Assembly (NCBI GenBank): GCA_961205875.1
Contig: OY540810.1
Span: forward strand, 19,034,001 to 19,098,000
Direction: 5' to 3'
DNA length: 64,000 nt
Origin: Sialis fuliginosa
Taxonomy: Eukaryota > Arthropoda > Insecta > Megaloptera > Sialidae
Position 1 is the stretch's first letter. Each line of letters starts with the position of its first letter. The position numbers were made by a program, and so were the translations under genes. A model generated the notes under the pieces. That model made no database searches and had not been told where the DNA came from. It saw only the letters and a program-made list of their open reading frames with translations. Below, piece by piece: positions 1-64,000 of the stretch.

Positions 1-763
1 AATCATTCATATTTATAATTTAAAAAAAAATGATAAAAACTAAATGCTAGACGCGTCATTTAAATTCCATATCATTAAATTAAATCCACTTTATAAAAGA
101 AGTAATAAAACTAAAAATCAACAACACTAAAAACACAAAAACTAAAAATATGCAAATGTGTTATAATTTCGCAAGAAATACGCAGACATTGTACGTAACG
201 ACAGTGTAGGGATGGGGTAGTTTTTGCAGAGCCCAGGCGGAGGGTGCGCCGTCAGCTGGTTGACTCGTTAATACGCCCCGGTAATTAACCCCTGCCTAAT
301 TATTATGCAGCACAAAATACCTCAGACTTTGTTATTTCTCTCCGATGTGTTAGCTATCAGGATATTTCTAGTATTGTATTCAATATGTATAATATAATAT
401 ATTTAATTAAATATGGTACATCTTTAAAACATTAATATTTTATAGATGTGACTAATGCATGATAGTATTTTTTAATAACAATTTTATTTTTTATATGACA
501 TTCGTTTTAATCGGTAGATTTCTTACAAAAATGTATTATATTAGGTACCTATGTACATAATAAATATACACATAAAACAAATTCAATTATCTAAAACATA
601 ATCATAGTGAAAAGAGTCAAAATGGATATTTCTATCAAAATCCCGATTTCGAAAATCTTTTGCATTACTTTATTTTCTTATAATTATACCTATAGGATAG
701 TTAAAGTAAAAGTCACAGGTAAACAAATAATTTTGTTAAAATAAAGTTTTTGGTTCAATGAGT
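1..763. other. AT-rich noncoding DNA with one short GC-richer patch
   Basis: No reading frame here looks coding. The only compositional break is at about 200-300, a GC-richer patch ending in TAATTA-type homeodomain-like sites. It could be a conserved regulatory segment, but nothing beyond composition supports this. Confidence 0.4.
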
Positions 764-771
764 GTAATAAT

Positions 772-1062
772 TAGAGATTGGAAAAATAGTTGTTATTTTC
801 AATAAAATAGTTACTAGTTGAATTTTTTTTCGGAAAATAGTTGATAAATAGTTCTTTCTACGATTTAATAATAATTAGTGCAAACGAAGCAGTAAAAAAT
901 GTCGCAAATAGTTTTAAAAATAGTTGGAAAGGTAGTTGCAAATAGGTGATTTCAAATTGTGTTCAATCAAACCAGTTTTCTGAAAACGGTGGAGATATGT
1001 AATAAAAATTACAATAAATACATTTTTACGCAATAGTTGAAAAACTATTTTTCCAATCTCTA
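772..1062. mobile_element. hAT-type MITE with perfect 8-bp target duplication
   Basis: The terminal inverted repeats read TAGAGATTGGAAAAATAGTT at the left and its near-perfect complement at the right. Both sides carry the identical 8-bp duplication GTAATAAT (764-771 and 1063-1070), the length made by hAT transposases. The 291-bp element has no coding capacity. Its interior repeats the motif AATAGTT many times in one orientation, which may be sub-terminal transposase-binding sites. Ends and duplication are seen directly; the hAT assignment follows from the 8-bp duplication. Confidence 0.85.
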
Positions 1063-1070
1063 GTAATAAT

Positions 1071-1684
1071 TAGTTAAATGAACAATTAATCCATGGTTGT
1101 TTGTGTGTACTAAATACGTTGATTTATGTCTATTTTATTAATAAGATAAGAATTACCTCTTAGCTTAGCGGGATACGTAATTATGTTTTAATTATATCAC
1201 ATACACTATTTGTTTTCGTCTAAACCTTTGATCGTAAACCTTGTACTTAACATTTATTTATTCAAGCTATTAGTCGCAGTTACATGACGTGCAGTTTTGT
1301 TAATTATTACAGTTAATTGGCATTAATATGACGGGATCATTCAGAACCGATTTACCAGGAAGTTGATATTTTTTTCTGTTTTTACGGACCGTTAAATTAT
1401 ATAAAATGCTGTTAGAGTACCTACATAAAAAGTATACATACATTGTATGTTATTATGAATATAAAAATTTTAAAAAAATTATTATTTGTAAATATGACAT
1501 AAAAAATGTTTACTATTGTACGCAATACTGTTATAACGAATATTATCAATATACTTATATACAGCAATTTAACTATGTACAAAGTGATATGAAACATTTA
1601 AACATTAATACAAAATACAACGATGATAAATAATAACATATTAAATAAACTGCTGTGGCCATCACAAGATATTTTTATACATTA
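1071..1684. other. AT-rich noncoding DNA
   Basis: Nothing supportable is present. The frame at 1406-1633 is low-complexity (rich in Tyr, Asn, Lys and Ile), as random AT-rich DNA gives. Confidence 0.5.
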
Positions 1685-2500
1685 CTAGCTGTGCTTCGCT
1701 CGCATGGACTACGTAATTATTGTTTAGGAAATACAAAATACAAACACGATTAGTTATTATTGTAATAATAACTAATCATCACCTAAATTACCTAACAAAA
1801 ACGAATCAGAAGAAAAAGTACAAATAATTTTTGTTTTGTTTAAATTGAAAAGTGAATTATTGAAAACAAAATAAATAACTGACGATCAAAACACAACACC
1901 CGAGCCAATGGAATCCGAATGTCGGCCTGTGATGCCCTTCCCTCTGTCCCGCTGCCGTCATTAGATTGCGCATTTTTTTACCGTATACAACTTATTTAAA
2001 GTTATTTCCTAAACTATAAGACCAGATTGGATGCTGTAAAGAGCAAATAATATCTACATTAAGTACCTACTTATGACGATGACATCATTTATTTCGATAA
2101 GGATCAATATTTTGCAGGTCATAAGTCCACGTAAACAGAACCCAAATATTTTTAATTTTCTTTGTAACATAAAGCGGTCACAAATATAAAAGTTAGACAT
2201 TTGGTGTCGCGAACTTTATTTTAAATCTTTTTATTCTATACAATTCTTTACAACATTATTTTGTTCAATATTGATGAACGGTTTAGGTAGCTTACTGCAA
2301 AAGAGCGCGCTGGCGGCAAACTTTTTTCCGACTTGATTTACTATTATCGTCACTGCTTAGTTGTTGTGTTACCTAACGTAACAAAATATAACCTATAACC
2401 TGGCCAGATAACGTACCTATGAATTTATGAATTTTTTTTTTAAACACGTAAATCGGATAAGTGTTTCTCGAGTGATACGCGCACTAATAGACAGACAGAT
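1685..2500 (-). mobile_element. Helitron-like nonautonomous element, copy A
   Basis: This matches 50814-51637 over most of its length in the same orientation. Read on the minus strand, it has an ACAG/CTGT-type microsatellite near its beginning (about 2490-2500) and ends in a GC-rich hairpin-forming stretch, complementary to CTTCGCTCGCATGG, followed by CTAG (1685-1688) next to T. That 3' structure, hairpin then CTAG|T, is typical of Helitrons. The 5' TC end could not be fixed. There is no open Rep/helicase frame, so any mobility depended on other elements. The ends are approximate. Confidence 0.6.
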
Positions 2501-4427
2501 ACACGTTAGGGATTATACAGAAACGAATACTTTGAAAAAGGTCCGTTTTCTGATATTTTTTGTTACTCGCGCTATTTCAAAAATACTTTCAACGTTTAAA
2601 AAATTAAAACACCCGTTTCTTCAAAAGCTTTCATCAAACCGACATATAGACACACAGACGTTTGAGTTATATAAATAACTAAATATAATGGTTATATAAA
2701 TGTTAACTATATACTTTATTATACAGAACATTTCATTTTTGCATGAAAAAATGATATTTATAAAAAATTAATGATATATAAAATAAGAAGACAGTTCAGT
2801 TGTGAAAATTATTTAAGTTAATTAATTTGTCAAAAAATTCTATTCTCATACCATTCCTTCACAATTTATTTCTTATTTTCTATGCAAACATTTTTAAACA
2901 AGACAGAGGTAATACATATTTATTTGTTCAACAGTAGGTGCTATTTGGTATAAAAGCATTATATCAAGCACACCGTACAAGTTAAAGACCCCATTAGCAT
3001 AAATGCAATATAAACATTACTAACAGTTAGGTGTTAGGAAATTTGCATATAAATATAGAAAATAATATTTACCTATCTCTGCCAGTTGACTGGAACAATA
3101 ATTAATGCAATCGGTTCTTAATTAATCATAATTATTACGCACTATGCAGATAATTAACAGTATTCAAATAGCGTTTAAATAGTCACAGTCTATGGACCTG
3201 GAAATTACAGTTTGCGTCAGCGATGGATACATATATACTATATATTTATACAATATTTTCCGCTAGAATTAGAAATAGGCCATGGTGACATCACTTTGTG
3301 TGATGTAAATTGTTATATATTAGTATAATATTATGGTAGATTCACACTACATGTATAAATATCAACCAATATTTTGTATGTTGTTAAGAGGTATATACAC
3401 GTATGTATAACAAAATAAATATATCCTGTAAGCAAATATTTGATAGTGAAAAAGTAATTCATTCGCCGAAATTATTTTCATTGTTTACTTACAATTAGTT
3501 ACAAAAAAATGGATCTTAAAACACTACGTTTTTTTTAATTAATAAAATAATTAAAAAAATAAAAATATCCATTACTACTTTATATTGAAAAATCATGTGG
3601 CATAATATAATATTTTATCTTATAAAACGAGTTCCATATTGCTAATATCATCGATAATATTAATACTCGAGATATGATTCTTTTCGTATAGAATATATAA
3701 ATAAGATTCGTTTATAAAACTTAAACTATATTTCCGTTTTAAATAATATTAGCAATGGTTCTAAAACATAAAATGTTTTTCAAAAACCATACTCTCTGGA
3801 ATGGAATAATACATAATTTTCGTTTCTAATGTCAGATCTTGTCATTAGTTTAATACAAAAAATAAAAACTTCATACATACTCTATGATATACCATGGTCA
3901 GTTCAATAAATAACATTATTAATTCAAGTATTTAAATTTTCACAAATATTGTGTCTGAAACCTCGACATGGAAAGGTTGATACAACAGACTCGAGTACAA
4001 ACGTTTTGCTTGTATTTTCCACGGCGACGAGGCCGGTGGTGTCTAGGGACGCTATGGAAACTGGTGCCGCATTCATTATTGATCAAATAACATTCACTGA
4101 CTCCGTACTTACAACTTCCGTTCTATATACTTTTTAACTTGCTTCACCTGCTTTGCTAGAAAAATATTACACTCGTGTGTTGCAGTTTCTGTTATATATA
4201 TGTAATGCAAAGAATAGAATATTTATCAAATCGTACTACAAGAATAATCCAGCAAATAAAATTAATTATATTTTACAAAAGATATAAATATCAAACTACT
4301 CTTTTTAATAGTTAATACTGTTAATTTCGTTTCTAAATGGTAAAATATTGCTTAAACTAATGTAAACGTTGACCGCATAATCATTATTACACTGGTGAAA
4401 AAGTGATAAAAATGAATATATTAAATA
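2501..4427. other. AT-rich noncoding DNA with an old repeat remnant
   Basis: No gene is recognised. Between about 3580 and 3760 the sequence resembles the palindromic repeat arms at 8320-8775: a segment with ATCGATAATATTAATACTCG followed by an inverted partner ending near 3755. It is probably a decayed relative of that family. The frames at 2427-2678 and 3949-4137 look like chance. Confidence 0.35.
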
Positions 4428-5006
4428 GGGTCGAGCGGGGTAAATATGAAACACCAAAAAAATCGGGTATAAGTGAAACAAGCTTGCAACTAAAAAACTA
4501 ATTTGTTTATTATAAAAACTGACATCATCATTAAAGGTTTGTTAAAGCGACCTGAAAATATGAATCGCCTAATAAGTGATGTGTCACCCCTACAGATTTC
4601 CCTGTTAGTCGATGTCAAAACGTGTGAATTAAATTTTAATTCTTTGCACATAACTTTCTGTATAGCTCAGATATTAATTAAAGTTACAATTTCACATTGA
4701 TATACCACAAAGAAGATAAATCAAAGTAGCCTTTGTAGCTTTTCTTTTAATTTTTCGAGAAATATTTTCCATTAGAGGCCTGTTTCACCTTTTCCCTTAC
4801 CTGTTACTTTTTCCCAAATTAGAGGTTAAAAATGAAACACACTTTTTTTCATTTTTAAAGTCCGTGTTGTATCGTACAGTTCAAATGACGTAAGTATTTA
4901 AAATAGTTATTCATAAGCGCATCTAGTAGAAAAAATTAAAGTATGAATTTGTATCGTTAACTGTCAAAAAACATGAAAGATTTGTATTTTGTTTCACTTT
5001 TGACTC
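4428..5006. mobile_element. TA-flanked MITE, copy 1
   Basis: This is a diverged copy of the element at 20598-21174. The left end GGGTCGAGCGGGGTAAATAT and the following GAAAC are preserved; the right end is more decayed (GTTTCACTTTTGACTC). TA dinucleotides flank it (4426-4427 and 5007-5008), the target duplication of Tc1/mariner-like transposases. There is no convincing reading frame. The 65-codon frame at 4503-4700 is not maintained in copy 2, so it is not treated as a gene. Confidence 0.7.
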
Positions 5007-7959
5007 TATAATGGATAATTCTCTGAAAAGTGAAACCATAATTTACTTATTTCCATCTTGATAATAAGTATTAAATACTATTTTTAAGACATGTGACAGC
5101 TCCAAACAACTGCACAGGAAAAAAACTGTATTTGGCCAAGACAATCCTTGTTTTATAGTTAAATGTCAATATTGTAGGGGGTCTTGGCTTTATTTTTTCA
5201 CTCAAAATAATCAAGGTGACATTAATTGGGATGCTCTGGTTGAAACTGAAAATTCGTTTTTTTATAATAGATGTGATTATACACCTTGTTTACAGATATA
5301 TAAAATATCTAATATAGTTTCAGAGTTATTTAAATAATTTTTCAAAAAAATCTTGATCCTATATATCAAAAATAAAGCGAAAACGGGCCTATGTTTATTT
5401 AAACTTTTTGTCTTAAAATCATGCACAGATTAACTCCCTTCAATATTGACATTCAATTATGAAACACTCTGTATAAAACTAAAACAGTATTATCTTAATA
5501 TAAGACATTATAAGAATCTGTTTTAAACAATATTTTCTCTTGTTTTAAGTAAACTTTTCTATGCGTGTATAAAATGAAAAAATAACATTAATACAACTCA
5601 CATAAACCCGTATAATTATTGGTAGGTGTGTAAAAACGATTGTGAATTCTTGAAAGAAAAAAAATTATATTGACTTCTTTATAACAAAATTTAAAAAAAT
5701 GTTCGTTTTTGTAAAATTACGAACTTCCATTTCATGGTTATCCTGAGTAACTGGAGTGAAGTCATGTTTTGGAAACACAGAAGGAAAAAATAGAAATAAA
5801 TAAACAAATAATACTAAGTATTTACAAAATTATTAGTATAGATTTTAATAGTGAAACATATGAAAATTAATGCTAACTGTGCATTGAAATCACAGATAAT
5901 GCTGATTGAAACATATTATGTATGTGTGCAGTGTGCAGCAATAATACTCTCTGGTAATAGAGAATACTTTTAATTTATTTAGTACTGATAATTTAAATTT
6001 GGAAAAAAAATTGTACTTAATATTAATTTAATGTTACGATATAATATTTAAGTAATAAAAATAACTAATGTTATACATTCATTTAAGTATTTTTGTATAG
6101 TGTATCATACATAGAATTGTCCTAATTGTTTTATCTAGTCACTGGAAAATGTCTTTATAGTATTTACTAAATACCAAAAAACAGTAAAATTATAATGTAT
6201 ATATTAACTTAAAATACAAAGATTCACATCCTTACTTTTAAACATACCTACTTAAAAGATTGTTATATAATAATTTCGTCTCCCCTCAAACAAGGCATAT
6301 TCTAATTAAAAAATAAAATATAATAACTCGTCTACAGATCATAAATTTCCATGTTCGCTTTTTAACTCACAGCGGGTTAACAACTAAGGCGACTCTTGGT
6401 ATTGGGCCCGACATAAAAAATTACTTACACTTTCAGAGCTATCATAAAGCCATAAACCGACAATTTCTTTGGAGGTATTTAACCACATTTATATATAAGA
6501 TAGATTGAGCGATTAAAAACAGCCCAATTAGAGGTCATTCTAATGTTTGCATTTAGAATACAGAGTGGGGCATATATTAGTTTTAACTATTTGTATATTA
6601 CAATTTGAAATATGTTCTCGATTTCCTTGTCTAGTTTTAGATTTATAATTCAAAAAAAAGTTAAACGTAATTAATCTATAACTTGTTTTATTCAAATGAA
6701 TACAAACTTACATATGTATGAAATCTTACAATTAGATGTTTTTGGATAATTGTCGTTAAACATTAATTATTACAAATATTTTTTTACAAAAATTATACAA
6801 ATACTATACTTTTTGCATTACTATCTGTATTTCACTCGTTGCAAAATCAATTTGAGATAGATGTTATTGAATGGTCAGATATAGAGTCATAGTCGGAGAG
6901 GTTATAAGGGGCCGTCACAATAAACAAAATAAATAATTTTCGTTAATTAAATTATAAAATGAGCAAAAAAGTATTTTGTGGTAACTAAATACAGATTTAC
7001 ATGATTGCAGTCTAGAATACAGAAAAATCCAGAGGGGGTCATACTAAAACAGTCGTTAGAAAAAAAACCTGTAAGTTTTAATACAATAAGTATTTTCTGG
7101 CTTAAAAAAGATTCCTTTGTATGCAATATTGTAAATGGTATAAAGTTTTTGTGTTCCATGCTGATTTTTTATTTGTGTATGTATGTCTTTATAATTATGT
7201 TTTATTTTTTGTTATTGAAATATCTTATATTTTCGTTTGGTTTATTTTAATGCCAATAGAAATGCCATTTTTATTTTTATCATATATCTTATTCGATGAT
7301 ACGTAAAATGTATACTATGTTGAATTATTATATTTTAGGTATGTATTTATATCGCAATTTTAATTAATAAATAAAAATGTAATTACGGAGAATGTAATTA
7401 TATAAAGGCAAAAAAATAACAATGCAATATAAAACAAAGCCGCCGTTTTTGACAATAAATAAAATTAATGTGCGTTGAAAAACAGCTTACATACTAAACG
7501 TGGACATATTTTCAACAAAACACAAATCACATGTTATCATACACTGGCCTCATTAAAATCTTCAGTAAGTACACCCTCTAAGTACTGCTGAGGCCACACA
7601 CTGCTGTAAATAACGAATGTCATCAGGGTCGGACTTTTTCTGCAGTGACGTGACTAGAAAATAAAAGGATGGTGACACTGAGACAAGATTTTCTTAAATG
7701 TTTACAAAACGAAACTGGCCAAAAAAAATTCGATACAAGACTTGCCTAAGTTTCAGAGTCCCATATCACATAGATCTAGATGTTTAGGTATCAAAATAAA
7801 TTGTTAAGAATCTTAATCAGTAGAACTTGATTCAAAAGGTTTGAAACAATCATTTCATATCCCCTCCCTCTATCTCATTGTCAGTAAGTACTAGCTTAAA
7901 AATTCTGAAAAATTCTTGGTAGCGGGGCTTTGGTGATACAATCAACGACAAATACTAAG
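5007..7959. other. AT-rich noncoding DNA, nothing recognised
   Basis: I see no exon with credible splice sites, no inverted-repeat element with clear ends and no RNA gene. The opposing frames near 6947-7306 overlap each other and are low-complexity. Confidence 0.4.
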
Positions 7960-8787
7960 CACGGTGCTCTGGAAGCCAACTTTAATAAAAAAATTGATTA
8001 CCTCTGATTTTTTTGTACAATTCAATTCTTATGTATTTAAGGAACATTTTAAAACCAAAAAGAAAAAAATCGCCTTGGCGCTTTTTTAATAATTCATAAA
8101 ATAAGAAATCGTATGCAGAATCATAACGCGAATTTTATTTAGCATTTATTGTTTATTAACTTTTTACTCTACATAACAGAGAAACAAATAAAAATAAAAA
8201 AATAAAAAATACTGGGATTCGAACTTGAGACCCTTAGCTTACAAGAAAAAATAAAAAATTTAAAAAAACATATATTGGGGTTCGAACTCGGGACTCTTAG
8301 TGTACAAGATTTGTTATCATTTATTGTAAATTTTAAAATATCAACCAAAGGTACTTTATATCGAAAAATCACAAGAGATACAATAATTTGGTTTTATTGA
8401 GAGGATTCTAAAACATATTTGATATTATCGATCCAATAATTAGTACTTGAGATATGAACTATTTTCAATTTTATTATAAGACCTTTTTCTTGCGGACTCT
8501 CTAGCCTTTCAGATATTCTCCCGATCTTTTTGAAACTTGGTAAAAAAATCGATCTTATAAATACCTCAGTTAAGTTCGTTAGTTAGCGAAATTCCTTTAT
8601 GAATTTCAAAATGGCGGCCGTTCGAAATTGAAAATAATTCATATCTCGGGTATTAATTATCGGATTGGTAATATAAAATATGTTTTGAAATCCCCTTAAT
8701 AAAAGAAAATTATTGTGTCTGTTGTGATTTTTCGATATAAAATACCGTTTGGTTTATATTTCAAAATTTACAAAAAATTATAAACAA
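7960..8787. repeat. Composite repeat with tRNA-like B boxes and an inner palindrome
   Basis: The first ~270 bp reappear in inverted orientation at about 14015-14290, sharing the end CACGGTGCTCTGGAAGCC. Two minus-strand motifs, about 8216-8226 (AGTTCGAATCCC) and 8278-8290 (GAGTTCGAACCCC), match the tRNA/SINE B box. At 8320-8470 and 8615-8775 a segment with TTTCGATATAAA-like and ATCGATCC-like motifs repeats in inverted form around a centre near 8545. No reading frame is present. Relatives occur at 10200-10330 and 3580-3760. It may be two repeat families fused or nested. Confidence 0.5.
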
Positions 8788-8822
8788 CTAGCTGCTACCC
8801 GCGACTTCGTTCGCGTGGAATT
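8788..8822 (-). mobile_element. Helitron 3' end (Lep1-like)
   Basis: On the minus strand this is a GC-rich hairpin-forming stretch followed by GCGGGTAGCAGCTAG and then T. It is almost identical to the 3' end of the complete Helitron at 31301-31794. The 5' end could not be located to the right, so only the terminus is annotated. Confidence 0.6.
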
Positions 8823-9398
8823 TACGTTACTGAAAATACATTAAGTTCGTTTAGGTAAATAATACAGATAGATAATACAGATTTTTGTATGATAACCAAT
8901 AAAACAGGTCAAATGTCACACACCCATTTTTTATCTAATAAATTTTAAACATACCTCATAAGATCGATCCTGCATGTAAAAAATAAATGCGAGAAAACTG
9001 AATTGTAGTGAAATTTTAAACTTAGCTCATTGAGTTTAACTGTTGAAATTAATAAATATTAATTATATATTGTTCACCCAAAGAATTTTTTAATTTTCAT
9101 AATTCATATCCACTATAGTATTATGTTGATATTAGAACTGTCACTTAACACGCATCAAAATCATCTACAAAATCAAGTTTCGTGTGAAGCCAACACACAT
9201 TGGACCCGGTGTTACCCGGGTATATACATTTATATATACATTTAATCTCTTAAAGTAGAGATTCTGTAATATTTTTTTCAGTTAAATTATTTCTATATTG
9301 GAACCAAGTAATTTCCAAGTTGACTATTTTCGAAATTTTAATTTAAAATAAAATACACAGTTAATTATTTGAATGGAAAAAAAATTACACACACATTA

Positions 9399-9425
9399 CA
9401 GTAGAAACTTTATAAGTCGGACCTT
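9399..9425 (+). mobile_element. Possible pogo/Tigger-like terminal repeat
   Basis: CAGTAGAAACTTTATAAGTC follows TA, and resembles the CAGT...AAC...TATA...GG start of pogo-like elements. No matching right end was found before the foldback that begins at 9585, so this is a weak call. Confidence 0.25.
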
Positions 9426-9826
9426 GATAAATCAAAATCCGTTCGCTTCCCTTCGGACTCTAAAATCTCCTTTACGCAAACTAAATATGATCTCTATTGA
9501 TGTTGTCTAACTGTTAACCTCTATAACTCGAAACTTTCATTAAAACACATTTACTTCTATATTGGAATATAATCATTTCCAGATTAGTGCGAGAGCTGAT
9601 GACATATTTTTCTGCCCCATCTGAGCACTAGGCAGACTTACGGAAATCGTTTATTCATGTGTTGTACATCATGGGAAAAATAGTCCAAACCCCCATACCC
9701 GGGGATAAAGGGGTTTAATTCCTTAGTGAACATGTAAAGAAAAAGTGCATTTTTGCCCCATGTGAGCACTAATAAAATCATCACAGGGAGTTAGTTTATG
9801 AAAAGTTAGATAGTGAAAGTGCAATG

Positions 9827-10150
9827 GGCAGACGCGTAGGGTGGGGATAAGGGGCAGGCAGACGCACTCAAAGATGCAATATTTTTTTTGAAAATTGCCC
9901 CATTTGAGCATTGATGAATTTTGGAGGGATGGCAGTTTTTGATCTGTAGATGATCGAAAAAACAAAGGCAGACGCGTAGGATGGGGATAAGGGACGGGCA
10001 GACGCGCTCAAACATGTAATTTTTTTAATGAAAATTGTCTCATTTGAGCATTGATGAATTTTTTGAAGGATGACAGGTTTTGATCTGTAGATGACAGAAA
10101 AAACATAGGCAGACGTGTAGTGTGGGGATAAGGGGAGGGCAGACGTAATT
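9827..10150 (+). repeat. Minisatellite of ~140-bp units (left foldback arm)
   Basis: Units start at 9827, 9967 and 10108 (the last partial) with GGCAGACG(C/T)GTAG. Each contains GGGGATAAGG and a conserved CATTTGAGCATTGATGAATT. The mirror copy in the other arm spans about 10641-10964. Confidence 0.8.
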
Positions 10151-10319
10151 GAAAGTGGCAAAGGGTTGTAATTTTTTTAAAAACATTGTATCTTCGGTAC
10201 TAAATATTCCACCGATGATATCAAATATGTTTTAGAATTATCTAAGTAAGAAGAAAATATGTCTCTTGTAGTTTTTTTGATGTTAAGTACCGTTTTGCTG
10301 AAATTTATAAATTTATAAA

Positions 10320-10360
10320 ACTCAAACTCCCAAGGTCCTGAGTTCGAATCCCAAAAAGTT
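10320..10360 (+). repeat. tRNA-like B-box repeat in the foldback spacer
   Basis: The phrase CCTGAGTTCGAATCCC is a near-consensus RNA polymerase III B box followed by an AT-rich stretch. The same kind of phrase occurs at 8216, 8278 (minus) and 14017 (plus). No A box or cloverleaf could be built, so this is a SINE-like remnant rather than a tRNA gene. Confidence 0.4.
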
Positions 10361-11209
10361 ATGTTTTATTTATTTATTTTTTGTTTTTTGTTTATTACAC
10401 AGAATAAGAAGAATATAATCAAAATATAATAAAAAAAAATTTCAGCGCCTACTTTTTTACACGTTTTATATTTTTTTTTAGATTTTCATATTAATGAAAT
10501 TTTTCCTTTTCGTGTTAGTTCGGGGTAAACAAATGTGTTTTCAAAGAACTAATGTGTTATCCAGAGAGTCATTGCGGACAACTTCAAGCATAAAAAATAA
10601 TTACAAAACAACCCAGTTAAAAAAATAGGATAACATTTTCAATTGCGTCTGCCCATCCCTTATCCCCACACTATGCGTCTGCCTGTGTTTTTTCGTTCAT
10701 CTACAGATCAAAACCTGTCATCCTTCAAAAAATTCATCAATGCTCAAATGAGACAATTTTCATTAAAAAAATTACATGTTTGAGCGCGTCTGCCCGTCCC
10801 TTATCCCCATCCTACGCGTCTGCCTTTGTTTTTTCGATCATCTACAGATCAAAAACTGCCATCCCTCCAAAATTCATCAATGCTCAAATGGGGCAATTTT
10901 CAAAAAAAATATTGCATCTTTGAGTGCGTCTGCCTGCCCCTTATCCCCACCCTACGCGTCTGCCCATTGCACTTTCACTATCTAACTTTTCATAAACTAA
11001 CTCCCTGTGATGATTTTATTAGTGCTCACATGGGGCAAAAATGCACTTTTTCTTTACATGTTCACTAAGGAATTAAACCCCTTTATCCCCGGGTATGGGG
11101 GTTTGGACTATTTTTCCCATGATGTACAACACATGAATAAACGATTTCCGTAAGTCTGCCTAGTGCTCAGATGGGGCAGAAAAATATGTCATCAGCTCTC
11201 GCACTAGAT

Positions 11210-12337
11210 CAACAAATATCAAAATTTTTAATTTAATGTAATTGACATGTTGGTGTATCGTAAGTGTAAACGGTTGTGTTGTATATAAAACTTCAATATG
11301 AAAAATTTCTCAGTTTTACATTTAATATTGTATCGATAATATCATTCTTTACACTGAAATTCTATCTACAGTTATCAATTTTTATTTGTAACAATTTTAA
11401 TTTTAACTATGACTTTCTATTTTAATTAATTTCTATTTTTCACATGCCACAACATGATATCTCTAGTCTCAATGCACAGAGGTAAAAAAACAAAATAAAG
11501 GTCTAATAAAAAACTACAAAAAATATTTGAAATACTTATTAATAAAATTAGCTGTTTTGATGTTATTAATGAAAAAAACTACTTTTTCACTCCATGCCAA
11601 ACTACTCCTGCACTCCTTAATCAACTACGCTCATCAGTTTCTTAAAGTGTAGGTATAAAAACACATATGTACCAATGTTCGTTGATGAAAGATATTTTTA
11701 CCGTAGTATATAATAAACAAAACACTTAAAGTCTTCTACAATAAGCTTTATACCTCTTAATCAGGTCTCTATATACCGATGTTTATGTAATATTTTGCAT
11801 TTGGATTGTTTTGATGGAAAGGTATATATAAAGGTATAATAAATCTTTACGCTCGGTCTTATACAATTTTTAGGTCCGTTTCATAAGAAAGTCATCAATG
11901 AGGTATTGACCACTCAGATTTTGTTTTGTAGAGTGTAGACCAACAGCAGTTAAATATGATCAGCAATTTTTTTGCAATGGGACGTTCACCCTGTGTTATG
12001 AGTGACGGAAGTCTCCACGCCTATACGATTTTTTGAAGTCCACATTATAGCTGCCTTGTAATTACACAATTGATTCTGAAAAGTATATGATGTTATCATA
12101 CAGCGACTAAATTAATCACACGTGTCGTTATTTTAGAGCTTAGCATAATTTTTTTATATATCGTTCCCTACAAAAATAAATAAAAATAAAGTACATATTA
12201 TTAAAGAAAATTATGTCGTCTGGGATCATATTATTCATTTTTGTGTCTTGTAAAATTAGAAAAATGTCGTTTACAGTACATTGACTTTTAGGGGACGATA
12301 TAAACTCTGACACATCCATCGAAACAATCCCAAGACA
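11210..12337. other. AT-rich noncoding DNA
   Basis: Nothing supportable is visible. The sequence is simple AT-rich DNA without recognisable ends or exons. Confidence 0.4.
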
Positions 12338-12498
12338 GGTGTTACATGCTCAGTCTGGCATCAGTTCAGTCCATGACCTTCATCGTACCAAGACTGACGA
12401 AAAATATTAAAATATTTAGTCTGTCGGTCGATGTATTACACGATCAGTTTGATGTCAGTCGTGGACTGAACTGATGCCAGACTGAGCGTGTAACACCC
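12338..12498. mobile_element. Short MITE with ~40-bp inverted repeats
   Basis: The left arm starts GGTGTTACATGCTCAGTCTG; the right arm is its close complement, ending AGACTGAGCGTGTAACACC. The arms pair over roughly 40 bp each (12338-12378, 12455-12498) and the core is AT-rich. No clear target duplication was found. Confidence 0.8.
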
Positions 12499-13589
12499 AT
12501 CTAATGCAAAAGATTTCAGAAGTATAGAGGTACATTTAGAAAAAACACTAAACGAACAATATTGCGTATGTGTACATTGTTAAAATTTAATTAAGTATTT
12601 TGTCCTTGATTAGGACAATTTCTACGAACCTTAATCTCTTGTGGCAAAGCTTCTCGTTTAAAACGTGAACTCAATCTTCTTTACATCAATTACTTATTTC
12701 AACATGATAGTTGAGAATGTTGAAATGCCAAATTAGAAAATTGACAGCAGTTCGGAAACCAAGTTCATATATTAATTTTAACAACAGCCATGAAAACCTA
12801 TAGAAAAAATTACTTTTATAATAATAATAATATAATGCCGACTTTTAAATATATGTTTATATTGTATTTTATGTACTTACATGATTACATGATATTAGAA
12901 ATAATTTGGTTTTTCTGCTTGCCATCTATCAATGTCTCATATAAATATATTGATATTTTCAATTAACATTTATCATAATTTTAATACTTGTAAATTATTT
13001 AATACTTGTGAACTATTTAACAGAGCTTTACAAAACATTTTGAAGATGCACATTGACATTTTAGTTGAAAGATGTATATAGATAAGTAAATATAACAGAT
13101 TTACAAATTCAAACAACAATTAAAAAAGTATCATTTAAAATTATGACAATGTTATTTTCAAATTATATAAATTCTTCTGATATTTATGATTACATATTAA
13201 TTTAATAAAATACCTATGTAGGTAAAAATATTGATATATCAATAATTTTTAAAAAAAAGTTTTAAATTTTAATGTATTACCTATGTTATGTTAGTCATTC
13301 AAATGCTGTGATTGTTTGTCTTCAATTTTTTTGACATATTTATGTACGAAAATTTAAATTATTTATTTCTTTAGAGTTGTGCATATTTTTTCAATCGTTA
13401 TGTTCTTTATATTTCTTTTTTGTTATATTTTATTGTTCATATAAACACATTCACTTCAAAATTTCAAATGGCCACTGACATTTAAAAATTTAAAAAATAA
13501 TCAATAAAATATAATGTATCCATAGTTACGACATTTGCAATTAATTTAGTAAATGCTTAAAGCGCATTATATGTAAACGTATTTTGTTT
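12499..13589. other. AT-rich noncoding DNA
   Basis: No gene, element end or RNA feature could be supported in this stretch. Confidence 0.4.
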
Positions 13590-14290
13590 ATTTTCTCCTC
13601 TTTAACATATCTTTTTCAAAAATCAGACACGGGTTCATGGTTGTCAATTAACCAAAGTATTTGAAAAAAATTTAAAAAATCTAATATCGGTTTTCGTTTT
13701 GATACTTTTTTACATCAAAACTTTTTTTTTCCTTTTTTTTTCATTTTTTTTAAATCTGAAATTTGAACCTTACATTATATCGCCCAAGGAATATAAAAAA
13801 AATAATAAAAAAATTCTAACTTTTTTTTTGAAAAATTGGGGGCCCCTTGTTACCCTATTTATAAACTTTTTCTAAAAAGGCCCACTAGTTGTTATTTTTT
13901 ACCCCCAAGGAATATATATACCAAATTTCAAGGTTCTCCGATGAGTGGAAATGGTCAAAAAAATGATTGTGAGTCAGTCAGTGAGGACACTTCGTTATAT
14001 ATAGTAGATGGGTCCCTAGTTCGAATCCCAAAAATTTTATATTTATTTATTTTTATTTTTTTGTTTATTTTGTAGAGTAAAAAAATAATAAACAAAAAAT
14101 AATACAAAAATCGCGTTCTGACCTGTACACGATTTATGTATTTTTTTGTTTTATGAATTATTATAAAAGCGCCAAGGTGATTTTTTTCTTTTTGTTCTTA
14201 AAATGTTCCTTAAATACTAAAGAATTGAATTGTACAAAAAAATCAGAGGTAATCAATTTTTGTATTTAAGTTGGCTTCCAGAGCACCGTG
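13590..14290. repeat. Composite repeat with B-box motif, inverted relative of 7960-8235
   Basis: About 14015-14290 is the inverted counterpart of 7960-8235, ending GGCTTCCAGAGCACCGTG. Next to it is a B-box-like CCTAGTTCGAATCCC (about 14015-14029). It is preceded by a phrase typical of insect repeat tails (ATGAGTGGAAATGG, then GAGTCAGTCAGTGAGG near 13972-13987). A short frame across this join (13836-14075) is not believed. Confidence 0.5.
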
Positions 14291-14982
14291 TAAGGTCAGC
14301 AATACCATTCAAATTGTTGAAAAATGGATAGAAACATTTTTTAAATATCTACGATCGACATACTCACTCTCGTGTATGCCTAGACCTTTTTTTTAATATT
14401 TTATTTTACATTTTAGACGAGACGAGACTCACCCTAGATTTTATAACCAAGAGTCTCACCCAATAAATATTTAAGCTGGTCTCATTTTATAAACATTTAA
14501 TAATTTCTCATCACATTGTCAGTTTGACGTTTAACAGTACCTAACCGAAAACTTTGTGATATCAGGAATAAATTATTATTAATCTTAGTTCAGAATATCT
14601 TCGATTTACAATTTAGTTTTGGTGTATTTGAAAACAATAATACTGTTATGTAGATATATGTATATGTATGTAATTAGATATCAAAAATATTCAGTTTAAT
14701 ATATGTAAGTTTAGTGATATTTTATTTTTATTATTATTTAATTCAGAGTAGTTTGATACCTGGATAATGAATTCGGTCCTGTAAAAGGTCTACCTTACAT
14801 ACTATTACGCAAATACATACACACATGCATATATTTAACAGAGGTTTGACAGTAAGGGGTTGGTAAACGAATTTTAAACACCCGTTTTATTACGATAAAA
14901 AATACGTGTATATAATTTCAAAAAGTATCACATTAATCAAACTTACACCACTGCTGCGTATCGAATATTTCCAGGAAAGGGA

Positions 14983-14996
14983 GGGGGGGGGGGGGG
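14983..14996 (+). repeat. Run of 14 consecutive G
   Basis: A pure G14 tract preceded by GGAAAGGGA is exceptional in this AT-rich sequence. Such a tract could form a quadruplex on this strand. Assembly error in run length is also likely. Confidence 0.9.
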
Positions 14997-16351
14997 TATT
15001 AAGACGTTATTATCTACAACATCGCAATGTTTATGTACCTATACATGTGTGTGTGATGGTGTGTGTATATAACAAAATAAAAACATGTTAGCTGTCCGCG
15101 TAGATAAAATTTTTGCATGAAAAATAGTTAAATAATTATATGATTGGTAGCAAATCCTGTACATAGTGCATACGTATATGCGTGCATGTACCGTACATGT
15201 GTATATGTAAATATTTTATTGGGTACAATAATTTTACCCTTTAGTTCTTCCCGAGTAGCAAATATTATATTATACATACATTACATGATGTTTTTTTCTG
15301 TGTATTTCATTTAATTGTATCGCATACAAAACAGTAGTCAATTAGCACACCCAAAGCAAGCTTTGAAGTGTGGTGACAAATTGTTTTAAGAAAATATACT
15401 ACTTGAAAGTGAGGTTATGCCATTTATAATAGTAGATAAGAAAATTACCATTTTTTAAACATCCTTCAAAAAACGATAGTTTCAAAAGTCTGAGGGGTGT
15501 GCATTTTATGGCCAAGCCATTCTATTTTAATTATTTTATCAAAATAATATTTATTTTAAAAAGTGCAGAAAATAATTTACAATACATTTATACATTTTCA
15601 TTCATATCTTAAAAACAAAAAAAAGCACACACGTTCAAATAATACAACTACAACATGCACATTTCTCCCTACTTTTTACAACCTGCACCGTCACCATGAG
15701 CGGGCACAATTTGTAACGTGCTCTGGTTAAAATTCAATTAACATATCTATTGACATGTCATAACCTGTGTCGAACATCCCTCATTGTAACCATTGTAAAA
15801 TTATGACATGATGAGTTAAATAAATCTACGGGAATATAATAGATGTAGGTCTGTAGGTATTATTTATGCAATTAACGCAATCTACTGTATTATGTATCAT
15901 ATTAATCATGAATATTTTTTTATAACACGTTTTAAAATTTGTTATAAAATTGATTTGTTTTCTTTAAATAATTACAAAATTAAATTTAAATTTAAAAAAG
16001 AACAATATAAATAAATAAATAGTAATATTAGTTCACATGTATTTTTGTTTCTTTAAAAATTCTTTAATATGCTCGATATAATATGAATTAAAAAAACACA
16101 TATTCCTTTATTCATAATAAATTCTAGTCAATACCAAACATTTATACAGAAATATACAGAGGTTATTAACTTCCAAATTTAAATTACTGATTGATCTGAG
16201 CATAAATATTCAGTTTATTTCTATTTATGGTAATGGTGACATTATGATGTATGTTAACTCCAGGTCAATAAAAATTAAATTATTTCTAAACAGTTTTTAC
16301 AAATTGCCTTTCCGTACGAATCATTTTGAAACTCGAATGGTTGTTATATAT

Positions 16352-16375
16352 CAGGGGTGGGCACTGGGCACACAT
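16352..16375 (+). mobile_element. Possible hAT-type terminal repeat
   Basis: CAGGGGTGGGCACTGGGCAC matches the common hAT start CAGGGGTGGGCA. No complementary right end was found nearby, so it is probably a fragment. Confidence 0.35.
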
Positions 16376-18653
16376 TAGGCCAAAGAGAGTCGCAATCTAG
16401 TTGTTTATATTTTATTAAGAACCACACGTAGATACACAAATTCAAATATTTTTATTTAATGTAATCACATATTTTCACAAGTCACATATTACTCATATTA
16501 GAACATAAGAACACTTATAAAATCCTTGTAGAACTCCGGACTAAAAAGTAGGTTTTTTGCGCATTTGTAAAAATGCAAATGCTAAAAAATATAAATACAA
16601 AAATTAAAACAAAACCGTACGTGATTACCCGACTAGCATGGGGTAATCACAAATAATAGAATAATTAAACCTAATTAGTACAAAATTGGCAGAAGAAACC
16701 TCTGAATGTACTTTGACCACTGTTATAGTATGTGCCCATATATTGCGCTAGAAACACATTACCTAATCTTCAACAGGATTGATATTTTTCATTATAATAA
16801 CAAAAATAGTTATTTTCTTTATCAACATCTTCGTTTCGTATTCTTTTTTACTTGGCACTTCTTTTTTTGGTTATTTTCCTTAAAACGACTGCGATTCCTC
16901 GCACTTTTTCCAGTTTTAGTTTTCATCAGTCTTTCAACATTACATTTACATTATCTTATAACACACTGAAATCACTGAATTTGCGATTATCTCCACGTTC
17001 GTGATTATCCCACTCTTCCCTATACATAAATTCTAGTTTATAAAACTTTATAACTTGAGCTTATTGTTAGACATTGAGAATTCCCTATGATTACCTCCCT
17101 TCTCCATCATCATACAAGCTCGATGGTACCATATTGTCATTAGAATTGCATAAGTTTGCAATATTTCAAATACAATTAGAAAAGAGTAAAAAGTGAGTTG
17201 AAAGATTTGTTTACACTGTTAGGAAGTTACAGGTCATTGGTCAAGCTAATAAAAGCGAGTTGAAAACAATTTACTTATATATTAGACTAGACTTGTAAAA
17301 TCACTTTTATATCGTTATGAATACATAATACGTTAACAAGAAAATTAATTATAATTAATTAACTACTAATCTTTAAACAAACTACTCTTCAAGATCGACA
17401 TGTACCACAGGTTTTTCATAAAGTAATAATACCCACAATTTATATTTTTTGTCTACAAAAATCTACAATAACTACTCTAAATACAAACAATTAAAAAGAT
17501 GCAAAAACACAACATCCCAATTGAAAGAGTGAAATAAAATATATTTATCAAGAGTCAATAATCAAACCTCATTGAATAATCATAAACCAATAACCACACA
17601 AATAAAAAAGATAATAAAATACATAACTATTAATGTAGGAGTGAGATGAACTGTATTTGCTGAGAGTTAATATAATTGATTGATTTAGTTTAATATAGAC
17701 AGGTGGAAAGAGAGATTTTATGACGGCAGACGTGTGCTTTGACGATATGCTTTTAACCTTTTAACATTGAATTTTTGCTGATTCACTCAATGATTGGCCA
17801 CTAATAGGGTTGATTTGATCAAGTCGTGATAAATGAATTATAATGTAACATCTGGAACACCTTAACTGTCAATATACTCTCGTTGATATTTTTATTTGAA
17901 TATTATTGATAGATATGGTTTTTAGATTGTCATAATTTGTGAATCTCTAAATGGATTTTTTCACACTGTAACTTATCTGAATTTTCTAATAACCAGAACG
18001 ACTAGCTACATATTTAACCGAATTTCGCATTTTGATACATTTTATATTTATTTATTATATCTCCTATACAGAGCTGTCAATACTTAAAGTACTTTTTGAT
18101 ACATAAAATAAAATACTTAGAATATATACTACATTTTTTAATATTTATAAGATTTTTTTTATTTTAACTGATATGCTTACTTTACTTCAAATACATGTGT
18201 TTTCAGTAGCACCCAGAAAAAAAATTTGGGAAAGGTTTAAAATGTTTTTTTGTAGTTAGGTACCTATATGTAATTATTATTTTGATATGTATCACAATTC
18301 TTTCATTTATATCATTTTGTAATCATTAGCAAGTGTCCATCACTGCGTGCCCATTACTGGTCTTACCTTGGTCATTACTGGGGAAAAACATGAACAAAAT
18401 AAAAGGCTATAATGTGTATTGACAAATTGGGGCGGGGAGCGGGTGTTAAAATTCATTTTGACTTTTTTCGTACTAAATACTGAATTCTTTAAAAAGTTGA
18501 TAGTACGAACTTGAAGAATTAAAAAAAGGCAAACAGATTTTATTTTTAGCTTTTTAGTTGGCTTTAAAATACAAATTATTATAAAACAAGTTGTTTATAT
18601 ATTTTTTTACTTCTAAATATTAAAAATATTACAAAAGATATTTTTTGTTTCAG

Positions 18654-18751
18654 TTGTAATGCACAAAGATAAAGAAGATGGGAGTTTGCATCGAAGTCGA
18701 GAATTAACGACTTTTGATCATACAGTACTTGATGGTGAAATGTTCCTCCAG
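18654..18751 (+). CDS. Candidate internal coding exon, unknown protein
   Basis: A 98-bp segment is bounded by a good acceptor (TTTTTTGTTTCAG, ending 18653) and a consensus donor (CAG|GTAAGT from 18752). Only one frame is open: two leading bases, then 32 codons (VMHKDKEDGSLHRSREL... ending DGEMFLQ), giving a phase 1 start and a phase 0 end. Its composition is charged and balanced, unlike the Lys/Asn/Ile/Tyr-rich chance frames around it. I do not recognise the family. No neighbouring exon was found, so if real it belongs to a gene with introns of many kilobases. It may also be a chance combination of splice-like sites. Confidence 0.5.
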
Positions 18752-20597
18752 GTAAGTTCTACATAATTTAAAATTACTCAAAAATCAACTTTTAATTTAC
18801 AAACAAACTAACTTAATGGTATTTAAGTCATAACATGATAACTAACAATATGACGATTTTCTGATAAATACTCAATCCGATTTAATTTCGTGTGTTATTT
18901 CATTTAGTTTATTCATGGTATCGGTAAATACGTTAAAATAAACGGTAGTTTAGTGATATCTGAACAAAACAAGTAATACACTTAAATCACTTAATATTAA
19001 GTCCAAATTAATGTATTTTACTAAATTGAATATCACTGTTCTAAATTCCAAAATAAATCCATTGAGAACATCAAAGAATTAATACCCCATTCAAAATGCT
19101 TGCAAGCAAGCAAATCATATCAATATCTTTTTAATACGGGACATTAAAACATTCAAATCGCTATCCTGAGAAATTATATTTTTGCCATTATCATATATTA
19201 TTAACCTAAGACTATGTATATACTACAGACAAATGTAAGTCACATCATGCCAGTTTTTCAGGAGAGCATAAAAACTGAAAAAAGGGGCATATTGCCAGGC
19301 TACAAAGTTTGCATTTTGAATTAGAGTGTAAAAACTGGTTTTTAACAATAAAAATATACATACTTTATCCATTGTTTATTAATTATACCATTAGGACTTA
19401 AGCTCATATAACCCTAGTAAAATTATAAAAGGAGAATTTCTAACGGACTTACGTTTTTATAAAATCAAATTTTACATGCAAAATTTGTAATAACCTGTTA
19501 CTCGTTATTTTTGGACTTACGTTCGTCTGGTTCTGAGGTACAGATATTATAAAATTGTTATCAATTTATTAATAATTTGAGTAAATATCAATTACAAATT
19601 AATAGATAATAAAACAAAAGCGATAACAATCTCCAAATGATTAAACTATCTTTGAAATCTTCACAATAATTTATGTATATAAATAAAAAAACACTTTATA
19701 AATAACAATTTTATATTTACATAGTAAGGTGATAGATCATAACGTATTTAGACAACTTCTAATGAGCTATTCTAAAAAAAATCGTATACGTTAACTCATA
19801 TACACAGGGTATCTCATATTCAGTTTTTTTTAAATTAAGCATATTCTAGTTTACAATAATATGCTGTTCTAAAGTTCAATCAACCAAATATTTGAAATAT
19901 TGTTATAATTGTTATTATCTTATTTAGGATTTTAGTTGAAAGCTATTATTTTATAGCACATATTTATAGCACCTACTGTTCAATTTACCATTCATCATAA
20001 TTTTTATTTTCCCTTCATCATACAAAAAAAACTTAAAAAAAAAGATTATATTTCATTATTATATTAAATATTCAATATTAATCGTGCTGTGTATATAAAA
20101 GGACTAGTATTTAGTTAGATACTCATCCTTATTTCACATTTCATGCATAAAAATCATATATTTCGTATTAATTGAATTGTTGGAGAAAGAGAACGATATA
20201 TCAAATACATTAAACGCAACACAACCAGTCCTTGTCTTACATATTGTGATTGATGTGTTTATCGAAGACAAATAATTCTCACGTTGTACCAATAAAGTAT
20301 TTTATAGAAAAAGACAGTAACATTTTACCTGAAGAATGGTTCGGACGCATGCGACTAACAATTGAGACGTCAAAATTACATGACTTACAAAACAACTCGT
20401 TATTTATTAATAACTATTTAATTGGTTCTTAATACCTTAATTAAGTTTAATTAATTTATCTGAATTTCGAATAATGTTTAAGAACAACATCGAGTGTATT
20501 TACTTTTTGTTGGTATAATTAGTAACTGTTTTTATATTTTTCTCTGTTTTTATTTAGTGTCTTAATGTTAGTGCAAATATATTGATTAGTACGTGTA
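18752..20597. other. AT-rich noncoding DNA, possible intron, with a MITE remnant
   Basis: About 19030-19149 resembles the right half of the TTA-flanked MITE at 28277-28615: CTAAATTCC..., AATTAATACCCCATT, GCTTGCAAGCAAGCAAAT and a decayed end ATACGGGACATTA. The frame at 20250-20432 is slightly more protein-like than its neighbours but lacks splice sites or similarity I can name. Confidence 0.4.
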
Positions 20598-21174
20598 GGG
20601 TCAAGCGGGGTAAATATGAAACACCAAAAAAATGGGGTAAAACAAGCTTGCAACTAAAAACTAATTTGTTTATAGGAGAATTATAAAAACTGACATCATC
20701 ATTAAAGGTTTGTTAAAGCGACCTGGAAATATTATTCGCCTAATAAGTGATGTGTCACCCCTATAAATTTCCCTGTTAGTCGATGTCCGATGTCAAAACG
20801 TGTAAATTAAACTTTAATTCTTTACACATAACTTTCTGTATAGCTCAGATATTAATTAAAGTTACAATTTCACATTGATATGCCACAAAGAAGATAAATC
20901 AAAGTTACCTTTGTAGCCTTTCTTTTAATTTTTCGAGAAATATTTTCCATTAGAGGCCTGTTTCACTTTTTTCCAAATTAGAGGTTGAAAAATGAAACAG
21001 ACTTTTTTCATTTTTAAAGTCCGTGTTGTATCGTACAGTTCAAATGACGTAAGTATTTAAAATGGTTATTCATAAGCGCATCTAGTAGAAAAAATTAAAG
21101 TATGAATTTGTATCATTAACTGTCAAAAAACATGAAAGATTTGTATTTTGTTTCACTTATACCCCATTTGCCCC
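20598..21174. mobile_element. TA-flanked MITE, copy 2 (better preserved)
   Basis: The left end is GGGTCAAGCGGGGTAAATAT and the right end GTTTCACTTATACCCC... TTTGCCCC, imperfect inverted repeats of about 26 bp. TA lies on both sides (20596-20597, 21175-21176). The body matches 4428-5006 closely over about 570 bp. It is noncoding. The TA duplication suggests mobilisation by a Tc1/mariner-type transposase. Confidence 0.8.
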
Positions 21175-21459
21175 TATATTATATTAATTCAATCGTGACC
21201 AGCGTTGCATAAATGTCACAGAGCGCTTTTGTTAAGATTTTGCGTTGCTGTAAAATTATTTTAATTCGAATAAGTTTAAAATCATACTTATTTTGAGTAT
21301 TGGACTGAATACATCAACAATGTAAATATCAAAATCCCCGGAGTTTTAGTATACTTAGATAGGTATGAATTGATGACAGATAAATCAGCAATATCGGTAA
21401 CAAAAAAAAAACTCGGTCACGATTGAGTTAATTAAAATGTTTATCATATATATTACCAG

Positions 21460-21780
21460 CGGACCCGTCCCAGCTTCGCACGGGAGTTAATATTTCACCC
21501 CCTGTCACGTATGGAGGGTTGTAATTGTTGTTTTAGCTGACCCGGCAAATGTTGTTCTACCCAAAAATAATTTGTTTAAAAATAAGACCTTAAACACATT
21601 TTCGTAAATATCTCGACTCCATCGCCAGCCACCTACCGGGTCCAAAAAAATATAAACCTAATGGAGCACCAAACGAACATATGGTGTGAATATGGCTTCG
21701 ATACGCCCAGTAGTTTAGGCCTATTGAGAACACATACATATATGCACCGACGTTCTTATATATTAAGAATAAGAAACACA
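21460..21780 (-). repeat. Interspersed repeat, possibly Helitron-like or SINE-like
   Basis: The segment begins CCAGCGGACCCGTCCCAGCT with a GC-rich CTTCGCACGGG, and later has GACCCGGCAAATGTTGTT and AGTAGTTTAGGCCTATTGAG. These phrases are typical of moderately repetitive insect sequences rather than of genes. Its GC content stands out from its surroundings. The minus-strand frame inside it is interrupted and not considered coding. The class is uncertain. Confidence 0.4.
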
Positions 21781-24700
21781 TTGTACTATATTCAATAAAT
21801 TAGTAATGACTTGAAAATTAATTCACAGAAACATTGTTACTGTCACTTTCTAACAGCGGGTATTTCATTATAGAAAAACGTAAATGATTACAAATTCGGT
21901 ATTTCATTAAACCTAGTATAAATTGAAAAAAGCAATTATGTTTGAATATACGAGCTCATCGTAAATTTATAAGTACTAATTGATTCTCTATACATACACA
22001 TATTTTGAAATAGTAATTAAAAATTTAAATTAGTTTATAATACGAATAGATACTTTAGTGCAAATGATTTTTTTAATACAAAATTCTTTACACTAAAATG
22101 TTTATACCAAATATTACAGTCATTATATATGTATATGTTCTGCATATTAAATACAATTTAAGCAAACCGACTTAACATAAATAAATGTATGAATAGATTA
22201 GATTAGATATCTAAAAAATATACCATAAAACATAATTTCTCAAAAATATATTACTTATTTTAATTGCGTTATAAAATCAATCAGCTTTTTAAAATATGAA
22301 CTGTTTAATCATAAATTTTAATTACGTTGTGTTGCTACTGGAAAATTAAATTCGAATTAAAAAGAATACATTCGAAACCCCGTTGTCAAATATTTATGTT
22401 TAATATTGAAAACTTAATAAATTTCTCACATACCATCTTTTTATATACTTATTACATGCAATGTGCATTTTACAACGCGATATTTTTATGAAACTGTAGT
22501 AATGCATGCAACATTTTAAAACCATTATATTGTAATTTATAAATGCATTTTATACACTATCAATCAAAACGATATAAAAAATCATTGTTCCCCTATCTTT
22601 GTATACAATTTTAATTTGTTGAAACCACCACTTCTCTACAATATTCATCATCTGAAAAAAATTATGTTTGACTTTCTCTAGTACTTTTTCGATCAATGTT
22701 TATATTGCTAAATTACATTCATAACCAACTAATTAACTAGGTTTAAAAGTAATTTATAGATTAATGATTTTGGTACACAATAATAGGTATATTTATATCT
22801 TAACAATATACGCATATTTTTACTTGGTACTTATTAATAATGATACAAACGGAACTTTAAGTGATCTATGCAATCAGTATTTATTAAAGTGTAATAGATT
22901 GATAGGCACAGAACCCTCAACGCAATAGCAAGGTTCATACTTGACCGATTTTTTAAATAATATTCATGTGTTAATTATTCACGCAAAGATACAAAATACC
23001 AGCAGATTTATAAAGAAAGATAATTACAAACATAAAGCAAAATGAATTGATGCTCATTATAAACTTACTTAAAACTCAATTAATCAAGTAAGAGGATCAT
23101 AAACATAGCAGCAAAGATACAAGACAAGTGAAATAAGTTAATAATAAGCTGAACTTTATATAAAACCCATATAAAATCTCAAGACCAATAAAGGAATCTG
23201 TCGACGCAGCCAACATTTTACTTTACGAGAAGATAGCTCGTAACTTCTCACGCAAATAAATACTTCCAGATGACCATTAGCGGGGCAATAAATTCATATT
23301 TATTGCTCTCGAAGTTAAGCGAGAATAAAATTAATTAGAAAATTGAGTATGCGCAACAAAAACAAATATACCGGCACGCCATGCTCAAAGTGTATGTTTG
23401 TTTCACTTGCACAAGCGTCTTGAAACGAGTTAAGTTATTCTTATATAAATTGTCATAATGCACAAGTCGGGGTAGATGTGTAGGTGTATATGGAAATAAG
23501 TCTGTCAATTACTAGAAGTAAGATGTCAAATTTTTTTTCGTCTGTCGTTGTTTGAAATCATTATAATGTTAGATGGTTTGTACTGAACAAACAATGATAA
23601 TTATTTTTTAAAATAATGTATTGTGCAGTGTGCAGGGATGTACAAAATATTAATGTATATTATGTATTTTATTTGCACTGTATTTAAATTCGTACTTTGA
23701 GTTCTAACTATACCCAGGCGAATGATTCCCATTACCTGACTTATGATTATACCAGTGCAAGTCGTTAATTTTTGTAGTTAATGGACCACATTCAATTATC
23801 ATAAATGAATAACACCAAAATCAATAACGTTTATATAAGATGATTCAGTCTTAAACTGTATGTGCATTTTGTACATTAACAACATTTTTTGGTTGATGAC
23901 AAACTCATAAAGTCGTATATTATACATAAATAACTTTTTTCTTATATAGTTATATATAAAAGTTGTACCAAAAACAAAATGCGGGATCCTGGATGAAAAT
24001 TAAAAAAAGTTTTTTTAACGCAATTTAAAAAAAAATCAAAGCCATTTTACTTGTTTTTTATATTTTTAATCTAAATATATTGAACTCCTCCGATTTATTG
24101 TATAACTTAATAAAATAATTTTAAATTTTAACAAAATACGGAGTCATTTTTTCTGTTAGAACTCTCATAATTGCGCGGAAAACTACTGATATACTTATAT
24201 ACATAAAAAAACCTTCCGAAAAAATATCATCATTTAAGTTAATTTTTTTTCAAAAATGAAATTAAAAGTTAAATATGTATCTATTATTTCCCTAATTTGT
24301 TTCTGTTCTTACAAAAAGTAACATCTTTTTTAATTGGCGAACTTCAGGATAACATAATTTTATTAACAGATACAGGCTTTTACCCACACAGAAACTAATT
24401 TATATTAATGATGATAATTTCCTTAAAACACTTTAACTCGCAACTCTTCTTGTTTATAAACATTAATCGGAAATCGCCTATAAAGTTTAAATTTAAGACT
24501 ATAATTTCAAATGGAAAAGTTCAACCATTAGACACGTTACCTTGTGGAGCAACAAAGAATACTATGTACTATAAACAAACCAACTAAATAACAAAAACAA
24601 CGTCACGCGTTATATAAATGAGTTATTTCACACGAGCGACTAATGTAATATAATTCATAGCTCAGTTATTATTTACAAACCAATAATTTATTAATACATT

Positions 24701-24800
24701 CTTCCATTTTTATTCATGTTCAATTTTTACATTTTTATACATACATGAAATGTAGGTACTGTATAATAAAGTATAGTGATCATGAAAAAATTCGAACTCG
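21781..24800. other. AT-rich noncoding DNA
   Basis: Nothing specific was recognised. The part at about 23190-23420 is slightly less AT-rich and of mixed composition, but it holds no open frame with splice sites. Confidence 0.4.
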
Positions 24801-25669
24801 AGATTTTAACGGAATTACACGTTTTGAGGGTCCCTGAATCACGTACGACCATTATCTCAATGACGTCTATGTGTGTGTGTGTGTGTATGTGTCTATGAAC
24901 ACTCTACAGCCAAAACGGCGTGGCTTACAAACATGAAATTTTAAACTTAAAGTTCTTGTATACTCTAGATGTGCAGTGTGCACCTCTTATTTTTGAAAAC
25001 CATCACTAAACCGGAAACGGATGTTTACTGATGTCAATTTTTGAATATTTTAGATTAAAGTTATAGAAAATGCTCCTATCTATAATTTATGTTTTGTTCA
25101 TTTTTCACCCGAAATTTTTTTTTTAGAAAGTAATCGAATTTCTTTAATTTTTTAATTTTTCGAATTATTTTTTAAACAATACATTTTAGAAAAAATATCT
25201 TAGATACAAGTTATAAAGAATATTATTATCTATAATTTTTGTTGTATTCATGTTTGAAAAAAAAATTATTTAAGAAAATAATCTTTTTTTTTAAATGGTT
25301 CATAACAGAAAAAAATGCTTATATTAAAAGTTGTAAAGAACGTTATTTTCTATAATTAATGTCCTATTGTTTTTTTGTATCATTATGAATTGACCAAAAA
25401 ATAAATAATTTATTTAAAATTTTATTTTATTTTTTACACATTAAACGGGTGTCACCCCTGTTATTTTTTACGACAGAAAATGATCAATATTTTTTTAATA
25501 AAATGACCAAAAAAAATTTTTTTACACATTTTACTCCCTGGAAGCTTAAAATAACCAAAAAATAAGGTAAATAGGCTTTATTTTTTTAACATATTACACG
25601 AGTATCACCCCTTTGATGGTGACACCCGGGGCGGTTCCCTCCACCGCTCCCCCCATAGCGACGCCACTG
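24801..25669. repeat. Transposon remnant ending in GACGCCACTG
   Basis: The right end (about 25615-25669) is a GC-rich stretch with ACACCCGGGGCGG and CCCCATAGCGACGCCACTG. The complementary start CAGTGGCGTCGCTA is a recurring end of insect DNA elements. The interior has about three degenerate ~130-bp repeats of AAGTT(A/G)TA(A/G)A...TCTATAAT (near 25065, 25200, 25330) and a (TG)n run near 24872. A related fragment lies at 36940-37060. The left boundary could not be fixed and no frame survives. Confidence 0.45.
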
Positions 25670-28276
25670 ATGTTTTGTACACGGTTTATGCATTAAAATA
25701 ATATGTTTGATATTAATTTAATACGCTTAGCTTTATTTATTGAATTCGCATGGTTAATGAAAATAAAATAAGTTTCACATCAACCGTGCGCTTATGTGGG
25801 TGAGACACACACCGCATTTTTTTATTAAGTATATAATTTATTTTGACTTCTGACATTTGGTCTAGCAATTTTATAAATGAGAGTAACATGTATAGTTTGT
25901 AAAGGACTTAAGAATCTAAAATAAAATAAAATTAGAATCATTCTGGAATAAAATTTGTAATTTTTTTACTTAATTGCGTATATTTTAAAAATATGTATTT
26001 AAGCATACAATTCGCGTGATTAAGACAAACCAAGAATGTTAAATTTAATGTTAATAAGTCAAAAATTTCCTCTTTAGTATATCTGTATGTTTGAAATATC
26101 CCTATAAAATTGAGTTGTTTCGAGTAATAAATAAGTTATTAGTACAAGATATTAATTGTTGTTCGATAGAATAATGATGTCGTAGTTATAATATCTCTTA
26201 AGTTGCGTGTAAGTACAATCAATGGGGAAGGATTGCCTGTTTTTATTATTTTATAAATTAACTCATTATCGATTTTATTTCCTTAAGAATTGTTTACGGC
26301 CATGATTATAATAAATGTTCACGTCATCTTAATTTATGTTTCATAAATTTAAATATTCATACTTCGGTTTGTCTCTCGAGAACATGAATTCCAATCTTCA
26401 TTTAGTACTTACGTAATAAATAATAGATTATTAAGCGAAATTTAGAGTACAAATTACGGATCGTATTTTTTCATTGTTTAAAGAAGTTTAAAAACCAAAG
26501 TAAAACAAATTGTACAGTAGTTTTACTAAACCAAAACTAAATTTTGAATAACTGTTCCAATTTGATTGTTTTAATTAATAATACAAACCCATTTCAGTTT
26601 TGCTAATTTGTATTATTTATTTACAAAACCGACTTACAATTAATTACATTTTCAATACACTGATGAAAAACGCACTAAACAAAAACGGACTGCGAATTTT
26701 CATCGAATGACGACATCATATTATAGACATATTAATATGGATTCGGTACTTCTTACGAGAAATTCTCAGGGCATGTAATAAATAAATTAAAATTAATATT
26801 TAATAAGCAATAAAGAAAGTGGAGTTCTTGTACTTCTAATATCATAAATAATTATAAGTTATCCAAATTATTTTAATTCGATTAACGTGTTAGCTATAGT
26901 TATCTTTAGTTAGTTAAGTGTACTATTAGATGAAATATTTTTTTATAAATTAGGTATTTTATTTGCAAAAAAATGTGATCAAATTTTGAACAATACATAT
27001 TTTTATTATTTATTTATTATTAGTTGAAATTTCTAGGGGTAGAAAGTTTATTTTTAAAAGAACTTATAAAAGTTTTTCGAATTTCTACTTTTATGAAAAA
27101 ATATTTATTTAAAAAAGTTATTTACCTTCTCAAAACTTTTTCGTAATAAAAATTAAAGTATAAGTTAAACTTTATCATTTCTCACCTAATATAATAATTG
27201 GTAATAAAAACAAAACAAAAATACCGTATAGCTATTTACACGAATAATATTTCATACCTTATCCGAAATGATTAATTCGTAATGAACAAAAAGTATGAAA
27301 TTAAAGTCATATGCACGAATTACAGAAATAATAAACACATCAAATCAATTCGCTACGGTCAACTGTCAGTTGGGTGATAAATATCGGTGAACACGACTGT
27401 TTTATAATATTACAATTAATTAACGAAACAATGGAAACGTCTTAAATGCGCACCAATACCGCGTAACTTTTGGATATAACATGGGGTTATTTACACAAAA
27501 AACTTTATTTTAAATATATGGGATTCAATTGACAAAATGGTTATGTTCACGTTTTGTCAATTTGATATTTTTGATACAAAATTATTTGTGTAGTGATGAA
27601 TTTTTCTGACAATGAGAACATTTATTTGCTTATACAATTTACAAAAATGTTACTCCCATTTCATTGCTTATACGCACTTCACTTATATAATTATGTTAGT
27701 GCTTCTATCTACCATATCCTGAATTCTTGGTACATTATTTAAAAAACAGAAAAATATTACATTTATTTAAGAATTCAGAATTCGTAATTGATATTCGTCG
27801 TGATCAAACGAAATTATAATCGCGATCGACCTGTTGGTGAGTCCTGAACTATATTATAAACTTGTTGTAAAAATATAAAATTATTAACCTAATAAAATAT
27901 TAAATAAAACTATAATAATGTCTAAAGAATTGTGTAGGGTAAAATGCGGTGAAACGTCACGGACGGAGAGATGCCACATTCCTAATATATTCCGATAGGG
28001 AAAAGACATGACTATAATTTAATAGGTTTTCGATAGAGAATTTGGTATGTGCCAATTCACAAGTGACAATGCACATCGTGTTCTTCATTTTACTCTATAC
28101 TCCTGCAATACACATATTAAAATATAATCTACATACATTTCAAAACAAACTGACGTACTATAATATATTTTATTTCATTTTTAACTTCCCAACTGGAAAT
28201 TATTGTAATCGGTCCGAAAATCAAAATCAAAAATTTCAACATAATTATATGTTTTAAGGTCACTATAGTATATTTA
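25670..28276. other. AT-rich noncoding DNA
   Basis: No exon, element end or RNA gene could be supported. The small frame at 28042-28257 resembles a signal-anchor segment only because AT-rich DNA encodes hydrophobic residues. Confidence 0.4.
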
Positions 28277-28615
28277 TGTCCGGTATTATAAATGAGCTAG
28301 CAAATTTGCTAGCTAGCAAGCACTTTCAAATGAGATATCAAACTTATATGACAGTTATTTTGGAGTTTTTTGAAGACTTTGACAAGTTTCGCGCACGCGT
28401 TGTAAGCTGTAGGTAAATACCAACGGTATTAAAACAGTGGTGGTATTATAAAAATTATTTTGTACGGTGAAAGATGCCAACTGTGTTATAATTAGTTGAA
28501 GTGTCACTGCTCTAAATTCCATAGTTAATCCATAGATACTAGTACAGAATTAATACCCCATTTGAAAGTGCTTGCTAGCTAGCAAATTTTGGTAGTTCCT
28601 TTATAATACCGGACA
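28277..28615. mobile_element. MITE with TTA duplication (PIF/Harbinger-like)
   Basis: The left end TGTCCGGTATTATAAATGA and right end TCCTTTATAATACCGGACA are inverted repeats. Just inside, GCTAGCTAGCAAGCACTTTC pairs with GAAAGTGCTTGCTAGCTAGC. The 3-bp TTA duplication lies at 28274-28276 and 28616-28618, as made by PIF/Harbinger-type transposases. It is noncoding and 339 bp long. A half-decayed relative lies at about 19030-19149. Confidence 0.8.
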
Positions 28616-28637
28616 TTACACTATTTTCAAAAAGATG

Positions 28638-28669
28638 TCTGTGTGTGTGTGTATGTACGTACGTACGTA
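28638..28669. repeat. GT/GTAC simple repeat
   Basis: A TG run grades into (GTAC)n and abuts the Tc1 terminal repeat that starts at 28670. Confidence 0.8.
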
Positions 28670-29760
28670 CACTGCCGTTCAAAAGTTTCCGGGCACTTAT
28701 TAAAATAATATTTTATTTGCTTTTAAACTGATATTGACTGAATAAGTACATTACGGTGATTCAATTTTATTTACTGAGTAATTAAAATTAAACTGACCAT
28801 GAGTTACCTTAACCATTTTGAAAATACTGAAATTCAGATAAAAATATACCAAATATAATTTTTCAGCGAATTTAACGTAATGTATATTTGAACAGTTCAG
28901 TTACTCTAACTCACAATATTGGATTATTTGGATTTTAAGAATAAAATTAATTAATAACAAGTACATTTTGAAAAGTTTGGGGATATATAAGTCGAATGCA
29001 ACCCCTTCAGTTAATGTCGACCTTCTGAAAATATGCTAAAATCTAAAATACGTAGTTTGTGATGGAAAAATAAAATAAAACTAGTTTTGAAAAACAATTC
29101 TCGATACTTTTATAACATACGGATAGATATTTAGAACGAGCTATTGCTGAAAATTTCAAAATATCGAAGTCGAAAGTTCATGAAATAACCATTCAGTTTA
29201 AGTTGACAGGTGTTTACACAACCAAAAAACGAAGTAGGAGACCTAAATATTCGACAGCCGCAGAGGGTAAGACCATTACAGTAATATGTAATAGAAATCG
29301 ATGATTGACAGCATCTCAAATAGGCGCTACATTCAATCGTTCTCATGCTAAGAGGTCTCTGTAGCAACCGTAAAAAGAGGGCTTTATAAGTTGAACCTTC
29401 ATAAATGAGTTAAGGTAAAAAAATTGTCTCTATGACCGTAGAATCAAATGAAATGAATAAAGTAAGGACAAAACCACCAGAATTTTAAAATTGAGAACTG
29501 CAGAAATGTTTTATGAAAAGTTTGATGTGCATTTACGTGGGACATGTGGTTAGTGATAAAAGGATTCCTGTTGTTCAGTGTCAACTGTGAAATATGATGG
29601 GGGTGTCTCTGATTGTCTGGGGATGTGCTTCATCTGCAGGAATAAGAAACCTTATCTAAATAGATGGAATTACGAAGAAAAAATAGTACCTATCAATGGA
29701 TTTTAGAAAAGAATTATGTTCGTCAGAACTGCGACTAAACAGCTCTGAATTTATTTTCAT
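28670..29760 (+). mobile_element. Tc1-like element, 3' truncated
   Basis: The left terminal repeat CACTGCCGTTCAAAAGTTTC follows TA (28668-28669), as in Tc1 elements. A decayed transposase occupies 29137-29760. No complementary right terminal repeat was found downstream, so the 3' end is lost or too diverged; the end coordinate is approximate. Confidence 0.7.
29137..29760 (+). pseudogene. Tc1 transposase pseudogene
   Basis: Broken frames encode recognisable Tc1 landmarks in order. First is the second helix-turn-helix region with RAIAENFKISKSKVHEIT and a GVYTTKKRSRRPKYSTA linker like the usual GR-rich GRPRKT motif. Next comes LTASQIGATFN, then TVKYDGGVSLIVWGC at about 29588-29629, the conserved stretch between the first and second catalytic acidic residues, followed by IDGI. 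Stops and shifts occur several times, for example within the NRNR-stop-LTASQ segment. The third catalytic region is not identifiable. The enzyme would have cut and pasted the element at TA; this copy cannot encode it. Confidence 0.8.
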
Positions 29761-30787
29761 GTAAGATAATGATACAAAATATTCTTCTATTCTAATATGA
29801 ATAGTTTGTACTCTGTAAAAAATTTATTATCTATGGTCTCGTAAATTTACATAACAGTAAAAATTAATCTTAACATTAATTTTTATATGAATTGAACTGA
29901 TATTTATAGAGTTCTATATAAATAATAAATGATATTTAAAAACGCAAACATATTTTTTTATTGTTACGTTATATACATAGGTATGTAATAGTATGTATGT
30001 ATATAAATGCATACATATGATTCAGGACTGGCGTGTCAAACTTTTACAGTAGCACATTGAGAGAAATATTTTAATACGAGCATCTGTCCGAAAATTTTTC
30101 ATGGGGAGCTACAGTCCCCCAAAGATTTTACCCAAAATTAGTTTTTATTTAATATCTTGAGAACCACAAAAATGTATAATAATTATATACAATGTACTGT
30201 ACATCCAATATAAATCATCTTTTTTCTTGTAGTGTTTCATACAGATTTCATGTAGGTTGTATTATACTCTTAATTATAAACTGTTAAATATAAACCTACA
30301 AATCTTATCATTTAATTTGATACAATCAAGATAAAAACGCAAAAACAATATTCTAAAATATATATTATATTTATATTAAATGACACCTTATATTATATAC
30401 CTACATATTTTACTACAATATAATATAAATATAAAATACGATTGATAATCATAAAAATACTTCCTCAATTAATAATAATATAATATATAAATAAAAACAA
30501 TGTATGTATATTTTTTTATTGATATATATTCGACAAATGACTTGCCAAAAATGACCTTTAGGCTTCTCAAATGAAAAACTTCTTACCGGAAAAATATCAG
30601 TCATTTCTTTACCGACAGAATACAATGAAGTAAAATTATTCTTTAATTATTTTTAACTTCATAATCCATATTTTAATTCAAGTTGAATTATTCCAAGTAT
30701 CATCAAGCATACAAATAACTCCCGAAGATATAGTTTTCTCTTTTCATTTAATATTACACTCAGTAGATGCATCCTTATCTTACTTAC
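29761..30787. other. AT-rich noncoding DNA
   Basis: No gene or element end was recognised. A frame continuing from the next entry runs on the minus strand to a stop at 30659. Confidence 0.35.
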
Positions 30788-30940
30788 CCAAGTTATATTT
30801 GTTGGAATAATGCGGCTTGTCTGTGAATTGAAGGTTGACCCTAATGATTTTTTAATAACTATATCTATGGAATCATTAGGCCCGTTCTTTTTAATTCGCT
30901 CCACTAGAGATAGAATAATGTGGAAGTTAGAGAAAAATTC
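30788..30940 (-). CDS. Weak candidate coding exon, unknown protein
   Basis: On the minus strand, 51 uninterrupted codons (starting EFFSNFHIILSLVERIKKNG, ending RIIPTNITW) lie between an acceptor AG (30941-30942) and a consensus donor GTAAGTA (30787 down to 30781). They are in phase 0 at both sides. The protein has mixed composition, with a hydrophobic start and a KNGPNDSIDIV stretch. I recognise no family. The acceptor lacks a strong pyrimidine tract and no partner exon was found, so this could be chance or a relic of a mobile element. Confidence 0.25.
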
Positions 30941-31300
30941 CTATGTCGGGATTATGGCAGGTTGTATTTTGTATTTGTAATATATAAGCACTACCGTGTT
31001 CAGAGACGTACTTAGAATAAAATAATCAGAATTTATATTATCGTGATATTTTAGTTTTTATTAATATTAAATTGAGGTTAATTTTTTAAACTAAAATATT
31101 TACACTTTATTAAATAGTTTTATTAATAGTTCCAGACGAGATTAGGCTTCTGATGAGGACTTCTTGCGAAATCGAAATACGTGTCGACGGACATTGTTTT
31201 CTTATGGTTTTATAGTAAATAATACCTGATAAAATCTGAAATTTTTTATAGGTATAAAAATGTATTATAATTAATTAAATCGTGAATTTTACTTATTTTA

Positions 31301-31794
31301 TCCATACTAATATTATAAATACGAAAGTGTGTATGTCTGTCTGTCTCTCTGTCTGTTACCTTTTCACAGCTAAACCACTGAACCGATCTTAATGAAATTT
31401 GGCAGTGAGATAGCTTGCATCCCGAGGACGGACATAGGCTACTTCGTATCTCGAAAATTCAACCCCTAAAGAATTGCAAGGGGGTGGAAATTTTTTAATT
31501 TTTTTAGTAATTAATATTACATATGAAGGGTTGTAATTGGTTTTATTCGATCCGGCGGGAAAAATACTACGGGGGCGGGGGTTTAAGGGGAAAAACAACC
31601 CTTTATCTCGCATAGGAGCCGAAGATATTTACGATTGTGCATAATGAATGAAAACCAAAGTATAGAAAATATTTATATTTCACACTCTTTTACATATGAA
31701 TGGTTGTAATTAGTTTCAAATGATCCGGCGTAAAAAATATCATGGGGATGGGGGTTTCGAAATCCACGCGAGCGAAGCCGCGGGTAGCAGCTAG
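31301..31794 (+). mobile_element. Nonautonomous Helitron with both ends (Lep1-like)
   Basis: The element begins TCCATACTAATATTATAAAT directly after A. It carries a GTCT microsatellite within 50 bp of the start, and ends in a GC-rich hairpin-forming CACGCGAGCGAAGCCGCG then GGTAGCAGCTAG, followed by T. Insertion between A and T, a TC start, a 3' hairpin and a CTAG end without inverted repeats are the defining marks of Helitrons. The TCCATACTAATATTATAAA start with GTCT repeats matches, from memory, the Lep1-type Helitrons of insects. It is 494 bp, with no Rep/helicase. The minus-strand frame at 31389-31613 is not considered a gene. Confidence 0.85.
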
Positions 31795-32835
31795 TATGTC
31801 TATAAAATGTTGAGTGCCAACTGAAGTATCAGATTCTATATCGTAGTAAATTTTCAGTTTTACTTTTTTTTTGGTTGGCTAATTTTACTTCAATCGAACA
31901 ATGTTTAGAAAAGTCCAATATAACCGATCCAAAATGGCGACTAAATTTCAAAATCTAATATATTCTATAATAATATAATAACCATCTCGAGAAATGCATC
32001 GAAATCAGTTGATACATTTGAGATATGTTAGATCAAAACTGTATGCACATTTTCAATGTTACTTCAATCAGACAGTTTAATAAGGCGGATTTAAAATAGC
32101 GACCAAATATACACAACCATTTCGGAGAAAAATATTTTCATACAAAAAATGTATCGAATTCTGTTGATCCATTATGGTGTGTTCGCTATAGTCCAAAAGC
32201 ACCATTAGGAGCTAAATACGAACGTGCATACAAACAAATAATGCAGGTTTGAAACACACAACCCATCTCTTTAGTCAAGGATTAAAAGTTAATAAAAATT
32301 AAATCTTAAAAAAACGCTAGGTTTTAATTAAAATATTTTATAACATTTTGAATACGATCTGTTTTATCAACTATTTCAAATAATGTTACTTTTTCTTTAG
32401 TGATATTGACATTGCCATGAGATAATTAAACATTTTTATAAATTTACTTTAAAAAAAAATTAAGTTACTCTAGAAAAATGTTAACGCAATGTATAAATAC
32501 TGTCACAATCTCGAATATCCATTATAACAGAAAACAGTTAATAATCCATGCCTTTATTCTCCTTTCCCTCTTTTTAAACACCGCCTGATTTTTTCGTCAG
32601 GTGGTACCCGACATCGTCTTTGCATCAACCCCGAGTGGGAGTGGGGGGTTTATCTAAAATACCGGTCAGAAGGGGTTATTTCGTACCAATTGCTCGACCC
32701 ATTACACAAAGGGTAATGTTTATGTTATCAAATGTAGATTATGATAACGTTGCAAACGAACGTCTCACAGTCTAAGCGGCAAACAGATTATTATCGGCTT
32801 TACTTGAAATTATAATGTGTCACTTATGACCTTTT
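31795..32835. other. AT-rich noncoding DNA with a degenerate direct repeat
   Basis: About 31850-32180 has two loose copies of a unit containing TTACTTCAATC, an AATGGCGAC / AATAGCGACC phrase and GTTGATACATT / GTTGATCCATT, which is old repeat material. About 32560-32720 is GC-richer, with a small hairpin (CCTGATTTTTTCGTCAGG). No gene is seen. Confidence 0.4.
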
Positions 32836-35734
32836 AAGCATTGGAATCTTAGAAACTACGGACGGTAGCGGAATCCGTCACCGTTTCGACGGAGTCCGCC
32901 AGTTTTTTTTTGCCTTGAGAAAAATATCTATTGTGATTTTTTATAAACAAACCCGGCTGGCAGTACGTGAGTAGTCAACCAAATAAATAATACATGTAGT
33001 GCACCAAATAAATAATACAGAAAAAATTAATTTCGTGTTCCATGATTTCGCTTGTAATTATTATTCAATTTGTTTGAAAAAACAATTAATTAAAAACAAA
33101 GTATGGTACATAATTTATATTTCGACGTTCTTAGTTAACTTTTTATTAAATATGACTTAAAAATTGAATATAAACGATGTAATGTTTTATACAGGCTATT
33201 CAATTTATTTATATAATTACAATTTTAATTTATAAGTTCAGATTTTTTATTAAATTACAATTTTACATATATTTTTATTTCGAATTAATCTATTTTCTAA
33301 TAAATCTAGTTTTGTTAATGTTAATTTGCAATGTAAGCTTTATGTACAAGGTTAAATATTATTTTACATAATGGTCGCACCTGTAATTTTTAAAATGTGA
33401 AATTCACAGTACAATTATATAAAATTTCAAAATAACGTATCAAGCTTCGAACATATCGGTATTTTTGTACATATATGTATTATACACATCATATGTTATA
33501 CATACATACGAGTACATCATACATATCAGAGTTGGGCATTCAATCGTAAAAACAAATAAAAATTAACAAATAAACTGCATTTCTTATTTAAAACTAACGA
33601 TTAATAATATAGTTATTTGTAATTGCGAATTATCACAATTAACAATTGATTAATTGTTAATTTCAGATTTAATTAAAATAAAAAAGAACGACTATCACAA
33701 TCATATATATATATATATTTCAATTCGCCTTATTAATCAGAAAAAAAGAACTTATTAATCAGAAAATATGCTCGTAATGTTTTGGCATGGAATGGTTAAC
33801 ACGAGTATGCGCGCGCGACTATTTCTGTGCGAGTGAGAAAAGATTGTCTGCACTATAGAGTGTTGTATCTGAACTTCTCTCTCGGCTGACTATATAGGTA
33901 TATTTGGTATATATGATCACAATACAACATACACGCAACTAGGGTTTGCAATCCCGCAGACTTTTTTTTCCCGCGGGAATTTTGCGGGAAATCCTCAAAT
34001 CCCGCGGGATCCCGCGGGATCCCGCAGTTTTTCCAAAAATTTTGTTATTCATACTTAAAATTTAGATTATTTAGTTAACAAAAAAAAAGTTAATTGTCCC
34101 AAAAATTCAAACTCACAGGTCAAACCTGTGAATGGCGCAAACCGAGTCTTTTTCCCATTTGATTAACATGGGAAAAATTACTTTTTTACTTACGCTTGAA
34201 TATCTCGTTGAAAACAATTTTTTTTGAAAATTTCTCAAGGGAATATTTTGTAGAGAATTAAGTGCACAATTCATAAATCCAATAAATTATAAGAAATGTT
34301 TGTTTAAAAATTATCATAAAAATTGGATTTTACTTTCTATGATAATGTTTAAACGAACATATCTTTAAAAATATTCGAACTATGATTTGAGCACTTGGGA
34401 TCTTTTTTGTAAGAACTTTAATTCTTTATAATATGCTGCTGTAAGAAATTAAAATAAATAAATTTTTCAACGAGATATTCACGCATAAGTAAAAAAGCAA
34501 TTTTTCCCATGTTAATCAAATGGGAAAATGACTCGGTTTGCGCCGTCCACAGGTTTGATCTATGAGTCTGAAATTTTGGGACAATTAACTTTTGATCCAA
34601 AGCTAAAACATAGGCTAGCGGGACCGAAAAAATAAAAATAAATTTTAAAAAACACCCTAGTATATACGGTATGTCACGTAAAACTAAACCACTAAATATC
34701 ATTATTTACGGTTGTATTTTAGGGATAATACTGTTAAAAAAATATCGTGTAGATTGAATTTTGTGTATTAAATTTTTGTATTTTGTATTTTTTATGTTTT
34801 TTTTTGTAATCTGGGGGCTGTTCGAGCTTCTTTCGTCGCCTGAGTCGTACTCAGTGTAACCACTTAACTAATCGTGAACAAGAGATATAATTTACTTCAC
34901 TAGTTTCATATTCAGTCATCTCAACCTTAATTTTTTTTTTCAAAATTGTTACCTTTTTTTATTCATATTTACGCTTTAAAAGTATTCAAAACGCACGCGA
35001 CCTACAAATTCAATGTTCAAAAATTCCGCGCGGATCCCGCACTTTTATTGCGGGATCCGCAGATCTCCAAAACGTGCGGGATCCCGCGGGAATGCGGGAT
35101 CCCGCATTGCGGGATTGCAAACCCTACACGCAACACAGTTGAATCAGCTGTAAAGATTTTGTACTTTTGCGTGTTACAATGGTTTTATTAGGTATATAAG
35201 AATTTAAAATTAATATCTTTTTAAATAAAATATTGAATAGAAAAATCGAAGTTTGTAGTAATGTTGATCGATACAATTAAATAAACAATTTAAATAAAAT
35301 AAATGGTGTAGGTAATAAACTAAGGCATGTATTTGTTGTGTATAATTACTCTTTTCTAATAAAATTAAATATGTAAATAATAAAAATAATTGTATTGTGA
35401 TATTAGTTATTAGTTACTAATCTAAAAATGTATAATGAATTGTGTATTGAATAATTACTACAGGTTATCGAGTGCAAAAAATTTACATAAAATCAAATCT
35501 TTCGGATTCGGAGGTCACCGTTTTTTGTAAAGTCACAGTCTAATTGATTTGTACAGCTTTAAATGAGCGACGTCATGTCATCCGTTTCTCTAAGGTGCCA
35601 GGAACGCGTTTTTTTGTTAGAAACGCCGTTGCGTTATGACGGATTGTAAAGTGCCACTTGTATTGGAATCGCATATAATAGATTTAGTAAAGTCGTAGCG
35701 GTGACGGACACCGTTCTCTAAGATTCCAATGCTT
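32836..35734. mobile_element. Older inverted-repeat element hosting a nested hAT insertion
   Basis: AAGCATTGGAATCTTAGA at 32836 pairs with TCTAAGATTCCAATGCTT ending at 35734. Next to both are GTCACCG-rich stretches (near 32877 and 35700) that also pair in part. Removing the hAT element nested at 33940-35126 leaves about 1.7 kb. The target duplication is not clear and there is no surviving frame. The pairing is real in the sequence; the family is unknown. Confidence 0.55.
33940..35126. mobile_element. Nonautonomous hAT-like element with perfect 8-bp duplication
   Basis: The ends are TAGGGTTTGCAATCCCGC and its complement, flanked by identical CACGCAAC (33932-33939 and 35127-35134). The first and last ~100 bp are packed with CCCGCGGGAT-type palindromes, an extreme GC contrast to the surroundings. 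An inner inverted repeat (about 34087-34210 with 34467-34595) contains TTTTCCCATTTGATTAACAT and GTTAATTGTCCCAAAA pairs. No transposase frame is present. The 8-bp duplication and the TAGGG ends indicate hAT. The perfect duplication suggests a fairly recent insertion. Confidence 0.9.
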
Positions 35735-38362
35735 TACTTACTACATAGATAAGAAAGAGTTGGCGGTGTAAAATTTATTTTGTCAAGACTCAGGACAATA
35801 CTTGTACTTATATATTGCAAGCATATTAAAGTCAATTTATATGTGGTGTTTTCATGAATTTAAAATAGCTTAATACTTCGTATATTTTAGGGGTTAAATT
35901 GTGTTTTAGAGGTACAGTCGCCTGCAGAACTCGTCTGGCACCCTAAAGGCCATAATCGCTTACAACAGATTTCAAATTTAAAGACAAACATCATCGGTTA
36001 TCTTTTTCTAGGGCGGAGCTTACACTTACAGTTATAACATTTTAAATAAAAACAATAAATATACGTCCATTTCAAATAATGATTTATTATTACAAATTTT
36101 GCTTTTGTTACCTAATTTCTAATATTTATTATGGTTATTTACTTATGCATATTTTAAATCTAATATGTATCTACAATTTATATTGGATTTGGATATTATT
36201 TTTATACATTTTAACAATTAAATATTAATATATTATTTTTTGCTATTACATTTTACGTTTTACACATCATATTTTTCGAGAGCAGGTTTTTGACTATTAT
36301 TTTTTTAATGTTGCTGGTTCTATGAAACAACTGTATTTTTTTATATTAAAAAAAACTCAACAATAAGATTTCAATGCCACTATTTGCCATATTGATAAAT
36401 TTTACTTTTTTATGGCGACAATCGATTATATAAGTCTTTGGAAACACATACAAACAGTTTTATAAAAATAAAGGTTTTACAAAAAATTGTATTGTGAATC
36501 ATAAACAAGCACGATTCCATTATTAAAAAATTAAACAAAAACAATTGAAGATATCAGGTCCTAATTTTCAGTGAATGTTCTGTACTACAGAATGTTTATT
36601 TTCCAGGGATATCAACTTAAAAAACGTTAAACTTTATTAGTTATTACAGCTTAAAAGAGTGTGTTTTCAGCCATTTTAATCAGCGTAACGGATAAACAAA
36701 TGATTTTTAAATTTTTTTCAAAATTTTACATGACATTTTTTTTGTATAATACTTATTTAGACCGCTATTTACCAAAAGTCAGAAAATCTTAAGAATTTTG
36801 CAAATGAACCATGGATAACTCCTGTCGCGGACAACCAAAATCGGAGCAAACTTAGGGTATTATTCTACACCATATTTGTAACAAATGCTGTTAGTATTAA
36901 AACTGTATCCAAAAATAATCTGTTTTAGCCTCCACAGCCTGGACTATAAAAGTTGTAGAGAACATTATTTTCTATAATTTATGTTCTATTCTTTTTTTGT
37001 ATCTTTTATGAATTGACCAAAAATAATAATTTAGTTTTTATTTAAAATTAATTTTAATAATATGAAATCTACATAGTTATGTATGAAAATAAAATAATTT
37101 ATTATTATAACTGTCAATTAAATAGATGTATAGAAATAATAATATCTAAAACGTGCCAAACTGTTGAAATATTAAATAAATAAGAAGCCATTGACAAAAC
37201 AACATTTTTTTAAACATAAAAATTATTATAGCGATTTATAATAAAAACATTTGAAATGATGTACAAAAAAGTCTTGTGTCGACCAGGGCAGTTTATTTGC
37301 AATAATAATTTGCGTTTCTTGTAATATAAATATAAACAATAAAATCACTACCTTTGCAATAACACATGCGTTAATTTTAACCCACTCGTAGGTATACATA
37401 TTTAACAAAATATAAAAATTTCAAATTTCTTTTTTATAGTTATTAGGCATTATAATGACTAGTTTAAAATTTTCAAAATTTTAAATTACATTTAAAAAGG
37501 TGCAATGGCTATCACTAGACTTTCTTTGTCGTTTGTTAACGACTACAGATCGGCACATAGCCTTCAAGTCGAAAATAATCAGAATGGATTCAGAGAAGGT
37601 TAAAATGGGTATTGCCATCAAAATCTGAAATTGAAAAAAATGGTTTAACAATACTAACTTCAAATTTCAAACAAGTTTGGAAGTTCGAAGCAAAAGAATT
37701 GTAGTATATTTAATTAAGAAATTTTTATTTGATTTGCTATAATTTTACATATGTTGTTTCTTATGGAGTATGACCCCTATGATCCCACCCCCTTTATTTA
37801 AATTACTTTAAATTTATAAGTTTTTTTAAGGGGAGCATAACATTAAACGAATATCCTTCGCCTTTCAGTGGGGGGAGGGTGGCTTACATACTTCTACCCC
37901 CTTCAAAACGTTTTCATCTTCACCTTATCCATATTAATGAGACATATAATTTTATATCAAGTTTAATATATTTAAATACTAAAATTCGGGATATCAAATA
38001 TTTATTGCCACAAAATTTACTTATACAATTTTTAATGGATTACATAATAATTTAATTGCACAAATATATATGAGTACTATAAACAAAGAGAGTTCTTTAT
38101 CTAGCAAATGAATTTCAAAATATCTGTCATTGTTTGATACATGGAGAAATGATTTAAATATTATAATAATCAAATGGGAGGAGCCTATTAAGTTTGTGAT
38201 AAACTAAAATGAATACAAATTGCAAGACCATTAATGCAGGTGACTGTACATTAGGTATTATAATACAATACATTAATATTAAATTATTTTTTCATACTTG
38301 CAATGTGCATATAGGTATATAATAATAAAAAGACTATAATAATAATGAGACTCGTTTTACTA
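35735..38362. other. AT-rich noncoding DNA with a repeat fragment
   Basis: 36940-37060 resembles 25310-25430 (TTGTAGAGAACATTATTTTC, TATAATTTATGTTCTATT, GAATTGACCAAAAA), a fragment of that repeat family. No exon or RNA gene was recognised elsewhere. Confidence 0.4.
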
Positions 38363-38704
38363 CCCGGGAAAAAAAATTTGATCTGAAGTGATCAAATCAG
38401 ATCTTGTTCTTGATAGATCTGAATTTTGAGACATCAAATTTTTTCACTGGTTTTTAATCTGTGGAGACCTGCAAAGATTTACAAAGATCTCTAAAGTTCA
38501 TTGTATATCATGATAGAGATTTGTAACATTGAAAATTAATTAATTTTCAATGTTACAACGATCTTCAGAGATCTTTATAGATCGTTGTAGATCTTTGCAG
38601 ATCTCCAAGATCAAAAACCAGTGAACAAATATGATTTTGTCTCAAAATGCAGATCTATCAAGATCTGATTTGATCACTTCAGATCTAAAAAAATTTCCTG
38701 AGTA
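38363..38704. mobile_element. Hairpin MITE rich in GATC
   Basis: The whole element folds back on itself. The left end CCCGGGAAAAAAAATTTGAT pairs with a right end ...AAATTTCCTGAG, the arms repeat AGATCT and GATC more than a dozen times, and the centre is GAAAATTAATTAATTTTC (38531-38548). The arms are about 160 bp with very short spacing. It is noncoding; the duplication is uncertain, as the left ACTACC and right GAGTAAC flanks are not identical. Confidence 0.8.
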
Positions 38705-40094
38705 ACCATATGAATTGATATTCTTATTTTGTATAGTATATACAAGTATAGTTTTTTTTAGATCGTATGAAAAATCTAATGTAACCTATCACAATAATGG
38801 ATAAGATAAAATTAGCAATAAAATGAAATATAGAGCATGTATGTAGCAGTCGTATGACCTTTTATACTTACAATAACAATTGACAGACATGTGATAGAAT
38901 GTGAGATTTAGTTCCACATGGTTCACCATTATATGCATACACTAACGTTCTAATAACCGCACTACATACACAATATAAGTGTATTTAAGCCGTCTTTATA
39001 ATGAATGGATTTTGAATTAGGTTCTGTTGGTATAACGCCACAGAAATTTGCATAATACTGCCATTAAACATGACGTTGTTAAATGCAGAGCAGTGTAATC
39101 AGCCAAGATACCGTCACATAGTTCCTTCGTCGTCTTTCTTTTATAATACTGGCCTTGTATACTTAAAGTTTTATCAAAATATTATAACCACTATAATTTC
39201 TACTAATGTTCAAATTGTAATTGATTAGTTTTAAGGATAATGGATATGCAGAAACCAGTCTAAGCTGCATTATAATTGCTCTGACATATGGTATGTTATC
39301 TGAGAACGTGAATGTAAAAATATACGATAGTTTTGTTTCAGTTCTATATAATTTCAAGTTTATCTGTAAGAATGAGGACTGTAATTTTAACGAATAGATT
39401 GTTTCTAATTGATTCTTTTGTTTATCTGATTGTAGATAAAGTAAAAGAAAGAATAACAAACACAATAATTTCGATATGATTTTGGGTTCGTGTTTTGGTA
39501 ATTGATTTGGTTAAAGTAAACAGGAAATAGATAAAATTTGGATTATAGACACGGTAGTTTGCATAAATTTAATAATAAGTATTTAATATACACGACAAGA
39601 AACGTTTATGTTTTGATAAATTTCGTTGTTCCGTTTAACAAGTAAATAATAGTAATCGGATACTAGGTAATTATATATTTAAGAGAAAGAAAACAAATGT
39701 TTACAAATTATAATATTATATTTCTAAAAAAGTTTAAGTGTTCATGAAACTGAAACATTAAAAAATTCATTATATATTATAAACCACTGATTAAATCGTG
39801 TGGAATTATTTCTTCAACTATGAAAATGTCTACCAAGTTGCCTTATAAAAGGACATTAGTTTTTAATAGTAGCGTATATTCTACAAAATTCTACACACAT
39901 ATGCATAAATAATAGTTTTGATTGCTGGTAATAAACATATTAAGTATTATAATACTATTTTAAATATACCTGCATATATTTTTAAAAAGGTACGAGGCTT
40001 ATACGTACATATATATGTATTAAAACATATAGTACGAGTATATTTAAAAAATTATAATTTATACCTACTCTAATTGATTTAGCATTTCGTCACC
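38705..40094. other. AT-rich noncoding DNA
   Basis: Nothing supportable was found. The minus-strand frame at 39163-39465 (100 codons) has no splice context and is of AT-rich chance composition. Confidence 0.35.
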
Positions 40095-40345
40095 TATTTG
40101 TTTGTTATAAGTCTACTTGAAAAATATTTATGTGAGCAGAAAAATTTATTTTTCATAAAAAATAAACAATTTCCACTATTGAAATCGCAACCATAAGTAA
40201 GTTTAGGCTTCATATTACCAATATTTATTTGTATTAAGTCCTTTTATCTAGAAGTATTTGCTGTTCAAGCTTTCAAAGTTTACTCACCACAAAACACGTT
40301 TTGTGGACTTGTAACAAACAAATATTCAGGAGACGATTTGTATCA
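40095..40345 (+). repeat. Dispersed repeat, copy 1
   Basis: This matches 43255-43500 in the same orientation: TTGTTATAAGTC..., CACTATTGAAATCG, TCATATTACCAATA, CCTTTTATCTAGAAGTATTT, CACAAAACACGTTTTGTGGA, AAATATTCAG. The copies are clearly diverged. No terminal structure was identified. The short frames that cross the right edge are not conserved between copies. Confidence 0.7.
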
Positions 40346-40597
40346 ACCATACATTACACAATAATGTGTACAGAAATTGTACTAATACCATATTGTAAAA
40401 TTATTAAATATAATCCACGAAGAAATTCCAAACGAAGAATAGAATTCGTTCAAATAATCAGGAAGGTTGACTTGCGTTTATAATTGACCAACTTATATTT
40501 GCATGCATGTATGTATCTCATCTCCGATTCGCTAGAAATCTGCAAAGCTGCTAAACGCACTCTATGCGTGTACAAACAATGTTACATAACGTGAATC

Positions 40598-40602
<5 letters not shown>

Positions 40603-40650
<48 letters not shown>
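40603..40650. repeat. (AC)24 microsatellite
   Basis: A pure AC dinucleotide run of about 48 bp. Confidence 0.95.
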
Positions 40651-40652
<2 letters not shown>

Positions 40653-40885
40653 GTGAAGTTAGCTGGCACGCGCGCGTGTCGAGTTCGAAGTTGGCCGCAT
40701 ATTAAAGCAAATTGATTGAGTTTTTGACGCCTGTTGCCGGGAGAGCGGCGCGTTTACGTGTGTGACTGAAATTAACGGCCGGAGCTCACGTGCAAGTCAG
40801 ATCTAGTTAAATGACTTGTTGCTGTGCTCTGCATGCGTGCGCCGGAACAACCCACCCACCCCCGGAGCGAATCACTACTGTCTAT
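40651..40885. promoter_or_regulatory. GC-rich island beside the AC repeat, possible promoter
   Basis: About 230 bp of CpG-containing DNA (GGCACGCGCGCG, GGGAGAGCGGCGCG, GGCCGGAGCTCACGTG) stands out in an AT-rich window, and holds an E-box-like CACGTG. It could be a promoter or first noncoding exon of a host gene. No start codon with a following donor could be defended, so this is inference from composition only. Confidence 0.25.
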
Positions 40886-41384
40886 CGAGATTGGTTGCAT
40901 CTACAAATAACTACTAAATATATGTATAATATACATTTTGACGCCACTACCAAAAACGTTTAAGTTTGTTTCTAAAACTGGCGCCAGGTGGCGCTCAAGA
41001 AAAAAATGGATGTCAAATTCGGAATCCTCGTACCCAAAAACCCTTGGGTTGGTTTTTTGCTTAAAAAATGAATGAAAAATGTAAATTTTCATGTATATTA
41101 ACATATACATATTGAATTCAGGGGACTCAAACTTAAAATTTTCAATAAAAAAGCGAAGAACTGGGGAATGAACATGGGCGTTTCTTCTTAGAATTGAGAT
41201 TGCTTTCACGTAGAGAGGTAGCCGAGGTCACATTTTGAGGCAACTATGATTTATTTCTGAAAAAAAATGTCATACATACCTACATTATGTACATCAAGGA
41301 GCTTACATAAAATTAATTCAGTTTAAATCTATCTCCTTTTTCACGAATTACGATTATCATTCGTTTTGAAAAACTTCCACACTT

Positions 41385-41783
41385 GTGGCATTTCATCCCC
41401 CAGTTTTCCCAGCATGTAGCCCCATGCAAAATAATCCAAAGAATTTAAATTTAGAGAGGAAGCAGGCTATTCAGATGGTTTGATAAAATCAGGAACATTG
41501 TCTTTTAACCACTCAATTGTATTTTTTTCCTTATGTGCAGAAGCTGAGTCTTGTTGAAAGCAATAAGTCAATAATAGTTCTTGGCATATGATAGCAAATG
41601 CTTCTTTAAAACTGTCTCGATATAGTAATTTTGATTAACTTTTACCCCTAGCTCCACAAAGTGTAACGGTAATTTTCATTTTTTGATAATGCTCCCCAAA
41701 CCATTACACTAGAGATCATTCTGTTGATTGTAAGCGTCCTGTAAAAGGATCATTTTTTCATCAGAAAATATAATTTCTGATCG
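41385..41783 (-). pseudogene. DD37D mariner (maT-type) transposase pseudogene
   Basis: The minus strand encodes the catalytic half of a mariner-type transposase in broken frames: IIFSDEK (first acidic residue region), a degraded VMVWGA segment, GVKVNQNYYIETVLKKHLL, then one long frame with QQDSASAHKEKNTIEWLKDN, an in-frame TAG, PASSLNLNSLDYFAWGYMLG. From the Asp of QQDS to the Asp of LDYF there are 37 residues, counting the stop as one, which fits the DD37D (maT) group. The N-terminal DNA-binding domain and element ends were not found. The enzyme would have cut at TA sites; this copy is dead through shifts and a stop. Confidence 0.8.
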
Positions 41784-43190
41784 AGCATACCGAGAGGGTA
41801 ACATTTTACATTTTGTTACTCTAACTCCCATTATGAATCTACACTATTGCAATTATGTTTTATAAATGTAATAAAACTTTGATACAATGTAAACAATATA
41901 ATAATGAAATATCTTGAAAAACTCACGAGAACCAATTTTAAGAGTATCTAAAAATTGCCATCAGTAATGCTGGGGAACCCTGTACATGCCAATTCACGCT
42001 TTTCGCTCTTTTTCATAATTTATTGATTTTTCTTTCAGTATATATACCTTTTACAAACTTTCAGACAGAAAAATTCATTATTTAAACGTAGAATTGGCAA
42101 AATCTATAAATTATTTTAGTTGTATCAACATTTTTAATTCATTGCAAACACAATTTAAATAAGTGTGAGTAACATTCAATTTTGTGGACTTAAAATAATT
42201 GCAATATATAAATCAAATCAAAGAACTATACCTAACTAATAACTAATAAGATAATCCTATGCTTGTGATTTATGACTTTTAAAAGTTCAAAAAATTCTTG
42301 TCGTTCGAAAATCAAATTGAACTGATGACTCACTTCACACAACTAATTTTCCAGTTCCTCTTTGCGAAGTTACGTGCGTATTTTCTTACGCTGACTTCCA
42401 GTGAAGTAATATTGTTATAATCCTAGACTAGCCCATTTATCTAACATTTTAAGATCATTCCAAAGATTCTATCATTTATACTTTTGGAGTACATATGTCT
42501 ACGTCTATATTGTATCTATATTGTAAGTATATTTTCCAATAATATAACATATAAAAAAGTCCCCATGGAAAATATTTTATCATATGGGAGAGGGTAACTC
42601 AATACAATTAAATATGAATTTTCTTAAACAACTGCTGCCAGTTGCGAATCTTATATTGTTGATAATATTATACAAGAGCAATATTAATATCCGTAAAAGT
42701 TCTGTATAATAATAATTTGCTATACCTACATCATTTGTACCCGCTTCGCAGACCAGAAAGAAATCAGCCATATTCATGACAAAATAGTGAATACATAATT
42801 AAAACTTAATCATCAGCAGTAACCTGTAACACTTTAAATTCAGTGGTTTTTATATATGAAGCAAGTTCAGTGAAAAATTAACTTTGAATTTAAATCAACC
42901 ATCACATCCTTGCATATGCATCTAACATAATTTGCAATTAAAATCGCATTTATTACATCGTCGATATACATCCAAGAAGAAACTCTCTCTTGGAACAACA
43001 ACAAAAAAACAGTCGAGCAGCAACAGCAAGTGAAGAAAAACAAAACAACCGCGATAGAGCGGTCAAACAGTTTTATATGTTGTCGGTCGAATGACTTATA
43101 GGGTGTTTAATGACCGGGCAGGTGAGACAGAGACGTCCTCAACAGGTACGTCTTAATCATTGGCGCCAAATATTTGGGGAGTCAGATACA
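41784..43190. other. AT-rich noncoding DNA
   Basis: The sequence next to 41783 may be the decayed 5' part of the mariner element, but I could not align it. No other feature is supportable. Confidence 0.35.
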
Positions 43191-43212
43191 GTGGCGCGAG
43201 CTAGGGTGTAAA
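43191..43212 (+). mobile_element. Possible DNA-transposon end
   Basis: CAGTGGCGCGAGCTAGGGTG resembles the CAGTGGCG...CTAGGG ends shared by many insect elements (compare the complement of 25650-25669). No partner end was found. Confidence 0.3.
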
Positions 43213-43254
43213 AGTATTTTTTTAATCAATGAGATACATATCATTATCTGAATA

Positions 43255-43500
43255 TTTGTCTGTTACAAGTCCATTTTTTGAAATATTGAGATAAGCAGAG
43301 AAAATTAATTTTAAATAAAAACTTTATAATTTTCACTATTCAAATGGTAACAAAAAGTAAGATTGGGTTTCATATCACCAATAATTGTTTATATTAAATC
43401 CCTTTATCTATAAATATTTGCTGTACAAACTTTCAAAGCTCTTTTACCACAAAAATGATTTTGTGGACTTGGAACAAAAAAATATTCAGAACGATATGTA
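43255..43500 (+). repeat. Dispersed repeat, copy 2
   Basis: This is the counterpart of 40095-40345, with the same order of blocks (TCACTATTCAAATGG, TTTCATATCACCAATA, CCCTTTATCTATAAATATTT, CCACAAAAATGATTTTGTGG). The shared block near the end is itself a small palindrome around TTTGTGG. Confidence 0.7.
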
Positions 43501-45604
43501 TGTATACATACATATATGCAAAATATTCAATAACCTACACAACTGAAGATTCAACGGAAATTGCATATACAATTACTTGTATTGTATTGAACATCTTGTA
43601 TTACAAGTACTCATTGTTTGGGTCAAATATCAAACAACAATTATTATAACATCTTTTATTTCCAGCCTTTTAATAACTTGATGTATATATGTTAGCCGCA
43701 ACTTTGAGAACCCACTGATTAGATGCTATAATTCGGAAATAGTGACTCATAGGACATTATTTATAACTACCTACTTTTTTCATTATTTTGTCCTTAATAG
43801 TGGATCCTAAATGTTGCGACTAATAATTTATTAACAACCTGTATTTACAATTTTAAACTGCTTAATTAGTACAAAACGTTTGGAAGTGAATGTTCTGTAT
43901 AAAATTTTATATACAAAGAAATTTTGAATAAAAGTATAGTTTTATGTATACTCGGAGTAATCAATTAATACAAAAATAACACTAAATAACATATACAATT
44001 ATACATACATAGAAACACCTAGAAAATCATGCACATGACATAGAGTAGTTAATATTGTAATTACTTGTTCACACCTGCCGAGATAAACTGCACAATTACA
44101 CCTAATACTGTAATGGACAAATCTCTTTTTATCACACTAAAATTATTTCTACATATTTTGTTATTGTCTTGTAATTAATGACTGAATCGAAACATTGACG
44201 CCACTGTTTCTAAAACATCTTTATTAAATTACGGAGAAACGTTGGAAGCAGTTAAATGGTTGTTAATAACCGGATGTACACATTAACAATTTGTGTATGT
44301 TTACCCATTGAATTATTATTAATACATTTATCAAAGCTATAAGACTGATTCTATATAATTTTCTAATCACAGGGTGAAATTCAATTGCAGATTTTATCTT
44401 TAATAATGTTTTTTTTTTTTTTAAAAACGAAATAGATATATAGTTCGAAATATTTTTTCAGCCTCAGTATTTGTTTAAAATATTGCTTTTTCAATCAAAT
44501 TAATAATAAGTTAATTTTGTATTTTGTTACGTAACTCAGTTAGATTAGATTATATTTGCACATTTTCATCTCAGACGGATGTAAAACCAACGTTTTGAAA
44601 CGGATCTTGGAACCGGAGTGCAGATCCGTTGATTTTTACCCAAAGAGAAAAGTTTGATTGCACCACTATTCCAGTTTTACGTTTTCATATCTAATACTTT
44701 ATATTAATATTCATATCAAAGAGTTGATAATTACTTGATTCTCCCTCCACCGCTACTCGCATAATATCAACTATTGATTTGTAGAAATAATACCTATTTT
44801 TTAAAGTAATTTATGACAGTTAATAAAAATATATGTAGATTATGTAAAAAAATCAAACATTTGAAATTATACTCCAAATCAAAAAACGATTTGACTTCCT
44901 ATGTAGGAAATTATAAAGCGGCCACGATTGGCCCAGGCTTGCGCCAATGCTAGCCAACACTGGGTCAATCGGTACAGAATATTAAAAATTAACTGCTCTA
45001 AATCTCTGTAAAAACCCATTTTTTATAATTCCGTGTATAAAAACTCATGCACTTTAAAAGAATAGAATTAATGTGCTTTACAATTGAGAACTTTTAAACG
45101 ATAAATACTGGGTAATGAGGATAAGTTTTATTTATCAAAACAGCTATAATTTTAAACAGATTTATGTTCTTATGTACGGTGAATGCATATTTATAAAAAT
45201 GAAATGCACAACGACTGTCAACTACTTTCTCATTACGAGGTTTCTGTAATTTATTAACCTACTCGTATAACTCGATGTAATACACCTCAACTCTTACATG
45301 GAATATAAAGGACTTTTATATATCATTTTAACAAATATAGTTTTGTGCATCCAAAAAAGATGACCTACTTTATTAAATAATCAGCAACATAAAGTTTGGT
45401 TTTTGGTATGTAATTCAAAAATGATTCATTCTTTTTGAACGAATCCGTCTTGAAAAAGATTCACGTTCTTTTAGTCACTTCATCAGTGGTAATGCAATTT
45501 ACTTGTTTCGCCACACATAATTTATAGGCAAATATGTATATTAAGTAATTTCCTAATATAACATTGACTATATTTATAAAAATATATTAAGTGGTGAAAA
45601 TATG
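43501..45604. other. AT-rich noncoding DNA with one small palindrome
   Basis: At 44925-44971, CGATTGGCCCAGG... pairs with ...CTGGGTCAATCG, a 47-bp imperfect palindrome of unusual GC content. Nothing else was recognised. Confidence 0.4.
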
Positions 45605-45925
45605 TACAGGATGTACCGTAAACATACCGAAAAACATTCAGGAGTTGTAGAAGACATCAAAACAATCGTAAAAATAAAATGTTTGGGTACCTCCTGAAGC
45701 AGAAATTATTGATTTTCGTAGGTTGTACCCATTACAACTTTTAATCAACTTACTTTGAACTATCATTTCCTCAAGTTACAAAATATTTAAACCAAAAGGC
45801 AAAACCCATTGCTTTTGAGCGAGGTCCTTTCTTTTGCAGTACTGCTAAAACAAAAAAATCGATTGTTTTAATGTTCTCGACAACTCCTGAAAGTTTGTTG
45901 GTATGTTTACGGGACACTCTATATA
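45605..45925. mobile_element. MITE with ~45-bp inverted repeats
   Basis: The left end GTACCGTAAACATACC... CAGGAGTTGT pairs with a right end ACAACTCCTGAAAG... GGTATGTTTACGGGAC. The outer bases (ACAGGATGT / ACACTCTAT) are diverged, so the ends are uncertain by a few bases. The core has no gene; the minus-strand frame at 45771-46058 lies across one arm and is not believed. Confidence 0.7.
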
Positions 45926-47743
45926 ATATTATTATATTATTCAAATACAATTTATTGAAATGATTAAAACGAGTCAGTGAATCAAAACATAGGTACATTA
46001 TAAAATCACCTGAACGAATCATTTTACTGACTTGATTCAAACGAATCATTTTTCTCATATCTAGTGCCTACAATAAAATCATAATTAATATAATCTAAAC
46101 CTGAAAATATACTCTATATATACTCTAGTTTTGTTTATATGTAGTATTGGAGTAATCCCAGTAAAAAAACATACAATAAAACAGAAACTGGAAAGAATAT
46201 GTTATTAACGAAATGGTATACATACATAACATTATATATTAAACGCATACCCCCTAGTTTTATTAGTGGCATGATTATTCCCCACCACAACTATTGTCTT
46301 TGTATATGTCGAAGTAATTTTACAAACGACTAATATTTCAAACTAAATGTTGACATATTGCGGCATAATTGCACAGGTTGGCTTTTGAAGAATTTCTTTG
46401 CGAATCCAATCCAAACGTTTCATTGTTGTAATTTAAATAATAATAACATAAAACTTGACTTTATTATGCATACGGAAACGGTGAAATTAAAGCATGTACA
46501 GTGGAGTTTTCCCCGGGGTTTGATTTATTTCTGAGGCGATGGTATTCCGTGAAAATATCTTCGCTCAAAAGTTTTTATACCTACTAATATTTGTACAAAT
46601 AAATCTAACCTCGCGTATTTCTTTAAGAATTTGCATACGAGTTCGATATGGATTCTTTTCATTCGGTTATATGCAATATTTATTAGCAGCTATCATACAC
46701 GTTCTTTGCCCAGATTTTACTGAATCATTTGAATAACATTAGATTGTACTTTTTTATAAAAAAATATTGAATTCCTAATTTGCTGAGAAACTAACGAAGT
46801 TGTGGGGAACCTTCTTGCACCGTAAAACCATTTTAGATTACTTTTCTTGAACTTTGATCAATTTTACTCATTTATTGGAAAGTTAGTTTAAGGTATTTCT
46901 CGGGGAGAAACAAGGTACGCTATATGTTAGAAAAGGAAAAAAAAGTGTAGTATAAATTCAAGATAACCATGGTATAAATTAAAATAAAATTTGGCAACGT
47001 TGAGTATATATTTTCTATTGCGCATGCGCGACTTCTGTATTCCCGATTGTCATCACATATTATTTAATGTTTTGATGTGATAACGTGTACTATTATTTGC
47101 AGCTGAATTTGTTATATATTATAAGTTTATAATAAATAGTTTTTATTATTTTTATTATTACTTGAAATTAAAAGAACAATATATTCAGCACGTACGATTT
47201 TTAAATACCGCGGCAATTGTCAATACTTTGCGGTGTTGTCATAGCTAGTACCGTGATATTTTTTATCAGAAAATAACTTTTTATTTTACTTATAACATAA
47301 AAACGGGGTGGTGAAAATACTTGAGATTTTTTATGTTAACTCCAATTATATTAATTTAGTTTTTCTCAAAATTTCATAAATTTCTTGATCTTCCTTCGCA
47401 TAAAATTATTTACTTTTCCATTGAAAATCCGCTTAAAATATAGTAATCCCTATACTCGCAATGTTAAATTTTTGATTTTATTTTGACGATATCTTTGCTC
47501 ACAGATGGTCAATCATTTTAAGATTTTGAATGGAGCTTCTAATAACCTTTTTTTAGTTTTTTACAAAATTTGAGCTTACTCTTAAATCTTTTAATTTTTC
47601 CGAGAAATATCTTAAACTACAAAATAGCTGGAAGTTTGGAATGCTCCTACTATGAAAAGAACAGCTTATAAACATTTTAAAAATATTCTTGTATTTTGCC
47701 ACAGGAATACCTTATCCCCCAACTAACAATATTTAGTTTAATA
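45926..47743. other. AT-rich noncoding DNA
   Basis: No gene, repeat pair or element end was recognised. The frame at 46539-46736 has no supporting splice sites or similarity. Confidence 0.35.
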
Positions 47744-49885
47744 CACTCACGGAAAAAAATAAAGGACCACTTTTATTTTTCGAAAAAATTGCTCATTTTC
47801 AATGTAATGCCGATAGGTCAAATATGATCCATTTTTTACTTATAGGATATGAAAATTGAAGGAAATTTTATCATCTTTTCGAATTTGTTCAGCTTTAAAA
47901 TGCTTTTTCAAATTTGTTTTATAATTTTTTGGTGTCGCGATATTCGAGTTTGAATGAAAAAAGTACCAAAAAGATTTAAACGACCATAAAGGCCCTAATG
48001 TTAGTCACATAGAAAAGAAAAAAAAAGAATATTAAAGCTTAAATAATCACTTATTGTCTAGTAGCATTTAAAAAATGTTTAATTTTAACTTAACCCTTCA
48101 CATACGAGAAACAAAACAGTGTTCGAATTTAAATAATCCTGTAAAAATAACCTTTTTTTAATCATAGATCTAATGTTTAAAATGTATCCAGAAATTAAGT
48201 TCTATCAAAGAATATGAAAATTAGACTTATTACCTTCTATGTGAACAAAGGTTCCAGTAAAAATCTTTTAATTTGGCTGAGAAATTGCATTTTGAATTTT
48301 TTGTATACGTTTAGGATTTGACCATACTTTTTATAACAAGTTTTTCTTTGGGATTTTTTTTAATCAATTTTTGAGAAAAATTGTAAGAGGGAAAAAGTTT
48401 TTCTTTCTTGTTAAAGAATATTCATAATTTTTTTCAGATGTTTTATATCAATATTGTGGGATTAAGTTTATTTTTAATATGGTACTTTTTCATTCAAACT
48501 TGAATATCTTGGCATCAAAAAATGTGACAATCATTTTTTAAAAAGCATTTTGAAGCTGAGAAAATTTACTAAATGATGAATATCATGGAATTTTGAAAAA
48601 AAAATCATACATCCCTGTGTGAAACATCCATAATTACAAAAAATTTCAATTTTTCAATTTTAGTCAACTGCGTGTGGTCATAAAAAAAAACGTTCAACAA
48701 CATATTAAAGACTCTTGATTTCGACAGTTAAATTAATTTTCATTGAATTTTCACCGCTTATTCGTTCAAAGTAACTGAATTTTTTTTGTCCACACGTAGT
48801 TGACTAAAAAAAAATTAATTATTTATTTGCTGTTATAGAAATTTCACACGGGGATGTATGATTTTTTTTTCAAAATTCCATGATATTCATCATTTAGTAA
48901 ATTTTCTCAGCTTCAAAATGCTTTTTAAAAAATGATTGTCACATTTTTTGATGCCAAGATATTCAAGTTTGAATGAAAAAGTACCATATTAAAAATAAAC
49001 TTAATCCCACAATATTGATATAAAACATCTGAAAAAAATTATGAATATTCTTTAACATGAAAGAAAAACTTTTTCCCTCTTACAATTTTTCTCAAAAATT
49101 GATTGTTTTTCGAAAAAAAATCTCAAATAAAAACTTGTTATAAAAAGTATGGTCAAATCCTAAACGTATACAAAAAATTCAAAATGCAATTTCTCAGCCA
49201 AATTAAAAGATTTTTACTGGAACTTTTATTCACATAGAAGGTAATAAGTCTAATTTTCATATTCTTTGATAGAACTTAATTTCTGGATACATTTTAAACA
49301 TTAGATCTATGATTAAAAAAAGGTTATTTTTACAGGATTATTTAAATTCGAACACTGTTTTGTTTTTCGTATGTGAAGGGTTAAGTTAAAATTAAACATT
49401 TTTTAAATGCTACTAGACAATAGGTGATTATTTAAGCTTTAATATTCTTTTTTTTTCTTTTCTATGCGACTAACATTAGGCCCTTTATGGTCGTTTAAAT
49501 CTTTTTGGTACTTTTTTCATTCAAACTCGAAAATCCCAACACCAAAAAATTATAAAACAAATTTGAAAAAGCATTTTAAAGCTGAACAAATTTCCTACAA
49601 AATGGTTGTCTTGAAATTTTAGAAAAAAAATTTAACATCCCCGTGGGTATCTTTCAAAATTACAAAAAAAAATCAATTTTTTTATTTTTCATTAAACCGC
49701 GATTTGGTCACAAAAATAAGATTAATAAAACAAATATACCCCTAAATTTGAAAAGATGATAAAATTTCCTTCAATTTTCATATCCTATAAGTAAAAAATG
49801 GATCATATTTGACCTATCGGCATTACTTTGAAAATGAGCAATTTTTTCGAAAAATAAAAGTGGTCCTTTAATTTTTCCGTGAGTG
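47744..49885. mobile_element. 2.1-kb palindromic element with TA duplication
   Basis: It begins CACTCACGGAAAAAAATAAA and ends with the complement (...TTTTTCCGTGAGTG), flanked by TA (47742-47743, 49886-49887). The two halves pair nearly end to end around a centre at about 48735. The right arm holds ~160 bp (around 49590-49745) missing from the left. Arm landmarks are AAAGGACCACTTTTATTTTT, TGACCTATCGGCATTAC and AGGATTTGACCATAC with their complements. No frame encodes a transposase. The TA duplication suggests a Tc1/mariner-type source; a transcript would form a very long double-stranded hairpin. Confidence 0.9.
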
Positions 49886-50813
49886 TATATTATTATGTTA
49901 TTTATAAAGTTATTTGTATATTTTAAAATTTAATTTTTTTTTCTATATTTGATAATACTCGTATACATATCATGCACCAAAATATCTATATTTCTTTTAC
50001 GCAATGCTTTTAATTCGACCTGTAGTTAAATCTAATTCTACGCTAAGAATCGATCTATTACTGTGGTGTACTACTCACATACATTTTTAATAACTCAATA
50101 AATCTATCCGTACATGTTTGACCAATACTGCACTAATGTGAATGTTATCTGATGATGGCCGATGTGAAAAATGTATCACCTAACAACGCACACACATTGT
50201 TTATTATACAAACATTTAACCTAGTGGTAGGTACCTATGCTAGATTAGAATCTAATTTAAATATTGACGACCATACGAATACGGTAAAAGAAGTTTTCAT
50301 CGTTATAAAAAAATATTTTTATCCCCAGTTACATATTATCAAAGTAAGAGTACCTATTTCATATTTAAAATTTTATAGATGAATGAAGGTTTTATAAAGA
50401 ATTTTTATTTGAAAGTTCGTGTTTCTGTGAAGGTGCAAAAAAAGGAATATGCCTACGTTTAGTTTTTTTGGAGTTTGAAGGACTTCTAAATAAATACATC
50501 GTAACTAAAAATGAATTGAATATTTGAGTTAGAATACAAATAAACGAAAACTAATTAGTAATTAGTCATACCTAAATTTTCTATGATTTAAATAATATTT
50601 ATGTGTGAGTAGAACTATATAATTTATACTTTATCGATCATAAAAATAAAATTCTAATTATTATATTATTTTATTATATAATTATAATTGTAATATTAAT
50701 GTATTTGTTTAGTGAAGTATACGTTTCAGAAAACAAAATTACCTATTCGATAATTTATTTAATTGCCGATAAATTAATTTAGTTAAAATTATATTTTATG
50801 TATAACATACCTC
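49886..50813. other. AT-rich noncoding DNA
   Basis: Nothing supportable. The frame at 50152-50382 has no splice context or recognisable motif. Confidence 0.35.
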
Positions 50814-51637
50814 CTAGCTGAACCCGCGCGGCTTCGCTCGCGTGGACTACGGAATTATATGTAGTTTAGGATTTAAAAAAAATATAGTTGAATTAAGTAC
50901 AAACACGATTAGTTATTATTGTAATAAAAGCCAAACAACATATAAATTACCAAACAAAAACGAATCAGAACAAAAAGTAAAAATAATTTTTGTTCTATTT
51001 AAATTTAAAAGTTAATTATTGAAAACAAAATAACCAATTGACGTTCAACAAAAGGAACGCATTGCTCCTTCCTTAGGGCACGCCGCGACCCGGGTCTCCG
51101 CGCGAATAATATGTTCCCATATGTATATTTCAAGTTATTTCCTAAACCAAAAGACCAAATTGGATGCTGTAAAGGGAAAATCATATCTACATTAAATACG
51201 TATGACGATGAATTTATTTATTTCGATTAGGATTAATTTTTTGCCGGTCATAAGTCCACGTAAACAGAACCTAAATATTTTTAATTTTTTTGTAACATAA
51301 AAGTAGTCACTGTGGCTTAAATATAAAAGTTATGAACATATTGTGTGGCGGACTTTATTTTAGATCTTTTTATTCTACACAGTTCTTTACTACATTATTT
51401 TGTTCAATATTCAACGGTTTAGGGAGCGTATTGCAAAAGAGGGCTGGTGGCAAACTTTTTTCCGACTTGATTTACTATTATCGTCACTGCTTTTGTTAGT
51501 TGTTATGTTACCTAACGTAACAAAATATAGCCTATAACCTGGCCAGAGAACGTACCTATGAATTACAAAAAAAACACGTAAATCGGATAAGTGGTTCTTG
51601 AGTAATAAGCGCACTAACGGACAGACAGACAGACAGA
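50814..51637 (-). mobile_element. Helitron-like nonautonomous element, copy B
   Basis: This is the counterpart of 1685-2500 with the same block order on the plus strand: CTAG with CGGCTTCGCTCGCGTGGACTACG, AACACGATTAGTTATTATTG, TAAGTCCACGTAAACAGAAC, CCTATAACCTGGCCAG and an (ACAG)n run at 51621-51636. On the minus strand the microsatellite lies near the 5' end and the hairpin plus CTAG at the 3' end. The flank after CTAG on that strand is G rather than T, so the exact end is a little uncertain. It has no coding capacity. Confidence 0.65.
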
Positions 51638-51735
51638 AAAAAACATTGAGCTTTAAATTAATACAAACTTGTACCTTTCAAAATTACATAAGTATTCGTT
51701 TTTCAGTAGGCTTAAAAGTTCGATTAACCCATGTA

Positions 51736-53415
51736 GTGGAGTCATATAACCGATTTTTTTTTGAATAAAACAATCTCTCCCTACAGCGATTTTATGATTT
51801 TAAAATGTTCTAGGGATCAAGAGAAGTTCATAACTGAGTTTGTGGATTAATCCGTATTCCGTGCGGTACTTTTTTCACGACTTTTCCGGAAATTCATCGA
51901 TTTTTCCTGTTTGCGGTTCGATTTTTCGCGAATATCTCCGCTTCTACTTGATCAATATCGACCAAAAAAAATAGGGTCACTCATAAGGAACCCCTCTATC
52001 CATCTGTGGGAGGCGGAATACTATAACTTAATTTCTAACCTCAAAAAAAATTACAAACTGCGCATACAACAGATTTTTCATTTTTTCTCAATTACTTTGC
52101 AACAAGTATGAATATTTTGATGAAAATAAGGAAACATGTACCTCTTATGATCCTTAATAAACCTACCTAGTTTGATTTCAAAATATTCAAAATTGCCGCT
52201 AAAATTTATATTTTCAAACCATCGTAGAGCAATTTTTTTTATCTCAAATTGTAGGGTATTTTATGTCTTTTTAAATGATGTATATATACTTACCCATACA
52301 TTCTGAAACAAAAAAGTTATTAAGATTTTTCTGAACTGATTTTTGCTTTTTCGAATTGTTGCCGTAAATACATTTTTCCCGCTTAACTTTCATTATTGTT
52401 CAAAACAAATTACAAAATTTAAAATCTAGTTAAAAGATGAGTGTTTGAAAGAAATTTAACATATTTTTACTATATTAATTAGTAGGTCGCCCCAAAAATT
52501 CGGAAATTTTAAAATTTCACCTGCACAAATTAATCAGTTTTTTGTTGTTGAAAATATATTTTATTTGAAATTTTATTTTTAGTAACGAGAAAAAAATTTA
52601 ATTAAATTCAAAGTTATTTATTAAAACAACATAAAATTACAGACGAATACTCTAAATATATATTTTAACCAAGCCTCATTAGCTTAACAGTTATTTCTGA
52701 ATCATCAGATTAATCAAAAGCTTCAATTATTCATGTGTAATGAAGAATTAAGTCGTTTTTATATGGACCATCTTTTCCTGTAGGACTACCAAATGAAATA
52801 AATATCCATAAGCTACCTCTCGTACAAGTGAATCTGTTAGAAAACTTAATTTTTAATTTTTTTTAACCTATTTCATTACTAAAAATAAAAATTTCATGTA
52901 TGGAAATATATTTTTAACAACAAAAACTCATTAATTTGTGCGGGTGAAATTTTAAAATTTCCGAATTTTTGGGGCGACCTACTAATTAATATAGTAAAAA
53001 TATGTTAAATTTCTTCCAAACACTCATCTTTTAACTAGATTTTAAATTTTGTAATTTGTTTTGAACAATAATGAAAGTTAAGCGGGAAAAATGTATTTAC
53101 GGCAACAATTCGAAAAAGCAAAAATCAGTTCAGAAAAATCTTAATAACTTTTTTGTTTCAGAATGTATGGGTAAGTATATATACATCATTTAAAAGGGCA
53201 TAAAATACCCTACAATTTGAGATAAAAAAAATTGCTCTACGATGGTTTGCCCAAAGATGGCGCGCCAATCAATTTTTTTTTTTAAATATAAATTTTAGCG
53301 CCAATTTTAAATATATTATGAACTTCTCTTGATCCCTAGAACATTTTAAAATCATAAAATCGCTGTAGGGAGAGATTGTTTTATTCAAAAAAAAAATTCG
53401 GTTATATGACTCCAC
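51736..53415. mobile_element. 1.7-kb palindromic element with TA duplication
   Basis: The ends are GTGGAGTCATATAACCGA and its complement, flanked by TA (51734-51735, 53416-53417). The arms pair with landmarks AACAATCTCTCCCTACAGCG, TAGGTCGCCCCAAAAATTCG and AAGTTAAGCGGGAAAAATG in one arm and their complements in the other, around a centre near 52734. The left arm has about 320 bp (roughly 51840-52170) not found in the right, so the palindrome is asymmetric. There is no transposase frame. It differs in sequence from 47744-49885 but has the same architecture. Confidence 0.9.
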
Positions 53416-53417
53416 TA

Positions 53418-54165
53418 ACGTACAACTATATCATTACACGCAAACTACCTGTTTTTACTAGCTACCTACAAACACAGTGTTATCATCCGACACTCAACGG
53501 GTTGAAGAAACAACCTGAGTTGCATTTTGTGCAAACATCAAGCCCGATTAGAATCTCGTACAAATATTGACAGAGTTAATTCCCGGCCAAGTGAAACTGT
53601 CAGACAGTTGATGTCAGAGAAACAACACATTGCCTGTGTGTATGTGTGTGTTTGCTGAACATCGATAGTTAAAATAAAACAAGGTAGGCGGAGCTGTCGA
53701 ACGCACGCAATCGACTTTTACACATCAATGTAGGATTTTTTTAATGGAAAAACCGGAGATGTACATGGGTGATTTTTGGGTGGAAGTAATGTGTGAACTA
53801 CTGATTTTCATAACAAATTGGTTCAGACAGAAAAAAACTAAGAATCTATATTAGTAGATATAGTAATAGTTTTATGTTAACTCTTTACATCGAAGAATGA
53901 GTCAATTAAATTGCGATTAAGAATTTAATTCAAATAACAATAAACAATCCTAGCCCAGGAAATAAAGAAAAAAGTACACGAAAAATATATGAGGTGCCAA
54001 ATTTAAACAGTTATTAGAACATGCCCATATGTATATTTCCTGAAAACTCCCTAGCAAAGTTTGCTCCGGAACACCCTCAACCAAGGACCCAAAGTTTTGT
54101 TTTACAAGGATTTTGTAAACACTCAGTATCTGAAGTAAATAATATTCAATTGTATATATTATTTT
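53418..54165. other. Noncoding DNA of mixed composition
   Basis: The stretch 53420-53720 is less AT-rich (for example CAAGCCCGATTAGAATCTCG near 53540) but contains no defensible exon. The minus-strand frame at 53950-54249 crosses into the next element and is rejected. Confidence 0.35.
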
Positions 54166-54394
54166 CAGTGGCTGACTAAGGAAAGTTAGTCCCGGGGGCA
54201 GAATGTTGGTTATGCACTCAAAACTTTTTTTTGGAAAAGCATTTATCACAAATATTATTAAAAATATAAAAAAATATTTTATTTTATTTATTAACTTTTT
54301 TTTTTAAATCGTAGATGCAATCGAAAGGCCCTTTTTCGTTGTCAGTTCAATTTTGGCACCCGGGGCGGACTGCTACCCCCTTAGTCTACCACTG
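54166..54394. mobile_element. hAT-like MITE
   Basis: The left end CAGTGGCTGACTAAGG with CCCGGGGGCAG pairs imperfectly with a right end CACCCGGGGCGG... CCTTAGTCTACCACTG. The flanking 8-mers ATTATTTT (54158-54165) and CTTATTGT (54395-54402) agree at 6 of 8 positions, which fits an aged hAT duplication. Noncoding, 229 bp. Confidence 0.6.
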
Positions 54395-54955
54395 CTTATT
54401 GTAAACAAGTATTGTTTTAATTTTACCTGTAACGAAAGACCAAATGTGGACCTTTTATTTTACGAAAGGATGAAATTTTTTCGCGAATTGTCTAGATACG
54501 ATGTTTTTAAAAAGTGTATATTTTTTAAATTTAGGGTAACTATATCCATAGAGGTTAAATATGGTAAACAAAATTTTCAAACAATTTTTTTTATAAAATC
54601 ACACTTGAATTGTGAAAATGTAAATCTCAATTAATAGTCAAAAATGTACCTCTAAGTGGCTCTAAACAGGCCACGTAGTACGTACTTCGGAACCCTTGTG
54701 GCATTCACCGTGTATGTTATTTGCCGATTTTTTTAAATGTTAACTGTGAATAAACAATGTATCAAAATTATTAATACCAGCAAAGGTTGCAACAAAAATT
54801 CGATTCTCTCAATTTTTCAGATGGAATTATCAGAATACCTACAGAAAATTTCAATGATCTTAGTATATTATTCACCTTTGTATTTTAGGATATGGATAAT
54901 GGATAAATTTTAATAGAACGTAATTATTAATCGTATTTGATATAAACAATAACTT
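54395..54955. other. AT-rich noncoding DNA
   Basis: No clear feature. The frame starting inside the preceding MITE at 54353 is a repeat-edge frame and was rejected. Confidence 0.35.
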
Positions 54956-55106
54956 GTGATTTTCTATTTGTTGAATCAGAATCAGAAACCGAAACATATA
55001 CCTATATTGAAACCAATTCAAAATCTAAAGTTACGAAAATTGTATTTAAATTATAAAAGAAAGTATAGCTACTTGAAGATGGAATTAGAGAAGTTGAGAA
55101 AGAGCA
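54956..55106 (+). pseudogene. Interrupted reading frame, left part (insertion site)
   Basis: An open frame ends ...YLKMELEKLRKS, Lys/Leu/Glu-rich and helical, like a short coiled coil, and runs straight into the CACTG end at 55107. After one copy of the CA duplication is removed it continues in phase into 61401-61471 (NMMPVNWSDEFNFQLLSQ..., then TAG). The upstream start is not certain: an acceptor-like TTTGTTGAATCAG precedes 54979, so this may be an exon. The product is unknown; coiled-coil segments of this kind occur in THAP-type and other transposase-related proteins, but that is only a suggestion. Confidence 0.4.
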
Positions 55107-56310
55107 CACTGTTAAAAATTTTTGTAAATTTACTACATTTTTACTAAGCAGTTGCTTTGTAAAATTACAAACTCTCGTATTGTATTGGAATTTTCAAACG
55201 CATTCGTAGTAATATTGCAATTTGTAATAACAAGAGTACTAAGCAGGTTGCAATTTTACAAATTTTTTGTATTCGTCAGAAACTTGTTGTAATTTTACCA
55301 TTCTAAGTTGTAGAATTAAATCTAAAGTTTTGTAAAATTTCCATACATATTCGGAATTTAATTTTACCACAATTATCTGTAAAATTACTAACCAAAATTT
55401 GCAATTACAATCTCAAGAAGTGATTGGAAATTTACAAATCATTATTTATTTTTTCAAATTCAGTTTGCATTTTTACAAAAATTTATTCAAGTCATGAGCG
55501 CTATGTATTTTTACATTTCTTGTTTGTAATTTTAAGTCTAAAACTTTGTAAAATTTCTACACATATTCGGAATTTAATTTTACCACATTTATCTGTAAAA
55601 TTACTAACCAAAATTTGCAATTACAATCTCAAGAAGTGATTGGAAATTTACAAATCATTATTTATTTTTTCAAATTCTGTTTGCATTTTTACAAAAATTC
55701 ATTCAAGTCATGAGCGCTATGTATTTTTACAATTCTTATTTGTAATTTCAAGTCTAAAACTTTGTAAAATTTCTACACATATTCGGATTTTGATTTTACC
55801 AAGATTAATAGTAAAATTACTAACCGAAACTTGCAGTTACAATTACAGGAAATTTACAAATCATTACTTTTTTTTTGAAAATTCTGTTTGTATTTTTACA
55901 AAATTTCTTTCAAGTCATGAGCGCTATGTATTTTTACAATTCTTGTTTGTAATTTCAAGTCTAAAATTTTGTAAAATTTTTATACCTATTTGTAGTCTAA
56001 TCTTACTACAGTTATCAAAAAAATGACTAACTGAAATACGTAATCCAAATTGCAAAAAGTGATTGAAAAATTGTAAAACTTTAATTACTTTAGATTTGTT
56101 TATATTTTTACTAGTGTCTCTTACAATCATATAGTTTTATGTAATCTTCTAATTCTGCTGTGTAGTTTCAAGTATAAAACTTGGTATATTTATTTTGCAT
56201 TTTTATAAAATTGTGACTTATGCAGATTTAAAATTTAATTTGAATGCAGTTCTAAGTAAAATTAGTAGCAAACATTTATACTTGAATTGCAAGTATGAAG
56301 TATAGATTAT
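55107..56310. repeat. Left sub-terminal array with 216-bp tandem units
   Basis: Motifs such as GTAAAATTACTAAC and AATTTTACAA recur throughout. A 216-bp unit containing TTGGAAATTTACAAATCATT, CAAGTCATGAGCGCTATGTA and CACATATTCGGA is tandemly repeated. Full copies begin near 55424 and 55640, with a shortened third near 55847 and a partial one before 55424. Apparent proteins that start MEIYKSLFIFSNSVC are translations of this repeat. Confidence 0.85.
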
Positions 56311-56723
56311 AAAAAAATATTTTTTTTTTATTAAAATGTTTTAATATACATGTTGTTTCTGAATATGAAATATGTTAGTTTTATAAAAAAAACCTCATAG
56401 AATCGATCAAGTGTATAAAAAAAATTGTGAAAGAACCGAATTATTCACTGTGGTAAAAAATAGTGATAAAATTTAATTGTAAGTGTAATAGGGTATGTTC
56501 AAATCTGCATATCAACATTTTTTATATTTGAAAGTAAGTAAATCTTTGCTAATTATTATTTATGAATTATATATAAACTGGTCAAAATGCCTAAAACAAC
56601 CTTTATAAATGCTCCATATGCCGGTGTAAAACAACCTTTAATTTTATTCGAATTTGCAAGTCCCGACCAGCATAGAAAAAATCATTGTTGCGTTTCTTTT
56701 GACATGCCGACACAAGTATAGAA

Positions 56724-56766
56724 CAGTGATTCTCAAAGTGTGGGTCGCGACTCCTAGGAAGGTCGC
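56724..56766 (+). mobile_element. hAT-type terminus nested in the CACTA-like element
   Basis: CAGTGATTCTCAAAGTGTGG followed by GTCGCGACTCCTAGG matches the widespread hAT end CAG(T/C)G(G/A)TTCTCAA...GTGGGTCGCGAC. No complementary end was found downstream, so only a left end or fragment is present. Confidence 0.6.
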
Positions 56767-56894
56767 AGAAAAATTGATGACATAAACCGAGTTTAGTAAG
56801 CAAACAATTATTTTTTACTTGGTGTGAAAACAGTGTCCACTATTCGCTGAATTAACAATGACAGTTCTCTTGCCATTTGCAACCAACTTATTTA

Positions 56895-58206
56895 TAGGCG
56901 AGCGGATTATCGAGTCTAGCTCGCTTAGAAATGACAATAACCGACCAATCGACGTTCTAGTGGCTAAAAATGATTTTATTAAATTCTTTATATTTTTCTG
57001 AGAAAAAACATCTATATACATTAAAAAATCTGAAAAAATTATGTAAGCTTCATTGGATTAAATTGAACATTTTTTGTCTCATAAACTTTTTTTTAAAATC
57101 AATTGTTTTGAAGATAAAAAATATTTATACTTTAAAAATAGCGAAAAATTCGTATATTTGTGATTTTTTTTCTCGGAAACTAATTGTTCAATCAAAATAA
57201 ATCAAAAACAAAAAGAATCAGCCAACTTTGAACTATAACTATATTTTTTTTCATTTTGATCATTACTGTAATTAAATGTAAAAACTTCATTAGAGCCGAA
57301 CTCACTCTTTGCGCCGTAAATCGATACCATGGCTGGCTACAACATTCATTTAATAATAATTGAAATATTTAAATACTGGGATGAATGCATCAATAAAAAC
57401 ACTTTAGAATATTTTTATTGCACATTTATTTGTCACGATTATTTTCTTTATTATAATATTATACTTATCAGAACATCTACAAAAAATATTTCTGTTCTTG
57501 TTGCGGAAAATTTCCTTGTACAGCTAAAACATGCTCTTGTTTGGATTTAGATTTAAAATGTTGTTCAGTTTGTAGATGTTTTGATAAGTGTAACAATAAA
57601 GAAAATAATTGTAACAAATAAATGTGCAATAAAAATATTCTAAAGTGTTTTTATTGAAACTTTCATTAAGTATTTAAATATTTCAACTATTAAACGAAAA
57701 TTGTAGCCAGCCATGGTATCGATTTACGGCGCAAGGAGTGAGTTCGGCTCTAATGAAGTTTTTACATTTAATTACAGTAATAATCAAAATGAAAAAAAAT
57801 CTAATTATAGTTTAAAGTTGGCTGATTCTTTTTGTTTATGTTTTATTCTGATTGAACAATTAGTTACCGAGAAAAAAATTCACAAATATACGAATTTTTC
57901 GCTATTTTTAAAGTTAAAATATTTTTTATCTTCAAAACTATAGCTTTAAAAAAAAAGTTTATGAGACAAAAAATGTTTATTTTAATCCAATGAAGTTTAC
58001 ATAATTTTTTCAGATTTTTTAATGCAGATTTAGATTTATTAAACAAAAAAATGTGTGTACCTATTGAAGGACCGCATAAAAAAATATCATGTATATAGAT
58101 GTTTTTTCTCAGAAAAATATAAAGAATTTAATAAAATCATTTTTAGCCACTAGAACGTCGATTGGTTGGTTAGTGTACTCGAAATAGCTGTAATCCGCTC
58201 GCCCTA
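56895..58206. mobile_element. 1.3-kb palindrome nested in the CACTA-like element
   Basis: The outer repeats TAGGCGAGCGGATTA and its complement ...TAATCCGCTCGCCCTA enclose arms of nearly 600 bp that pair to about 57485 and from about 57570. Both arms carry CCATGGCTGGCTACA, GAGCCGAACTCACTC and ATAAAAACACTTTAGAAT in mirror order. The spacer is only about 85 bp and sits inside a cysteine-rich coding fragment. The flanks TATTTATA and TATTATAC are only partly alike. Opposing frames in the two arms (57329-57550, 57713-57943 and antisense) are mirror translations, not genes. Confidence 0.85.
57457..57621 (+). pseudogene. CXC-like cysteine-rich domain fragment
   Basis: A 54-codon frame ending in TAA encodes 12 Cys within about 41 residues: CSCCGKFPC, then KTCSCLDLDLKCC, then SVCRCFDKCNN and NNCNK. 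The spacing CxC...CxC-x6-CC-x2-CxC-x3-CNN resembles the tesmin/TSO1 CXC zinc-cluster domain and the CxC clusters attached to some insect transposon proteins, which bind DNA. There is no start Met, so this is an exon or fragment. The centre of the surrounding palindrome lies at about 57522; the part after KCC is in the right arm, and the left arm holds a mutated antisense copy (CRCSDK). The CXC label is motif-based. Confidence 0.55.
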
Positions 58207-58953
58207 TTATACGAAATGGTATTTTCAGTACTGACCAACATCAAAACAAAGCCGCGCTCACTCATCACATTAAATTTAATTTAAAATATTTTTAGTAAAC
58301 TCAATTAGTTAGTTAAGTTAATGTCGAAAAATATACAAATAATATTTTGTTCAAAGATGTACTCGAGATAAGTTATTAACTTGTTATTAATTATTATTGA
58401 TATTAAATTTCGCTATTAATCACAATTATGAGTGATTCAATTCAAAAAGTTTGAGAAATACTGGTATAGAACATAGTTTCATGTGAACGCGCTGGCGGAA
58501 GGGGTAAATTTTGTTACATTTTATTTTCTCACGATGCTAAGCTACTGCGTATGAGCAATAATACGATTTTTGAACTGTCGTTATTAAAAATTTGTTGTGT
58601 AAAGATTGATGCTGCTACAAGTGATTTTTTATAATTCTGTTGTTTAATCCAATAATTGTTTTTAACGTTTATTGAATATATATCTGTTATAATTCAGGTA
58701 ACTTTTTCACCTACTTACATCTTTAAGCTGTAGCCATTTGTCTAAACAAATGATTTTTATTTTTGGAGTTAAAATTTTAAGGCAAAAGAAATAATTTCTT
58801 GTTTCAAATAATTTTTTTCCAAAACTAAGATTTTAATATTTGAAATGTGTAATCAAATTTTGATAAGTGTTTTAAAATTTCACGACAAATAAGTATAACT
58901 TCTAACGCGTGTACATAAGTACACATACCCACTTTTTGTTTTGTTTTTTATAG

Positions 58954-60426
58954 ACATGGATCATAAATATCGTCTTATATTATATTATATTATATATACA
59001 TGGCTTCATTTTGAAAAAGATTCTGATAAGGTATATTGCAAATATATGCCAGGCCTGCTTGATGATCCAAATGTATGCGAAGAACTGCAAGAAATGGTGA
59101 AAAATTTAGAACCACCCAAATCTACATAGCCAACATTTCTAGTGGATATTCGCGGAAGTGCTCGTAAGTAATGATATGTTATTTTAAAATAAATTCTTTA
59201 CCACAATATTAATTTTTTTACATTTTATTAATTTTTGATGAGCAAAAAAAATATTTTGACATATTATTAATCAATTTTTTAGATACTTATAAAGAAGCTG
59301 AAAATAAAATCGTTGAGTTAGAAACAAAACCATATGTATACTCGACAGCAAATGAAGAATCTGCAAAAAAAAAGCAGATACTGATAAGAAGGCTCTGAAG
59401 CGCAAATTTGTTGCAAAGAATAAAGAGCTCATTAACAAACAATTTAGTCAAGCAGCATTGAAATGGACAGACGATCTTGGTATAAAAATTCGTAAGTAGT
59501 TTTAATTTTTTTTGGTAAAATTTTTTGTTATAAATATGCAACAAATATATTTTTTTTAATGTTAGATTCATCTAATCCTAAAAGTCAACACACAAAAAGA
59601 AAAAAATTGAATTCTAAATCGATTTCAATCCCAAGTTGTCACCCATCTGATGACACTGACATTAAGTCAACTTCAACGGAATTTTCCAGTGATGAAGACA
59701 ACACTAACGGATTAGATCCAAACAATATATTAAATCCAAAAAGGATTGTAAAAAAAAAAGCTGAAGAAAAACTCGAGACCAGTGCAAATCAACCAATGAC
59801 AATAGGTAAAAACATACATCGTTTTTTTTTTCTTTAATGTGTATTGGAAACGTGATTTTTTTTGTTACAGAAGATCTGCATCAATTCATATCGAGCTGTT
59901 TTGTAAGCATCGGCAAACGTTTGTCAAATTTAGGAAGTCAATTAACCAATTATTCAACCAGATTACAAAGCCTTGAAAATGTCATTGAAAAACTTCATAA
60001 TTCAACAAGCATTTTGAGTGACGAAATCAGTAACTCTGAGAGTGAATTTGACATGATTCTTCCACTACAAAATGAAGAAAGTTTTATTAAATTTAATGAT
60101 AAAATTAAAAATGATGTTGATTTTAAAAAAAAATTGGTAAGTAATCACAAATAAAATTATTATTTTTTTATATAAGCCCTATTTTATATAATTCGTTTAT
60201 AAGACATGAATAATAATTTTCTTTTTTTAGATTTACAAATTGTTATGCTAAATAAACAAGACAGTAGATATAACCAAGAATATTGGAAAGATACTCCGTG
60301 CCTACATTACTCGTGATTTGGCAATTAATTATGTGGCAATCAAAACGTCAGAATAATCTTCAAAAAAAATTTAAAATTTGTGTTAGCATTAAATTATGTT
60401 ATTATTTTCATAATATAAATTATTGA
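58954..60426 (+). pseudogene. DUF4806-type protein gene, five exons, decayed
   Basis: Five exons with matching phases can be traced: 58954-59163, 59283-59491, 59566-59805, 59871-60136 and 60231-60426. Introns are short, with GTAAGT/GTAAAA donors and T-rich AG acceptors. The protein starts MDHKYRLIL, and exon 2 has TYKEAENKIVELE, as in insect DUF4806 proteins. Exon 3 is a Ser/Lys-rich linker; exon 4 has FVSIGKRLSNLGSQL and the DUF4806 start ILPLQNEESFIKFNDKIKND. Exon 5 has KTVDITKNIGKILRAYITRD and LAINY. Lesions: a TAG in exon 1 (59127-59129) where a Trp is expected, one missing base in a run of 9 A in exon 2 (about 59374-59382), a TAA in exon 5 (60249-60251) and a shift after LAINY. The function of DUF4806 is not established. 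Confidence 0.75.
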
Positions 60427-60554
60427 TAACACTGTTATAATTAATGACATATGTTTAATTGTTAATTAAATAATTAATAAATTAATATTTAATAAATATT
60501 TTATATTTAACACTAAAATACGCTGTTGTAGCATTCATTGATTTAACAATTTTT

Positions 60555-61398
60555 TTCAGTAAAATTACAGTCTGATATTGAAATAAAGCTATGCAAGTTA
60601 TATCCCGATGCATAGTAATATTGCAACGAGCGGTTTGTATTTTTTTCAAATTGACTTGATGTAAGTTGGGTAGTAAAAATTCAATACTGCAACAAATAGT
60701 TTGTAATTTTTCGAAACTAAATTGGTATTAGTTGGGTTGAAAAATTACGATATATGGTTGTAAAATTACTAAATGTATTTAATCTAATTTGTTTAGTAAA
60801 ATTCCGACTATTGTATTGTAATATTACTAAACAATTTTTTAATAAAGGTTAGTAATATTGCAACAAATAGTTTGTAATTTTTCTAAACTAAATTGGTATA
60901 AATTGTCTAGTATAATTACAATAAATTTTTGTAAAATTACTAAAATTATTAGAAACATTTGGCTTAGTAAAATTACGAATAATGTACAGTAATATTACTA
61001 AACATAAGTCTAGTAAATGATTAGTAATTTTGCGACAGATGATTTGTAATAGTTTAAAATTGAGTTGTGATAAATTGTATAGTAAATTTACAAAACTGTG
61101 TTCCATAATTCCGAAAATTGTGGTGCGTAAAAACTTCCTACACATTTTTGTAAAATTACTAAAATTATTAGAAACATTTGGCTTAGTAAAATTACGAATA
61201 ATGTACAGTAATATTACTAAACATAAGTCTAGTAAATGATTAGTAATTTTGCGACAGATGATTTGTAATAGTTTAAAATTGAGTTGTGATAAATTGTATA
61301 GTAAATTTACAAAACTGTGTTCCATAATTCCGAAAATTGTGGTGCGTAAAAACTTCCTACACATTTTTGTAAAATTACTAAAAAAATTTTTGACAGTG
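60555..61398. repeat. Right sub-terminal array with a 219-bp tandem duplication
   Basis: AGTAAAATTAC, GTAATATTACTAAA and AGTAATATTGCAACAAATAG recur in both orientations. A 219-bp block is present twice in tandem (about 60927-61145 and 61146-61364), virtually identical, and begins again before the terminal repeat, where GTAAAATTAC recurs at 60931, 61150 and 61369. The duplicated 73-residue frame on the minus strand and its plus-strand counterparts are translations of this block. The near-identity suggests a recent expansion. Confidence 0.9.
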
Positions 61399-61471
61399 CA
61401 ACATGATGCCAGTAAACTGGTCAGACGAATTTAATTTTCAATTACTGTCTCAAAATTCTTTCAAAATGTAG
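61399..61471 (+). pseudogene. Interrupted reading frame, right part
   Basis: This continues the frame of 54956-55106 after one CA copy is dropped: an Asn codon spanning the join, then MMPVNWSDEFNFQLLSQNSF and a TAG at 61469-61471. The phase match is seen directly; that it was one exon is inference. Confidence 0.4.
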
Positions 61472-61879
61472 AAATTAAAAAACTTAACGAATTAATAAAA
61501 ACAATATAAAATGTATAGGTAAAAACTAACCTATCTTCAGAAGAAAGTGCCTAATTATCTATAAAAATCAAAAGTATAAATAGATGTGTTCATATCGCAA
61601 ATAATCGACTTTTGCACGTCAATTCTAAATATCACTTTACAAAAAAAATCAGCAATATAAAAAAAAAGATTACAAATGTCTAGCAAATTTTAAATCCAAT
61701 CATATCAATACAATAAAAAATTTACATGTGTGTACGAAAACAGACATGTACATATAACATACAGGTAGATATTTGGTGAATATATACAACATAGGTATAT
61801 CTAAATATTTTTACACGAGCAAATATCTAAAAGTCAGACGCTTTTTTCTACACACAAACACACACATATACAACGCAGT
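61472..61879. other. AT-rich noncoding DNA
   Basis: No supportable feature, apart from short CA runs near 61855. Confidence 0.4.
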
Positions 61880-62160
61880 CAAAGGTCACCGCGATTGTAT
61901 TGTGTAGTTGTTGTAACGGCGGCGGCGAACGTGGGGGTGAGAGAGTGGTTTCCGCGGCCGGGGATTATTTTAGGGTGGATTTAATGGCGACCACTGGAAA
62001 TGCAATATACCAGGTGATACCAGGCGCCAGACAATGCTTGGTTTATAGCCCTGTGGTGCGTTGTTTAGGACATCATTTGCATATGATTCATATTGTACGT
62101 CTGTCAGTGGCGGGTGTGCAGTGTGCAGTAGGTAGGTACACTGAAGGAAAATGAATATGA
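61880..62160. promoter_or_regulatory. GC-rich island, possible promoter or first exon
   Basis: Composition changes abruptly to GC-rich (ACGGCGGCGGCGAACG, TTCCGCGGCCGGGG). An 84-codon frame crosses it but starts without an ATG. An internal ATGGCGACCACTGG followed by ATACCAG|GTGATA could be a tiny first exon (MATTGNAIYQ) with a weak donor. Near 62104, CAGTGGCGGGTGTGCAG also resembles a transposon end. Nothing decides between these. Confidence 0.2.
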
Positions 62161-62399
62161 ACCGAAGGAGACTTCAAATATATTCCAACGTATATTCATA
62201 CTTTCATAGATATAGATTTTATTGTAATTTTAACAATTTTATTCGATCGTTGGCCATGTGAATATTTTACATAATGAATTGCTTCCTCGCAATATCGAAG
62301 ATACGAGAAGCTTTGTGATTGTTCTAGAATGAGACAAAAAAAATGTTCTCCGATTTCAAAATTTTTAATTGATCTTTCCGTTTCGGATTTAGACAAACA

Positions 62400-62830
62400 C
62401 TTTTCAATCTGTGTCTGTCTGTCTGTGTGTGTGTGAACCACTAAACCGATATTAATAAAACTTGGTTGGATAGTTGGATCTGGCTTGAGGACGCTCTCAT
62501 TTCAAAATTGCGTGTAAGGGAGAGGGGTGACATCCCAAAATATTTATTTTTTCAAGATATCTCAAGAACGACACATGTTACGTGAAAATTTTATAGAATA
62601 TTTTTTGTAGAACATTAAATTTCCTATAATTGGGTCTACAACGTTTGTTGTAAAATATTCCCTTACAAAGATTTATCTCAATTTATTTTTAAAAATCGTG
62701 TTTTGTTTTTCTAAATTGATATTTGTTTGGACATATTAAATGTCATTTTGACGTTTTAAATGTCATTTTAGCGTTTTAAATATCATTTTGACGTTTGCAT
62801 AAATTTAGATTTAGATTGAAGTTGTCAAAA
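62400..62830 (+). repeat. Repeat with GTCT microsatellite, Helitron-like start
   Basis: (GTCT)n and (GT)n at about 62411-62434 are followed by ACCACTAAACCGATATTAAT and AAAACTTGG, parallel to the ACCACTGAACCGATCTTAAT and AAATTTGGCAG that follow the GTCT run in the Helitron at 31301. It is probably a diverged relative; neither end could be set. At 62735-62795, TCATTTTGACGTTTTAAATG-like units repeat about three times. Confidence 0.4.
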
Positions 62831-63693
62831 AATTAAAAATATACGAAAAAATAATCAGGTGCGTTTTAAGAAAAATTTCGAACTAATATTTTTTAGTAAA
62901 ATTGTATAAAAATTAAATGGTTAACCAATTCCAAGCAATTTATCTGGACACTATCGGTTTTTATTTAAATTGTTCAATAATTAACTACTTTTGGTGAATT
63001 TAGCACGAAGAAGCACTGTGCATTTACTTCTCAGATGTTTTTTATTAATATTTAAATGTGTCATGTTTTGTGGTCACTCGCTAAAAACATAAAACCATAG
63101 AATTAGTTTAGGCTATATAATAACTGTTATGTTATGGTAGGCCCGTATAAATGAAAATATACTTGATATTTTCTAATAAAATATATAAAAATCAGAGGGT
63201 GTAATATTGATGTAACTAAACCAACAGTGACGTGTTACTACAAAGTAGAAACTTTAAAGAATTGCCGTGGTAAACGGGGGCGTATCGATTGATTAGAGAA
63301 CAAAAAAAGGTCTTCAAGCATTGTGATGGTTAAATTTTTTTAAATTTTTTAGGGCCCCCGACTTTCATAACGCGCCACTGTAAGCCAGTATTTTGCTAGA
63401 ATAATGAGGTCAGGCACATAATAAATTACCTACAGTTGATATTTTCCAAGAAAAATGGCAGTTGTGATACCGATGTAATTAAACCGTCGCGGTCGTCACT
63501 GCCACCATGTTATAGGGATACAGTGCGGTGTCTGCGTTCTTAGAGCAGCCAATTGACCGGCATTCATTGAACTTTATAAAAAAAACTATCGAACCAAAAA
63601 ACAAAAAAACTGTCACGAAAAATTCTAAAAATTATTACAAAAAATTTCAACCAAAAGTTGACTCAAATAAAATCTTAATTATATCGTCTAACT
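62831..63693. other. AT-rich noncoding DNA with a possible transposon end
   Basis: GGGCCCCCGACTTTCATAA followed by CGCGCCACTG ends at about 63380 and looks like the right end of a DNA element (complement CAGTGGCGCG). Its left end was not identified. The frame at 63528-63773 lacks support. Confidence 0.35.
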
Positions 63694-64000
63694 CAGCGGT
63701 TCTTAAACTAGGGTCCGCGGAACTATTACCATTGTTTTTCTGTCAGAGAGGCAGGGGTTATTTTAGTGTGTAGTTGTAGCTTATTTCTGCAGTTGTAAAA
63801 GCTAATTTGTGTAGTACAAAAAATTTAAAAAAAATGTATAATAAATAAATAAAATAATAAAATGTGTGGAAAAAGGTCATTGCAGTTGTAAAAACAAAAA
63901 ATTTAAGAAATATAGAGCAAAAAATAGGTCATTGCAGTTGTAAAATCAAAAATTGTAAGAAATGTAGAGAAAAAAATAGGTCATTACAGTTGTAAAATCA
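63694..64000. mobile_element. hAT-type element, left end, running off the window
   Basis: CAGCGGTTCTTAAACTAGGG followed by TCCGCGGAAC is a typical hAT end. The rest of the element is not in the window, so its length and target duplication cannot be judged. Confidence 0.6.
63874..64000. repeat. 52-bp minisatellite, cut by the window end
   Basis: Units beginning AGGTCATTGCAGTTGTAAAA start at 63874, 63926 and 63978, exactly 52 bp apart. A diverged upstream relative (GCAGTTGTAAAAGCTAA) lies near 63789. The array continues beyond 64000. Confidence 0.9.

Follow-up and report, generated by a model that had tools for sequence, protein, structure and literature searches.

Organization of the element

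Within the window, that is, the whole 64,000-nucleotide stretch of Sialis fuliginosa DNA analyzed here, which is very AT-rich (~28% G+C), positions 55107–61398 form one transposon with near-identical ends (CACTGTYAAAAATTTTT). Its features are the following.

55105..55106, no strand: target duplication (TSD), left copy, CA, 2 bp; the sole match length among 1–10
55107..55123, plus strand: left TIR, 17 bp, CACTGTTAAAAATTTTT; ~100% identical among 40 scored left ends, its own included
55107..56306, no strand: left sub-terminal array, 216-bp units, 22 GTAAWWTTAC sites (at most one mismatch)
56716–56723 and 58464–58471: 8-bp duplication GTATAGAA of the nested hAT
56724..58463, no strand: nested hAT-like non-autonomous element, 1.74 kb, with a palindromic interior; recognized by ends, TSD, and inverted repeat
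58956..59163, plus strand: exon 1, with an in-frame stop
59283..59491, plus strand: exon 2, frame broken near an A run
59566..59805, plus strand: exon 3
59871..60136, plus strand: exon 4, a long predicted helix with a heptad pattern, then the first part of the DUF4806-like stretch
60231..60356, plus strand: exon 5, the remainder of the DUF4806-like stretch, with an in-frame stop at codon 7
60551..61398, no strand: right sub-terminal array, 219- and 171-bp units, 21 GTAAWWTTAC sites (at most one mismatch)
61382..61398, minus strand: right TIR, CACTGTCAAAAATTTTT, read inward from 61398
61399..61400, no strand: target duplication, right copy, CA, 2 bp

The TIRs CACTGTTAAAAATTTTT and CACTGTCAAAAATTTTT are identical at 16 of 17 positions, and CA flanks both; no comparable pair of ends arose in 100 simulated windows (order-1 Markov). 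Copies elsewhere in the genome confirm these boundaries: the 20 that were fetched whole share start and end, and each carries an exact 2-bp duplication. An earlier note on this DNA, which had described CACTG...CAGTG ends, flanking CA dinucleotides, and arrays next to both ends, is thereby confirmed.

Both arrays are built from the palindrome TnGTAAWWTTACnA, with the common core GTAAWWTTAC. The 2.05 kb of arrays hold 43 core sites, against a density of 0.59 per kb elsewhere. Dinucleotide shuffles (n = 300) gave site means of 0.87 for the left and 0.77 for the right array, with maxima of 4 and 5 (observed 22 and 21), although the observed sites are not independent, since many are tandem duplicates. 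The palindrome sites are more conserved than the spacers in five of five chosen unit pairs, some of which share units; the effect is weak in two of them (random-placement p of 0.081 and 0.129). One copy (L055/L065) has an additional 2.2 kb within its left array, an inverted-repeat insertion whose frames were judged by eye.

The nested hAT-like element lies between the same duplications in all 20 whole copies and was already in the founder. The earlier note mentions neither this insertion nor the in-frame stops of the gene.

A young, high-copy family

The 392-Mb genome contains 164 candidate left ends, this one included; 39 of the 163 others were scored, and all are ~100% identical. Twenty of these copies were read whole and the other 19 in the gene region only. 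Each of the 20 whole copies is full length (6.1–6.5 kb) and has CACTG/CAGTG termini, and their exact 2-bp duplications comprise 17 TA, 2 TG, and 1 AA. Across 2.08 kb of the interior, pairwise substitution divergence averages 0.33% and reaches at most 0.86% (210 pairs). The element is a young, high-copy family.

A broken DUF4806-like gene

The gene inside the element has five exons (58956–60356) joined across GT–AG introns. Its whole read-through protein matches DUF4806 weakly (17 bits, E = 0.0076) and Baculo_PEP_C nearly equally over a different stretch (16.5 bits, E = 0.0091), whereas the last 76 residues alone match DUF4806 at 22.1 bits (E = 1.9e-4). We name the gene DUF4806-like only, because both DUF4806 scores lie below the Pfam gathering cut-off for this family (PF16064), 25 bits. 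Another splice acceptor for exon 5 yielded a protein that did not match DUF4806, and the first exon 5 model was therefore kept. Single-sequence structure prediction for exon 4 gave a 65-residue helix, with pLDDT of 95–98 over its first 50 residues, and L, I, V, or M occupies 8 of the 10 a/d positions of the best heptad register. The gene product is predicted to combine a coiled-coil helix with a BEN-type domain. When the last 73 residues were compared with solved structures, no useful match was obtained (best E 8.9).

All 20 whole copies carry the five-exon gene, and it is complete in 17 of the 19 partly read ones. A multi-exon DUF4806-like gene inside the element, as the earlier note had proposed, is thus found in every whole copy, albeit with a weak domain match; copies lacking DUF4806 sequence, which that note had named as its refutation, did not turn up among those read. 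Every one of the 37 complete genes has the in-frame stops of exons 1 and 5. The exon 2 frame is broken in 33 of the 37, next to an A run at which assembly errors are possible, and none of the 37 is open across all five exons. Variable columns number 22 of 1,049 in exons and 11 of 497 outside them (20 copies plus the window); the exons vary like the introns and flanks and show no sign of constraint. As the stops are common to all complete copies and the exons are unconstrained, we conclude that the gene was already broken in the founder and does not act as an accessory factor in the examined copies. The earlier suggestion of an accessory factor or captured cargo therefore stands insofar as the gene travels with a CACTA-like family, but not as regards service at present.

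Class assignment and comparison with known elements

CACTR termini are the rule for CMC-type (CACTA/Mirage/Chapaev) transposons. The element shares three traits of this group: CACTR TIRs, a 2-bp TSD (range 2–5 bp), and sub-terminal motifs. When 18 of its internal open frames were compared with Pfam, none matched a transposase family at E values up to 1; these frames belong to the 45 listed for 54500–62000, the rest of which fall within the arrays or the hAT or beyond the element, and all have at least 50 residues, a length at which short transposase exons could be missed. As these frames showed no transposase, the superfamily call is drawn solely from the ends and TSD. Plant CACTA elements have a 3-bp TSD as a rule, and the element is not filed as plant-type CACTA because its own is 2 bp. 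Transib and hAT transposons have TSDs of 5 and 8 bp, respectively, and were rejected on this length, given the 2 bp at the window flanks and in the 20 copies. By the same comparison Chapaev, with its 3–4 bp (PMC4079192), does not fit. A 3-bp TSD is described for the plant CACTA Tgmt* (PMC2613891).

Plant CACTA elements (En/Spm) resemble the element in their CACT-type ends and in having motif arrays at both ends; their TnpA/TnpD system includes a separate array-binding protein, and defective copies are moved in trans (PMC2613891, PMC1636069). The present element differs from them in its 2-bp, mostly TA duplication, its palindromic motif, and a dead DUF4806-like gene rather than TnpA, and no transposase is seen inside it. 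Among animal CACTA-related elements, Spongebob likewise has a 2-bp TSD, and the second protein of SmTRC1 is short, unconserved, and a proposed DNA binder (PMC4298943, PMC1636069). The ends of TRC, SmTRC1, and Spongebob, as given there, begin with CCC in contrast to CACTG here, and Transposase_21 was not found in the scanned frames of our element. Further likenesses are described for Mirage, Chapaev, and ESTA, with mostly CA..TG termini and TSDs of 2–5 bp; the TSD of ESTA is TA, as in most copies here, and Cryptococcus CNIRT6 begins with CACTG, as the element does (PMC12730594, PMC12810828). The scanned frames of the element gave no transposase to compare with these other CMCT lineages, and its TSD is shorter than that of Chapaev.

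DUF4806 has been classed as a subtype of the BEN domain (PMC11075544, with reference to Pan et al. 2023). BEN-solo factors such as Insensitive and Elba share a BEN-type domain with the predicted product and bind palindromes as homodimers (PMC6911014), but they are host insulator or repressor proteins, whereas the match here is to DUF4806 and lies below the Pfam cut-off. In the portions of the literature on DUF4806, transposons, BEN domains, and transposases that were examined, we found no published link between DUF4806 and an element of this kind.

Origin of the gene and mode of movement

Taken together, the locus is probably a non-autonomous CMC-type cut-and-paste transposon that is moved in trans and carries a relic DUF4806-like gene. 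Its ends would be cut by a CMC-type transposase supplied from another locus, and a dimeric DNA-binding protein would read the TnGTAAWWTTACnA arrays and help to bring the ends together, a role that TnpA plays in maize Spm. The gene itself would be a relic, dead in the hAT-bearing founder and since carried along. We put at slightly below even the chance that it once served the parent element as an accessory gene for array binding.

As a narrower form of this explanation, capture remains a serious contender, if short of even: a host DUF4806 gene, introns included, would have been taken up, never have served in transposition, died, and been amplified passively. Against capture, the gene lies between the arrays with its five exons all present and in order, start and stop codons included, whereas captured genes are often fragments; a dimerizing DNA-binding protein, as predicted here, beside palindromic arrays would also have to be a coincidence. 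The death of the gene in the founder, the lack of a later selection signal, and the failure to see a transposase inside the element speak for it. In some animals DUF4806 domains are, moreover, numerous: two Hydra have 69 and 54 of them (PMC7642931), and the domain is among those enriched in an ambrosia beetle (PMC13270666). Additional genes also travel in other DNA transposons, TET/JBP being one example (PMC12730594). What probability remains falls to a gene that was neither accessory nor captured.

It is slightly more doubtful that the gene is the lineage's TnpA-like accessory gene, still working in intact copies or relatives, with this subfamily a decayed offshoot. Two hints fit: the array motif is a palindrome that has changed less than the spacers, and the predicted heptad-patterned helix of exon 4 sits beside the DUF4806-like (BEN-type) stretch. 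By analogy with BEN-solo homodimers on palindromes (PMC6911014), a protein with this BEN subtype (PMC11075544) might bind such sites, and TnpA-like proteins, which bind sub-terminal motifs, show little similarity between families (PMC2613891). Yet none of the 37 complete copies is open in five exons, no copy with transposase and gene together was seen, and the domain match is below the Pfam cut-off.

We consider it very unlikely that the ends of the gene model are mistaken and that the real, functional product is a shorter protein ending at the shared stops. The presence of both stops in all 37 copies would fit such a product, but the exon 2 frame is also broken in 33 (though near the A run), the exons lack constraint, and the DUF4806-like match spans the exon 5 stop. 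Chance, in the form of AT-rich tandem repeats that happen to carry CACTG ends, could draw on the base composition of the window but is refuted by the 20 copies, which have these ends and exact 2-bp TSDs, in line with the simulated windows.

More generally, and as an unlikely but testable proposal, the array-binding accessory of an animal CMC-type lineage may be a coiled-coil protein of DUF4806/BEN type, with the palindromic arrays as its sites; insect and Hydra DUF4806 genes might then partly be that gene, live or domesticated. For animals, little is known of the array-binding proteins of CACTA-type elements, which are little alike between families, and the numerous DUF4806 genes lack an explanation; with defined arrays, a defined palindrome, many young copies, and a gene for which intact relatives can be looked for, the family offers a direct test. 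It also illustrates cleanly how a transposon family can amplify passengers, here a dead gene and a nested transposon.

Searches in other collections and in the rest of the window

Searches of phages by DNA and by protein, and of viral contigs and the genome contigs collection by protein, returned no relatives of the element. A 37-base blastn match (86%) of L013 to the first bases of the element was taken as chance. Scanning the window for Rfam families and for tRNAs gave no hits, and 10 window ORFs outside the element gave nothing above the Pfam cut-off. Searched by end pattern, the viral contigs yielded 16 stretches, one of which contains the 10-base array word once and the other 15 not at all; searched by the doubled palindrome, they yielded one matching contig (L025).

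A recent burst of copies with a shared structure

The limits that the earlier note had read for the CACTA-like element, 55107–61398, are correct to the base. Pairs of CACTG-starting ends (at least 16 of 17 positions identical, 1–20 kb apart) numbered 0 in 100 order-1 Markov windows.

Features of the window copy
55107–61398, element termini, ends CACTGTTAAAAATTTTT and CACTGTCAAAAATTTTT, CA on each flank
56724–58463, nested hAT-like element, 1.74 kb, ends CAGTG and CAGTA, 8-bp duplication GTATAGAA
58956–59163, + strand, exon 1, stop in window copy
59283–59491, + strand, exon 2, frame break in window copy
59566–59805, + strand, exon 3
59871–60136, + strand, exon 4
60231–60356, + strand, exon 5, stop in window copy

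Searching the 392,097,322-base genome (20 contigs) with the left 200 bases of the element gave 164 candidates, of which 40, including the window, were scored, all given as 100% identity. Twenty of the 39 other scored loci were taken as 9.95-kb stretches (the whole-copy set), and every one holds a full-length element, ranging from 6082 to 6532 bases. The right end was located by exact pattern in 16 of them; in the remaining four (L032, L033, L036, and L045) it is mismatched, and its position was taken from the BLAST alignment. All 20 show a 2-bp target duplication, TA in 17, TG in two, and AA in one, the AA copy being equally compatible with a 1-bp match. The L026 copy matches the window copy exactly from end to end. 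Across the 20 copies and the window (210 pairs), the 2.08-kb stretch from the hAT-like element to the right array has a mean divergence of 0.33% (maximum 0.86%), a similarity that makes the amplification burst a recent one.

The nested hAT-like element has an interior that is mostly inverted repeat (353-nt arms at 92% and 88-nt arms at 98%). Close to its left end lies TGGGTCGCG, described as a sub-terminal motif of Buster1 (PMC4298943), in which respect it resembles that element. In all 20 whole copies, it sits between identical duplications, so the founder of the burst already carried the hAT-like element as well as the dead gene. Separately, a 2.2-kb insertion occupies the left array of the copy at L065 (G000:C1:609400-613000, about 318–2544); similar frames of more than 100 residues run in both of its orientations, which identifies it as an inverted-repeat element.

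A DUF4806-like gene disabled in every complete copy read

The five exons are joined by GT-AG introns of compatible phases. The last 76 residues match DUF4806, described as a subtype of BEN DNA-binding domain (PMC11075544), at 22.1 bits (E 1.9e-4, profile positions 5–58 of 90), which is below the Pfam cut-off of 25. For the entire read-through protein, DUF4806 (17 bits, E 0.0076) is barely ahead of Baculo_PEP_C (16.5 bits, E 0.0091, residues 185–272), the latter match being, in our view, a coiled-coil effect. For exon 4, prediction from the single sequence without alignment gave a 65-residue helix, which has a heptad pattern, and then another helix (mean pLDDT 89.1, pTM 0.47); the model is of one chain, in which a helix does not demonstrate dimerisation.

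The gene is present in all 20 whole copies, and in each of them exons 1 and 5 are both interrupted by at least one stop. The first stop keeps its window codon in 17 copies, and the remaining three carry an indel upstream of it; exon 2 is open in L029, L032, and L045. The remaining 19 loci were read as a 1.85-kb stretch only. Seventeen of these contain the complete gene, and in all of them exons 1 and 5 again contain stops (the same exon-1 codon in 15/17, the same exon-5 codon in 17/17), and exon 2 is open in one (L064). The L055 stretch, from the copy also represented by L065, ended before the gene owing to the 2.2-kb insertion and is outside the count; in L048 another insertion cuts exon 1. 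None of the 37 complete copies is open throughout. Some single-base length changes sit in A runs, where assembly may have introduced them; neither of the two shared stops is such a change. Across the 20 copies and the window, variable columns number 22/1049 in exons and 11/497 elsewhere; these small numbers give no indication that selection has acted on the protein since the burst. The examined copies make no use of the gene.

The sequence interrupting L048 (G000:C1:19128668-19130518, from about 189) starts near TCTACTATATATAACG, a sequence similar to the start of a Helitron.

Palindromic sub-terminal arrays

The left array is built of 216-bp units and the right of 219- and 171-bp units, with a common palindromic core, GTAAWWTTAC. 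Allowing at most one mismatch, this core occurs 22 times in the left array, 21 times in the right, not at all in the 4.2-kb middle, and, outside the element, at a density of 0.59 per kb across the window. When the arrays are shuffled with dinucleotides preserved, the mean number of sites falls to 0.87 (left) and 0.77 (right). Exact sites number 6 and 12, respectively. Because T at −2 (31/43 sites) and A at +2 (40/43) extend the core, the dyad reads TnGTAAWWTTACnA. Spacing in the right array frequently alternates, by eye, between about 22 and 35 bp, and the 10-mer GTAAAATTAC ranks first in the right array (7 occurrences) and third in the left (5).

Conservation was compared in five hand-picked, diverged unit pairs, near-identical units being excluded, with a motif chosen for its recurrence and pairs that share units and so are not independent; sites exceeded spacers in all five (0.95 v 0.75, 0.96 v 0.80, 0.82 v 0.70, 0.94 v 0.74, and 0.90 v 0.74). 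In the same order, random placement gave p = 0.0006, 0.0036, 0.081, 0.011, and 0.129, and shifting gave p = 0.006, 0.040, 0.096, 0.037, and 0.010. The palindrome of the arrays suggests a putative dimeric binder.

A doubled form of the pattern is matched at one place, on both strands, in a viral contig outside this genome (L025, 2336–2371).

Classification and a possible ancestral role for the protein

Ends and target duplication would place the element near the CACTA/Mirage/Chapaev group. Lineages of this group are described as having mostly CA..TG termini and 2–5-bp duplications, with ESTA using TA (PMC12730594), the duplication found here in 17/20 whole copies; an active Cryptococcus member is reported to start with CACTG (PMC12810828), as this element does.

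A Pfam scan of 18 open frames of at least 50 residues, taken from between the arrays and including a minority of the frames in the hAT-like element, gave no transposase family. Without the hAT-like element, 2.5 kb separates the arrays, and the gene spans 1.4 kb of it; the usual CACTA transposase gene is too long for the space left. Since there is neither a match nor room for such a gene, the element is, as far as its sequence indicates, non-autonomous, and a transposase is presumed to act on it.

The earlier note had proposed that DUF4806 proteins arose or act as an accessory factor in an animal CACTA lineage, or as captured cargo. Copies lacking DUF4806, which would have told against this, were looked for and did not turn up, so the proposal survived that check; a harder check, for an intact gene under selection, went against it in the 37 copies. 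For an ancestor, a DUF4806-like protein that bound the arrays would be a coherent reading, because precedents exist: plant TnpA-like proteins are described as binding such arrays, with little similarity between families (PMC2613891), a short unconserved protein has been proposed for this role in an animal element (PMC1636069), and BEN-solo proteins are reported to form homodimers on palindromes (PMC6911014).

Other repeats in the window

A 2.1-kb palindrome at 47744–49885 (about 93% over 47882–49592) has the ends CACTCACGG...CCGTGAGTG and is bordered by TA on either side; it may be a fold-back element whose ends are of CACT type and whose target duplication is TA. Positions 9582–10157 and 10634–11210 form a 98% inverted duplication with repeated 100-aa open frames, which match no Pfam family above cut-off. 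A further inverted repeat (96% identity) joins 52215–52588 and 52873–53249, and beside it lie more inverted pieces at 51734–51833 and 53316–53417 (98%).
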